Assembly: GCF_008831285.2 (NCBI RefSeq) | Contig: NC_045138.2 | Coordinates: forward strand, 8,835,205-8,899,204 | Direction: 5' to 3' | Length of the DNA: 64,000 bases | Source: Nymphaea colorata | Taxonomy: Eukaryota > Streptophyta > Magnoliopsida > Nymphaeales > Nymphaeaceae | In this document: in pieces, positions 1-64,000 of the stretch | How positions within the stretch are numbered: the stretch's first letter is position 1 | How the letters are laid out: each line of letters begins with the position of its first letter | Position numbers and translations under genes: made by a program | The notes under the pieces: generated by a model | The model's database searches: none | What the model saw: only the letters and a program-made list of their open reading frames with translations | What the model was told of the DNA's origin: nothing

Positions 1-333
1 AAGCGACAACTGAGCTCTTCTTGGCAGTCATGGCTTATTGCAACATGGTGGTATCTTTAACTTGAAACAGACAATAAAATGTTTCATGAGTATTACCTCT
101 CCTCATCGATAACGCAGATCCAATCTGATCTTCTCGCTTCCGTGAGACTTGTTTGGCCTGTCTGACATTGTTCCAGTTTGCAGCTTTTGCAGTCTTGTCA
201 ACCCAGCAAACCAAGGGCTCTCTCCCTTTCTCTCTGTGCACTAGCTGTAGGATACTGGCCTGAAGGTCACAGGTTGCTGTCCCTTTGTTGCCTTGTCTAT
301 CCCACTTTCCATCCTTAATCTGCAGCCCTAGTA
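1..333 (+). promoter_or_regulatory. Upstream region of GATB
   Basis: This is the 333 bases before the GATB start codon, presumably promoter and 5' untranslated leader. I see no clear TATA box and no convincing coding frame. A 68-codon frame on the minus strand has no recognisable protein features and is taken as chance. Low confidence in any finer structure. Confidence 0.4.
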
Positions 334-933
334 ATGGCTTATGTTTCTATCTTTTTTAGAGTGCCACCCAAGTTTCCTAGCTCCTTCCCTATATCTCAAG
401 CCCCATTCATTCCCTACCTTGCAAGAAGAGCTTCCTCTGCTTCTGCTTCTGCTTCTTCTAGCCAAACCCATAGCACCACCTTGTCGAAATCCCTTCAACA
501 AGAAAACTATGAGGCCATCATTGGTATAGAGACCCACGTCCAGCTCTCTACCCTCACCAAAGCCTTCTGCAGCTGCCCCTACCACTATGGTTCAGTACCC
601 AACACCCACATCTGCCCTGTCTGCATGGGGCTCCCCGGCTGCCTCCCTGTTCTCAACTCTAAGGTCATTGAGTTTGCTGTCAAATTAGGCCTTGCCCTGA
701 ATTGTAAACTGTCTCTGAGGTCCAAATTTGATCGGAAGCAGTATTTTTATCCTGACTTGCCAAAAGGTTACCAAATCTCTCAGTTTGATGTTCCAATTGC
801 TAGCCATGGGTACCTTGATGTGGACCTGCCAGTTGAGTTTGGAGGGGGGCACAGGAGGTTTGGTATCACTAGAGTTCATATGGAAGAGGATGCAGGGAAG
901 TTAATTCATGCTGCCAGTGGAGGCTATTCACAG
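334..933 (+). CDS. GATB: GATB exon 1
   Basis: Holds 200 codons: start, transit peptide and the first part of the catalytic domain, ending in GGYSQ. The donor CAG|GTTATG follows at 934. The frame runs a few codons into the intron before a stop, as expected for a spliced exon. Confidence 0.93.
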
Positions 934-3900
934 GTTATGGTCAGCCAAACTTTGTGAAAACTATTTCGTAGTTGCTTTATACTGTTATTGAGTTCTAAGG
1001 ATTCCCTGTCATCTAAAGCTCTTTTTGTTAATCTTAGTTGTTGCATTTGAAAGTATATTTCATTCATACTAAGAATCAATTTTGGATGGTTGCTTTTGCT
1101 TAAAAATATAGCTTCTGATTTTATCTCGAAATATGGTTTTCTTTTTATTTAATGGCTATCAATCTATTGGCTTTGGGGTGGTGACTATCGTAGTATGGTG
1201 TGACTTTTAAAATTGAAACCTTATGTAGGGAAGCATCAGTTTTATAATTGTTATTATGTTTTATGTCCTTTTAGGTGGGGGAATTTTCCATTCGGCACAG
1301 ACATGGTTATTTTTTTATTGTTCACCTTTAGATGTCATTTTTGATAAAATTATCTTTTTATGTGAGTCAACTGTCTTTTATAGTTTCGCTTACATAGGTT
1401 AGTTTCACATATATTTATTTCAACATTTTTCATTGCTTCCCAATATGAAAAATGTATTAATGAGTATAATTAGTCAATGCATTTTTCCTGAAGATAAGTT
1501 GTTGCTTCTGGTCTGCATTTAATTGTTAGTATTTTAAGCTGCTACTGGGTGGTACTCTGGTAGATATATTTAATCTTGCATTTTCTATATGAATGGATGG
1601 CAGTCCTTGAGTCTTGCTGAGAAAGATTTTATATGTTTTTGGTTCAGGTGGACCTGAACAGAGCTGGGGTGCCTTTGCTTGAGATTGTATCGGAGCCTGA
1701 CATGAGGAGTGGTTTGGAGGCTGCAGAATATGCAGCAGAAATACAGAGATTGGTCCGCTATATAGGAGTTAGCAATGGCAATATGCAGGAAGGTTCATTG
1801 CGCTGTGATGTGAATGTGTCTGTACGACCAAAAGGACAGGACAAATTTGGAACAAAGGTGAATGAGAGGTCTTTCATTATCATGCTATTCATATAATCTT
1901 ATGTACAGAATTTGGAATGGAGAGTTCATGGCAAGAACTCTTGAAATCTTCTTGGTTATTCCAACACCATGGTTCAGATCATGATTTTATTCTTTCTCAG
2001 AAACATGGTTTCTGGGCTCTTTGAAATATAAAGCATGTGCATAGTATGGTTTTCCAAAGTAGATATTGAAATCTCTAGTGTTTTGTTCTATTTCAATTAT
2101 ATTTGTAGATTGATCAATATTTAGCCCCCTTGGGTTGCACACCATTTCGTGCAATGAAATAGTTAGATGTGCATCCCCCAAACAACTGTAAAATTTAAGG
2201 GCTTCAATGTTAAACTTCTTCCTTCTTTGATTATTTTTATGGTAGCCAAAGTTATTTTATTTTGATTTTACTGTTCTTCAAATTCTGAAGTTTCAAGTTC
2301 TACATTTTTATAGTTGCTAAGGATGGAAAATCTCACGTTCTCGTCATCACGAAGCCGGAGCAGTTACATGAGCACCAGTAATGTCATGTCCTTCAACTGA
2401 CTATGATAGCTCCTCAAAAAATTTCGTGAGATAGTTCACAAGCTGTTATCACCAATTTTGCTTTTTGTGGAGCCGCTAGCCGTTTTGAATTTGTGTTATT
2501 TATGAAATTCTCCATGTCATCGTGAAGCCATAGCAGTTACATCAGCACCAGTAATGTCATGTCCTTCAACTGACTATGGTTGCTCCTTTGAAACATTTGA
2601 TGAGATAGTTCACGAGTTGTTGTCATCAATTTTGGTTCGCAACATTGTGGAGCCGCTATTTTTCTATCACCCAGTCCCATTTTGAATTTGTGTTATTTTT
2701 TAAATTCCCTCCATACTACTTTTAGCTAAGTAACTGTAAATGTTTTAGCTGGTTATTGTATGTTAGAGTCTTCAGACATTGACCTGGTATTTTCTTCTGA
2801 AATATGTTAACCAGGCAGACAATCTTTATTCACATGGTCTCTGTTTGCCTTGGCACAATAGTGTGATATTTCGTAGAAGCAGTCTTTTATTTTCAGGAAA
2901 AGTACTAGTTGTTTCCTTCTTGTTATTATAAATTTTAATGATGCTCAATCTTCCTTCGTATAGGTAGAAATTAAAAATATGAATTCATTCTCAGCAATGC
3001 AAAGGGCAATTGACTTTGAGATTTCTAGGCAAATTTCGCTCTACAATGAGGGCCAAGAGAATCAAATAATACAAGAAACTCGACTCTGGGAAGAAGGATC
3101 TCAGGTCAGTATCTGAGGTTTACTTAATGCATTTTTATTTTTCTTTAATAGTTTTTCTGAGATCTATCTTTTACATCTCAAATTTTCTTATCTAGAGAAC
3201 AGTAACTATGAGAACAAAGGAAGGACTTGCAGATTATAGATATTTTCCTGAGCCAGACCTTCCAGATGTTGTAATCACTGAGGATTATGTGCATATTCTT
3301 CGGTCTGGACTTCCAGAACTTCCAGATACAAAGAGGAGGCGATATGAGCAAATGGGTTTGACCATGCAAGACGTTTTGTTCCTGGCAAATGACGATAATG
3401 TAACTGTTGCTGACCTGTAATCTATTTTGGATTTCTTTATGATGTTCTTGTGACCTTTTCCAATTTTAAACGCCACATCTCAGGTTGCTGAGTTTTTTGA
3501 TGCAACTATCACAAATGGTGCTGATATCAAGCTAGCTGCTAACTGGATCATGGGTGATATTGCTGCCTATTTGAAAAATGAAAAGTTATCAATAAACGAG
3601 ATCAAATTAACACCTCATGAACTAGCTGAACTTATAGCTTCCATTAAAGGTGGAACAATTAGTGGCAAGATTGGCAAGGAGGTCTGTGAAAGAGGCTTTC
3701 TCATTCTTTTGACTGCAATGAACTTTATTCACTTTGTTGATATTTCGTATTTCCCATCAAAACGTGTCAAAATTCTAGCGCCTGGGCAGGCCTTATAACT
3801 CACTGATGCTTGTGCATTTTTTATAGATACTGTTTGAATTGATAGCAAAAGGTGGAACAGTGAAGGCATTGATTGAAGAGAAGGACCTTGTTCAGGCAAG

Positions 3901-6900
3901 TGCCCATTTCATTGTGGTCATTTCATTGATTAGTTTTAATATTTTTTACATGTATGCATGTGTTTTTTGGTAAATCTGAAACTTGTCACATTTTGCTTGT
4001 GTTTTAATATTTTTTACATGTATGCTTGTGTTTTTGGTAAATCTACCCAATGTTTGTATTTTTGTCTAAGAAAACTCTCTTCTTTTTTCAGTTGTACGCG
4101 ACATTGAATTATTTGATTTTATGGTCACAATTGTGCTGCAGATAATAATAGATGATCACCCAAAGTTTGATAAACAATAAGGGTGTTTTTGAAACACCAG
4201 ATGACCTCCCTTCCATGAAGAGATTATCCTAAAACAAGCACTATTTATTTTATCCGACATTTTTTCCTGCCATACAGATTTTTACCCATAAAATTGTAAG
4301 AAAAAAATCACAATGAGGGGAGTCCCAATTTTTCATCCTTGATTTTGGTTGTGAGTACACCCATATGTCGATGCCTGATGGATATATTGATATACACATC
4401 TACATAGGTAGAAGAGAAGATGGATAAATAGCAAAGCGACCTCTGTTTATTGCCAAATTGACTGGCAATCCATCTTTGAATGAACAAGGGCTCTTTTCTT
4501 TTTCATCTTTTCATTTTATTACTCGGATTGGATTAAAAGAATTTATAGATCCATGTTGTTAGAAACATCAGAACATGGGGGAACAAATAGAATCAAGTTG
4601 ACTCTTTATTCCTTCATATCATCATGTATTTTTGGAGTATAGATTAGGTACATCATCCTCAAGGATCAGTGAATTCTTGGGCCAAGCTGGATTTGAACCA
4701 GCATAGGCATATCACCAATGAATTTACAGTCTGTCCCCATTAACTGCTCAGTCATCGACCTAGGAAGAATCAATTGTCTGTTTGTTCATAATTCATCGTC
4801 AACTTTTCTTTTGTTGTACCCTACTACCCCCAAGGGAAGTCGAAACCCCGCCGCCTCCTTGAAAGAGAGATGTCCTGAACTGCTAGATGCCAGGGTCAAT
4901 GTCAATATAATGAATGCTAGGACCTCTAAGAAAAGAACCACTTTAGTTATGAATGTATTATAAATTTTTGTACTTCATTTTGGTATCATATGGTGAATGT
5001 CATAGTGAAATTTGAAAAGGTCTTCATTTGACAAAACTCTAGCCATTCCTTTTTCTTATTATTTTCAGGTATAAGAGATGCATGGTTTCAGTTGCATTCA
5101 TCTCCTTATAATTTACATCTATGTTGGAACTGTTTCTGACAATTCTTTAATGTCACATTGAACCACTTCAACATTACCACGTGTGTTAGTTCTCAATGAT
5201 TCCAAATTCTTAAGATATTCTATCCACCTTGTCACTTTCATGTGGAAGAATGTGTATGTAACCAACATTTAAAAACTTGCCCATTCAACCTGGTGACTTG
5301 AGTGAGTCGGCTTGGCTTGCCCCCTAACAAGTCAATCTACTAGGTTGACTCGTTTTACTTAATTGTTCAATATTTTATTGCTTTTTATAGTTGATATACA
5401 TTAAGATACAAGTTTTGTTTGTTACTTTATTAAAGATACAAGTTCAGTTTGTTAAAAATCAAGCAATATTAACGAAATTGATTGAGTTTTCTTAATGTTT
5501 TTGCATTCAACATGCTAAATTGCAACAATTCATGGAGGATGAACTTAGTTGTGACTTCATTTTATGTTGGTTTGACTTTTTTTTTTAATCATATAAGTGG
5601 AATTAAGTCATTTTACAAACTTTTATGTTTAAAAGACTTGTATTTTGTTTTTGTAGAAACACGAAATATAGGAAAAAAGAATACGATGAACACGATGTAA
5701 CGTGGAAAAACCTTCAACAAGAGGGAAAAAACCACGGATGAGGAGGAACTGGTGCACCAGACTCTCTCTCTCTTAAGATTTCATTAACTCTCTTACGATG
5801 AACACGATGTAACGTGGAAAAACCCTCAACAAGAGGGAAAAAACCACGGATGAAGAGGAACTGGTGCACACTAGCAACCAGACTCTCTCTCTCTTAAGAT
5901 TTCATTAACTCTCTCAAGATTAGGGTTACAATCCTTAAGTAACGCCCAACAAGGGCTACACGATGGATCATGTATGGATCCAGACCTGGTCCCGAGAACC
6001 ATCTAACACGTTTCAACACTCCCCCTCAAGTTGGGCATACATATCAAACTTGCCCAACTTGAATACATTTCTCTCGAACGAAGTCGAAGATAGAGCTTTC
6101 AGAACATCAGCAGTTTGGTCTTCAGACTTCATGTAAGGTAAAACTAACTCTTTAGCATTAATCCTTTCACGAATGAAGTGACGATCAATCTCAACATGTT
6201 TTCTTTTGTCGTGTAGTACAGGGTTGTTGGCTAAGTTGATTGCAGACTTGTTGTCACAATACATCTTCATATGTCCTTCAATCTCTATCCCGATATCAGT
6301 CAGCAATATTTTCAGCCATAGTAACTCTGACACTCCCATAGCAATAGTTCTATACTCTGCCTCAGCACTAGATCGAGAACACACATCTTGTCTCTTGCTC
6401 CTCCAGACAACAAGATTTCTTCCCAAGTAGACACAATACCCTGTGGTAGACCGTCTAGTATCAGCACAACCTGCCCAGTCTGCATCGGAATACTCCTCGA
6501 TCTCTACAGTCTCTTGTTTCACATACAAGAGTCCCTTGCCAGGATTTCTCTTCAAATAGCACAATATTCTGTCCACAGCCTTCAGGTGTGCATCAGTAGG
6601 TGCATGCATGAATTGACTCAGTACATTCACCGCAAAAGTGATATTTGGTCTCGTGAGGGTAAGATAAATCAACTTTCCAACCAGACGTTGATATCTTCCC
6701 TTACCTTCTTCACAGAGCAACTCTCCATCTCTAAGGCTTAACTTGTGTCCAGTATCAAGTGGGGTAGAAGCGGGTCTACACCCCAGTTTACCAGTCTCCT
6801 CCAACAGATCTAATGTGTATTTCCTTTGGTTTAGCACAAGGCCAGTACTAGATCTAGCAATCTCAATACCAAGAAAATACCTCAGTTTGCCAAGATCCTT

Positions 6901-9900
6901 GAGATCAAATTCAGCAGCCAGTAACACTTTTAACTTGATGATCTCCTTCTCATCATCTCCTGTGACAATCATGTCATCCACATAGACAAGTAAAAGAGTG
7001 ATCCTGCCATCTTTTTTCTTCACAAATAGAGTGTGGTCTCCATTCCCTTGATTGTATCCATGATGTTGCATCACTCGTCTGAGTCGTTCGAACCATGCTC
7101 TGGGCGACTGCTTGAGGCCATATAAGGCCTTTTTCAGCTTACAACATTTCTCTGGTTCTTCATATCCTAGGGGCATACACAGATTGTCACACCCCGACCC
7201 TTTAACCCTCAAACTATTTTTTTTTTTTTTTTTTTTTTTTAAACATAAAGCATCGAGGTGTGACTACCCAACAATTCAAAAAGACGATGAGCCAAGCAAT
7301 TCAAAACAATGGGGCGAACTTTCATTAATATAACCATTTTGTTTCATACAAATTCACATCTATGTGCATGACCAAAATGCCCCAAAATCAATAACATTGA
7401 TGCCTAACAAAAAGAAGACATCAATAAAACCAAAACATGACGCGCTGGCACTACAAACGACAATCCCAAAACCACCCCAGTAGGACGTGAGTGAAGCCAT
7501 CCGCTTAACCTGTTGCCCCGGGTCCGCCAAAACCTGAAAAAGAAAACAACTGAAGGCTCAGCCTTCGCAGTATGGCAACAAGCCAGAAAAATGCCAAACC
7601 CTCTCAAGTAAGGCTCAAATAAAGGGACAAATATCAACCCATCTATCGTCATGTCGCGTCTGAGTGCGACACGTAAAAGCCACTTGATGGCCACACTAAC
7701 ACAACATCAGTCACATGCGAAGCATGCTTAAACATAACACTTGCATTCATATCAATCACATATACGTCAGTCACATGCATTCTGTCAAATACTTTGCATT
7801 TTCATTAACTTTAGTGCATTAACAGTTCCTGTGGGTGCAACACAGGCACGTGCACACCGCGGGCGGCCTACAGCCGAGAGACAACCCCCGTGGTGGCCCA
7901 TAACAGTATGGATCCATTTCACCCGCTGTAGCGGTAGAGCACTCATCCCTGGATGTGTGACGTCCAAGGTGAGATACTCAGCCTTCCCTAGGACACCCAG
8001 GTTGGGAAGGCAGGAGCCCAACGCTCCAAGCACAACACACAGCAGAACCCTGGGGCCTTGCACCGCCTGCGCTCTGACAGGCGAGACCAGTGGCAATCAA
8101 GGGGGACGTCTCCCAAACACATAGCCACATCCCACTGGTCTCTCATCTCTTAGTTATTCATTCTTATCATTATAGTTACACATTCACAAGATGACTGGCT
8201 AGCACACGAGGTTAGTACACTTCCCGAGTGCACCCACACCTCCGATTACCTCCACATGAGGTCTATACATACAGTAACAGTCATTGCTAGCCGTCATACC
8301 ATACGGGTACAACTACCCTCCAAAACATCCATTTGCATCATTGCCCATGGCAATGCATATGCAACAACATACACATCCATATCAATCATCACATCAATCC
8401 TCACATCAATCATGTCAATCACCTCTTCGAAAAACTTAGCCAATCCACAGAGAGTAGTCTCGATCTGCGGTTGGCTTATAGCTGTCTTATGCAGTTATCA
8501 TTCTATGATGCTTTCTAATGCACAATTGGGGTCGAGGAGACACTCGGCTCGATACCCCACCTCATCTGTCCTAAACAGATATCAATTCTAGCATGCACAT
8601 GCCAATGCGTAACATTTTTAAATCGAATGACTAATAATCTTTCTAACCCATTCATATCATGTAAGCAACATACACATACTCAATCACAAAACCGTCAATC
8701 AATTAACATCACAATCCTATGATCCCTTGATCCTAGGAGCACCCAATCACACAATTGCCCCAGGCAGGAATTTGCCTAGAAAGTTGCCATACCTGTGGCG
8801 CGCTCACCAAATTCTTCAAAATGCCTCAAGCTTCGAACTCAAGGTCGACGGGATGAGCCCGGTGCACCTGCAAACATAAACAAGAATAAGGTTTCTACTA
8901 GATTCCTACACCAATCAAACAGAAACGAACAGATACAAAAATAAAATCCTTGAGGCACGTGTCAGCGCCTCAAGAGGGCATCGACAGGTAGTGTCGACCA
9001 ACGGGCTCTCCACAAGGCCTCCTCCTTTACGTCTTGACGTTGCCTTGAATTATCAAAGCCTTCAACCATCAATCAAACCGTCACTAAATCCTTCCTCAAT
9101 AACGTTCTTTAAGTAAGACATCAACCTCAAGTCACATCCCAAAACGCATATATCCCTAATTAACTTCATGATACACCCGTTCACCGAAGTCTGCGCTACA
9201 CTCCCTAAGACGGTTCCAAAACTTCCCCACAACCTCACAATCTCTACCATGTTTCCTTAAAGCTTCGAAACTTAATTCATCATGCTTAAACGATCATTAA
9301 ATACATGAATCATCACTTTCCAACGCAAATCCTAAGTTTCCCCCAAAAACAAAATTACTAACATGCGTCCCAAAATCATCAATTCTAAGCTCTAGCATGC
9401 TCGAACCATAATTATACATGCTCTAAAAGATAATAGTCAATAATTTGGGCTTGATTAGGTCTCGCTCACCCTCAATCAAGAATTTGAACTGCTGCAACGC
9501 CTCCGGCAGTCACCTCAAACGATCAATCGGTCCCCGAACGGCAAAAATCGTGCTAAACCTCCACCACCAACACTGCCTACTCGCTGCTAGGAGGGGAAAA
9601 ACACGTTTCCCAAGCTGGAATCCTAACAAACAAGGTTGAAAACCGTGAGGGAGTGCTCGATTGGGATAAGGGGAACAACAATTTGAAAGAAAATGGGAAG
9701 AACGAGCTCACTTAGGATACGTGAGGCAAGGGAAGACAGACAGAGAGAGAGATTCAGACAGAAAAAGGGAAGAAGGGCAGTGAGGGGAGAGGACGAGAGA
9801 GAAGAGAGAGTCGGTGGGAGAGTAAGGAGAGGGACCGTGTGGGAGAGGGCTATCGGAAAGGGGGGGAAAAGAGAGGGGCGAGAGAGAGGAAGAGAGAGCA

Positions 9901-12900
9901 TTCGATAGGGAGGGCAAAGGAACATGAGAGTAGTGGAGAAGGGAAACAAAGAACGAGAGAGAGAGAGTTTTACCAAGCCGCCGCCGCCGCCGCTGCCACC
10001 TCCGTCGCCGTCGCTGCCGCTGCCCCCTTCAGACACCTTCGCCGCTGCTCCACCTACCGGCCTCGAGCTTCACCAAGCTTCTGTCGTAGCAGACGGAGAG
10101 GGGGAAAGGCGGAGAATAAGGAAAGACGGGGGAGGGGAGGCGGGGGAGGGGTCGGGCTCGCTCACGAGTGAGGGGCTCGGGTCCGGGTCTGGACCCTGAC
10201 CCGACCCGTCCCGCCAAACAACGAGCGTCACACATATACACTTCTTCTTCGAGATCACCATTGAGGAAAGCATTCTTAACATCGAGTTTGGTACATCCTC
10301 CACTCCTTCATCACAGCTAGGGACATAACAACTCTAACTTTTTTCATTTTCGCAACTGGAGCAAAAGTCTCTAAGCAATCAATTCCATATTTTTTACTAA
10401 ACCCCTTCGTCACAAGAAGAGCTTTGTATCTTTCAACACTTCCATCTGGTTTATACTTAATGGTATACACCCACTTGGATCCAACCAAGTGAGCCGCCTC
10501 AGGAATCTTCACAGCTTCCCATGTCATGTTTCTTCTCAAGGCTTCCATTTCTTCTTTCATAGCATCAGCCACTTGGAATCACTTTGAGCTTCAGCAACGG
10601 TCCTGAGAATCACAGCCAAAGAAAGAGAAGATACAAAACACTTGTAATCCTTGCTAAGTCTAGAATAAGATACAAAATTACCAATCGGGTGTTGAGTACA
10701 TGACCTGACACCCTTTCTCAGGGCAATGGGAAGTTTTTCATTTTCTTTTTCAACCCCATCTTGAGTCTTCAAGGTAGGACTTGGTTCATCCAGGGAAGGA
10801 ATGACATTGGGATTGGAAGTAGACCTCACACCATAGTGTAAGAAACTTCACAAAGTACTCGTCTCTCCGTATGCAAAACAGATATATTGAGAGGAGAGGA
10901 TGAAAGAAGACGATGGAGGAAAAGGAGCAGCCGGCTTAACACAGCCCTGCGTTCCTTAATCTTTTAATGAAAAGAATAACCCTAATAGGTTACAACAGAT
11001 TTGTACATAAAATTATAAAATATTACAAGAGAGCCACCGCCTAGTAACTTTAGGCGTGTGGATATAAGGAGAATGGATCGGGTCTGAACAGACCCGATCC
11101 CCATACGCTAACAGCTCCCCTCAAGTTGTGCATGAGATTTGATCATGCACAACTTGTTCTTCAAATCCCAAAAATGCTGCCCTGTGAGACCTTTGGTAAA
11201 AAGATCAGCTATTTGTTCATTGGTGGATATATAAGTAGGCAAGATCTCGGCTTCTTCAACCTTCTGACGAATGAAATGTTGATCAATCTCTATATGTTTG
11301 GTGCGATTATGCAAAATGGGATTGAAAGCAATTTTTATCGCACTTTGATTGTCACATAGTAATGATGACTGAACAATAGGAAGATTGAGCTCCCCAAGTA
11401 AATGACGTAACCATGACGCTTCAGCCGTCCCTGCAGCCATTGCTCTATACTCTGCCTCAGTGCTAGATCGTGCAACAGCACGCTGCATTTTACTACTCCA
11501 ACAAATGAGATTAGAATCAAGAAAGAGACAGAAACCTGAAACTGATCGTCGGTCATCGGGATCGCCTGCCCAGTCGACATCAGTATATGTATATATGCTA
11601 TGTCCAAGAGAAACATTGGAACATTTGGTGTAGACTAGTCCATCTCTAAGAGTAGCTTTGAGATACCGTAGGATCCGCTTAGCGACATCCATATGTCCTT
11701 CAGTGGGTGCATGCATGAACTGAGAAATCTGATTTACAGCATATACTATGTCTGGGCGAGTAAAGGTAAGATATTGTAACATACCAACAATGCTGCGATA
11801 GAATGTGGGATTGGAATATGCAGCAGTTCCATCAGATGCAGTCAATTTAGTATTCAGAACACTGGGGGTAGTGATGGGTTTGCAATTAGTCATTCCTGCC
11901 CTGTCCAAAACATCAAGGGTATACTTGTGCTGTGTAAGAGTCAAACTATCATTTGTCCTGTCAAGTTCAACACCCAAAAAATATCGTAATTCTCCCAGAT
12001 CCTTCATCTTGAATTCTTGCTTCAACATACCTTTAACATAAGATATATGTGAAGAAGAATTCCCAGTTATAACAATATCATCAACATAGATAAGTAACCA
12101 GGTGGTAGCTTCTCCAGTGCGATAGATAAACAAAGAGTGATCGAGAGAGCTTCAGAGAAAACCAACTTGTTGTATGAGATGAGAAAAACGATCAAACCAT
12201 GACCTAGAAGCTTGCTTCAACCCATATAGAGACTTGTGTAATTTGCAAACCCATTTTTGAGAATCATGAGTAGTGTAGCCGGGAGGTTGCTCCATGTATA
12301 CCTCTTCCTTAAGAATTCCATGAAGAAAAGCATTTTTGACATCTAACTGATAGAGAGGCCATCCATACGAGACTGCAAGAGAAATAATCACACGGATTGT
12401 TCCCATCTTGATGACTGGACTGAATGTATCATCATAATCTTCCCCATATTGCTGAGTGAAACCGCGCGCCACAAGTCGTGCTTTATACCGATCAATGCTA
12501 CCATCTGGTTTATATTTCAGTTTATAAACCCATTTGGATCCCACAACATTCTTATCAGCTGGACGAGGGACAATCTGCCAAGTCTGACATTCATGCAAGG
12601 CTGCCATTTCCTCATTCATAGCTTCAACCCAACATTTTTCCTTACTCGCATTGTGATAAGATGTTGGTTCTACCTTTTTGCTGACTTCTGTCATAAACAG
12701 CTGAAAATCCAAAGAAAAACTGTTATAGCTCACCCATCTATCAATAGGATGTCGCACGTGTTGTGATTGGCATGGAACTGCAGTAGGAACTGATCGCCTA
12801 GAATACACCAGGCCTGAGAACCGATTATGCATAGGTGGCTCACTGGGCTGAGAAGATGAAGGCATGCTGTCCAAGGAAGTAGTGCTGCTCAAGGAACTAC

Positions 12901-15900
12901 TTATAGATGTCTTGGGCTCATTAACAACTTGCTCATTGTGCTCAGTCAACATTGCTGCCCTTTGTCTTAAGATTTCAGCATGAAGCCAAGTATCATAAAC
13001 TTCATTTTTGTCCTTGAGTGTCACAGAAGTAGCCTTGGGATCCTGTAACCTGTTCTCATCAAAGATAACATGCCGTGAAATATGTACACGCCCAGTTTTA
13101 GGGTTGTAACACCTATAACCCTTGTAATTTTCTGCATACCCTATAAATCTACATAAAACAGCAGATCTTGAAATTTGTTTCGCAAGGAAACATCAACATG
13201 CACATAGCACACACATCCAAAAACACGCAACTCCTCATAACGTGGCTGCTCTTGGTGTAAAAGAAAAAATGGTGATTTTCCATCAAGCAAAGCCAATGGC
13301 AATCGATTTATAACATGTACAGCCGTATGGAAAACCTCGGTCCACAATGTCATAGGTAAGTCTGTTTCATGCATCATGCTAAGTGCACTTTCAACAATAT
13401 GCCTATGTTTCCTTTCAGCAATTCCGTTTTGCTGAGGTGTATGCGGACATGAAATTTGTCTAGTGATCCCATTATCTAGTAAGTACTCAGTAAATTCATT
13501 AGAAATAAATTCATCACCACCATCACATTGAAAATGCACAATATTACTGGAGTATTTATTTTGAACCAAGGCATGAAATTGAGTGAATAAGCGAAAAACT
13601 TCTGATTTGTGTTTCATGAAATGGATCCAAGTATATCGGGAATAAGAATCAACAAAAATGACATAGTATCTACTCCCAGAAGAAGAAGGAACTGGAGCAG
13701 GCCCCCAAACATCAGAATATATGGTGTCAAAAACCTTTGGAGCTCTTTTATTTATTAATTGAAAAGGAAGGGCATGACTCTTACAGATATGACAACTCGA
13801 GCACATGCTGGACTCACTGACAGAACTCAGACTGGACTTATCTAAGAGCCCGTCTGCAACAAGATTTCGAACAAAAGATTGACTACAATGAGCTAACCGA
13901 CCATGCCAAATGGATGGTTTATTATACTCTGTGACATTGACTATGACTTGGAAAACATGAATCGGAAAGGTGAGATTTTGACATTTGTGGAGCTCCTTCA
14001 AGGACATACATATCTCCTTTGCGAGTGCCCTCAGCGAATGTCTTCTTGGTTCGAGCATCCTTGACATAAACAGAAGAGGGTGTGAATTCAACAGAGGATT
14101 GAGTATCATCAATAAGCTTGGACACTAAAATAATATTTTTCTTGACACTTGGAACAACAAGAACATTCTTTAATGGAATCGAAGAAGAGCCCATAGAAAT
14201 TTGTACATTTCCAATGTGTGATATTGTGTGATGGGAACTATCTCCCGTGACAACTGAGCCTTTATCTAAATAAGGGAGAGCACTAGAGAGATTACCTGCG
14301 TCACCAGTAACATGAGCTGCTGCTCCAGAGTCCACATACCATTCTCCTTGCTCGTTTTGTTTCAAATGAAGCTTAGACAGGGCTGTCATGAGGAGTTGCT
14401 GTACGTCTACTGAAACATTAGATCCAGATGATGATGAAGCTGACCCTGCTGCTGCCTTGTTCTCACGTCTAATCTGATTATTTTTGTTCTGCGGGTTGTG
14501 CCAACATTCTGACTTTACATGCCCCCTCTTGTTGCAATAGAAACAAGTCGGAACCCTTCTAGATGTGGCAGAAGTAGTGTTCATGCCCTGTGGTGTTGGG
14601 AGAATCCCTCTTCCCATTCCTGCTTGAGGAATCCAAGTACGAGTGCGATTCCCTTGCAATGCATGTGTCCCTGTGATCAGTACATTGTGACTGTTGGAAG
14701 GAATCAAATTCTGTCACTGAACACGACTAGCTTCGTGTTGGAATAACTTAGCCTTGAGATCTTCGAAAGATGGAAGAATAGGTAGGACTTCCAAGGCTGT
14801 GCAAAAAATATCAAAATCTGTTCCCAGTTCACTCAAGGCTTGTTGCACTTTGTCCTTGTCGCTGACAGCAAGTTGATCACTTACACTTTTAATTTCATTC
14901 AAATATTCCAAAACAGTACGCGTCCCACGCTTGATGTCCTGAAATTGCCTTCTTAACTGTAGAAAACGTGCTTCGGATACTTGAGAATACGTGGTGGCAA
15001 GGGTAGACCACAACTCTAGGGCTGTTAAATCATCATCAATACCTCCTAATACTTCCTCTGACAAAGTAGAAGTAATATAGGCAACAAGGGACTGGTCGTG
15101 AGCCAGCCAAACTTCATACTCAGGATTGTTTTCAGTAATGGTTTCATATTCAAATCTGATTTCACTCATAGCCGCAGCCCCAGCAGCTTGATCTCCCACT
15201 ACGGTCTTCTTCACTTCATGGTCAATATACATAGGAGGTGCTGGAATGGTCCCATCGATATGCCCGTAGAGTCTATGACTTTTAATAAAAGGGACTATTT
15301 GACGTTTCCAAGTCAAATAGTTACAATGATTCAGCTTTTGAGAAATAAGTTGGGAGAGAAAGCTAGAAGATAGAAGAGAGGGAGTCGGCTGATCCATAAT
15401 TGATTTAGGGCAACGACAGAAATTAGGGCAAAACGATGAGAAAATTAGGGCACAACGATTAGGGCAAATCAATTAGGGCAAATCACGCAAGATTTAGGGC
15501 AGAAACTGAAAAGAGGGATGACCACGCCAGAAAAGAAAGAATTTAGGGCAGATTAGGGCTAATCACATCAAACTGAAATCACTCACCGGAGGACGATGCA
15601 ACCTGGCTCTGATACCATGTAAGAATCTTCACAAAGTACTCGTCTCTCCGTATGCAAAACAGATATATTGAGAGGAGAGGATGAAAGAAGACGATGGAGG
15701 AAAAGGAGCAGCCGGCTTAACACAGCCCTGCGTTCCTTAATCTTTTAATTAAAAGAATAACCCTAATAGGTTACAACAGATTTGTACATAAAATTATAAA
15801 ATATTACAAGAGAGCCACCGCCTAGTAACTTTAGGCGTGTGGATATAAGGAGAATGGATCGGGTCTGAACAGACCCGATCCCCATACGCTAACACATAGT

Positions 15901-17436
15901 TACCTCCTCTGTCCGAGCACCTCGTCTAGAGTAGACCTGTCCAAGCAAACGATGACCTTTCTTCTCAGTTCTGGTGTCACACCCTTCCTCCTTCTCAGGC
16001 ACATCAAGAACTGTGAGTGGTTCTTTCTTGTAATCCAAAAAATCTGTAAATTGAATCTTCTGACTCTGAGAATACTCTTCCCTAACCACAGACTTCTCCC
16101 CCTGAAGATGATTCTCACAAGAGTAAGAGGCATGTTCCAAGAAGGTAACATCCCTTGTAACATAAACTCGACCAGTGGTAGGATCAAGACACCTATACCC
16201 TTTTTGAGTAGGAGAATACCCAACAAATACACCCTTGATAGACCAGGGATCAAGTTTCTTAACATTGGGACTGTGATCATAAATAAAATACACACAGCCA
16301 AAAACACGAGGGGGGAGTTGAAAAGGTTGACGACTTCCCCAAAGTAAAGAATGGGGAGTCCGACCATTCAGTACACGACTGGGCATGCGGTTGATGAGAC
16401 ACGCACTAATAAGAGCTGCATCACCCCAATAGTGTTTGGGAAGATTCCTCTGAAACAAAAGGGCTCTGGTGACATTAAGAAGCTGGCGATTCTTCCTCTC
16501 AACCACCCCGTTTTGTGGGGGAGTATAACTACAGGACGTCTCATGAACAATTCCCCTTTTTCGAAGGAAATCCTCAACTGACTGACACATATACTCACGG
16601 GCATTATCCGATCAGAAGGTTTTAACAGTTCCACCATATTGAGTTTGCACAAGTAGAATGAAGGTCTTTATTATATGAGGTACCTCACTGCGATCTTTTA
16701 ACAAGTACACAAAGGTGGTCCGAGAGAAGTCATCAATAAAAGTTATAAAATATTGAAAATCTTGACGGGTATGAATTCTCGAAGGCCCCCACACATCTGA
16801 GTGAACCAAGGAAAAAGCTTCATTAACACAACTAGTAGAAATAGGGTACGAAGTTGTCACATGTTTTACCGTTTCTACAAAAGCAAAAACATCTTTACTT
16901 GGCTTCTCATAAATGTTGATGATATTGTCATCACTAGAAATTGTGAAATTGTGACAGCCATATTTGTGAAGTAAAGAATTTTTTTATGAAGAGTTTTAAA
17001 ATGAAAGATTTAGGAGAGTTAAGATATTTTCTTGGTGTGGAGGTTGACAGACTGTAAATCAGGCCCAAAACTTGATAAGTTAAGTGCTTCAAGAGATAAA
17101 CTCTTGTGGCTTCTAACTACTTCAATAAGTAACACACAATAAACCTCAACCTTGAGGAAAAGAGAACATATATATTAAACCCAACAAGATATACAAGAAG
17201 AGGCTAAAAAGCCATAACAAAAGAAGGGACAACAGTCCCTTATTTACAAAACAAGGAAAGGAAGAGGAAGAAGGGAGATGGCTGTTGGGTCATCTCCAAC
17301 GGTTAGAAATCTAGCTGTTGGAGACTGGTCTAACAGCTAGTTCTCCCCTTTAATAATAAAAAAGGTGAAAACAAAAGAAAAGAAAATGTACAAAAAGAAA
17401 CAGAAAATTATAAACACGACCTAGGTACCCTAAACT

Positions 17437-17468
<32 letters not shown>

Positions 17469-20400
17469 GTAGGAATACATACATTCTAACACCCCCCCTC
17501 AAACTTACGGTGTGATAACCGAAAGTTTGCCAAGGAAAAATTGAAACCTGGCAGCAGCAATTTTGGCAAAGAAATCTCCTAGTTGATATTCAGAGGGAAC
17601 ATAGAAGAGATTTATGTCTTTTTGAAAGAACGTTTCACGAACATAATGGCAGTCCATCTCTATATGCTTTGTCCTTTCATGAAATGTGTGGTTGCTAGCA
17701 ATATAAATGACACTCTTGTTGTCACAACAAAGCTTGACAGGATCCATAAGATGAAGGCCCATATCTTTCAATAAACTTTTGAGCCACACAATCTCCATTG
17801 TAGTAGATGTCATGGCTCGATATTCAGCTTCAGTTGATGATAGAGACACCTTGTTCTGTTTCTTGCATCGCTAGGAAATTAACGAATTACCTAAAAACAC
17901 ACAAAAACCAGTGGGGGAGTGCCTATTATTGAGATCTCCACAATAATCAACATCGGTATAAGCAACTAATTCTAATGTAGAAGAGGAAGGTAAGAGAAGT
18001 TCTTTGTTGATTGTATTCTTCACATATCGCACAATCCGCATTGCCGCTCTCATGTGTACTAAAGTGGGCTTTTGTTGGAATTGACTTATGACATGAACTG
18101 CATGAGCAATATCTGGCCGAGTGATAGAGAGATAAGCGAGAGCACCAACAATTTGTCGAAAAAGAGTAGGGTTCTCTAATATCTCTTCATCATCAATCTT
18201 CATTTTTATTCCCAGAGTTTCTAGAGTGTCTACAATTTTGTTGTCAGAAATGCCTGTTTTGTCTATTAATTTACTAGCAAACTTCATTTGCGAAAGCAAA
18301 TAGGCTCTTTTGCTATAGGCAACTTCAATTCAAGAAAATATGTTGGTCTTCACAAATCAATCTTTTGAAAGCAATTTTTAAGAATTTTTTTTATCTCTAA
18401 TATTCTTTTATCATCACTTCCAGTAATTACAATATCATCAACATACAACAATAAAACAATTGTACCTACAGAAGTATTTTTCACAAACATGGTTGTATCA
18501 GAATAGCAAGATTGAAACCTTTGACCAAACATAACACTACTAAATTTGTCAAACCATGCCTTGGAAGCTTGTTTTAAACCATGAAGAGCTTTCCTAAGTC
18601 GTAATACTTTGTTCTGAGGTAGATCAAGTTCAGGAGGAGCACTCATGAAAACTTCTTCATTTAACTTGCCATTTAGAAAAACATTTTTAATATCCATTTG
18701 AAAAATAGACCATTGTTTAATTAAAGCAACAACAATAAGAGCTCTAACAGAGGTCATACGGGCAACAGGAGCAAAAGTTTCTTCATAATCAATCTCATAT
18801 TCTTGCGCATATCCCTTAGCAACAAGTCCCTAAAGTCTCATCACTTTTACTTTTGACTTTATAGATCCATCTACATCCTTTGTCTTTTTCCCTAATGGTA
18901 GAGAAACAATATCCCAAGTTTCATTACTTTCAAGGGCTTTAAGTTCATGATTCATGGCATCAATCCGATTTGGGTCATCCTTAGCCTCAAGATAAGATGA
19001 TGGCTCATAAAAAGAATGATGTGTCATGCGGCAAGCTCTATATTTAGGAGAAAAAGACTCATATGAAATGAATCTTTGAGGAGGCCTAACGTGTCTTTGG
19101 GACCTCCTAGGATTGGATTGATTATTTTCTTGGGTTGCATGACCTCGTCTCCTATACACTATAATGTCTCTTGGAGGATTGATATTAGTAGGACTATCTT
19201 CTTTAACTTGTTCAACTTGTTCCTCATCATCATCATAATCCGTCCAAAGAAAAGCATAATCTTCTAGTTGCTTGGGCTCATTTTTAAAATCGTCTTCATT
19301 TCCCAAAAAAATCACATTTCTAGTAACATATACTTTATCTCGTTCAACATCATAACATCTATAGCCCTTTTGTGTTTCTGAATACCTAATAAACACACAA
19401 TTAATAGCTTTGAAGGAAAGCTTATCATCTTTAATACTTAACATGAAACATTTGCAACCAAAAACCTTAAGTCTATTGTAGTTAGGCCTTACATTGTGTA
19501 ATTTTTCAAATGGAGAAATATGTTTCAAAAGTTTGATAGACATTCTATTAATCAAATAGGTTGATGTCAAAATAGCGTCAGCCCAAAAGTTTTTAGGAAC
19601 GTTTTTGGATAAAAGAAGTGCTCTTGTGGTTTCAATAATGTGCCTATGTTAGTTCAGCCACTCTGTTTTGTTGTGCAGTGTTTGGGCAAGATTTTTGATG
19701 TACAATGCCTTTATCTTTTAGAAATTATTGAAATTCATTTGACATAAATTCTCCTCCTGAATCACTTCTAAAGATTTTAATATTGGAGCCAAATTGAGTT
19801 TTTATCATGTTATAGAAATTCTTGAAGTTTGCAAATACCTCTTATTTGTGTTTGAGAAAATAAACCCAAGTATGTCTAGAATAATCATCAATAAAGATCA
19901 CATAATACAATAATCCTTCTTTTGACATAATAGGAGCGGGTCCCATACATTCGATTGCACCAATTCAAAAGGCATTTGGGTAACAAATTTTCTATCATCA
20001 AAAGGTAAGACTTTCATTTTTGTGTTGATGCAATCATTACAACAAAAATTCTTTTGACAATACTTTTCCAAGAAAGGAAAACGAGACATTTTTCTAGATT
20101 TGTATGTCCAAGCCTTTGGTGCCAAGTTTGAATGTCACATTCTTTGATGATATTGCATGAAGGTCTTGAAAGGTCCAAAAATTCTTAAAGTCTTGAAAGG
20201 TCCAAAAATTCTATGTAGTAGAGGTCATTTGTTCTAAAACCTTCCCCAATCATCTTCTTGGATAGACGGTCTTGTATCAAGCATTTATATTGTGAGAAGA
20301 TTATATTAAAACCAAGGTCAGATATTTGAGAAATGAACAATAAATTTAAGTTTAATTTAGGAATACATCTTACTTGGGGTACTTTTAAAATTTTGGATTC

Positions 20401-23400
20401 AAAAGTTTGATCAAGATTTCCAACAAAATCAATTTCAAGAGAAGTTCCATCAGCCGTTTTTACAAATGGATATGAATAATTTTTAGTGCATTCGGTGAGT
20501 AGGGATCTACAAGGAGTCATATGAAAAGATGCACCCGAATCAATAATCCAAGAATACGTATTTGAAGAAGTAGATGCCACGGGAGCCCCCAATGTTGAAG
20601 GTGTGTTTCCTCCCTTAAGTAGAGGTTGAATGGCTTCAATGAGCTTAGGTTGAAGAGCACTTATGAGTTGATCGAGTTGAAAGGAGTTTGATTCTTTCTT
20701 TTCTTCTTGGATGGAAACCGCCACATTACTTCTCTTGTCATAAGTTCTAAGTTTCAGACATTTGGGTTTAGTATGTCATTCTTCTTGACAATGATAAATA
20801 ATTCTTCTTCTTGTTCTTTCATTTGCTCGGTTGAAGTGTAGAAGTCTATAAGGCTTCAAGTAGGCCCTCGGCCTAGATGTGGCAAGAACATTGTTGACTT
20901 TTTCTCTATCAAGACAAAGTCAATTTTCTTCCATTTAAAGTTCCGCAATAGCCTCATTCATGGATGGTGTTTTAGAACAATGGAGCAAAGAGGTTTTAAC
21001 ACCATCAAATTTGGGTCTAAGGCCTATGTCAAACTTATAAAACTTGTCACGTTGGATTTGCTTTTATCTAAGTATAAGATCTTGTGCATCAACCCAATGT
21101 GGTTCAAAGATGCTTAATTCATCATACAATTGATCCATTTCAGCTACATAATCTTTAATGGATCTATCTCTTTGTTGAAGATTGTGAACCTTGAGTTGAA
21201 TATTATGCATATAAGCAACATCTCTCATGGTATGAGTTTTCTTTAGATATTCCCAAGTCTCTTGGGTAGAATTTAAGTTAGAAATCTACCCACTAGTAGC
21301 ATTGTCAACACAAGTCAATATCCATGTGATAATCTTGTGATGACATTCTTCTCATTTCTTATTTATTCAGCCACAACTTTCTCTTTTTCTGTTCCATCCA
21401 ATTCTACAGCCCTTCAAATAACAACTTTTCTTAAGACTAGTTGTGGTTCAATTTTTGTTCCATCAACTAGTCCCCAAAGGCTTTTACTACGAATAAAATG
21501 TTCTATAGTTCTAGCCAGTTACAATTTATGGAGAAGCTTGCTGCCAGGTGAAGAAAGCACCACCACGTGAAGAAAATTACAGCAACAATAGAAAAACAAT
21601 CACAATTCCAGCAGCCATGAAAGCTTGATATGATAAGCTCAAACCCATCACGTAGATCACCTTGAACTCACAAGAAATAATTGCCAAGAACCAGTAAGAA
21701 GAACAGCAACTTGTTGAACCAAACCGCAGCCAGCAATATAATTTTTGACATGTTTTAATGTACGGGTCTGGGTCTAGACCCGGTCCAGTGTGTGCTCTTG
21801 TTTAGGCCTGTTGAGGCTCTACTTATATCTTTGTAACCCTAATTTTTGGGTATGAATGAAAGTTTATGAGAGAGAGTGTCTGGTTGCTAGTGGGCACCAG
21901 TCCTCCTCACCTGTGGTTTTTTCCCTCTAGTTGAGGGGTTTTCTACGTTACATTTGTGTTCGTTTCTCGTTCCTTCACTTTTACTGTTTCTACACTAACA
22001 AACACTTGGTGTGCTTCACAGTTCCAAAGGGACAATTTGAGCTGATTCTTCAATCTTTGAAAGGCAGCAAGTCAAAGAACCGAAACAAGGCTCTGATACC
22101 ATGTAAATCAGGCCCAAAACTTGAGCTTCCAACAACTTCAATAAGTAACACACAATAAACCTCAACCTTGAGGAAAAGAGAACATATATATTAAAACCAA
22201 GTGTTTGTTATTGAAGTTGTCAATAATAAAACAAGGGACAACAATCCTTATTTATAGTGTTGCAAGAGAGAGGAGAAGAAGTCGAGAGAGAGAGAGAAAG
22301 AGAGAGAAAACTGCACGAACTATGCCATTAGGCTGCACCCTTCTCACGTTAAATGAGAATTAGGGTAAAAGAAAGAAATTACAAAATCAGTCCAAGACTG
22401 AAACAACTATTAATAAAAGCTGTTAATACAATTTTTAAATATTCAAAAGACCACCTATTATAAACGTTATTCAACACTCCCCCTCAAGCTGGAGCGTAGA
22501 TGTTAATCATGCTCAGCTTGTCACAACATCTAGAGAACTTTGCAATAGGCAAGGCTTTAGTAAAGATATCAGTTGTTTGATCCTTTTAGGCTACATGTAC
22601 AGTGGAGATGATTCCTCCTTGAACCATATCGCGAATATAATGACAATCTACTTCAATGTGTTTTGTCCTCTCATGAAATACAGGATTATTGACAATGTAA
22701 GTGGCAGCTCTATTATCACAAAACATTTTCATAGGTAAAGAAGTTGGAATACCAAGACTCTCAAGTAGGGATCTAGACCAAGTCATTTTGGCAGCAGTTT
22801 GAGCCATTGCACGATATTCTGACTCTGCACTAGACCTAGAAACAACTCTTTGTTTCTTACTTCTGCAGAAAATGAGATTTCCTCCCACAAACACACAAAA
22901 CCCTGTGGTAGACTTCCTCTCATCAATTGAGCCTGCATAATCTGCATCACTGTAAGCTTCAACATCAAGAGATGTACCTTTTTTGAAGGAAAGGCCTTTG
23001 CCAGGAGAGGACTTTAAATATTTGACAATCAACATAGTTGCATCCCAATGTGATTGTTTTGGTTTTTCCGTGATTTGGCTTAATTTTCCCACAGCAAAGT
23101 TAATATCTGGTCGAGTCACTGTCACATAAAGAAGCTTACCAATCAATGATCATTAGGCTTGTGAAGCTACCTCTTTTGAGTCATCCTCATATAGATGTAC
23201 CCGTGGATTCATAGGAAGAGTTGTTGGTTTAGCTCCTAGCATCCCTGTGTCTTGTAAAAGATCAAGAACATACTTCCTTTGCGACAACACAAGTCCTTCT
23301 TTGCTACGAACAACTTCGATGCCAAGAAAATACCGTAGTTGACCAAGATCTTTGGTAACAAAGTGTTTTTGCAAAAACTTCTTTGTTAGAGCTACCTCTT

Positions 23401-26400
23401 GCTCACATTCACATGTCAAAACAATATCATCAACATACACCACTAGCACAACTGTACCTCTAGGTCCTTTCTTGATGAACAATGAGTGGTCCAGCTGAGA
23501 CCTCGTAAAGCCACATTCTAACACCACTTTGGAGAACTTGTGAAACCAAGCACGAGGACTTTGTTTCAATCCATAGATAGCTTTCTTCAACCTGCACACC
23601 TTACCACACTCCCCCTGACGTTCAAAGCCAGAGGGTTGTTGCATGTAAATAGTCTCATCAAGATCCCCATATAAGAAAACATTTTTGATATCCAACTTAT
23701 ATAAGGGCCAATCATAATGCACTGTGACTGACACAAGAAGGCGTATGGTCTCCATTTGAGCTACAGGCGAGAAAGTTTCAAAGAAATCAATACCATACGT
23801 TTGTGTATACCCTTTTGCCACAAGACGAGCTTTGTAGCGTTCCACTGAGCCATTGGATAAATACTTTATGGTGAAAACCCATTTGGAACCAACGACATCA
23901 CAAGACGGAGGATCAACCAAGTCCCACGTCCCTCGTTGCAGTAGAGTCTCCATCTCATCCTGCATAGTTTGCCGCCACTTTTGGTCAAGTAATGCCTGTT
24001 GATGACTAGAAGGAACAGAGTACACTGATAAGGCTGACACGAACTGCTGCAAGCTACCACCAACATTATCAATAGAAACAACATGAGATATGGGATGAAC
24101 GGTACATTGTCATTTGCCTTTGCGAAGAGCTATGGAAAGGTCATCGGCCCCATCATAGCCATGAGTGCTATAATCTAGGCTTTCATGAGAGCTTACCTCC
24201 TGAGGAGACATTGGTGGAGGAACAGTGGGAGCCTTATGTCGACGGATATAAGTTTGTGGAGGATCCGTGAAACGACTATTGGAGGGAGAAACAGACTCAA
24301 GGTGAGAAGGCATCGACTCCAGTGGAATGGGAGGAATGGGAAGAGGGAAGGAGACACCTGTTGTGGAGGACAAGAGGAGATGTAGTAAGGTTGAGACTCA
24401 AAGAAGGTAACATCCGCACTGATAAACTCCTTATGAGTTAAGGGATCAAAACACTTGTAGCCTTTTTGATGGGAGGGATAGCCAATGAAAATACACTTGA
24501 TGGACTGAGCTGCAAGTTTATCCCTATGTGGGCCAAGATCATGAACAAAACAGGTACAACCAAACACCTTTGGAGGAAGGTGAAATAAAGGTCGATTGGG
24601 AAACATTCTTTGGATGAGAATTTCATTTTGAATAGCTGAGGATGGTAAGCGATTGATCAGGTAACAAGCAGTAAGTATGGCATCTCCCCAAAAACCCGCA
24701 GGGAGATCAAAGTGCAACATAAGAGTACGAGCCATGTCAAGAAGTTGGCGATGTTTCCTCTCAGCAACCCCATTTTGTTGGGATGTGTGAGGACATGTAA
24801 ACTGTGGTCGAATACCATGACTGTTGTAAAATTGCATTAAGTTGGAGGCTTTGAACTCTAAGGCATTATCAGTGCGAATGCATTTGACAGTAAAAGAAAA
24901 TTGAGTCTTTATTTCTAGAATGAAATTTTTGAGAATACATATGACATCAAACCTTTATTTCAACAAAAACACCCAACTAACTCTAGAATAATCATAAACA
25001 ATGACAAAGTAATAACGAAACTTAGATCTACTAGCAACCCGACTGGGCCCCCATACATCAACATGAATAAGATCAAAGAGACTCTGACTGGATGGACTTA
25101 AACTTGAAGGAAAACTACTTCGAGTGTGTTTGCCAAGTTGACAAGCTTCACACTCAAAGTTCTTAGACATAGACATATTAGGAAGAACATGACGCAGCTT
25201 CGATGGAGAAGGATGACCCAACCGCAGGTGCCATTGATATGGAGTGGGTTTTTGAGACACAGAAGTAGCTGCAAAATCCATAATGTCGTCAAAAGGTAGA
25301 CCCCCCCCCCCCCCCCCCCTTGTTCATGGCCTCCACCAATCATCTTCCCAGTTTGTAAGTCTTGAAATACACAAGAGTTAGGGTCAAACATGACTTTACA
25401 TGGCAAACTAGATGTTAGCTGTGACAACAGGTTTGTAGAAACTCTGGAGTGTATAAAACATTTGATAAACATAATAAAGGGGAGATTTTAACATCACCAC
25501 TTCCCATAATGGGAGAGAACCTGCCATCGGCTAATTTAACAAACTGTGGCCAATCAAACTTGGTTAAGGAAGAGAACAAATGCGGCCGGCTACAAAAATG
25601 CCTCGACGCACCAGAATCAATCATCCAAACTGTACCTGGGTCATGTGAAACTGTGGAGAGAGCAGGACCAACAACTCCAAACGATGCAGAGACTGATGAG
25701 GAAGATGAAGCAGCTCTGCCTTATTCAGGCTAAGAGAGAAAGACTCAGATGTATTTGGATTCTCTCCAATGGCTGCTGCCTGAGCCATTCCCGTAGAAAC
25801 TGATGATGAAGTACCTCTGCCTGTGGGAGTCTTAGACCCTCTTCCCTGAGAGCCTCCAGATGGTCGACCATAGATATCCCAGCACCTGTCCACAAGATGA
25901 CCCATTTTCCACAATGGGTACATTGAAACCTGCCACGTCCTCCAAACCCCCTACCTGTGCCTCTTCCTCTAGGGACAAAGGAAGAACTTGACCCACGCCC
26001 ATTAGATGTAGCCAATGCTGATGTGGGTGTGCTACTGACAGACTGAGGTAAAGTAACCGCCAAACGACTTAGCTTGTTATATGCCTCTGCCAAACCAAGG
26101 ATATCACTCCCAGTGATCATTTGTGCCTTTGCCACTGAATATTCTGGAGAAAGTCTTGCCAAAAACTTGGAAACCATACTTTGCTCATAATGAGTCTTAT
26201 AGCACGACTTACATGGGGGCCGAAGGGATTTTAGTCGCTCAAAAGTGGCCTTGACTGCTGCAAAATATTGAGGCAAACTCATATCACCCTGTTGTAGTTT
26301 GTATAGTTCTTCATCTACCTCGAATACTTTGCTCATATTCATGTCATGTGAATAAGTCTTACATAAAAAATCCCACATCTCCTTAGCAGTAGTGTAATAA

Positions 26401-27781
26401 GCAATGGTAGGAGAAATAGAAGAGTCCACGCTATTCATGATCTAAGGCATAACCATGCTGTTATCCTCTTCCCACGAAGCATACTTTCCAGTTTTGATAA
26501 CTGGTTCATCTTCCTCAAGTAAATATTTTTTTCGATGTCTAGTGACTGACATCATGAATGACCTCGACCAGATTTCATAATTAAGACCATCCAACTTAAC
26601 TGTAGAACCAAATGAGAATGGATTACCTCCAATTTTAAACTCATGAGAGGAATTAGGTTTGAGATTTTCAGCCATTGTAAGTCAGCCCACAAGAGTTAGT
26701 TCAACCGAAGGAGAATATATAGGGCAGAATAATGCTGATAAAAACAAGAACCAGGGTCTCGCGCCACACAGCAAAAAAAATATCTTGTAGATGAGCAGCA
26801 ATGTTTCCAAATAATATATATATGACCACAAGATAACAGCCACACCACGACAACCAAAAAGACAGCAGAGATTGCTGTCCACCACAAGATAACAGCCACA
26901 CAACGACTACCAAAAACACAGCAGATTGTTGTCCGCCGGATGACAGCCACACCACGACTACCAATAAAAAATCATACTCACGTGTAGATGCGCAGCACGT
27001 CTTCCCATACAGCAGATTGCTGTCCACCACTGACCAAGACTTCTGCATCAGCATCCACGACTCCTCAACCAGCAGTCCTTCATTTGGCTGATCCACCATC
27101 TTATGTCCGTCCAGAAGATATTAAACTATGCAGACTCCAAAAGATATTAGTCGATGCAGACTCCCACACAGCTGTGCCATTTTTTTTGTTGATATTCATG
27201 GTTGGAGTCTATTCACGCATATTTCTGTGCGTGGACAGACTCCTTTCCACAGTCCTTGTTGATATTGCCGACCAGACCAGATGAAGGAAGAGAGGGAGAG
27301 GAGAAGAGAAGGAAGAGAGATCGCCGGAGAAGGTCGCTGGAAGTTGGACAGTCGACGGTGGTCACGTCACCCGCTCTGATATCATGTTGCAAGAGAGAGG
27401 AGAAGAAGTCGAGAGAGAGAGAGAAAGAGAGAGAAAATTGCACGAACTATTCCATTAGGCTGCACCCTTCTCACGTTAAATGAGAATTAGGGTAAAAGAA
27501 AGAAATTACAAAATCAGTCCAAGACTGAAACAACTATTAATAAAATCTGTTAATATAACTTTTAAATATTCAAAAGACCAACCTATTATAAATGTTATTC
27601 AACATATAGAACAAGGAAAGGAAGAGAGAAAGAAGGGAGGTGGCTGTTGGGCCATCTCCAACGGCTAGAATGGTCCAACAGCCAGTTCTCCCCTTTAATA
27701 ATAAAAAATGTGAAAACAAATGAAAAGAAAAAGTACAAAAAGAAAGAGAAAATTACAAACACGACCTAGCTACCCTAAACT

Positions 27782-27820
<39 letters not shown>

Positions 27821-27849
27821 AGACATATATTAGCACACACTAATATATG

Positions 27850-27920
<71 letters not shown>

Positions 27921-30143
27921 TAGATAGGAATACATGCATTCTAACACAGACAACAATATACTTTAACATTGACACAACTGAAATACACTCTGGATCTTTT
28001 GATCAAGACAGGCATGACAGGTTCCAAACCTGTTAGTAGTCCTAGTGTATTAAATCACAAGTTGAGCTCAGAGGAAGGGAATCTATATCATAATCCTAGA
28101 AGGTGTTGCAGTATTGTTGGCATGTTACAACATCTTACCTTCGATTGGCCAAATATTGTATATTTTGTGAATCAAGTGTCACAATTTATGCATGCTCCTA
28201 GAAACAATCATATGAATGTTGTTAAACGAATCTTAAGGTATTTGAAAGGCACAATTGGAGATGGCCTTGTCTATTGCAAGAGTGATTCTTCTTGTAAAAG
28301 GCATGAACTAATTACTTACACAGATGCAAACTGAGCATGAGATGCAGATGAGAGGAGATCAGTTTCAGGCTATTGTGTTTTTATTGGAAGAAATCTCATT
28401 ACTTGGAGTAGTCGCAAACAAAAGGCCATAGCCCGATCTACTACGGAAGCTAAATATAGGTCTGTGGCAGTAGGGATCGCTGAAGCTACATAGGTGAGAA
28501 ATTTACTGGGCAAATTAGGAGAGCCTATTGTGTGACAATCAAAGTGCCATCAGCATAGCTTTTAATCCTATTCCTCGTAGTAGGAGAAATCACATTGAGA
28601 TTGATCATCACTTCATTCGTCAAAAGGTTGAGGACAAAGAGATTGAGCCATGTTACATTCGCACCAATAATCAAGTTGTTGATTTGCTTACAAAGGATTT
28701 AACTAGTCATCAATTTTGGTTTCTCAAGAGCAAGTTGTGCATGATAAAAGGAACATGCTCAACTTGAGGGAGGATGTTAAAGGATTACCAGATGGGTTTG
28801 GATCTTGGTCCAGACCCAAACCCATCAGAAATAGGTGTTTTATTTCTCACGTGCCTTTATGTTTCATTAATGGCATATGAAGTAATTTTGTGTACCATTT
28901 TAGTTTATTATTCTGGCCTTGTATCAAAGATGAGATAATAAAATTTTAGGGTTGAGACTGCGTGTAGTTATTGCAGTCATCTCCCTTCTCTCATCTTAGT
29001 CTTCTTCTTCCTTATTTTCTGCAAGGGTGAACTGCAGTGAATATCAAGACTGATATATCAAAAAACTGACACCTGTGGAGCAATCAAACTTCTTTATTTT
29101 AGTAGATCCAAGTCTATGACCCTAATTTAGCTTGCATGAGGGCATTGTTTGGTGCTGTTGTCAGTGAACTTACTGGTGGAATCTATTGCAAAAGGATTTA
29201 ATATGTCCTCCAATATAAAGTTCTTGAATTTTTTCATGTTGAACTTGGATATATAGAATGGAACTTCTGAATTTGCTTCTCCTACTTATACAGTCTTAGT
29301 ATAAAAGAGAAACAATTTGCTTCTCCTTAAATAAATATCCTGAAAAAAGTACTTTTCCCTCTATTGAATTTGATTTTACTTTTTTTCCCTACTGTTCTGA
29401 ACCTTTTCATTGTCGCCATAAGAATTCCACTTAAGAAACAGCAACGGCTTTGAGTTCAGTCAAGAAAAAGAACTTTAGCATGCATTTGATAACTTCAGCA
29501 CTGATCTTCAGTCATTGTGTAGGCAGATCATTTAATGAAAATGAAACTCTCTGGGTTTAACCTTTGTTTGCTAATGTTATATCAGTTTTGAGATGCAAGT
29601 TGGGAGTTCATATTTATGTAGACTTCATGTTGTTTACTTACGATTGAGGCATGGATATCATCCTGGTAAGATCAGGGTTGCGTCAATCTTTAATGCCATT
29701 GATATGGAAAGTTGTATCTTTTTCTGTTTCCATTTCCATTGACCTTAAAATGCTTTGCACGATTGCCGAGTTAAAAGCTGTGATGTTTACATTTTTGCAA
29801 TGCCATTATTTTGTCAAACCTGTAACCTAACAAGCACTGTGAGTTATTAACACAGATAGTAGATCCAGCAAAAATTGAAGTGATGGTGGATAAAGTGTTA
29901 GCAGCAAACCCTAAGCAGCTTGAACAATATCGTGGAGGCAAGTCAAAATTGCAAGGTTTTTTTGCTGGTCAGGTGGGTATTCTACGAAAGATGTGGCACT
30001 AGCTGTGTTCTTGAACTTATGTTGATATGGTTCCTGAACTTGTTATTATGTTCCTGTTTCAGGTGATGAAGGAGTCAAAGGGGAAAGCCAACCCTGCTCT
30101 CTTAAACCAGATTCTTTTGGGGAAACTAAATGCCAAAAATTGA
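334..30143 (+). CDS. GATB: GATB, organellar Glu-tRNA(Gln) amidotransferase subunit B, 8 exons
   Basis: GatB works with GatA and GatC to convert Glu-tRNA(Gln) to Gln-tRNA(Gln) in plastids and mitochondria. Exons are 334-933, 1648-1857, 2964-3104, 3196-3399, 3484-3681, 3827-3895, 29856-29972 and 30063-30143. All have lengths divisible by three, all junctions are phase 0, and together they give 539 residues plus TGA, close to the usual plant length. Residues 1-60 are Ser/Ala-rich and look like a transit peptide. The family body begins at [12 protein letters not shown] and has the Cys pair of CPVCMGLPG, the [14 protein letters not shown] block and the signature [12 protein letters not shown]. The tail (about residue 380 on) matches the GatB/YqeY domain, including [14 protein letters not shown] and the final [11 protein letters not shown]. 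The striking feature is intron 6 of 25,960 bp, full of transposons, with a GC donor. Exon choice was manual; cDNA would settle it. Function is sure from the family; expression across the giant intron is inferred. Confidence 0.93.
1648..1857 (+). CDS. GATB: GATB exon 2
   Basis: Holds 70 codons from [10 protein letters not shown] to FGTK, carrying the GatB family signature. The acceptor is TTCAG just before 1648 and the donor is AAG|GTGAAT at 1858. Confidence 0.93.
2341..2711. repeat. Tandem duplication of about 180 bp in GATB intron 2
   Basis: Copy 1 (about 2341-2511) and copy 2 (about 2515-2711) share CAGTTACAT, GCACCAGTAATGTCATGTCC, TTCAACTGACTATG and the GTGGAGCCGCTA block, in the same order and spacing. 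The second copy carries an extra stretch before its final TTTTGAATTTGTG. No coding capacity is visible. Confidence 0.85.
2964..3104 (+). CDS. GATB: GATB exon 3
   Basis: Holds 47 codons from VEIKNMNSF to WEEGSQ, the conserved block following the signature domain. Acceptor TATAG precedes it and donor CAG|GTCAGT follows it. Confidence 0.93.
3196..3399 (+). CDS. GATB: GATB exon 4
   Basis: Holds 68 codons starting [20 protein letters not shown] and ending LANDDN. The donor chosen is AAT|GTAACT at 3400, because it joins directly to VAEFFDA in exon 5 and keeps phase 0. A second GT about 17 bases further would shift the frame. Confidence 0.9.
3484..3681 (+). CDS. GATB: GATB exon 5
   Basis: Holds 66 codons from VAEFFDA to SGKIGKE, including the [19 protein letters not shown] stretch typical of the helical linker and tail. 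The acceptor CTCAG ends at 3483 and the donor GAG|GTCTGT follows 3681. Confidence 0.92.
3827..3895 (+). CDS. GATB: GATB exon 6, followed by a GC donor
   Basis: Holds 23 codons, [10 protein letters not shown] to EKDLVQ. The exon ends CAG|GCAAGT at 3895/3896, which is the consensus of the minor GC-AG intron class and not the usual GT. No in-frame GT donor nearby would keep the family sequence. Confidence 0.9.
4678..4761 (-). pseudogene. Plastid-derived trnY-GUA pseudogene
   Basis: Read on the minus strand this 84-nt segment has the plastid tRNA-Tyr layout with a GUA anticodon and a long variable arm, the same length as the plastid gene. The first base is changed (C to T on the + strand at 4761) and several arm bases differ. 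As a plastid gene stranded in a nuclear intron it is unlikely to be functional. Confidence 0.8.
4825..4897 (-). pseudogene. Plastid-derived trnE-UUC pseudogene
   Basis: The 73-nt segment keeps the anticodon-arm core of plastid tRNA-Glu (+ strand TCCTTGAAAGAGAGATGTCC). Its acceptor end is badly altered, so the acceptor stem would not pair. It is judged a relic of the plastid insertion. Confidence 0.8.
4966..5651. other. Intron 6 sequence without recognisable feature
   Basis: AT-rich DNA between the plastid fragment and copia A. I see no coding frame with family features and no clear terminal repeats; probably original intron or very old repeat. Confidence 0.4.
5683..5914. repeat. Tandem duplication inside the 3' LTR of copia A
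   Basis: Two copies (5683-5794 and 5795-about 5914) both start ACGATGAACACGATGTAACG and run through the GGAAAAAACCACGGATGA and CTCTCTCTCTTAAGATTTCA blocks. Copy 2 has an extra 10 bases (ACTAGCAACC region) that are also present in the related LTRs of element I, so copy 2 is the more complete one. Confidence 0.88.
6013..7184 (-). pseudogene. Copia A reverse transcriptase (C-terminal part) and RNase H
   Basis: This open stretch of about 390 codons encodes the end of the RT domain and RNase H of a Ty1/copia polyprotein. Visible motifs are [16 protein letters not shown], the catalytic [29 protein letters not shown], the RNase H start SDADWAGC and SSAEAEYR. It is cut at 7184 by insertion of the solo LTR and continues in frame context at 10233. 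On its own it cannot act. Confidence 0.9.
7185..10232 (-). mobile_element. Solo LTR of 3.05 kb, probably Ty3/gypsy
   Basis: Begins TGTCACACCCCGACCC and ends GAGCGTCACA, i.e. TG...CA termini. It is flanked by a 5-bp duplication (CAGAT 7180-7184 and CATAT 10233-10237, one mismatch; the undisturbed relative at about 37955 supports CATAT). The reverse complement ends in GGGTCGGGGTGTGACA, the style of LTR ends in large plant gypsy (Del/Tekay-like) elements, so I read it as minus strand. No gag or pol is present, and no second LTR. It contains a T run at 7208-7241 and GA-, GCC- and GGG-rich stretches (9690-10200). Classing it as Tekay-like is inference. Confidence 0.75.
10233..10836 (-). pseudogene. 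Copia A: spacer and N-terminal reverse transcriptase
   Basis: Right-to-left this encodes the low-complexity spacer after integrase and the start of [30 protein letters not shown], then [35 protein letters not shown] and [10 protein letters not shown] frame break lies near 10565. It joins 6013-7184 across the solo LTR and 15895-16860 across copia B. Confidence 0.85.
10837..15894 (-). mobile_element. Copia B: full-length Ty1/copia element, 5058 bp
   Basis: Two 277-bp LTRs (10837-11113 and 15618-15894) begin TGTAAGAA and end GCTAACA. I find two differences between them, so the insertion is young. The target duplication CATAG is perfect (10832-10836 and 15895-15899). The primer-binding site complementary to initiator tRNA-Met lies at 15607-15617 (TGGTATCAGAG on the minus strand) and a polypurine tract lies next to 11113. 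It inserted into the pol region of copia A, between integrase and RT. The protease and RT motifs resemble the Ale/Retrofit type, which is a guess. Confidence 0.95.
11108..15396 (-). pseudogene. Copia B gag-pol, disabled
   Basis: Order on the minus strand: gag from a Met at about 15396; zinc knuckle [15 protein letters not shown]; protease [14 protein letters not shown]; integrase with HGRLAHC and [14 protein letters not shown] with [10 protein letters not shown] and [12 protein letters not shown]; RNase H with [11 protein letters not shown]. The frame is broken by an in-frame TGA at 14714-14716, a shift near 14000 before integrase, a shift near 13155 after integrase, and an in-frame TGA at 12152-12154 just before the YVDD block. 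It is therefore not autonomous, despite near-identical LTRs. The element must have been copied with help, or decayed soon after insertion. Confidence 0.9.
15895..16870 (-). pseudogene. Copia A integrase fragment
   Basis: Encodes the integrase core and C-terminal part of copia [65 protein letters not shown] and [15 protein letters not shown]. One in-frame TGA near 16610 interrupts the DNARE block. The zinc-binding N-terminus is cut off at about 16870, where sequence of the opposite orientation begins. Confidence 0.87.
17505..21550 (-). pseudogene. Copia D gag-pol, heavily broken
   Basis: Fragments in element order: gag remnants (21550-20725); protease [14 protein letters not shown] (about 20555); integrase pieces (20125-19570) with [11 protein letters not shown] after it; RT 18757-17871 with [29 protein letters not shown] and [12 protein letters not shown]; RNase H 17849-17505 with [10 protein letters not shown] and [14 protein letters not shown]. 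Several stops and shifts separate these pieces, for example near 18830, 18330, 17860 and through integrase. No long frame survives. Confidence 0.88.
21751..21994 (+). mobile_element. Solo LTR related to element I, inside the leader of copia D
   Basis: The 244-bp segment starts TGTTTTAATGTACGGGTC and ends TTTCTACA. Its reverse complement matches the plan of the LTRs of elements I and A: TGTAGAAA start, a GTAACGTAGAAAA-type block, a GAGGGAAAAAACCAC block, CTCTCTCT and a GACCCGGAC palindrome near the end. It lies between the gag remnant and primer-binding site of copia D. I could not find matching flanking duplications, so it may be a remnant rather than a clean solo LTR. Confidence 0.65.
22258..27604 (-). 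mobile_element. Copia E: full-length copia element inserted in the 5' LTR of copia D
   Basis: LTRs are 22258-22476 and 27385-27604 (starts TGTTGCAAGAG, ends TTCAACA), with about seven differences in 220 bases. The target duplication TATAG is perfect (22253-22257 and 27605-27609). The primer-binding site 27374-27384 has one change from the initiator tRNA-Met complement; the polypurine tract is at about 22477-22488. It is the innermost insertion of the P-D-E stack and hence the youngest of the three. Confidence 0.95.
22586..26675 (-). pseudogene. Copia E gag-pol, disabled
   Basis: Gag starts with a Met at 26675 and meets an in-frame TAG at 26442-26444, where relatives have Trp. It resumes with [16 protein letters not shown] and reaches the zinc knuckle CTHCGK, where the frame shifts (near 25890). 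Protease [12 protein letters not shown] follows at 25624. A run of about 18 G (25302-25320 on the + strand as C) has expanded at the spacer between protease and integrase. Then come integrase pieces (25281-24955, 24837-24193), RT 24052-23153 with [12 protein letters not shown] and [11 protein letters not shown], and RNase H 23146-22586. Not functional. Confidence 0.9.
27782..27930. repeat. (AC)n-(TA)n microsatellite in the 5' LTR of copia D
   Basis: An AC run (27782-27808) leads into AT repeats and a long pure TA run (about 27852-27918). The same spot in the 3' LTR (17437-17469) has a similar AC run but only four or five AT units. The expansion is therefore specific to one LTR. Confidence 0.95.
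27952..28770 (+). pseudogene. Copia P reverse transcriptase end and RNase H
   Basis: Continues the RT domain interrupted at 17052: [31 protein letters not shown] and [14 protein letters not shown], then RNase H with YTDAN, a stop near 28332, [25 protein letters not shown] and [14 protein letters not shown]. The final codons run into the polypurine tract. Stops and substitutions in key positions make it inactive. Confidence 0.88.
28775..29036 (+). mobile_element. 3' LTR of copia P
   Basis: Starts TGTTAAAGGATTACC right after the polypurine tract CTTGAGGGAGGA and ends about GAACTGCA. It has the GGTCCAGACCC palindrome seen in other LTRs here. The exact right end is uncertain because the 5' LTR is lost. 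Confidence 0.65.
29037..29855. other. Last part of GATB intron 6
   Basis: AT-rich sequence ending in the acceptor AACACAG at 29855. No coding frame or repeat terminus recognised; most likely original intron sequence. Confidence 0.5.
29856..29972 (+). CDS. GATB: GATB exon 7
   Basis: Holds 39 codons, IVDPAKIEV to GFFAGQ, in the GatB/YqeY tail domain. It lies 25,960 bp after exon 6, preceded by the acceptor AACACAG and followed by donor CAG|GTGGGT. Sequence continuity with the family ([17 protein letters not shown]) shows it belongs to this gene. Confidence 0.92.
30063..30143 (+). CDS. GATB: GATB exon 8 and stop
   Basis: Holds 26 codons, [16 protein letters not shown] to LNAKN, then TGA. The 3' untranslated region is short before the LTR of copia F begins at 30208, so the natural polyadenylation site may lie in that LTR. 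Confidence 0.92.
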   Translation: MMKESKGKANPALLNQILLGKLNAKN

Positions 30144-30689
30144 TGCCTTTCGATGTCCTTCTCATTCGGCTACAAGTTTGCAGCTGGTATGTGTGCTGAG
30201 TAGCAACTGTAAATCAGGCCCAAACTTGAGAATGAAAATGCTTCAAGAGATACACTCTTGAAGATCCCAACAACTTCAATAGATAATACAAAATCAATCC
30301 TCAAACTTAATATATTAATCTCAAGAGAAGAATACACAAGAGAGGCCAAAAAGCCCTTAAAATAACAAGGGTCCCAAGTGTCCTATTTATAGAGGAAGTA
30401 AAGAAGAAAGGAGGAAGAAAAGAGGAAGAGGAAGTGGCTGTTGGAGCTCCCAACAGCTACTTCCTTTCTAATAAAAAAAGGAAAAGAAAAAAGTTTAGAA
30501 AAAGGCATGAAAAATAAAGAAAAAATAAATACAAAAAGTTACAAAAAGTCCTATGTATACACACATGTATTTATATATACAAATCATACATTAAACTGCT
30601 AGGAGTTTAAGATATATGATAGTAGATACAAAAACATGTATGTATACTTACATTATAAATTCTAACACCCTCCCTCAAACTTACGGTGT

Positions 30690-31105
30690 AATCACCGAAA
30701 GTTTGCCAAGAAGAAACTGGAATCTTGCGGAAGCAAGTGCTTTGGTGAAGAAATCTCCAAGTTGATATTCAGAAGGGACAAAAGATAGATCAATTATTCG
30801 GCTAAGATATTTCTCTTACATAGTGACAATCCATTTCAATATGTTTTGTCCTTTCATGAAAGGTATGATTGCTAGCAATGTAGATGGCACTTTTGTTGTC
30901 GCAGTAGAGCTTGGTGGCTTCATTAAGGTCAATTCCAATGTCCTTCAATAAGATTTTCAACTATACAATCTCCATGGTGGTGGTAGCCATGGCACGATAC
31001 TCTGCTTCAATTGAAGATAAAGAGACTTTATGTTGTTTTTTGCATCTCCATGAAATGAGGGTCACCTAGAAAAACACAAAAACCGATGGTGGAATGCCTA
31101 TTATT
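30690..31105 (-). pseudogene. Copia F RNase H remnant
   Basis: In several frames on the minus strand this shows a decayed RNase H: the [17 protein letters not shown] and [10 protein letters not shown] regions, matching copia D at 17600-17850. A stop lies inside the former. It is cut at 31110 by copia G and resumes at 36275. Confidence 0.75.
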
Positions 31106-31110
31106 AGGAT

Positions 31111-34100
31111 TGTTAAGACGTGTTTATACTCAGTATTAGGCTTGAGAGGGCACTTGTGTAATAATGTTTCTTTTTAATGACTTTCTTGTAACTTATCCCT
31201 CTCCTCTAGTCTATATAAAGAGGAGTTAGGGATTCTTTCGAGGTTAATCAAAGATTAGTTCTCTTAAATTCATCATGGTATCAGAGCTCCAGCCGTCTCC
31301 TCCTCAGCGAGTTGTCGCCGACTAAGCAGCGCCGGCCGCCGCCTCATCGGCGTCAGTTGCCGTCGCCCTTTGCCCCCCTGTCCATTGCCGCCTGATCCAT
31401 CCCTGCTGCCCCTCGTCGCCCTACCCATTGTCTGCCTGCGCCGCCTCCGCCTGTGCCGCCTGCGCCCGTCCGCCTGCGCCGCCGCTGCGTGTGCACTCTG
31501 CCGTTGCTCCGCCCAGCAGATTGCTTCGCCTGTCATCTTCGCCGCCGCCTCAACGCTGATTTTTTCCTCTCTGCGTCTTTCCGCTGCATGCTGCTCCGCC
31601 GCTGCTAAGCACGCTGCTCCTCCGCTGCACGCTGCTCCGCCGCTGTTCCGCCGCTGCTCTGCCCGTGGTTCTGCACGCTGATTTTCTTCTCAGCGTCGTC
31701 TCTGGTATCTCTCTTCGTTCAGCTCTGCTGTTGCCTCTTCTCGCCGATCAGACTTCTGGATTGCTACCTGCGTTAACTGCATATTGCTTCATGATCAGCA
31801 TGTTGTCTTTCGATATGTGATTGTATTCTTTTGCCTGCACTTCCTATTCCGTGGCTCGGTTTCCTCCTTTGTGTTGAAAGATGTCTGAAATTAGTAGTGG
31901 CGCTAATACCTCTTCCTTTGTATCGTCGGGAGAGATGAAGAGTTCCCCATTTTCCAGCATTATCACCAAAATGGATGGGGGTAATTACGAGATGTGGGCC
32001 ATGCAAGTAAAAAGAACTTTGATCGCTCATGAGAAGGAACATCTCATATTGGAGCCCGAGCCCGTACAGAAGGTAGGAAAATATACTACTTGGTTTAAAG
32101 ATAATTCATTGGTTATGGTATGGATTGTTGGTACTCTCTCACAAGAAATTGCAAATGAAGTCTTGCACAAGGACAGTGCAAAGGATATGTGGGATTCTCT
32201 TGCTGCCACTTATTCACAGGCAAGAAATGAAACGCGCATTATGCAGCTTCATCATGATATCCATCAGATGCGACAAGATGGCAGACCTCTTCACACTTAT
32301 TATTCTAGTCTCAAGTCCATGTTTGAGAGACTGAATAGCTACTTTCCCGCATGCAAGTGTGAACAACAAAAGGCATACAGAGATATGCTTATGGTAGGGG
32401 TCTTTCTTTCTGGTTTAGACTCTGTTTATGAATCCGCAAAGAACCAAATGCTTACTAGTCCCTCGATTCCTCCTATTGATGAGGCTTACAGTAGGCTCAG
32501 CAGAATTCCGATCTCTGCATCGATTGTTCCTGATACCACTTCTGCTATGCTTGCTACTCGTGGCAGAGGTGGACCCTTTTTTGCCAGAGGACGAGGGGGC
32601 CGTGGCCGTGGCAATACCCCTTCGCGCCCTGTATGTCAGTTTTGTCACCGCATTGGTCATACTGTGGATAAGTGTTGGCAGAAACATGGTCGTCCAGCTT
32701 TTGCAAACCAGACTGTATCTACTGATTCTCCTGAGCAGCCTAAGCCTCAGCACACTGCCTCCTCCAGTGAGTTGCATGTAGATGACATTCTCTCTCAGTT
32801 GAGGCACTTGATTGGCGACATGTTGGCTTCTTCATCTGGTATGTATTCTGCCTGTACAGTCTGCTCTCCTCCTGACACTACAGATTGGCTTATTGATTCT
32901 GGTGCATCGACACATCTCTGTGGGGATAAGACGCAATTCACCTCTTACGTCCCTACTCCACCGGGTCGTTCGGTTATTCTAGCAGATGGAAAAGATTCAC
33001 CAGTTGTTGGACATGGAGAGGTCCAACTTACTTCATCATTGCCGCTGCAGCACGTTCTTCATGCACCAGAATTCCCCCATAGCCTACTTTCTATCAGTCA
33101 GATTACCAGAGAATTAAATTGTCGTGCTATATTTGACTCTTCCTCTCTTGTGTTTCAGGATATACTGACGGGCAGGGTGATTGGCAGTGGCCGTGAACAG
33201 GGAGATCTCTACAGGCTAGTGCATTCCTTTCCCTTTGCTGGATCTACCTCGTCGGGGTCGTCCTCATCCTCGGCTTATACTTGGCATTTACGTTTTGGAC
33301 ATCTCCCGTTTCAGAAACTGTTGCATGTTCTCCCTCAGCTGTCTCATAAGTCGTCTTTTCAATGTGAGTCTTGTCAGTTAGGCAAACACCATCGGTCATC
33401 CTTTCCTCCGCGGTCTAGTAGAACTAGCCACTCTGTGTTTGAGTTACTTCATTTTGATGTTTGGGGCCCGAGTCGTACTCCTGACCTTCAGGGTCATCGG
33501 TATTATCTTGTTGCTGTTGATGATTACAGTCGTGTTAGTTGGGTTTTTCTTATGAAACACAAATCTGAAGCGGGTCATGTAATCAAAAATTTTATCAATG
33601 AAATTCTGACTCAGTTTGATACTTGTGTCAAGATTGTGCGCTCTGACAATGCTCTTGAGTTCTGTGCTTTCTCTTTAGAACAATTTTTCAGGGATAAGGG
33701 TATCATTCACCAAAGTTCTTGTGCCTATTGTTTGACGTCCTCTACAACACCTATACCTCTCAACAAAACGGGGTTGCTGAAAGAAAACACCGCCATATTC
33801 TTGATGTCGCCAGAACCATTATCATACACAGCCATGTTCCCCATTCTTATTGGGGAGATGCTGTTCTTACAGCATGCTATCTTATTAATCGCATGCCGTC
33901 ATCCGTGTTGGGAGATCTTATTCCTTTCTCTGTTCTTTTTCCTGACAGAGAATTGTTTTCTGTTGCACCTCGTATTTTTGGATGTGTTGCCTTTGTTCAG
34001 TTGCTTGGTCCTGGGAGAGATAAGTTATCCCCTCGGGCTATCAAAACGATCTTTGTTGGTTATTCCCGCACTCAAAAGGGATATCGTTGTTATGATCCTT

Positions 34101-36269
34101 CTACTCGTCGATATTATGTGAGTGCTGATGTTACATTTTTTGAGTCCACCTCTTATTTCTCTCCCAATGGAACTCAATTAAGGGTGCCTGAATTTAGTGA
34201 TGAAGTCCACCTTCCTTTACCTCTCATGAGTTATCCACAACCCGTTGCTTCGCGTTTTGGGGCTATCTACCAACGTCGCACTAAACCTGTTCAACCTGCC
34301 CCCTGTGCTCCTGTGCCTTCACCCAGCATGCCCAAGGTACTTCCTGAACACACAAATCCTGCTGACCATTCTTTATGTGATGATGCCACAGGGGACTCTC
34401 CAGAGCATGCTACTGGTCCTCATATTAATGAACTTGATATGCCTATTGCTCAAAGGAAAGGCAAACGCAGTTGCACTATGCATCCTCTCTCTGGTCATTT
34501 GTCCATGGCTCGACTCACTCCTACTTACCGACAGTTTGTCAAGGGACTGTCGGCTGTAGCTCTTCCACAGACTCCCATGGACGCTCTTTCTGATCCCAAA
34601 TGGGCCGCAGCTATGCAAGAAGAGATGGATGCCCTTCAGTCTAGAGGCACCTGGACACTAGTTACTCCTTCATCTGATGCAGCTATTGTTGGTTGTTGAT
34701 GGGTATTTACTGTTAAATACAGAGCAGATGGCAGCATTGAGAGATATAAGGCTCGCCTGGTTGCAAAAGGCTATACTCAGACTTATGGGGTTGATTATTA
34801 TGATACCTTCTCTCCTGTGGCACGACATGCTTCTTTACGGGTTCTTCTCGCTGTTGCCGTCAGCAAGAATTGGTCTCTATCACAGCTTGATGTCAAAAAT
34901 GCCTTTCTGTATGGTGACCTACATGAAGAAGTGTATATGCAGCAACCACCAGGGTTTGTTGCTGAGGGGGAGTGTCAGAAAGTGTGTAGATTGAGAAAGG
35001 CAATTTATGGTCTGAAACAAAGTCCTCGAGCTTGGTTTCAAAAATTATCAGAGAATATTGAGAATGAGGGCTTCAGACGTTCTTCGGCTGATCATTCCCT
35101 TTTTGTCAAGAAAACTTCTACAGGTACAGTGATAGTTCTTGTCTATGTTGATGATATCATTGTTACAGGGGATGATATTCAGGGGATTTCCAACATCAAG
35201 GGCGTCCTTGGACGACACTTTGTCACCAAGGATCTTGGTGAGCTACGCTATTTCCTAGGTATTGAGTTTGCCAGAAATCAGAAGGGTCTTATCATGTGCC
35301 AAAGGAAATACGTTACTGATGTCTTGCAAGAGACAGGTATGCTAGGATGTCGACCTGCCTCTACACCCATGGACATCAATACTCGCTTGTATGATGATGA
35401 TACTGAAGATGTTGATGCTAGACAATATAGAGGGATTGTTGGGAAGCTCCTATATATCACTGTTACTCGACCTGATATTGCCTATGCTGTCAGCAGAGTG
35501 AGTCAATTTATGGATAAGCCCAAGAAAGTCCATTGGGATGCTGCCATGATGATTCTCAGGTATCTGAAAAATTCACCAGGAATGGGACTTTTCTTTCAAA
35601 ATGGTACATCTCTCACTATATCTGTGTATGTTGATGCTGATTATGCGGGATGTCACCTTGACAGAAAATCCACTACTGGGTTTTGTGTGTTTATTGGATC
35701 CAACTTGGTTACATGGAAGAGTAAGAAGCAGACAGTGGTTGCCAGATCAAGTGCAGAATCTGAGTATAGAGCTATGGCTCAGGCTACTGCTGAAGTTATG
35801 TGGGTTAGATCTCTGATGTTGGATCTTACTGTGGAAGTGCCTCTTCCTATGCAATTGTTAGGTGATAACAAAGCTGCTCTGTTTATTGCTAATAATCATG
35901 CTTTCCATGAGAGAACCAAGCATGTTGAAGTAGATTGTCACTATACCAGAGACATGATTCAAAAGGGGTTTGTAAGTACCTCCCATATTTCAACTACAGG
36001 GCAAACTGCTGATATTTTTACTAAAGCTCTTGCAAGAGGACCATTCCAAAGTTGTTGTTCCAAGTTGAGCTTGTTTGACATATACGCTCCAACTTGAGGG
36101 GGAGTGTTAAGACGTGTTTATACTCAGTATTAGGCTTGAGAGGGCACTTGTGTAATAATGTTTCTTTTTAATGACTTTCTTGTAACTTATCCCTCTCCTC
36201 TAGTCTATATAAAGAGGAGTTAGGGATTCTTTCGAGGTTAATCAAAGATTAGTTCTCTTAAATTCATCA
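31111..36269 (+). mobile_element. Copia G: full-length copia element, 5159 bp, identical LTRs
   Basis: The LTRs 31111-31275 and 36105-36269 are each 165 bp and I find no difference between them. The target duplication AGGAT is perfect (31106-31110 and 36270-36274). The primer-binding site TGGTATCAGAGC starts at 31276; the polypurine tract CTTGAGGGGGAG precedes the 3' LTR. The leader 31290-31880 is GCC-rich. It inserted in the RNase H/RT region of copia F, on the opposite strand. It is the same family as copia H. Identical LTRs mean a very recent insertion. Confidence 0.96.
31881..36097 (+). pseudogene. Copia G gag-pol, two disabling lesions
   Basis: A 746-codon frame from the Met at 31881 holds gag (LNGGNYEMW-type start, zinc knuckle CQFCHRIGHTVDKCW at about residue 251), protease WLIDSGASTHLCGD (about 338) and most of integrase ([34 protein letters not shown]). 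At about 33727-33752 there are 26 extra bases compared with copia H, which shift the frame. The right frame returns at 33753 and runs through integrase to 34699, where CGA of the relative is TGA. From 34700 RT and RNase H are open ([46 protein letters not shown]). Gag is intact, pol is not. Confidence 0.92.
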
Positions 36270-36274
36270 AGGAT

Positions 36275-36552
36275 CTCCACCCCAATCAGCATCAATATAA
36301 GCAATCATATTCAAGTTTGATGAGGAGGATAGAAAAAGTCCCTTAGTGATAGTGTGTTTGACATATCGAACAATCCTCAATGCAGCTCCCATGTGTACAA
36401 AAGTGGGTCTTTGTTGAAACTAACTTATAACATGTACAGCATGTGATATGTCAGGCCTTGTGATGGATAAATATATGAGAGCTCCCACCAATTGACGAAT
36501 GGGGGTGGGATTTTCTAGAATTTCTCCATCATCAATCTTCATCTTTACTCCT
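36275..36552 (-). pseudogene. Copia F reverse transcriptase C-terminal fragment
   Basis: Minus-strand similarity to copia D at 17940-18240: a region matching [14 protein letters not shown] and a valine-rich RIVRYVK-like block, with stops. It is bounded left by copia G (31111-36269) and right by element I (36553-38703). Confidence 0.7.
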
Positions 36553-38703
36553 TGTAGAAATAATGGACGCACAAGAAACGAAGATCAAACACAGATGTAA
36601 CGTGGAAAACCTTCAACTAGAGGGAAAAAACCATGGGTGAAGAGATCTGGTACCCACTAGCCGCCAGAGACTCTCTCTCTTAGAAAACTTCATTAACTTG
36701 CAAGATTAGGGTTTACGATGGTATAAGTATGCCCAAACCAAGACTCACTGGATCGGGTCCAAACCCGGACCCATACATCAAGATCCGTCAACACTCCCCC
36801 TCAAGTTGGGCATACATATCAAACATGCCCAACTTGGATACATTTCTCTCAAATGGAGTTATGTGTAAAGCTTTTGTCAGAATATTAGCAGTTTGATCTT
36901 CAGAGTTCATGTATAGTAATATGTTAACTCCCTGGCATCAATTCTTTCTCTGATGAAGTGACGGTCAATCTCAACATGCTTTGTTCGATCATGAAGCACT
37001 GGATTGTTAGCCAAGTTAATCGCAAACTTGTAATCACAATACATCTTCATAGGCTCTTCAGTCTCTATCCCAATATCAGTCAGCAAGATCTTTAGTCATA
37101 ACAACTCTGATACTCCAGTAGCAACAGCCCTATATTCAGCCTCTGCACTTGAGCGGGAACAAACATCTTGTCTCTTGCTTCTCCAAACAACTAGATTTCC
37201 CCTCAAGTAGACGCAGTACCCTGAAGTAGATCTTCTGATGTCAACACAGCCTACCCAGTCTGCATCAGAATACCCTTCAATTTCAAAGGACCTTTGTTTC
37301 ACATATAGAAGTCCTTTTCCAGGATTCTTCTTCAACTAACACATGATTCTATCTACAGCCTTCAAGTGTGCATCCGTAGGTGCATACATAAACTGACTCA
37401 TCACATTTACAGCAAAGGTGATATCCGGTCTAGTGTGAGGTATATCAATCTACCAACTTGACGTTGATATCTCCCTTTAGCTTCTTCACACAAAAGTTCT
37501 TCATCCTTGCTATTGAGTTTGTGCCCAGCATCCAGAGGAGTAGAGGCTGGTCTGCATCCCAGTTTTCCTGTCTCCTTCAGTAGATCCAAGGTGTACTTCC
37601 TTTGATTAAGCGCAAGAGTCGTACCTGATCTGGCAATTTCAATACCAAGGAAATACTTTAGCTTGCCAAGGTCCTTGAGATCAAATTCAGCAGATAGTAA
37701 ACCCTTTAATCTTGCTCTCTCTTTTTCATCATCACCTGTAACAATCATATCATCAACATAGACCAACAGTAGAATAACTTTACCCTCTATCCTCTTTATA
37801 AACAGGGTATGATCTCCATTTCCTTGTTTATAGCCATGCTTCTTCATAACAAGTCTGAGACGTTCAAACCATGCTCGGGGAGACTGTTTGAGCCCATACA
37901 AGGCCTTCTTCAGTTTACAGCATTTTTCAGGTCTCTCAAAACCTGGGGGCATACACATATACACTTCCTCTTCGAGATCTCCGTTGAGAAATGCATTTTT
38001 AACATCGAGTTGGCACATGTCCCAACCCTTCAACACTGCTAAAGAAATAATAACTCTAACGGTCTTCATTTTCGCGATAGGAGCAAACGTCTCTAAGTAG
38101 TCGATCCCACATTTCTGACTGAACCCATTGGCCACCAGTCGTGCTTTGTACCTCTCAACATTCTCATCTGGTTTGTACTTAATGGTGTAGACCCACTTTG
38201 ACCCAACCAAATGAGCTGCTTCAGGAATCTCTACCACTTCCCATGTCTGATTTTTGTCTAAGGCTTCCATCTTTTCTTGCATAGCATAAGTCCACTTGGG
38301 GTCACTCTGAGCCTCTGTAACATTCCTGGGAATCACAGCCACAGACAAGGAGGATACAAAACATTTGTAGTCAGTGCTCAATGTAGAGTAAGACACAAAG
38401 TTACCAATAGGGTGTTGAGTACATGACCTAACACCCTTTCTCAGGGCAATGGAAAAATACCATGTAGAAATAATAGACGCACAAGAAACGAAGATCGAAC
38501 ACAGATGTAACGTGGAAAACCCTCAACTAGAGGGAAAAAACCACGGGTGAAGAGATCTGGTGCCCACTAGCCGCCAGACTCTCTCTCTCTTAGAAAACTT
38601 CATTAACCTGCAAGATTAGGGTTTACAATTGTATAAGTATGCCCAAACCAAGACTCACTGGATCGGGTCCAGACCCGGACCCATACATCAAGATCCGTCA
38701 ACA
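36553..38703 (-). mobile_element. Copia I: internally deleted copia element, 2151 bp
   Basis: LTRs are 36553-36793 and 38463-38703 (TGTAGAAATAAT start, GTCAACA end), 241 bp each with about ten differences. The target duplication CTCCT is perfect (36548-36552 and 38704-38708). The interior holds only RT and RNase H; gag, protease and integrase are gone. The deletion also removed most of the primer-binding site: only ATACCA remains next to the 5' LTR at 38457-38462. It inserted in the RT region of copia F. Same family as copia A. Confidence 0.94.
37096..38396 (-). pseudogene. Copia I reverse transcriptase and RNase H
   Basis: RT 38396-37407 is open for about 330 codons: [53 protein letters not shown] and [13 protein letters not shown] shift near 37430 and a stop near 37337 separate it from RNase H ([19 protein letters not shown], 37335-37096). 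Without gag, protease, integrase and a primer-binding site it cannot move by itself. Confidence 0.88.
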
Positions 38704-38708
38704 CTCCT

Positions 38709-39920
38709 AAAGCTTCAGGAGTGTCCACTACCTTGTCATCAGTGATTCCTGATCTGCTTATAATGTTATTGGCAAACTTCATTTGTGAGAATAAGTATCC
38801 TCTTCTACTATAAGCAACTTCAATACCAAGGAAATATGTTAGTTTCCCCAAATCAGTCATTTCAAATTCATTCTTAAGGAAAGTCTTTACCTGCATAATT
38901 CCGTTGGCATCATTACTTGTAATAATCATATCATCTACATATAAAAGCAACACAATTGTACCTATAGTTGTGTTTTTAACGAACATAGCAATGTCAGAAA
39001 AACATGACTTAAAACCTTGTTTAAACATAACATTGCTAAACATATCAAACCAAGCTTTTGGAGCTTGTTTCAAACCATACAATGCCTTTCTAAGATAAAG
39101 AACTTTCCCTTTAGGTAAATCTAGCCCAAGGGGTGAGTCCATGTATACCTCCTCATTTAAGTAACCATTCAAGAAATCATTTTTGACATCCAATTGATAT
39201 ATGGACCATTGTTTAATAGAAGCAACAACAATAAGAGCTCTAACAGAGGTCATACGAGCAACATGGGCAAAAGTTTCTTCATAAATCAATCCCATATTCT
39301 TGGGCATATCCTTTGGCAACAAGTCTAGCTTTATACCTTTCAATTGATCCATCACTTCTAGTCTTGACTTTGTAAACCCACCTACATCCTATTGTCTTTT
39401 TCCCGATAAGAAGAGACACAATGTCCCAAGCTTTATTATCTTCAAGGGCATTAAGTTCATTGTTCATGGCTTCAACCCAATGTGGGTTAGTTTTGGCTTC
39501 AACATAAGATAAAGGTTCATCAAGAGAGTGAATAGCTAATAAGCAAGCTCTATGTTTTGGAGAAAAAGGTGGATGAATATCTCTTTGAGATCTCCTAAGA
39601 GTTGGTTGAGACTCTTGGATGTTTTGTTGAGACCTTCTCTTATAAACTTTTGCTTCTCTTGGTGGTGGTCTATTAAAATAAGTGCTATCAACCTCATTTA
39701 GAGCATCATCATATGAAGAATGCAAAACATCATCATCATCATTATCATAATCATCATCATTTATCCATAAAAAGGAATAGTCATCTTCATGCTTGGGTTT
39801 ATTTTCATTAAAGCCATTTTCTTCTTCTAAAAATGTCACATTTCTTGAAACATAGACCTTATCTTTTTCAATATCATAGCATCTGTATCCTTTGTTTCGG
39901 AATAGCCAATGAAGACACAT
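38709..39920 (-). pseudogene. Copia F reverse transcriptase and integrase C-terminus
   Basis: Two overlapping frames. RT has LDVKNDFLNGYLNEEVYM, LYGLKQAPKAWFDMF, LLLYVDDMIITS and MTDLGKLTYFLGIEVAYS. Upstream in the other frame are GYRCYDIEKDKVYVSRNVTF, an Asp-rich spacer and GCRWVYKVKTRSDGSIERYKAR. A one-base shift near 39290 separates them. Clearly a relative of copia D. Confidence 0.88.
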
Positions 39921-41100
39921 TGAATAACTCTAGATAAAAGTTTATCATTTTTGTCATTTAGAATGTAACATTTGCAACCAAAGACTTTGAATCTTTTATA
40001 AATTGGCTCCAAATTAAAAAGTTTTTGAAAAGGTGAAATATTTTCTAAAACTTTAGAGGACATTCTATTAATCAAGTAAATGGATGTTAGAATCGCTTCA
40101 GCCCAAAAAATTTTTGGAACATTTTTTGATATAAGGATAGCTCTTGTTGTTTCAAGAATATGTCTATGTTTTCTTTCGGCGACTTCGTTTTGTTGGGGGG
40201 TTTTGGGACAAGACTTTTGGTGTATAACTCCCTTTTTCTTTAGGAATTCTTCAAATTCATTGGAAATGAATTCTCCTCCAGAATCACTTTTAAAAATTTT
40301 AAGGTTTGCATCAAATTGAGTTTTGATCATGTTGTAAAAGTTTTTGAAATTCATAAAGACTTCCAATTTGCGTTTAAGAAAGTAAACCCAAGCATAACGA
40401 GAGTAATTATCCACAAAAATGACATAATAAAGTAAACCACCTTTAGACATAATAGGAGCGGGACCCCATACATTCGAATGCACTAATTCAAAAGGTGCTT
40501 TTGCAACAAATTTTCTATTTCCAAAAGGTAAAGCCTTAATTTTGGCTTTAATACAACCATCACATGAAATCATTTCTTTACATTTCTCTTCCAAAAAAAG
40601 GATACAAGACATTTTTCCTAAACTTGGATGTCCAAGTCTTTGATGCCAAATTTGAATATCACTCTTCTTGACTACATTGCAAGTTGGGCTGGAAAGATCC
40701 AAATAATCAACATAGTAGAGATCATTTTTCCTACAACCTTCCCCAATCGTCTTCTTGGAAAGATGGTTCTGTATCAAAAATTTATTTTGTGAGAAGACAA
40801 TATCACATCCATGATTTGTTATTTGAGAAACCGACAAGAGATTTAAGTTAAGTTTGGTAATAAATATAACTTTTGGTATTTTGAAAACTTTTGAATTAAA
40901 ATTTTGATCAATATTCCCAACACATTTGATTTCAAGAGGAGTTCCATCGGTGGTTTTAACAAAAGGGCACGATTCCTCCTTAGTGCGTTCGGTAAGTAAT
41001 GAACTACAAGGGTTCATATGAAAAGAAGCTCTGGAATCAAGTATCCAAGAGTACTTACTTGATGATGTAGATGCTAATACTTTATGACCATAGAAACTCC
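39836..41100 (-). pseudogene. Copia F protease and integrase
   Basis: An open stretch of about 420 codons: protease WILDSRASFHMNPC, then integrase with IWHQRLGHPSLGKM, CDGCIKAKIKALPF, ELVHSNVWGPAPI, SDSGGEFISNEF and [16 protein letters not shown]. In the protease the active-site Asp-Ser-Gly-Ala is Asp-Ser-Arg-Ala, which should inactivate it. A shift near 39890 ends the frame. Similarity to the family ends at about 41100, marking the truncation point. Confidence 0.88.
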
Positions 41101-41104
41101 GCAT

Positions 41105-43060
41105 TTGCCAAAGTATGGACCTGCTTCATCTCGAAGGTTCCCTGATAGCTAAATGTACCAAGTTTTTGCTAACAAAATAGTTGCCTAATGACAATAGTCT
41201 TTTTCACATAAGTAGAGCTTCCAATTTTTCGCCTTTTCTTATATTAAAAAAATGATGTGATAACTCTACAGCTGGAAACCTTATTCTGTCACATGAGAGG
41301 AAAATTATTGAAAGATGGCTCTTTTCTTTTTCAATATTCGTAGAAGGGAACACAGTTTGAACCTTCACAAAAACATGAATGAAACCATCAAATTCCTCTT
41401 CAATTCAAGGAGATAAGCACTATTTGGTCTATATCTTTCTTTATTTGTTAATTCAATTTAAGATATCCTAAAAGTATCTGCTCAAACAGGAAATCAGATA
41501 TAGGCCAATGCATATTGGTTGACATGTTGTATCAATACGCAAACTTGGTTGTGTCATCTTTTAGGCTTTACTTGTGTTTCCTGAGAGGACTTTATTGCTT
41601 GCCCGAAATATAAAACCCCCAAAAAACCCCACGGCCATTCCCTGTGGCATTCGAAAAGTGTGGGCACTGCCGCCAGCCGCCTGCTGCCCGTCCAGTTGGC
41701 CACACTTTTGGGCTGCACATCTAGCTGTTATTTATTAAAAGGTTTACTTTTTCTAAGATTTAGTTTTTTCACAAAAAGACACTTAAACTTTTGAAAATAT
41801 GTAAACAGTCCATTGCTTAGATTTGTAGAGATGTCAATGGATTAAATTTGAATGAGATATATTTTTTGCTGTATCTATATTATTTTTGGATATTTGTATA
41901 TTTGGATTTTCATTTAGATTTAATTACAAACAAAACAAATCCACAATATATTTGAAAACTATTTCCTGACTGCTGCTCTGTCCTATATCTTATTGCCATA
42001 TTGTCAGCATTTTTCAAGAGGAAGCAAACAAGTGAAATATTTAAAACCTTTGTGTGCACTTCTTTTTTCTGCTCCAAAATAATTTGTGGTTGCCGACGAT
42101 TGGCCGAGGGCCAAAGCCCAAAAACCACGTGGTTGGCAGATGGCTGCCGACAGAATGGACGTGATTAAGTCGTCGAAGGACAAAAACTTGTTTTCAACGG
42201 TAGCTTCTCATCCTGCTTTCTTTGGGGCTATTTTAAATACTTCCTCATTTTTCATGGTTTCCAGATTCTTGTAGTTTAATTGCTAAACTAATAGCTTAAT
42301 GAAAAAATCTAACGTTTACGCGGGTTCTGCTCCAAAATTCTAAAGCAAATTGTGGATTATATAATCAAACTAGTTTTATTTTGATCTTCTGGGTATTTGC
42401 TTGTCATTATGATTTAGCAATTTTATGGTGAACAAATTGTTGGAGAAAGAAAAGAACGGAACAGATGAATTAAAATAGATGAAAAAGCTAAAAAGAAAAG
42501 AAATGCAAAAAAAAATGCCAAACACAACTTTCAAAATAGATTATATATATATGAGAGACAGATTTTAGTAGGCCAACAATTTCAGACGGTGGATTTTAAA
42601 TTTTATAATATCCTGTTAGTGTACCCAAGGAACATCATTTTCACGTGTGACCGAGTTAACGCTAATCCTTTTTTTTTTTTCACTTTACTTTTGGTAACGG
42701 TCATCATTTCTTTCAAAATCATACATCAATAAAATCATGATCATAGCTTATTTTCAAATAAACTGGATAAATTGTGTTGTATTTTATTGGTAAAATGATG
42801 TCTCATTGGAAGGGCCTAGACTCCTAGCTTAATTTTACGGAGTCTTTCGGAGTATTTGCTTCCCTGAGTTCTAATTTAAACCACTGAATATCTTAGATCC
42901 CATTATTTGATGTCACACCCCCTCCCATCCAATCGCTTTGGCAACACACTGACTATTTCAAATTTTTATTAAAATTCCGTGTTCTTTCAGTACTCTCTGA
43001 GCCCCATATAAAAAGGATTTCGTATCGTAGACTCAAGACTATCAAAACACCCCTATTTAA
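41105..43060. other. Intergenic, AT-rich, no gene seen
   Basis: No frame with recognisable protein features on either strand. It contains a repeat copy at about 42540-42740 (described separately) and a short T run at 42669-42680. Confidence 0.5.
42540..42740. repeat. Diverged copy of an AT-headed dispersed repeat
   Basis: Starts with a short TA run, then GAGAGACAG, GTAGGCCAACA, a CAGACGGTGGATTT block, GTGTACCCAAGGAACAT, CACGTGTGACC, GAGTTAACGCT and a TTTCAAAATCAT end. The same ordered blocks are in the two copies at 45620 and 45815. Confidence 0.7.
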
Positions 43061-43069
43061 AAATATGAT

Positions 43070-43480
43070 AGACATTGAAATTTTAATAACCCATTAAAAG
43101 CAGTTAAGCTTTTAATAGTAATTATTTGATATTTTTTCTCTCATTAATGATAAATGTACCACTTCTACTTCCCCCAATATTGGTGGTGGGGACAATTTGA
43201 TCCAAACATAATTACCTCTAATGATCCGGATATAGTTACCTCCAAATATCAAGTTTCACAACAAGCTTGGGTGGATGTTTGATAGTTTTCTGAAACTTTC
43301 AAATAATATATCTCAAAGATTTCTCAAGGATGTTATTATTTTATCTGAAATGCCTTTTAAATGGAAGGGGTATGGTTCGGGGTTTCTGAACCATATCACG
43401 ACCGAGAATGGGCTAAAAGTGTTATTTAAAAAATAAATATGTACAAAAATTAGCTAAAAAAATTAACAACCTGTCAACAA
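43070..43480. repeat. Diverged repeat, copy 1 (partner at 47280-47660)
   Basis: Shares ordered blocks with 47280-47660: AGTAATTATT, TTTTTCTCTCATTA, ATAATTACCTC, TAATGATCC, CAAGTTTCAC, GATTTCTCAAG, CTTTTAAATGGA and AAAAAATAAATATG. Both copies are the same way round. No coding content; type unknown, possibly an old LTR or MITE. Confidence 0.7.
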
Positions 43481-43587
43481 ATTATTTAGCACTTAGAGTG
43501 AGGGGAAGGAGATCCTAACTGCCCCATTAACCCTCCCCTCTCCTTTTCTCCTACCTCAAGATAGAGGGCTGCATGGGTTAGAGCTTG

Positions 43588-45590
43588 CACTACAAGAAAG
43601 GGGTATATATTGTTGATAGTATTCCAATTAGTGAGGAGCGAACAGACTGTTTGTTACGTTATTTCACTTGCAAAAATAATCAATTAACGGTCACACAAAA
43701 TGTTATAATACCCAAATCACCCTCGTGACTAACTGTCCATGTGAACCTTGGAACAAATTATTTTAATACTTAAAAGCACGTCACTTTTGGCTTTATTGAA
43801 TACGCCAATTTAAGTCAAAGTCAATTCTGACGGTACTCCTTTGTCGATGTATGTACATTATGGTGGTAAAGCTCACACCCGAACGAATGACTTGGAGTGT
43901 CAGCCTCATCTCATCTCAAGAAGGAAAGAAAGAAAGAAAGAAATTCATCCCTACCCTTAGGCGGAGCCAATCAGCAACGTAGCCACATGGTGTAGCTGCT
44001 TTTCTACCAATTTATGGATGTCGAAACTCTGACTCGAACTTGTTTGATTAAGCTGGACCGAAGCTCGACTTCTGTACTTAACCGAATGGACCTCGAATTC
44101 GGAACAAAACTCGAGTTTCTGAGCAAGTCAAGTTCGAGTTATACTTACTCGACTTGTTTAAAGTCAGTTGGCTCGTCTACAGTTGTTACGCAAGTCAGCT
44201 GAAACAGATAAGACGTAAATTTCTCCTAGATCTAATGTCCTTGCTGCTGATAACGTTGTACTTGATTGCCCTATAGAGAAGATGTGCAAACTATCAAGGA
44301 AAGCGTCCTGCTTATGTTTGAGACCCCTAGCCCAAGTGACATAATGTGTTGGTTTGTGGTTCATTAAAGTACAACTACTTTATTAGCTATACTTTCATGC
44401 ACATGCAAGCCATCTGCTTGTTTTGTAGACAAGCATTTTAAATTGTGTTTTTGTTAGATATATGTACTGGAGACATGCCTTGTAAATGCCTAATGGTGAT
44501 CATTTCTCAAGAGTATGATTGGGAAGAAGATGGTGGGGTTACCCTTGCGCCTTTGCTGCTTGCAATCATCCTTGTCTTCATCTACCAACATACTATGGCG
44601 ATCTCCCATGGCAGTGGTGGAGCCATATGGTCGCTAGCCAGCCTCACAAACTTTACTTTTTTTTTTTTTTATGTTAATAATTTGGTTGTTTATATGAATA
44701 AGTGCCTCCTAAAACATTAAAGTTACTGAGCAGGTACCCCCCTCCAACCAAAATTTTTGGCTCTGCTAGTGCCCCATGGTACGTTCTTCTAGCTTTTTTG
44801 CTTCATCAGAATTTCTTTTATTGACTTAGACAATGCTTTAGATGGTACTATTTGGGGCTGTTTGGGAACAATAACATTTGTTACCTTCTCATGCATCTAA
44901 CCTAAAATTTGGTTAGATTCATTGGATATTTTAAAATGTGTTTCATGAATCTACCCCATCTTTTGAGGCAATGCATGAAACAGTAATATAGTATCACATC
45001 TCCCAAACAATCCCTCCATGTCAAAAAAGCTGTGGGTTCAAGTGTTTGTTCTGTAGAAGCTAAATAAATTTCTATGTGCAGGGAATTATCGAAGGACTCT
45101 GTGCTCTTCCTTCAGATGCCTTTCATCAAGTTGTGGAGCTTGCCCTTCAGCTTGAGATGCTAAAGAAATTTAGTCCTCTGTCCATGATTTTTTTGCAATT
45201 GAATGGTTAGCTAGAAATTTTTAGGATAGGTTCTCCATCATATAGAAAAGAAAGAAGATCAAGAATCTCTAAAACTGTTGACTGCAGGAATTGATAGATT
45301 ATTCATGTCAAACTTTTTTTTAATTTAACTACAGAGTATTCCCACAACAAATTTGTGTGAATGCACTTAGTTGTATTATTTGTTGTTCATTTAGTTCTTT
45401 TGTACTCTTTGATCCTTATGTAATTGTAAATGTAATAGGAGTGACACCAATTCAAGCAACCATAGGTTTTAAGAAAAAAAAAGAAAAAGAAATTAGTAAC
45501 GCAAATTTTTGTTGCTAATTCTTGTCACTATTTGTAACCCAAAGTTTCGTTACTAAAAGTAGAAACTAGCGTAACCTTAGTTGTAGGTGC
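43588..45590. mobile_element. Possible CACTA-type transposon remnant
   Basis: The left end reads CACTACAAGAAAGGGG, the usual terminal inverted repeat of plant CACTA elements. About 2 kb to the right, 45485-45590 has short GTTACTA/GTAACG sub-repeats and ends CTTAGTTGTAGGTG, a loose inverse match. No transposase is seen and no clear 3-bp duplication was found. The left end is better supported than the right. Confidence 0.35.
44612..44771. mobile_element. Possible MITE, about 160 bp
   Basis: The ends form an imperfect inverted repeat: CAGTGGTGGAGCCA at the left and TGGCTCTGCTAGTG at the right, with a T run and AT-rich core between. Similar GTGGAGCCA-ended segments are common in plant genomes. 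No certain target duplication. Confidence 0.4.
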
Positions 45591-45614
45591 AATCAAATTA
45601 AAACTTTAAATTTT

Positions 45615-45808
45615 CAATATATATATATATATATATCAAGATTCTGACGGTAGATGAGAGGGAGAGAGATATTTTGGTAGACAGAGAGATTCGAACGGTG
45701 GATTTAACTTTTACAGGCTCCTATTGTGCACCCAAGAGTATGTTTTTCCATGTAATGCTGAGTTAAACGCTGGTCCATAGTTTTGTTTTCTCAAAACAAG
45801 TTTATGTA

Positions 45809-45874
<66 letters not shown>

Positions 45875-46060
45875 TCAGACGGTAGATGAGAGGGAGAGAG
45901 ATGTTTTGGTAGGCGGAGAGATTCGAACGGTGGATTTCAACTTTTATAGTCTCTTATTGTGTACCCAATAGAACATGTTTTCCCATGTGATGCCAAGTTA
46001 ACGCTGGTCCATAGTTTTGTTTTCTCAAAACGGTTCTTTTTTCAAAATCATGAATCACTC
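45615..46060. repeat. Two near-tandem copies of the AT-headed repeat
   Basis: Copy 1 (about 45615-45805) and copy 2 (about 45810-46040) each begin with a TA microsatellite, then a GACGGTAGATGAGAGGGAG block, TTTTGGTAG, GATTCGAACGGTGGATTT, a TATTGTG-ACCCAA block, AACGCTGGTCCATAGTTTTG and TTTTCTCAAAAC. Copy 2 has a longer TA run followed by a GA run (45812-45872). Confidence 0.85.
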
Positions 46061-48572
46061 AACGGTCAGGTTACATGTCTGATGAGAAAAATAAGAAAAT
46101 ATTTATTTTGAGGTATAAATGGCGAATGTGAAACTTAATGGTCCATAAAGCCATTTTTTGTGTTAGGCAGCCCAACACTTTTCTTTTGGGGTATTTATCT
46201 CTTTTTATGAGGGTCATATTTTATATTTCACTCATTTCTCTTTATATGGGGGTGTTCGTCATTTCATCACCGAGCTATTTTTATCATTTTGACAGCTTAG
46301 CCTATGTCACATAGTGGGATGCGGGTGCACATCTCTAAAAGTGCGATGGTGTGGTGAAAGTATTTATTATTATTATTAATTTATTAAGAGTATAAATGAA
46401 TGTTATATATTACATATTTATAAGTTATAATGTATTGCCTACATGAATGATGCATATAAAGTAAACAAAAAACAAAAAACAGGACCGAACATAGACCAGT
46501 AAAAACTAAAAAAATAAGCATTCAAACTTTCAGCAATACACTGAAATAAAATGGTCGTACTGTCAGTCGCACTCCACTCGTGTTGACTTGTACTGGATAA
46601 GCCATTCAGGCTGTACCTGTGTTTGCACCTTCACCTGAGCCGTGTTGTGTCGACATAGGTTATGTGTGACTTAGAGTCTAACACTTTGGCTCATATTAGG
46701 GCCCAAGCTTCCAACAGTTAGACATGAGTTTGGAAGAACACTTACGAATCATGAATTATATATATATATATATATTATATTTTCGATTACATGTTCACTA
46801 TTTTTTGTTGTTTATATAATCCAATTAACAGATCGATACAAATACTGAAAGTATAAAAACAAAAAAATTCATGGCAATTTGGTTCTGAATTAGATTTTAT
46901 GAGCTGAGACCTCATTTATCAAAAGTTCAAAAAATTGTAACTTGTAAATCCCATCTGCATGTTTTTCCCTTCCAAGTCCTATAAATTTTTGATATATCAA
47001 TCGCACCGACTTATATTACTTAATGTACAAAAAATAAGAAATTCTCATTTTAAGAATAAAGAGGGATAGAGTTTGCGTCTCAATCCTTGTAACCTTCCAA
47101 CTTTTTCTTTCCATTTTTATGTGTTTATGCCTTTAAAGCTATTTTATAGGTGAAGTAATAGCTTGCAAAGGAGTTCAATTTTATTTTACAAGATCTTTAA
47201 GGGTGTTTGGTAGCATGGACATGCCATGAATATCTCCTAAAGATTGAACCGGATTTCAAACATAACCCTTACGTTGACTATTTGAAAATGCCATAGTGAT
47301 TGAAAATTTAGTTACGTCAATGAAAGCAGCTATGGCTTTAACAGTAATTATTGGATATTTTTCTCTCATTACAACTTCTATTTGCCATATTATTGTTGGG
47401 GACGGTTTCATCCAAAATATAATTACCTCCTCTAATGATCCAAACGTAATTACTTTTGATTACCAAGTTTCACCGAAAACTTGGGTGAGACATATATTTG
47501 CTAATTTTATGGAATTTTCAAAATAATAAATCTCATGGATTTCTCAAGCAGGTTATTATTTGAAAAGCCTTTTAAATGGACGGTGCGGTTGTGACTTGGG
47601 TGCAATAAAAACGTTATATAAAAAATAAATATGGATAAAACTTAACTAAAAAAAAGATATGTCGACATATTATTTGGTGGGAGGAGACCTTATAAGCCTC
47701 CGTCGGCCAGGTTAATTTAGTAGTAGTTCACACGACACTTGTAACACCAGTGAAGTCAAAGTCAAATTTGGTGACTCCTCTCAACGACACATATATAAAT
47801 ACATTATTAGAAGGTGGTTGGACACCCTTGAAATATCTTTGTGCCAAGCTAATTGACACGTGAACACGCTGACAGCAACCTAGTCACGAGGCTTGAAGCC
47901 CCTTCCCTACCTAATCTTCGTGGCAAATAAATAAACAAATCTGCCTATTTACATATCTTATCATACCACGCATTTAAAATCTCCGAGACCCTTCGTCAGA
48001 TATTCTTTACTAATTTGGTGTTTCTCTTTGAATCTGATATCCAACAGAAGCGTTTAAAAATGTTGAATATGAAAAAGTTGAATGACTAATTAAGAAATCG
48101 GTCATAACTCAAATTTAAGAAATGACATTCAATTGAACTGATCGCATTCGAATTGAGATGAGATTTATTTTTAAAGTGACATGCTATATATTTTTTAAAG
48201 TGACATGCTATATATATTCTGAAAGTTGGCCTGTCGCCAAACTCAAATCCAAAACTTTTTTGAGCCGATCAATTCAGAAAATAATTACAACAATCTTGCT
48301 GAAAAGGCACCATTTAAAGATAAGGGAATGACAAAGAGCTTTGGCTTCTCATTAAAGAATAGAGTAGGATTGAAAAGTCACCGATTGCAGCGTCCAAATT
48401 TGTTGGAAATTGAAGTTGTGATACATTGATATTCTCAGGCAAAAATCGGTAATTAAAAGAAAAGGCGTGAGAGGAAATATAAGATATTTTTATGACAAAT
48501 TATCTCTTTCTCTCCCTCGTCCTTCATTTATTTAGGCAATTGCTGGCCACTTGTTAACCTACACATCACGCC
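46061..48572. other. Intergenic region and upstream of the polyamine transporter
   Basis: AT-rich with no recognised gene. It contains the second copy of the 43-kb repeat (about 47280-47660). A TATTTAGG at about 48530 is a possible but weak TATA-like box some 40 bases before the transporter start; no firm promoter call. Confidence 0.4.
47280..47660. repeat. Diverged repeat, copy 2 (partner at 43070-43480)
   Basis: Same order of shared blocks as the 43-kb copy, including AATTACCTC, TAATGATCC, TTTCTCAAG and AAAAAATAAATATGGA. A 76-codon frame in it is chance. Confidence 0.7.
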
Positions 48573-50198
48573 ATGACGGCCGATGAAGGCGAGATTGGAG
48601 GCCTCAAGCCAGGCAAGGCCGTGGTGAAGGGCTCAGCCATGGGCGCTTCTCCGTCCACGGCTTGCCAGCAGCGGCCGGGCCACCAACCGCACCAGCAGAT
48701 ACTGCTGCCGGGAGATGGCGCTGACGCCGACGCGGGCCTCGGCATCGAAGCCGGCGCCGACGCTCTCCCTCCTGCATCAGGCAAGAGAAAGAGCAAGAAG
48801 CTCACCCTTATCCCGTTGGCCTTCCTAATATACTTCGAGGTATCGGGCGGTCCCTTCGGCGAGGAGCCCGCCGTTCAAGCGGCCGGACCCCTCTTGGCCA
48901 TTCTGGGCTTCATCATCTTTCCCGTGATATGGAGCATTCCCGAGGCGCTCATCACGGCGGAGCTCTCCACCGCCTACCCCGGCAACGGCGGCTACGTGAT
49001 CTGGGCCACGGAGGCGTTCGGCCCCTTCTGGGGCTTCCTCATGGGCTGGTGGAAATGGCTGAGCGGCGCCATCAACAACGCCGCCTACCCCGTTCTATGC
49101 GTCGACTACCTTAAGCTCGTCTTCCCGACCTTCTCCTCCGGCCTCTCTCGCTACCTCGCCATCTCCCTCTTCAACGTCTGTTTCGCCTTCCTCAACTACA
49201 CCGGCCTCACCATCGTCGGCTGGACTGCCGTGATCCTTGCCGCCCTCTCCCTTGCCCCCTTTATCCTCTTGCTCTTCTTCGCCATCCCCAAGATCAGGCC
49301 TTCCCGGTGGCTGAGCAACGGGCAGAGCAAGAGCAGAGACTGGAGCCTCTACCTCAACACCATCTTCTGGAACCTCAATTACTGGGACAACGCCAGCACC
49401 GTCGCCGGCGAGGTCGAACATCCACAGAAGACGTACCCGAAGGCCCTGCTCCTCGCGGGGCTCCTGACGTGCTCCAGCTACCTGATACCCCTCCTCGCTG
49501 GCATCGGCGCTCTGGAGCTCGAACAGGACAAGTGGTCGGACGGCTACCTGGCGGACGTGGCCGGCATGATCGCCGGTAAGTGGCTTAAGTTCTGGGTGGA
49601 GGCTGGGGCGGTGATGTCAGCGGTGGGGCTCTTCGAGGCCCAATTGAGCAGCTGCAGCTTCCAACTTCTGGGCATGGCGGAGCTTGGCCACCTTCCCGCC
49701 TTCCTGGCCAAGAGATCGGAGTGGTTCGACACGCCGTCGTGGGGAGTCCTCATCTCCACGATCGTCACCATCGCCCTTTCTTACACCAACTTCACCAACA
49801 TCGTCTCCTCTGCCAACTTCCTCTACAGCTGCGGGATGCTGCTAGAGTTCTCCACGTTCGTGTGGCTGAGGAGGAAGTACCCGCGCCTCCGGCGCCCCTT
49901 CAAGGTGCCGCTGGGAATCCCCGGCTTGGTGTGCATGTGCATTATCCCCTCGGCCTTCGTCGTCGCCGTCATGGTATTGGCCGGAAAAATCGTGTTCATC
50001 ATCAGCGGCGGTTTCTCCCTCTTGGGGATCGCCGGTTACTTCGCCATCAAGCTCTGCAAGGCCAAGAAGTGGGTCTCCTTCATTAAGGTCCCGGAAGAGT
50101 GTGAGGACGACGGAACAGCGACACTGGAAGGAAGAGAAGAAGAAGAAGAAAAGAACACCTATTACAGAGATGCGCCAAATCGCCAGTTTTTGTCTTAA
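48573..50198 (+). CDS. Polyamine uptake transporter, PUT/LAT family
   Basis: This intronless 541-codon gene encodes a member of the plant polyamine uptake transporters (L-type amino acid transporter branch of the APC superfamily), which carry putrescine, spermidine and related molecules across membranes. Residues 1-76 are a polar Ala/Gly/Gln-rich N-terminus ending in KRKSKK. The APC fold starts at [20 protein letters not shown], the conserved substrate-site helix 1. It is followed by [11 protein letters not shown], the [16 protein letters not shown] helix 3 motif and [14 protein letters not shown] (helix 6). About twelve hydrophobic segments span 77-495. The C-tail is acidic (REEEEE). The start is the first ATG of the open frame, after an AT-rich leader; Met-23 is a possible alternative. 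The coding part is far richer in GC, especially at third positions, than its flanks, as in many monocot and some basal-angiosperm genes. Close to Arabidopsis PUT/RMV1-type proteins; I cannot say which paralogue. Confidence 0.95.
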
Positions 50199-53100
50199 TT
50201 TGTCAGTGTCCATCGTTTTTCTCTGCCTCTGTCCTTTACCCTATTTGGGTGTGTCTCTGATTCTATTCATGGTGAGACATCAGCAGCCGATCTCCCAGCT
50301 GCGCCCGTGAGGCTTTCCGTCAAGGATGTGCATCTTTTCATGGTCGCACCAATAAACTTGGTTGACCGAGGTGTTAAGTTTGGATTTCAAAAGCTTGGCA
50401 GTAGAGTTAGGAAAAAGGGAAGAGCTGCTTCCAACTCAGTCTAGTGTTCCGTCTGTAAAAACCTCATTTGGTTTCAGGAAAGTGTAGGCTCAGCAGCTGT
50501 GGTAGAGAGCCAGCAATAATTGGGCGGCGTTCAGCTCCTACATAAGTATATTTTACACGTCTTTTTAATACCACGTAGAAGTGTACATTTGAAGCACGAT
50601 TGGCTAGTGACTAATAAACCTGAAGTTCTAAATTCACAAGCAGATTTACCTCCAAAACATAACATCTTTGTTGTAAGTGATCGATATTTACTCTGTTTCT
50701 GTAGCTTGGTTGAAGAGGTTGAATATCAGGCGCATATATTGACGTAGAACCAAGCTCTTGAACACCCTCTGTTTGTTTCTGACTCCTTCGCTAATTACCC
50801 TTGTTTGGTAGTCTTTGCCTTCAGATGGGGAATTTCAATTTCTTGGAGCTACAAATCCCAGCAGGTACTTGGGAGCCGTCATCACTATTCTCATTATCTT
50901 CCTGGATGGCTGTCAATTCCATCTCTGTTTGTAATGTCTCGTGCTGCCAAACATCATGGAAAGGCAGTGCCACGCCGAGGAAACTTGACCATCCCTCCCT
51001 TTACTGTGGAGGGACGAGCTGCCAGTGTTTGGCAGGTGCTCATCTGTTTGGACTAATTGTTTGAATTGGAAGCACTGCAGAAGGATGCAGAATGGAAAGC
51101 CCTCCGTGGCTGAAGCAGCTATGAATCAATAGAAGAGTTGTTCTTTTCTACTGCCTAGCTGTTTGATATTTTCCTTTTCCTCTTGAAAGTGAACATACTC
51201 AACATGTTCCCAGATGAAGGGACAATAGGCAAATGCTACAATTTTTCACGTGGCAGATGAGATACTCTAACCTGCAGATCTTATTTGATAGTGTCGGTGG
51301 AAGTTAGGCTCGTCTTAGAACGATTCATTAAGTTCATTTTTGAAATTGTCGATCAAAAGGCCTGAACGGAAATTTAGCTTTGTTTAAGTCAAGGAAAACA
51401 TCCACCATGACCGGTGATGCATTGGCTGGCTTCAAGTAGGTAGCTACTTGGGAGCTTTAGGCATGAAAAACACACGAGTGCGGTCAGAATTTCGGATTCC
51501 TTTAATCTTGACCACATTGACAAGATGCCTTCAGTTTGTTTTTAGCTTTCAGTTTAATTTTCTCTACGCAAGTTAAGTCAAGGATAATCTGTTACTGTGA
51601 GCCTGAATTGCTTTGAAATGAGTAAATTCTACAAGATTTTAGGGATACTTTCCTCTTCTGCTTCCCATCTTCAATTTCTCTCTCTCTCTCTCTCTCTCAC
51701 GCGTGATCATGCTGAATTCTCATTGTCGTTCCTTTTACTTGTTCAGCTAATCTCGATAACATGAGAGCTCTGACACGTTTCATTTCCTTTTCTAAAGTTC
51801 AACTGTGGATGAAAATGAGCACGATAAAAGATCGTTTGATTTCCTCCCTTACGGTAGTAAAAGCATTTGCTGGATCAGCTTTAGGATCTAGATACTGATT
51901 TATTTTGCCATTAATATTGTTTTGGAGTCTCCAGTTCAAAACTTTCATCACTGAAATGGCATAAATTTTCTGCATAGCGTCAAACAATTTTGTCATGATT
52001 TGCTGGATTTATGATCATCAAAAAAGAAATGATTTCTGAGCTTTACTATTTTTATAGCTGATTAACCATGATTACCATGGAAAGACAGTAACTGGACACA
52101 TCATGAGGTAACGTTTACATACATGGTATTAAATCCCTGGGCATCAGAATGTAAGTTCCACCTTCCATATACCACACATTGTTTAACCTGGAACTTTTGT
52201 TGCAAGTTTTTAGTTTCATATTTGTCTGGGGCATGAAACTACAGTTATTCCTATTTATAACAACTTCTAAGACTGTATGTGAGTGCTCTAACGGGTGAAA
52301 TGCAACAGGCAAAAAATTTCTAAAGCTCCAGAACCGCTCAAAAGCTGCTGGCACAATTGTTTCCCGTTTGTTTGTTAGAACTTTTCATCACGTATCAATT
52401 AAAGTTCCACCTCTATAGAGGTATACCACGTCTTTAAACGTGGCCTGGAGAAAGAACTTTGAAGAAGGTGGAAAGAAAGATTAAAGCAATTGAACCAAAC
52501 TTAGGATTATTCTTGCTGGGTTTACGTTGAATATTTTAATGTTTAATTTTATGAAACAATGACGTATGGCCTTCTTTCTTTCTCAGATTGTGGATACTAA
52601 ATCTATAAAGCAAAAAAGCAAGTTGTGACCAGAACGACCTGATTCTGATTTAACGGTCCATCAGGCGGAGACAAGCTCAGCAAGTTTTATTTGTGTCTCA
52701 GCCCCTGAGCAAAGTGATGCAGGAACAGAAGCTACGCCAGAAATATCAGCGGATGGAAAGTGGCAGGAAATTGACAACTTCATTCTGTAAAATCAGTTTT
52801 TTAATAAAATAATAACAACTTACTCTTGGACTTAAAGTTTGTTTTAGAAATGGCGATCTGTCTGGCTGATTCAGAAAAAATCTCTATACTTCTTGTAAAA
52901 CTGTACAGCTTAAATGCTGACAATAACATTGTGCCAATGAGCTTAACCACACTCCAATTTCCATTTCCATTGTTTCAAGAAGCACAAAAAAATTTAATTT
53001 TTAATGCTTACTTTTAGTTACTCAAATTTAATGTCTTCTTGTGGAATTAGAACAACTGACGATTCTCCATTTACTCAATGTAGGCAGAGGCAAGATCCAT

Positions 53101-53399
53101 CAAAATATAAACACTTTTTTTTGCAGGTCCTAAGTTGTTCTCATATTTCATCATTATCGATGCCTAACTACGTAAATTTTTGGCAGAACGAGACGCAAGA
53201 AAGAACACATCGCAATGATGTAAGAAAGCGAACAACATTGGCAGGCTGGTTGATCGACTCGTTATGATAATGTCTTACAACTAGTAGGGTACAGTAATGC
53301 CCATATTCCTTATAATGAATTATTAATAAAAACAATAACACAAATTTGACCTCCTATCTTGTATTTTATCCAACTCGCGGATAAGTAATATTTTTTCAT
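50199..53399. other. 3' flank of the transporter, no gene seen
   Basis: The first few hundred bases are probably 3' untranslated. Small frames at 50805-51064 have no recognisable features. A TC microsatellite lies at about 51676-51703. No transposon end recognised. Confidence 0.5.
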
Positions 53400-54779
53400 C
53401 AGCACTTAAGTTGTATAGAGTTTTGTACATGGACAACTTGCCTTTTGCATCCAACCCGTGGCACTCTTTTTGTGAACAAATACACAACTACCGCACCAAC
53501 CCTGCTGGAAGCAAGCCTCCAAGAACTTTATTGAACAGAAATATATACAAAAACAAAATCGGCCCAAAACCAGCCAGACAAAGGCACCAAAAAATGACCA
53601 AACGGAACAAATTTGGGAACCAAAAATAAAACAGAAAACCAAAAACAAGGACAGAAATTATAGATTCTGATAGCCTCAAAACCATCTCCTTCGCCGGACT
53701 TGCCTTGGATATTTTCATCCTGCAAATAAACTCCCTAAGGCTGTTCACTGCCACTGACACTAGAGCCATGCCTTCACTTCGACCTTTAAGCCACCCTAAA
53801 CATTCCCTCTCATTGGAAATGAGAAGGATGAAGAAGCCATGTCGTTGTGGCTTAAGCATCTCCAACGGCGATAAAGACCAACATTCTCAGGAAAAAGCCA
53901 CTCAGTGGTGCTGATATGAGTGCTTGAGAAATTCACCTTTTCACTCTTGTCCCTGCAGCAATATGCCACAACTGATTTGTTGTTGTCTGAAATAGTGGCA
54001 GGTTGAATACAAAAAGCATGTTTTACTCCTATCTCCGGCCACTAGTCGTGAACAATACCCGTGGCCAGCCACAACCAAATCGACTCGAGCTGCTCATGGT
54101 TAGCCCCATGGCAAGAATCTTCACAAATTTTCCATGTACCTCAGGCAGCAATTTCCGCTGAAATAGGCACTTCACCACAAATTTTGCTGCTTCTCAAAAC
54201 CCATGTGTGCCAAATGACCACATGGGACATAAATATGCCGGTATTTGCTAACCCAACCCCTTTTGAAACTACAGTTGAACCACCATTTCAGCTACTGCAC
54301 AAAGCTAGTGTGAGAAATCTGCATCTGGTTGAATTGACTAGCAATAAAGCCCCAAATCATGTTCACAACATTACACCAAAAGAATAAGTGATCCACAGTG
54401 CTTCCTTCAAGCACAACAAGGAACCATTGGCCATTGGCACCCTTCTCCTTTGGACCCAGTCCAAGGTGGGCAATCTGTACGAGGCAACCACGTAGAGAAA
54501 CCAGATGGCATCCTTATTGTAGATCAAATTTCACTACTTCTCCTTTGGGTGAGTAGAGCTGATAAGCTGCCAGACAACTTGCGTTCTCGCATTATCCACC
54601 CTCTTTGCCATGCAGACTAGACGGTTCCGAGTTCCGACTAGAGCCCAACAAAAGCCTCGTGACTAGGGCTGCACAGAGCCGAGTCAAGCTCGAGCTTGCC
54701 CAGCTCGAGCTCCGAGTTCCGACCTCTTTGCCATGCAGACTAGACGGTTCCGACTAGAGCCCAACAAAAGTCTCGTGAC
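53400..54779 (-). mobile_element. LINE, 3' part (zinc-binding RT tail), left of the hAT insertion
   Basis: On the minus strand a decayed non-LTR retrotransposon continues from 63345-62681. At 54600-54330 it shows a zf-RVT-like region: WQLISSTHPK, AIWFLYVVASYRLPTLDWVQ and STVDHLFFWCNVVNMIWG, with stops. At 53865-53488 is a hydrophobic tail ending LGGLLPAGLV that resembles LINE 3' ends. The exact 3' end and any poly(A) tail are not clear. Confidence 0.7.
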
Positions 54780-54800
54780 TAGGGCTGCACAGAGCCGAGT
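54599..54800. repeat. Tandem duplication across the left border of hAT-1
   Basis: About 124 bp are repeated: 54599-54722 and from 54723 on both begin CTCTTTGCCATGCAGACTAG and run through GAGCCCAACAAAAG, CTCGTGACTAGGGCTGC and ACAGAGCCGAGT. Each copy thus holds LINE flank plus the first bases of the hAT end, so a piece of the border was duplicated after the hAT inserted. Confidence 0.88.
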
Positions 54801-55477
54801 CGAGCTCGAGCTGGGCAGCTCGACTCGAACTAGCTGCCTAACACAAGCTCGAGCTCGACTCAATTAACAAAGTCGAGCTCGACTCTGTTAACTCGGGTAC
54901 ACAAAAGTTCTTGCTCGATTAAGATTGATTAAGTGGTTCTTTAAATAATTGTAAAGTTGGGTAGTTTTCCGTTAATTAGTTTCCATTGAAATTGCACAGA
55001 TATTTTTAATTAGTTTCCATTGAAATTGCACAGAAACTTTATCTATTGGTTCAAATGTTGTGTGTGCCTGTTTTAGCCCTTTTGTATGTTTCTTTCATGG
55101 CTAAGAATACACAAGAAATTAAGTTTTAAAGAATCCTCACGAAAGTAACTTATCAAATTTTACAATATTTTAAGTTTTTAACACAATATTATCAAAATCT
55201 TGAAAAGCATCATACCATGATTCCTGCAATAACAAAAGCAATCCAATCTAGTATTTTTCATGCCTGCAACTTTCTCATTTTCTGAATAGTTCCTCCAGCC
55301 CTTATAAATACAAATCTAAGTCCTGAAAAATACTATGTAGCTGCCATCCTTTTCAGAAAAGGAACCATATAATAACGAGCTGCCACTGTCAAACGTGAAG
55401 GTTGTTGTTTGTTGTCTAGTACAACTAAATTGCAAATCCCAAAGGTTTCTTATAACATCCAAATAATCCAGGCTTGC

Positions 55478-55735
55478 TCAACCTATTGCTGTTAAAATCT
55501 GCAACTCAAGTGCAACACGGAAAGTATCCAGAACCTCTCTGACATCAGCAGAAACCTGAAAATACATTTTAAACACAACAGGAGCACTGTTAAAGACCAC
55601 ACTTAGAGAACTATATTCTAAATGAAGCCAAAATAGCTAGAAGTGTTAGAAGCAACAGCTCCCAGAGAACTGCATATCAAAAGAATATCACCTCGATGCT
55701 TGTGGGGACATAGTTCTCCTTGTCAATAGTAATAA
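55478..55735 (-). pseudogene. Two exons and 3' end of an unrecognised captured gene
   Basis: On the minus strand exon a (55735-55692) encodes VITIDKENYVPTSIE after an AG acceptor (TATATGCAG). A 136-bp intron follows with GTGATA donor and TTTTCAG acceptor. Exon b (55555-55478) encodes VSADVREVLDTFRVALELQ, then a few codons and TGA. The exons are in phase and the sequence looks protein-like, so this is probably the end of a real gene carried by hAT-1. I do not recognise the family. Sequence to about 55250 could be its 3' untranslated region. A separate intact host copy should exist elsewhere. Confidence 0.5.
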
Positions 55736-56468
55736 CTGCATATAGGGAACTAAATAGCATGAATTGTTATTTATGCCCCAAAAAACCAAAAAATCTGCTA
55801 AGGATCACCGTGGAACAAAACGTTAAGCGGGATAGGCTGATAGCTTATTCAAAAAAGCCAGTTTCATCACAAAACAAACGTCAGCAAAACTGTATGTTCC
55901 CATAATAAGATCATAAGTAATCATCGGCTAGCATAAATAGCATGTTCAAATAGAATCAATCCCAATTCTCAGAACAAAAATTTGTTCCCCAATTTCATTT
56001 AGAATTGACCTCATTACAGACAATCATGCAAACAGAAACAACTCGTTCAATTGACAAATAACTGTTGCCAAACAGAAGCACTGGACCTTCATGAGGCATC
56101 AATTTCCTGTTAACCACATAGCTATATATCAAACAAACGACGTTGTTTGAACCTACAAAATCTTTAGAAAGTAAACTCCAAGGAATACTCGATTGAATGG
56201 CACCAAATATTCACAACTATAAATACACAACTACACAAAGAAAGAACCAAAAAAACCAAGAAAAGTCGAGTACCATCTAAATGTTGAAATTAATTAGAAA
56301 AATGACAAAATCAACGTGAAAAATACAGTTAAATATAGGGAAGATAAACGAAAGCACAAATAACCACAGTTAGAAGCAACAACATCAGCTCAAACAAACT
56401 ATAAGCCCCACAATTGCGATTGACTCATATTAAAATGACAAAATCTAACAAGGAGAAAATGGACAGAC

Positions 56469-56612
56469 CTTGAGGCTCTCGACGACGCCAGGAACGACCT
56501 CGTGCTCGAGCCCTAAATACTCTCCCTCAGTATTCTCCCTGATGACGACGACGCCAGGAACGACCTCGTGCTGGAGCCCTAAATACTCCTTCCTCAGCTG
56601 CACGTTCAACGA
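56469..56612 (-). pseudogene. NAD-dependent isocitrate dehydrogenase (regulatory subunit) gene fragment
   Basis: The minus strand reads SLNVQLRKE, then [13 protein letters not shown], then [26 protein letters not shown], followed by a GT donor (AAG|GTCTGT). SLNVQLRKE and [25 protein letters not shown] are conserved blocks of the mitochondrial NAD-IDH regulatory subunit of the TCA cycle. The roughly 30 residues that normally lie between them are replaced by a second, partial copy of the later block. The result is a rearranged piece, not a working gene. It lies in hAT-1, so it was most likely captured. Confidence 0.8.
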
Positions 56613-57014
56613 ACATACGAGGGTTTCATTTGGGGAAAAAAAATTGATACGATATAGAGAACAAAAGGGCAAAGAGGTACTCACTGGCCCACTGCAACGA
56701 GAGACGAAGAGAGCTGCCGATGTTTTACCAGGGTCACCAGCGAGAACAACGCTTTGGCTTGTCTCTGCAGCGCTGTTTGCTGATTAAATCGAATGGCTGC
56801 TCCTTCCTCAGCTGCACGTTCAACGAACATACGAGGGTTTCATTTGGGGAAAAAAATTTTGATACGATATAGAGAACAAAAGGGCAAAGAGGTACTCACT
56901 GGCCCACTGCAATGAGAGACGAAGAGAGCTGCCGATGTTTTACCAGGGTCACCAGCGAGAACAACGCTTCGGCTTGTCTCTGCAGCACTGTTTGCTGATT
57001 AAATCGAATGGCTG
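56587..57014. repeat. Tandem duplication of about 213 bp beside the IDH fragment
   Basis: Copy 1 (about 56587-56800) and copy 2 (about 56801-57014) both start CCTTCCTCAGCTGCACGTTC and contain CGAACATACGAGGGTTTCAT, GGCAAAGAGGTACTCACTGG, GCTGCCGATGTTTTACCAGG and TTTGCTGATTAAATCGAATG. They differ at only a few bases. The repeat includes the SLNVQLR codons, so part of the IDH-like exon is present twice. Confidence 0.93.
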
Positions 57015-57174
57015 CTACTGCGGTAGAAGAGAAGGCGAGCTGAGGGAGAGAACGTCAGAGGAGGTAATGAAAAACACAAAGAAAGAGAGAGACGTACAGT
57101 ACCTAAATACCCCTAACAGTCAAAATGTTTAAAAAATTAAGAACGTGAAGGAAGGGGTATTGTGGGCAGTCAAC

Positions 57175-57415
57175 ACTTTTGCTCCTCTCTCCCTTTCCTT
57201 TCCTTCCCAATCCGTCCGATTTGGGAGGGATTGCATTTACACTACACAATCCTTTCCTTTCCCTCCCTTCCTTTTCCCTCCCCTCCCAACCAAACACACT
57301 TTGCCCCTTTCCCTCCCTTTCCCTCCTCTTTAGTTAGCCAACCAAACAAAGGAGGGATTGTTCAATCCCTCCATTTCCTTCCCTTTCCCTCCAACCAAAC
57401 AGGCCCTAGAAGTCG
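57175..57415. mobile_element. Possible pyrimidine-rich MITE end
   Basis: A CCCTTTCCCTCC-rich stretch, with the text ACCAAACA-type repeats, ends in CCAACCAAACAGGCCC. The reverse of that end (GGGCCTGTTTGGTTGG) is typical of plant MITEs. The other terminus is not clear, so only one end is supported. Confidence 0.35.
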
Positions 57416-57777
57416 AGAAGAGAAAGAGCAGACGGAAGAGAGAGATTATGTTGAAAAACAAGATAAAGACGTATATATATGTTGCCCTCGGTAAAAAACA
57501 GTTTTAACCCTAAACGGTGAACCGGTTTGAGGTACCGTACCGGTAAGGCTGGGCATCAGGCCGGCCCGGCCCGAAAAAATTGGCAAACCCTGAGCCCATT
57601 AACACTGATAAGATTAGAAAGAATAATCTTTGATTAACATCGAAATCTGCCCTAACTCCTCTTTATATAGACTAGAGGAGAGAGAGAAGTTACAAGAGAA
57701 CCATCTAAAGGAAAAGTTATTACAAAAGTACCCTCTTAAACCTAAAACTGAATATAAACACATCTTAACACTCCCCC

Positions 57778-60700
57778 TCAAGTTGGAGCGTATATGTCAA
57801 ATAGGCTCAACTTGGAACAGCAGCTTTGGAATGGTCCCCTTGCAAGAGCCTTAGTAAAGATATCAGCCGTTTGCCCTGTAGTTGAAATGTGTGAGGTACT
57901 TACAAACCCCTTTTGAATCATGTCTCTAGTATAGTGACAATCTACTTCAACATGCTTGGTTCTTTCATGAAAAGCCGGATTATTAGCAATAAACAGTGCA
58001 GCTTTGTTATCACATAACAGTTGCATAGGAAGAGGCACTTCGACAGTAAGATCCAACATCAGGGATCTAACCCACATAACTTCAGCAGTACCCTGAGCCA
58101 TAGCTCTATACTCAGATTCTGCACTTGATCTGGCAACCACAGTTTGCTTCTTACTCTTCCATGTAACCAAGTTGGATCCAATAAACACACAAAATCCAGT
58201 AGTGGATTTTCTGTCCGAGGGGCATCCTGCATAGTCGGCATCAACATACACAGATATAGTGAGTGAGGTACCATTCTGAAAGAAGAGTCCCGTTCCTGGT
58301 GAATTCTTTAGATACCTAAGAATCATCATAGCAGCATCCCAATGAACTTTCTTGGGCTTATCCATAAATTGACTCACTCTGCTAACAGCATAGGCAATGT
58401 CAGGTCGAGTAACAGTGATGTATAGGAGCTTCCCAACAATCCCTCTATACTGTCTCGCATCAACATCTTCAGTATCATCATCATACAAGCAGGTATTGAT
58501 ATCCATAGGCGTGGATGCAGGCCGACACCCCAGCATCCCTGTCTCTTGCAAAACATCAGTAACGTATTTCCTCTGGCACATGATAAGGCCCTTTTGATTT
58601 CTGGCAAACTCAATACCAAGGAAATAACGTAGTTCACCAAGGTCCTTGGTGACAAAGTGTTGTCCAAGGACATCCTTGATGTTGGAAATCCCTTGATCAT
58701 CATCCCCTGTAACAATGATATCATCAACATAGACAAGAACTATCACCGTACCTGTAGAAGTCTTCTTGACAAAGAGGGAATGGTCGGCCGAAGAACGTCT
58801 GAAGCCCTCATTCTCAATATTCTCTGACAATTTCTGAAACCAAGCTCGAGGACTCTGTTTCAGACCATAAATCGCCTTTCGCAATCTGCACACTTTCTGA
58901 CACTCCCCCTCAGCAACAAACCCTGGTGGTTGCTGCATATACACTTCTTCATGTAAGTCACCATAGAGAAAGGCATTTTTGACATCAAGCTGTGAGAGGG
59001 ACCAATTCTTGCTGACAGCCACAGCAAGGAGAATCCGTAAAGAAGCATGTCGTGCCACAGGAGAGAAGGTATCATAATAATCAACCCCATAAGTTTGGGT
59101 ATAGCCTTTTGCAACCAGACGAGCCTTATATCTGTCAATACTGCCATCTGCTCTGTATTTGATAGTAAAGACCCATCGGCAACCAACAATGGCTGCATCA
59201 GCTGAAGGAGTAACAAGTGTCCAGGTGCCTCTAGACTGAAGAGCATCCATCTCTTCTTGCATAGCTGCTGCCCATTTGGGATCAGAGAGAGCATCCATGG
59301 GATTCTGTGGAAGAGCAATAGCCGACAGCCCCTTGACAAACTGTCGGTACATAGGGGTGAGTCTATCCATGGATACATGACCAGAGATAGGATGCAAAGT
59401 GCAACTGCGTTTGCCTTTCCTCTGAGCAATGGACATATCAAGTTCATTAGGAGCATGAACATGCTCGTGACATTCTCCTATGTCATCATTACATAAACAA
59501 TTGTCAGTTGAGTTTGTGTCAGAAATTACCTTGGGCGTGCTGGGTGAAGGCACAGGTGCACATTGAACAGGCGCAACAGGTTTAGTACGACGTTGGTAGA
59601 CAGCCCCAAAACGTGGATCAACTGGGTTTGGACAACTCATGAGAGGTAGAGGAAATTGGACTTCATCATTTAATTCAGGCGCCCTTAATTGAGTTCCATT
59701 TGGGGAGAAGAAAGAGGTTGATTCAAAAAATGTAACATCAGCACTCACATAATACCGACGAGTAGAAGGATCATAACATCGATATCCCTTTTGAGTGCGG
59801 GAATAACCAACAAAGATCGTTTTGATGGCCCGCGGAGACAACTTATCTCGCCCAGGACCAAGCAACTGAACAAAGGCAACACATCCAAAAACACGAGGTG
59901 GAACAGAAAACAAGTCTCTGTCAGGAAAGAGGACAGAGATAGGAATAAGGTCTCCCAGCACAGATGACGGCATACGATTAATAAGATAGCATGCTGTGAG
60001 AACAGCATCTCCCCAGTAAGAATGGGGAACATGGCTATGTATGATAATGGTTCTGGCAACATCAAGAATATGACGGTGTTTCCGTTCAGCAACCCCATTT
60101 TGTTGGGAGGTATAGGCACAAGAAGTTTGGTGGATGATACCCTTATCCCTGAAAAATTGTTCCAAAGAGGAAGCACAGAACTCAAGAGCATTGTCAGAGC
60201 GCACAATTTTGACACAAGTATCAAACTGAGTCAGAATTTCATTGATAAAATTTTTGATTACATGACCCACTTCAGATTTATGCTTCATAAGAAAAACCCA
60301 ACTAACACGACTATGGTCATCGACCGCAACAAGATAATATCGATGACCTTGAAGATCAGGTGTACGACTCGGACCCCAAACATCAAAATGAAGTAACTCA
60401 AACACAGAATGGCTACTTCGACTGGGCCGCGGAGGAAAGGATGACCGATGGTGTTTGCCCAACTGACAAGACTCGCATTGAAAAGAAGACTTAGGAGACA
60501 GCTGAGGAAGAACATGCAGTAGTTTCTGAAACGGTAGATGTCCAAAACGTAAATGCCAAGTATAAGCCGAGGATGAGGACGACCCCGCAGAGGTAGACCC
60601 AGCAAAGGGAAAGGGATGCACTAGCCTGTAAAGACCTCCCTGTTCACGGCCACTGCCAATCACCCTGCCCGTCAGTATATCCTGAAACACAAGAGAAGAG

Positions 60701-60999
60701 GAGTCAAATATCGCACGACAGTTTAAATCTCTGGTAATCTGACTGATAGATAGTAGGCTATGTGGGAATTCTGGTGCATGAAGAACATGTTGCAATGGTA
60801 ATGATGAAGTAAGTTGGACCTCTCCAAGTCCAACAACTGGAGAATATTTGCCATCTGCTAGAATAACCGAGCGACCAGGTGGAGTAGGGACATAAGAAGT
60901 AAACTGTGCCTTGTCTCCACAGAGATGTGTCGATGCACCTGAATCAATGAGCCAATCTGTAGTGTCAGCCACGGCGGGCAGCGGCGAAGATGACTGCAA
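57778..60999 (-). CDS. Copia H protease-integrase-reverse transcriptase-RNase H polyprotein, open
   Basis: An uninterrupted frame of about 1073 codons encodes all pol activities of a Ty1/copia element. The protease active site DSGAS is at about residues 18-22. The integrase zinc finger lies around 148-190 (HLRFGH, CESCQLGKHH), and the integrase acidic triad around DVWGPS (about 203), SDNALEF (about 267) and NGVAERKH (about 300). The RT catalytic YVDD is at about 755 with [18 protein letters not shown] before it. RNase H has DADYAG (about 920) and [10 protein letters not shown]. The first codon given is TTG; the frame stays open further upstream into the leader with no obvious ATG. How or whether it is translated is unclear. 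No lesion is visible, unlike every other element here. Confidence 0.93.
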   Translation of the reverse strand: MQSSSPLPAVADTTDWLIDSGASTHLCGDKAQFTSYVPTPPGRSVILADGKYSPVVGLGEVQLTSSLPLQHVLHAPEFPHSLLSISQITRDLNCRAIFDSSSLVFQDILTGRVIGSGREQGGLYRLVHPFPFAGSTSAGSSSSSAYTWHLRFGHLPFQKLLHVLPQLSPKSSFQCESCQLGKHHRSSFPPRPSRSSHSVFELLHFDVWGPSRTPDLQGHRYYLVAVDDHSRVSWVFLMKHKSEVGHVIKNFINEILTQFDTCVKIVRSDNALEFCASSLEQFFRDKGIIHQTSCAYTSQQNGVAERKHRHILDVARTIIIHSHVPHSYWGDAVLTACYLINRMPSSVLGDLIPISVLFPDRDLFSVPPRVFGCVAFVQLLGPGRDKLSPRAIKTIFVGYSRTQKGYRCYDPSTRRYYVSADVTFFESTSFFSPNGTQLRAPELNDEVQFPLPLMSCPNPVDPRFGAVYQRRTKPVAPVQCAPVPSPSTPKVISDTNSTDNCLCNDDIGECHEHVHAPNELDMSIAQRKGKRSCTLHPISGHVSMDRLTPMYRQFVKGLSAIALPQNPMDALSDPKWAAAMQEEMDALQSRGTWTLVTPSADAAIVGCRWVFTIKYRADGSIDRYKARLVAKGYTQTYGVDYYDTFSPVARHASLRILLAVAVSKNWSLSQLDVKNAFLYGDLHEEVYMQQPPGFVAEGECQKVCRLRKAIYGLKQSPRAWFQKLSENIENEGFRRSSADHSLFVKKTSTGTVIVLVYVDDIIVTGDDDQGISNIKDVLGQHFVTKDLGELRYFLGIEFARNQKGLIMCQRKYVTDVLQETGMLGCRPASTPMDINTCLYDDDTEDVDARQYRGIVGKLLYITVTRPDIAYAVSRVSQFMDKPKKVHWDAAMMILRYLKNSPGTGLFFQNGTSLTISVYVDADYAGCPSDRKSTTGFCVFIGSNLVTWKSKKQTVVARSSAESEYRAMAQGTAEVMWVRSLMLDLTVEVPLPMQLLCDNKAALFIANNPAFHERTKHVEVDCHYTRDMIQKGFVSTSHISTTGQTADIFTKALARGPFQSCCSKLSLFDIYAPT

Positions 61000-61007
61000 C
61001 AGCTGAC

Positions 61008-61103
61008 GGAGGCGTCGGGCGGAGAAGACAGCGACGGGCGGAGGCGTCGGGTGGAGAGGTCAGCGACGGGCGGAGGCGTCGGGTGGAGAGGTCAGCGACG
61101 GGC
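61008..61103. repeat. Three 32-bp tandem units in the leader of copia H
   Basis: Units at 61008-61039, 61040-61071 and 61072-61103 each start GGAGGCGTCGGG and end CAGCGACGGGC; units 2 and 3 are identical and unit 1 differs at a few positions. They lie in the remnant leader next to the gag deletion point. Confidence 0.9.
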
Positions 61104-62680
61104 GGAGATGGGTGGACACGAGCGGGTGGAGGAAGCGCAGCGATGGGCGCGGTCAGGCGGCGGGCGGCGCCGCTCAATCGGCGCGCCAAGGAGGAGGAGA
61201 CGGCTGCTGCTCTGATACCATGATAAGATTAGAAAGAATAATCTTTGATTAACATCGAAATCTGCCCTAACTCCTCTTTATATAGACTAGAGGAGAGAGA
61301 GAAGTTACAAGAGAACCATCTAAAGGAAAAGTTATTACAAAAGTACCCTCTTAAACCTAAAACTGAATATAAACACATCTTAACAAACACTACCGGGCCA
61401 GCCCGAGACCCAGCCCGTTTGTAACCGGGCCGGGCCGATGAACTATCGGGCCTCGGGCTTGAAATTACGCCCGAGGCCCGGCCCGGCCCAATTATTGACG
61501 GGCCTGGTGTTGGGCCGCACCGGGCTTCCCTCTTGCTACTGTCGTGAACGGCCTTGCTGCTACCGTGAAGGGCCTCCTGCTGCTGCCGTGCCGTGAAGGG
61601 TCTCACTTTCAAGCCTTTCTCCCTTCTTTTTCCGTTGTTTTTTCCTCCCCCGCTTTTCATTTGCAAGCGAACACTCCACGGGTTCTTGTTGGCCATACAT
61701 TCCCTCTTCAATTTGATGACTGGTTGCAATGCGAGGTTGTTGTGCAAGACAGACAACAAAAGCAGGATGTTGTTTGGCTAGGCAGTTGAGAGTGAGACTC
61801 AATGCCTCTGCCTCTGTTGTAGTATGATAGAAGTAGAAGAGGCGGAAGGAAGACATACCTCTCACCCTCTGTGTTCTTGGTTCTTTCCCCCTTTCCTTGG
61901 TTGTTAGAATGATGGAGATAAAAAGGAGAAGAAAGTCAGATGAAGAATCACTCGTCATCATCAAAGTACTCACCAGAGGAAACAGCCGGAGGGGATTGTG
62001 ATCCACAAAACAGCAAATTTCTGAAAACCCAAACCCCAACCTCAATCCGAACAGAGCGGACTGCTCATCCCACGCAACCTCCACTCTTCTGGCGTCCTCT
62101 TCACCTGCCACTTCCCATCACCAACCTTTGTTGGCGTCCTCTTCACTGCCAGTTTGCCACTTCCCAGTGGCGATGGCAGATTCCTCATCCCCCGCAACCT
62201 CCACTTACTCTCCCTCCCCACAACTTTCCCTCTCTACCGCCTTCGACCTAACCTCTATTTTTTTTTAGATAGTCGGGTTTATCGGGCCGCCGACGGTAAC
62301 ATGTTCAAGCCCGAACCCGGCCCGTTAAAGTAACGGGTCGGTCGAGCCCGATAAAACGGGCCCGATAACTAATTTTTCTAAGCCCAGGCCTGGGCCCGAA
62401 CCGGGTCGGGTATCGGGTACCTGGCGGCGGCCCGGCCCTGTGCCCAGGCTTACGTACCGGTTTATACGATTCAGTTATAAACGAGTCGAGTCGAGTTTAA
62501 ACGAGTCGAGTCGAGTTTAAACGAGTCGAGTTCTTGAAACTCGAACTCGACTCGTTTATAGTTTCGAGTTTAAGTGTGAGCTCGAACTCGACTCATTTAT
62601 AAATGAGTCGAGCTCGAGCCGAGCTTTCTCGAGCGAGTTCGAGTCGAGCCCGAGTTGGCTCGACTCGTTGTGCAGCCCTA

Positions 62681-63345
62681 CTCGTGACGTCTTGATCTTG
62701 GAGGGCATTGTTAAATTGTGTGAGCAAAATAATGTTCGAGTTAAAAATTTCTACCACCAATCCATGTAGCTCGCCAACAAAAACACTGATCTCCTCCATA
62801 GTAGGCCATTTAAGATGCTCCTACCAACCCAATTATCAACCCAGAACCGAATGTTCCCCTCGTCAATACTCTACTTGACATGATGAGCAAGGCCGTGTCA
62901 AGACTTTCATATATCAGGGAAGAACTAGGATGCCCAAGGACGGCCACTGAGGGACCAAAGGCTATGGAAATATGAGTATTTACAATGCATGATCTTAGCC
63001 CATGTTGCTTCTTTTTGTTAAGTTTGGGTGCCCAAAGGCCTCTTCTTGCTATAGACATCTCTTCTATGCTCATGAGGCCCACACCTTCCTCCTCAATGGA
63101 CCAACAAATAGTGTTCCATGCAACATAGTGACTGTCATGTCCATCTCTGTTACCTACCCATAGAAATGTTAACGAAATTGGTAAGGAGGATAAGGACAAC
63201 AAATCCACTGGAGAGAAATCGACAATCAGAAAATGGATGTCGAGCTGGTAACAAAAGGTTGTGATCGAATGAGAAAAGTAGAAAAAACAGAAAATAAGAA
63301 AAGGCAACAATCTTGGGATAAAATGAAGTTTTCATCTAATCTAGG
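62681..63345 (-). mobile_element. LINE reverse transcriptase region, right of the hAT insertion
   Basis: The minus strand at 63310-62810 encodes a LINE RT tail: ISLTFLWVGNRDGHDSHYVA, WNTICWSIEEEGVGLMSIEEM and IARRGLWAPKL, then a decayed region leading to the hAT-1 duplication at 62681. It continues beyond hAT-1 at 54779 and leftwards with the zinc-binding tail. The frame is degraded. Confidence 0.72.
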
Positions 63346-63359
63346 CAAGAACGATCTTG

Positions 63360-63660
63360 CATGTGATAATAAGTAATTTCTTTCCCTATAAAAGGGACTC
63401 GACTCTATCATTGTACTATCATCTTCTTAACAAGAAAACAAAGTCTGAGTGCCTTCTGGTTGTGGACGTAGGCTTCATCTAAGCCAAACCACGTTAATTT
63501 TTGCCTTCCTCGTTACTCTCCTTACGTGTGTTCTTTATGGTATCAGAGCACTAAAATTGATCGCCTCCTATTGCTGAAACAGAGGAAGAACAGAGGAAGT
63601 TATGTGGGTTTGTTCACGACAATGTTTATTGCTAGCGTTGTCAAAATCGATCACTCTAGC
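63360..63660 (+). mobile_element. 5' LTR end and primer-binding site of a plus-strand LTR retrotransposon
   Basis: TGGTATCAGAGC at 63538-63549 is the initiator tRNA-Met primer-binding site. Before it is an LTR-like tract with a TATAAAAG box (about 63389). After it is a leader that is cut by the TRIM at 63661. The left border of the LTR is uncertain and its last bases (TTCTTTA) are not the usual CA. Confidence 0.6.
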
Positions 63661-64000
63661 TGTAACAACCCGATCCACTCCTAAGCTCGGGCCCCTGGTT
63701 CGGCGGACCCAACCCTCCCCCTAGCAGTTTTGGCTTCAACCTCAAAAAGGCTAGGAACCAAGACAATTATCTCTTTAATGACCCCCTTTATAAGCCCTTG
63801 AAGATCTCTCACAATCATCAATACGGAACTAAATTTCTAGGGTGTTACAATCCACCCCCCTTAAGGCACACGCGTCCACACATGTGGGACCCTAGGTCCG
63901 AGTGTTGAACCAACTCTGATACCATTATAACAACCCGACCCACTCCTATGCTTGGGCCCCGGGTTCGGTGGACCAGGACAATCATCTCTTTAATGACCCC
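63661..64000 (-). mobile_element. TRIM (miniature LTR element), cut by the window edge
   Basis: A 189-bp LTR at 63661-63849 starts TGTAACAACCCG and ends GGTGTTACA. Next comes a 76-bp interior with a polypurine tract (complement at about 63850-63864) and a primer-binding site (TCTGATACCA, 63915-63924). A second LTR copy starts at 63926 (TATAACAACCCG) and runs off the window. The order shows minus-strand orientation. No coding capacity. The second copy lacks about 55 bases present in the first. Confidence 0.85.

Follow-up and report, generated by a model that had tools for sequence, protein, structure and literature searches.

The locus analyzed here raises the question of how a transposon of Nymphaea colorata came to hold pieces of several host genes, and whether the chimera that they form has a function. 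We examined a window of 64,000 nucleotides (C1:8835205-8899204) and searched the genome (408 Mb in 783 contigs). The letters around the element were read directly, and its ends, target-site copies and long terminal repeats (LTRs) were verified by script. In the best overall explanation, to which we give a probability of about 90%, the locus holds a non-autonomous Pack-hAT that gained pieces of three host genes by template switching and is now a non-coding relic.

An outer hAT element with nested insertions

The outer element, referred to as element A, extends from 54780 to 62680 on the minus strand, which is the sense of its leader and captured pieces, and measures 7901 bp with its nested insertions. 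It opens with TAGGGCTGCACAGAGCCGAGTCGAG at 54780 and closes with CGTTGTGCAGCCCTA at 62680, and its terminal inverted repeats (TIRs) are 12 bp long (TAGGGCTGCACA/TGTGCAGCCCTA). Directly outside both ends lie plus-strand copies of CTCGTGAC (54772-54779 and 62681-62688), which the script check found to be identical at 8/8 positions. An 8-bp target-site duplication (TSD) beside short TIRs, a feature of hAT membership, is thus present in element A. The preliminary description had bounded the element by a perfect 8-bp duplication and inverted ends, and both stand, but the right end lies at 62680 and not at 57543. A right boundary at 57543 was rejected, as this position is the left edge of a nested second hAT; at 57543-57551 we found neither a CTCGTGAC-like string nor an inverted end of A. 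The string CTCGTGAC occurs six times in the window, versus 0.71 times expected in shuffles; two of the occurrences are the TSD copies of A and one (54656-54663) arose when the left junction was duplicated locally.

The 3' terminal and subterminal part of A (54780-54860, minus strand) contains the TIR and GAGTCGAG/GAGCTCGA repeats and matches the 3' end of a sister element on C4 at 80% over 80 columns. At the other end, the 5' terminal and subterminal part (62461-62680, minus strand), with the TIR and CGAGTCGAGTT repeats, matches the 5' end of family member L058 at 68% over 185 columns. The insertion site is read as a putative LINE in minus orientation, judged from reading frames on both flanks; one peptide of this flank sent to Pfam gave no domain match.

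The second hAT-like element (57544-62452, no strand assigned) has the ends TAAGGCTGGGCA/TGCCCAGGCTTA and is flanked by target-site copies CGTACCGG at 57536-57543 and 62453-62460. Inside it lies a copia-type LTR retrotransposon on the minus strand (57606-61385), assigned to the copia class by inspection, with target-site copies AACAC and a reading frame at 57778-61059. Its LTRs (57606-57770 and 61221-61385) are identical at 165/165 bases. A 302-bp MITE fragment, from a family with fuller copies of ~485 bp, occupies 57106-57407 on the minus strand. The three nested TSD pairs at the locus are intact and, by arithmetic, element A without the nested hAT and one copy of the nested target site would measure 2984 bp. 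The MITE fragment and the nested hAT and copia elements, as well as a tandemly duplicated leader (period 214-215 bp), go beyond what the preliminary description contained.

A leader common to the family

The 5' part of the interior (56608-57105, minus strand) is exon-like and has a donor-like GTGAGT by inspection. It is present twice because of a tandem duplication with a period of 214-215 bp; the two copies differ at 5/214 bases (2.3%), and a scrap of IDH (56800-56821) lies between them. This piece had been a candidate for a fourth host gene, which was dropped. We take it as a family leader, since 11 loci besides A match parts of it (~60-141 bp each in a search with 56586-57105) and a TIR-like end lies 5' of the match in 7/11. 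The matches fall mostly within 56608-56740, 56822-56955 or 56964-57104. At L048, L049, L052 and L055 the patterns gave no TIR-like 5' end; L049 shows a degenerate form by eye. Both ends were inspected at seven loci, of which A, the C4 element and L043 have a clean or 7/8 TSD; no clean or 7/8 TSD was found by hand at those on C6, C11, C1:38.05 Mb and C2.

Among the family members, the leader of the one at C2:20658851 is followed by a reading frame that we take to resemble a hAT transposase; Pfam and PDB searches with reading frames of this member gave no relevant match. The members on C6 and C11 presumably hold MACPF-like exons, for which two frames sent to Pfam gave no family match. There is a match to Tau95 (TFIIIC) in the locus of the C7 member.

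Host-gene pieces downstream of the leader

Along the minus strand, element A runs from the leader through a rearranged exon of NAD-isocitrate dehydrogenase (NAD-IDH, or IDH) with the start of intron 1, a filler, PEPC pieces and a Piezo-like intron piece to the 3' end. Alignments with the apparent donors show that A holds sense pieces of NAD-IDH, PEPC and a Piezo-like intron downstream of the family leader. The element was originally described as a Pack-type hAT that had captured at least two host genes. Its hAT ends do surround copies of host genes with donors elsewhere in the genome, two on C11 and one on C8, as in Pack-TYPE elements, and the same fusion occurs in a second hAT; capture is therefore upheld, and the donors number at least three.

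The NAD-IDH exon 1 pieces lie at 56461-56607 (minus strand). A search of the same genome for the parent IDH gene, as proposed in the preliminary description, located the intact parent exon on C11 (L003). This exon has a Pfam Iso_dh match and, for this portion alone, 202.6 bits against NCBIfam TIGR00175, a score under the cut-off that applies to the whole protein; further stop-free IDH exons occur at three places in C11:64865-70357. Compared with its parent, the exon in A has an in-frame deletion and a duplication with a 66-nt period, so that one stretch is absent and a 43-nt block is repeated at 66-nt spacing. The internal rearrangement of the IDH blocks noted earlier is thereby confirmed. Its joins have microhomologies of 3 bp (GAG) and 6 bp (TCGTCG). 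The native splice donor AAG/GTCTGT is kept at 56471-56461, and the 5' part of intron 1 (55733-56468, minus strand) was aligned to the C11 parent and the C4 element.

Between IDH and PEPC the alignment places a filler of ~16-23 nt (55710-55732, minus strand) that is common to the C4 element. The PEP-carboxylase piece (55511-55709, minus strand) consists of an exon end (55709-55692), an intron and an exon start (to 55511). Its parent at C8:19529646-19530417, 94.6% identical to A by BLAST and with exons identified as PEPcase by Pfam, was found through the search with the C4 element (best 40 of 1580) and then aligned to A. The last piece (55030-55518, minus strand) is 489 bp of an intron at C11:11328521-11329021. 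The exons on either side of this source intron resemble, we assume, a plant Piezo gene; their Pfam scores for Piezo_TM1-24 are 18.7 and 20.2 bits, below the cut-off of 28.8. PEPC and Piezo-like pieces meet in an 8-bp microhomology (55511-55518, minus strand), the string GTGTTGCA being present in both donors. What had been regarded as two in-phase exons and the stop of a single second gene must accordingly be divided: the two in-phase exon pieces are there and belong to PEPC, whereas the in-frame TAG (55485-55483) falls inside the intron piece of a third gene. We have rejected the single second gene for this reason.

The same fusion in a second hAT

Apart from A itself, the best match to the interior of A among the best 40 of 872 candidates is a sister hAT at C4:16735158-16738846. 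It is 3689 bp long, with TIR ends TAGGGGTGAACA and TGTGCAGCCTTA and target-site copies ACTACCAG/ACTACAAG that agree at 7/8 positions. The search for other copies, also proposed earlier, has thus yielded another hAT, which is bounded by separate ends and target-site copies and shares the fusion. A second copy of the whole of element A was not present among the best 40 of 872 candidates. Because 40 candidates were scored of 872 with the interior of A, and of 1580 with the C4 element, all copy numbers are lower bounds.

The C4 element matches A through the IDH intron, the filler and the start of PEPC and then runs on into further PEPC exons, followed by ~240 bp of unassigned sequence and by pieces from C3, C10 and again C3. 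Both C3 pieces are introns of a sugar-transporter gene, the second from ~0.8 kb further along the gene, and the C10 piece comes from around the last exon of a RING gene (RING ligase). As far as the alignments tell, the PEPC-C3-C10-C3 order is an interleaved copy pattern. Since the same IDH-filler-PEPC fusion is found in A and in the C4 element, it formed once and then diverged, so that a single fusion event underlies both elements. A three-way alignment of the IDH intron (A, C4 and parent; 738 gap-free columns) has 660 columns that are the same in all; the parent differs alone at 47, A at 14 and C4 at 16, and all three differ at 1.

Distances counted as substitutions only were used for timing. 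The IDH intron of A differs from the C11 parent by 7.6% (55/726 columns), and the IDH part of A from the C4 element by 4.3% (32/743). For PEPC the values are 4.0% to the parent (8/200) and 3.0% to the C4 element (6/200), and the Piezo-like intron of A differs from its C11 source by 4.7% (22/471). With the leader copies and the identical LTRs (0/165), these values suggest an order in which IDH probably came first, the split from C4 fell at about the time of the Piezo-gene piece, the tandem duplication was next and the copia insertion was recent. PEPC, the C4 split and the Piezo-gene piece are not separable in time because the standard errors are ~1%. The C4 element differs by 9.8% from the C10 donor (63/641) and by 5.3% (13/243) and 10.3% (15/145) from the C3 donor, a poor fit to a simple clock with those pieces joined last; on these distances, some joins would date back at least as far as IDH. 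Alternatively, the C4 arrangement may be the older one, with the Piezo-gene piece having replaced it in A.

Probable capture by template switching

All three captured pieces in A contain intron sequence, and capture therefore took place at the level of DNA. A gap inside a parent hAT, whether induced by a transposon or arising in replication, was probably repaired by template switching guided by microhomology, with unspliced chromosomal DNA as the source of the pieces. The 8-bp microhomology at the PEPC/Piezo join points to template switching; when breakpoint pairs were drawn at random from the two donor loci, 79/400,000 had microhomology of at least 8 bp. The junction microhomologies measure 8, 6 and 3 bp, and by eye the leader/IDH join has ~1 bp, so that long microhomology is not found at every junction. 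The IDH-PEPC chimera would then have transposed or duplicated, and in A the Piezo-gene intron would have come to follow the PEPC exon, joined at GTGTTGCA. Internal tandem duplications, the insertion of the second hAT and the recent copia insertion would have come later. Transcription from the leader could yield a chimeric RNA that is spliced but would lack a usable reading frame.

A and the C4 element together have five donors (IDH, PEPC, Piezo-like, RING ligase and sugar transporter), and the pieces of each are oriented as the leader is. Under equal odds this is, by arithmetic, a 1 in 32 outcome and is suggestive only. A transposase gene behind the leader would make the leader a promoter and exon trap. 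We put forward as a tentative and rather doubtful extension that this hAT family is a serial exon trap, in which the leader and its splice donor stay while the downstream gene module is swapped by template switching, always in leader sense. If so, the sister copies would be a readable series of capture steps.

Coding potential and rival explanations

Judged from its reading frames, element A is most likely a relic without protein function. The 112-aa open frame with the IDH blocks contains zero methionine, and within 57543-54780 the coding strand has a single ATG-initiated frame that reaches 40 codons, a 49-aa one spanning the IDH scrap and one copy of the leader, such that a coding role looks unlikely. 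In the chimera we found no open frame that begins with a start codon and conserves phase, as a functional gene would. These frames speak against the idea that splicing unites leader, IDH, PEPC and Piezo intron in the mRNA of a new protein on which selection acts, which we regard as quite improbable. It would account for the donor-like GTGAGT in the leader (by inspection), for the survival of the native IDH donor and the PEPC splice sites, for a single silent change versus the parent in 63 nt of PEPC exon and for a PEPC/Piezo join that keeps the PEPC phase (...DTFRVA/LELQILTAIG stop). However, by hand analysis the phase from IDH to PEPC is kept only via a weak, unusual acceptor in the filler, and two nested elements now separate the leader from the 5' end. 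Transcripts of the chimera might instead feed siRNAs that silence the IDH, PEPC or Piezo-like gene in trans. The sense stretches are 92-96% identical to their donors (substitutions only) and the location is nested and TE-rich, but the matched length is mostly intron, which is absent from spliced mRNA, and inverted-repeat arms within 54500-57900 are at most 21 nt, which leaves this role unlikely, if a little less so than a new protein.

The way in which the gene pieces arrived also has competing explanations. They might be later, separate insertions into a plain hAT, for example of a Helitron or Pack-MULE with the chimera, and hATs at this locus do take nested insertions (second hAT, copia and MITE). 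Yet the same IDH-PEPC fusion occurs in the C4 hAT, which has separate ends and other sequences to the right of the fusion, a by-eye look around the fusion gave no TSD or TIR, and all five donors are oriented as the leader; we consider such insertions very improbable. An assembly chimera, conceivable in a repeat-rich nested locus of a genome in 783 contigs, is hardly credible given an independent copy of the fusion on C4 whose differences from the parent are shared with A and given the intact nested TSD pairs.

Comparison with known gene-capturing elements

Element A, as a Pack-hAT, is a well-resolved further case of the known gene-capturing hATs (maize Ds, grapevine Hatvine-6 and Pack-TYPE elements), and the process itself is already known. 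In the available part of the 2011 maize Ac/Ds paper, gene fragments are described in 2 Ds2 and 9 Ds-l4 elements and capture is called rare for hATs (PMC3260210). Like A, these are non-autonomous hATs with gene fragments that include introns, and the paper mentions a compound element that bears extraneous insertions; the donor-matched examples Ds2-22 and Ds-l4-354 are presented with a fragment of one gene each, in contrast to the three donors in A and four in its C4 sister (PMC3260210). In grapevine Hatvine-6, similarly, the hAT ends enclose a variable interior, often with matches to host exons and introns. Its copies are described, in the text available, as sharing transposase coding sequence, whereas A provides a donor-by-donor record, a fusion in two elements and a common 5' leader (PMC2528002). 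The Pack-TYPE and Pack-hAT elements of maize and rice resemble A in their TIRs, 8-nt TSD and captured coding DNA, and the accessible portion of that work ties capture to similar elements inserting close by (PMC8903248). A review of plant capture mechanisms, in the part available, describes the local-insertion route for Pack-CACTA (PMC13317346). Unlike this local-insertion model (PMC8903248, as far as presented there), the microhomology at junctions and the interleaving of donors that lie on different chromosomes favour template switching for A and the C4 element. Animal Pack-TIRs come closer in this respect: the part of the report at hand gives microhomology at one or both breakpoints in 67.6% and a template-switching model, and the FoSTeST and gap-filling models share with our reading of A microhomology-guided capture, with some chimeras being multicopy (PMC8277862). 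Compared with the animal elements covered there, A is from a plant and has several donors in series (PMC8277862).

Multi-gene acquisition by cut-and-paste transposons is still modelled rather than observed. Element A and its C4 sister make capture in hATs concrete and its order partly readable, with located donors, one common fusion and a join at an 8-bp microhomology. The leader family, with its 11 other partly matching loci, allows the order of captures, any bias in their orientation and the microhomology at their junctions to be tallied.

The left junction of the hAT element is itself duplicated in the window (54595-54817). The repeat unit of 66 bp starts in flanking sequence, takes in CTCGTGAC and reaches 33 bp into the element; a second copy, 97% alike, is found at a distance of 116 bp, and between the two copies lie 16 bp of hAT subterminal sequence in inverted orientation. 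This duplication looks like a templated repair scar left by an aborted excision of the hAT element. Further inside, a truncated copy of a high-copy MITE (57106-57407; end GGGCCTGTTTGGTTGG) matches a copy on chromosome C2 at 98.6% over 286 columns. The nested copia-type element (57606-61385), whose two 165-bp LTRs are identical and which has a stop-to-stop frame of 1093 codons on the minus strand, is a recent insertion.

The sister element on C4 was viewed by eye in its surroundings (G000:C4:16734004-16744900): masked N stretches flank it on either side, and the sequence following two N stretches about 8 kb apart appears similar.

Near the leader-bearing member on C7 (L058, C7:8962082), a frame matching TFIIIC Tau95 (48.7 bits) may be either a captured or a neighbouring gene. 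Downstream of the hAT leader, the loci at C6:15.51 Mb (L051/L060) and C11:12.50 Mb (L049/L061) share long stretches, 92-95% identical, containing exons that we take to be MACPF-like. Clear target-site copies were looked for at both loci and none were found. These two loci likely represent a further captured-gene lineage.
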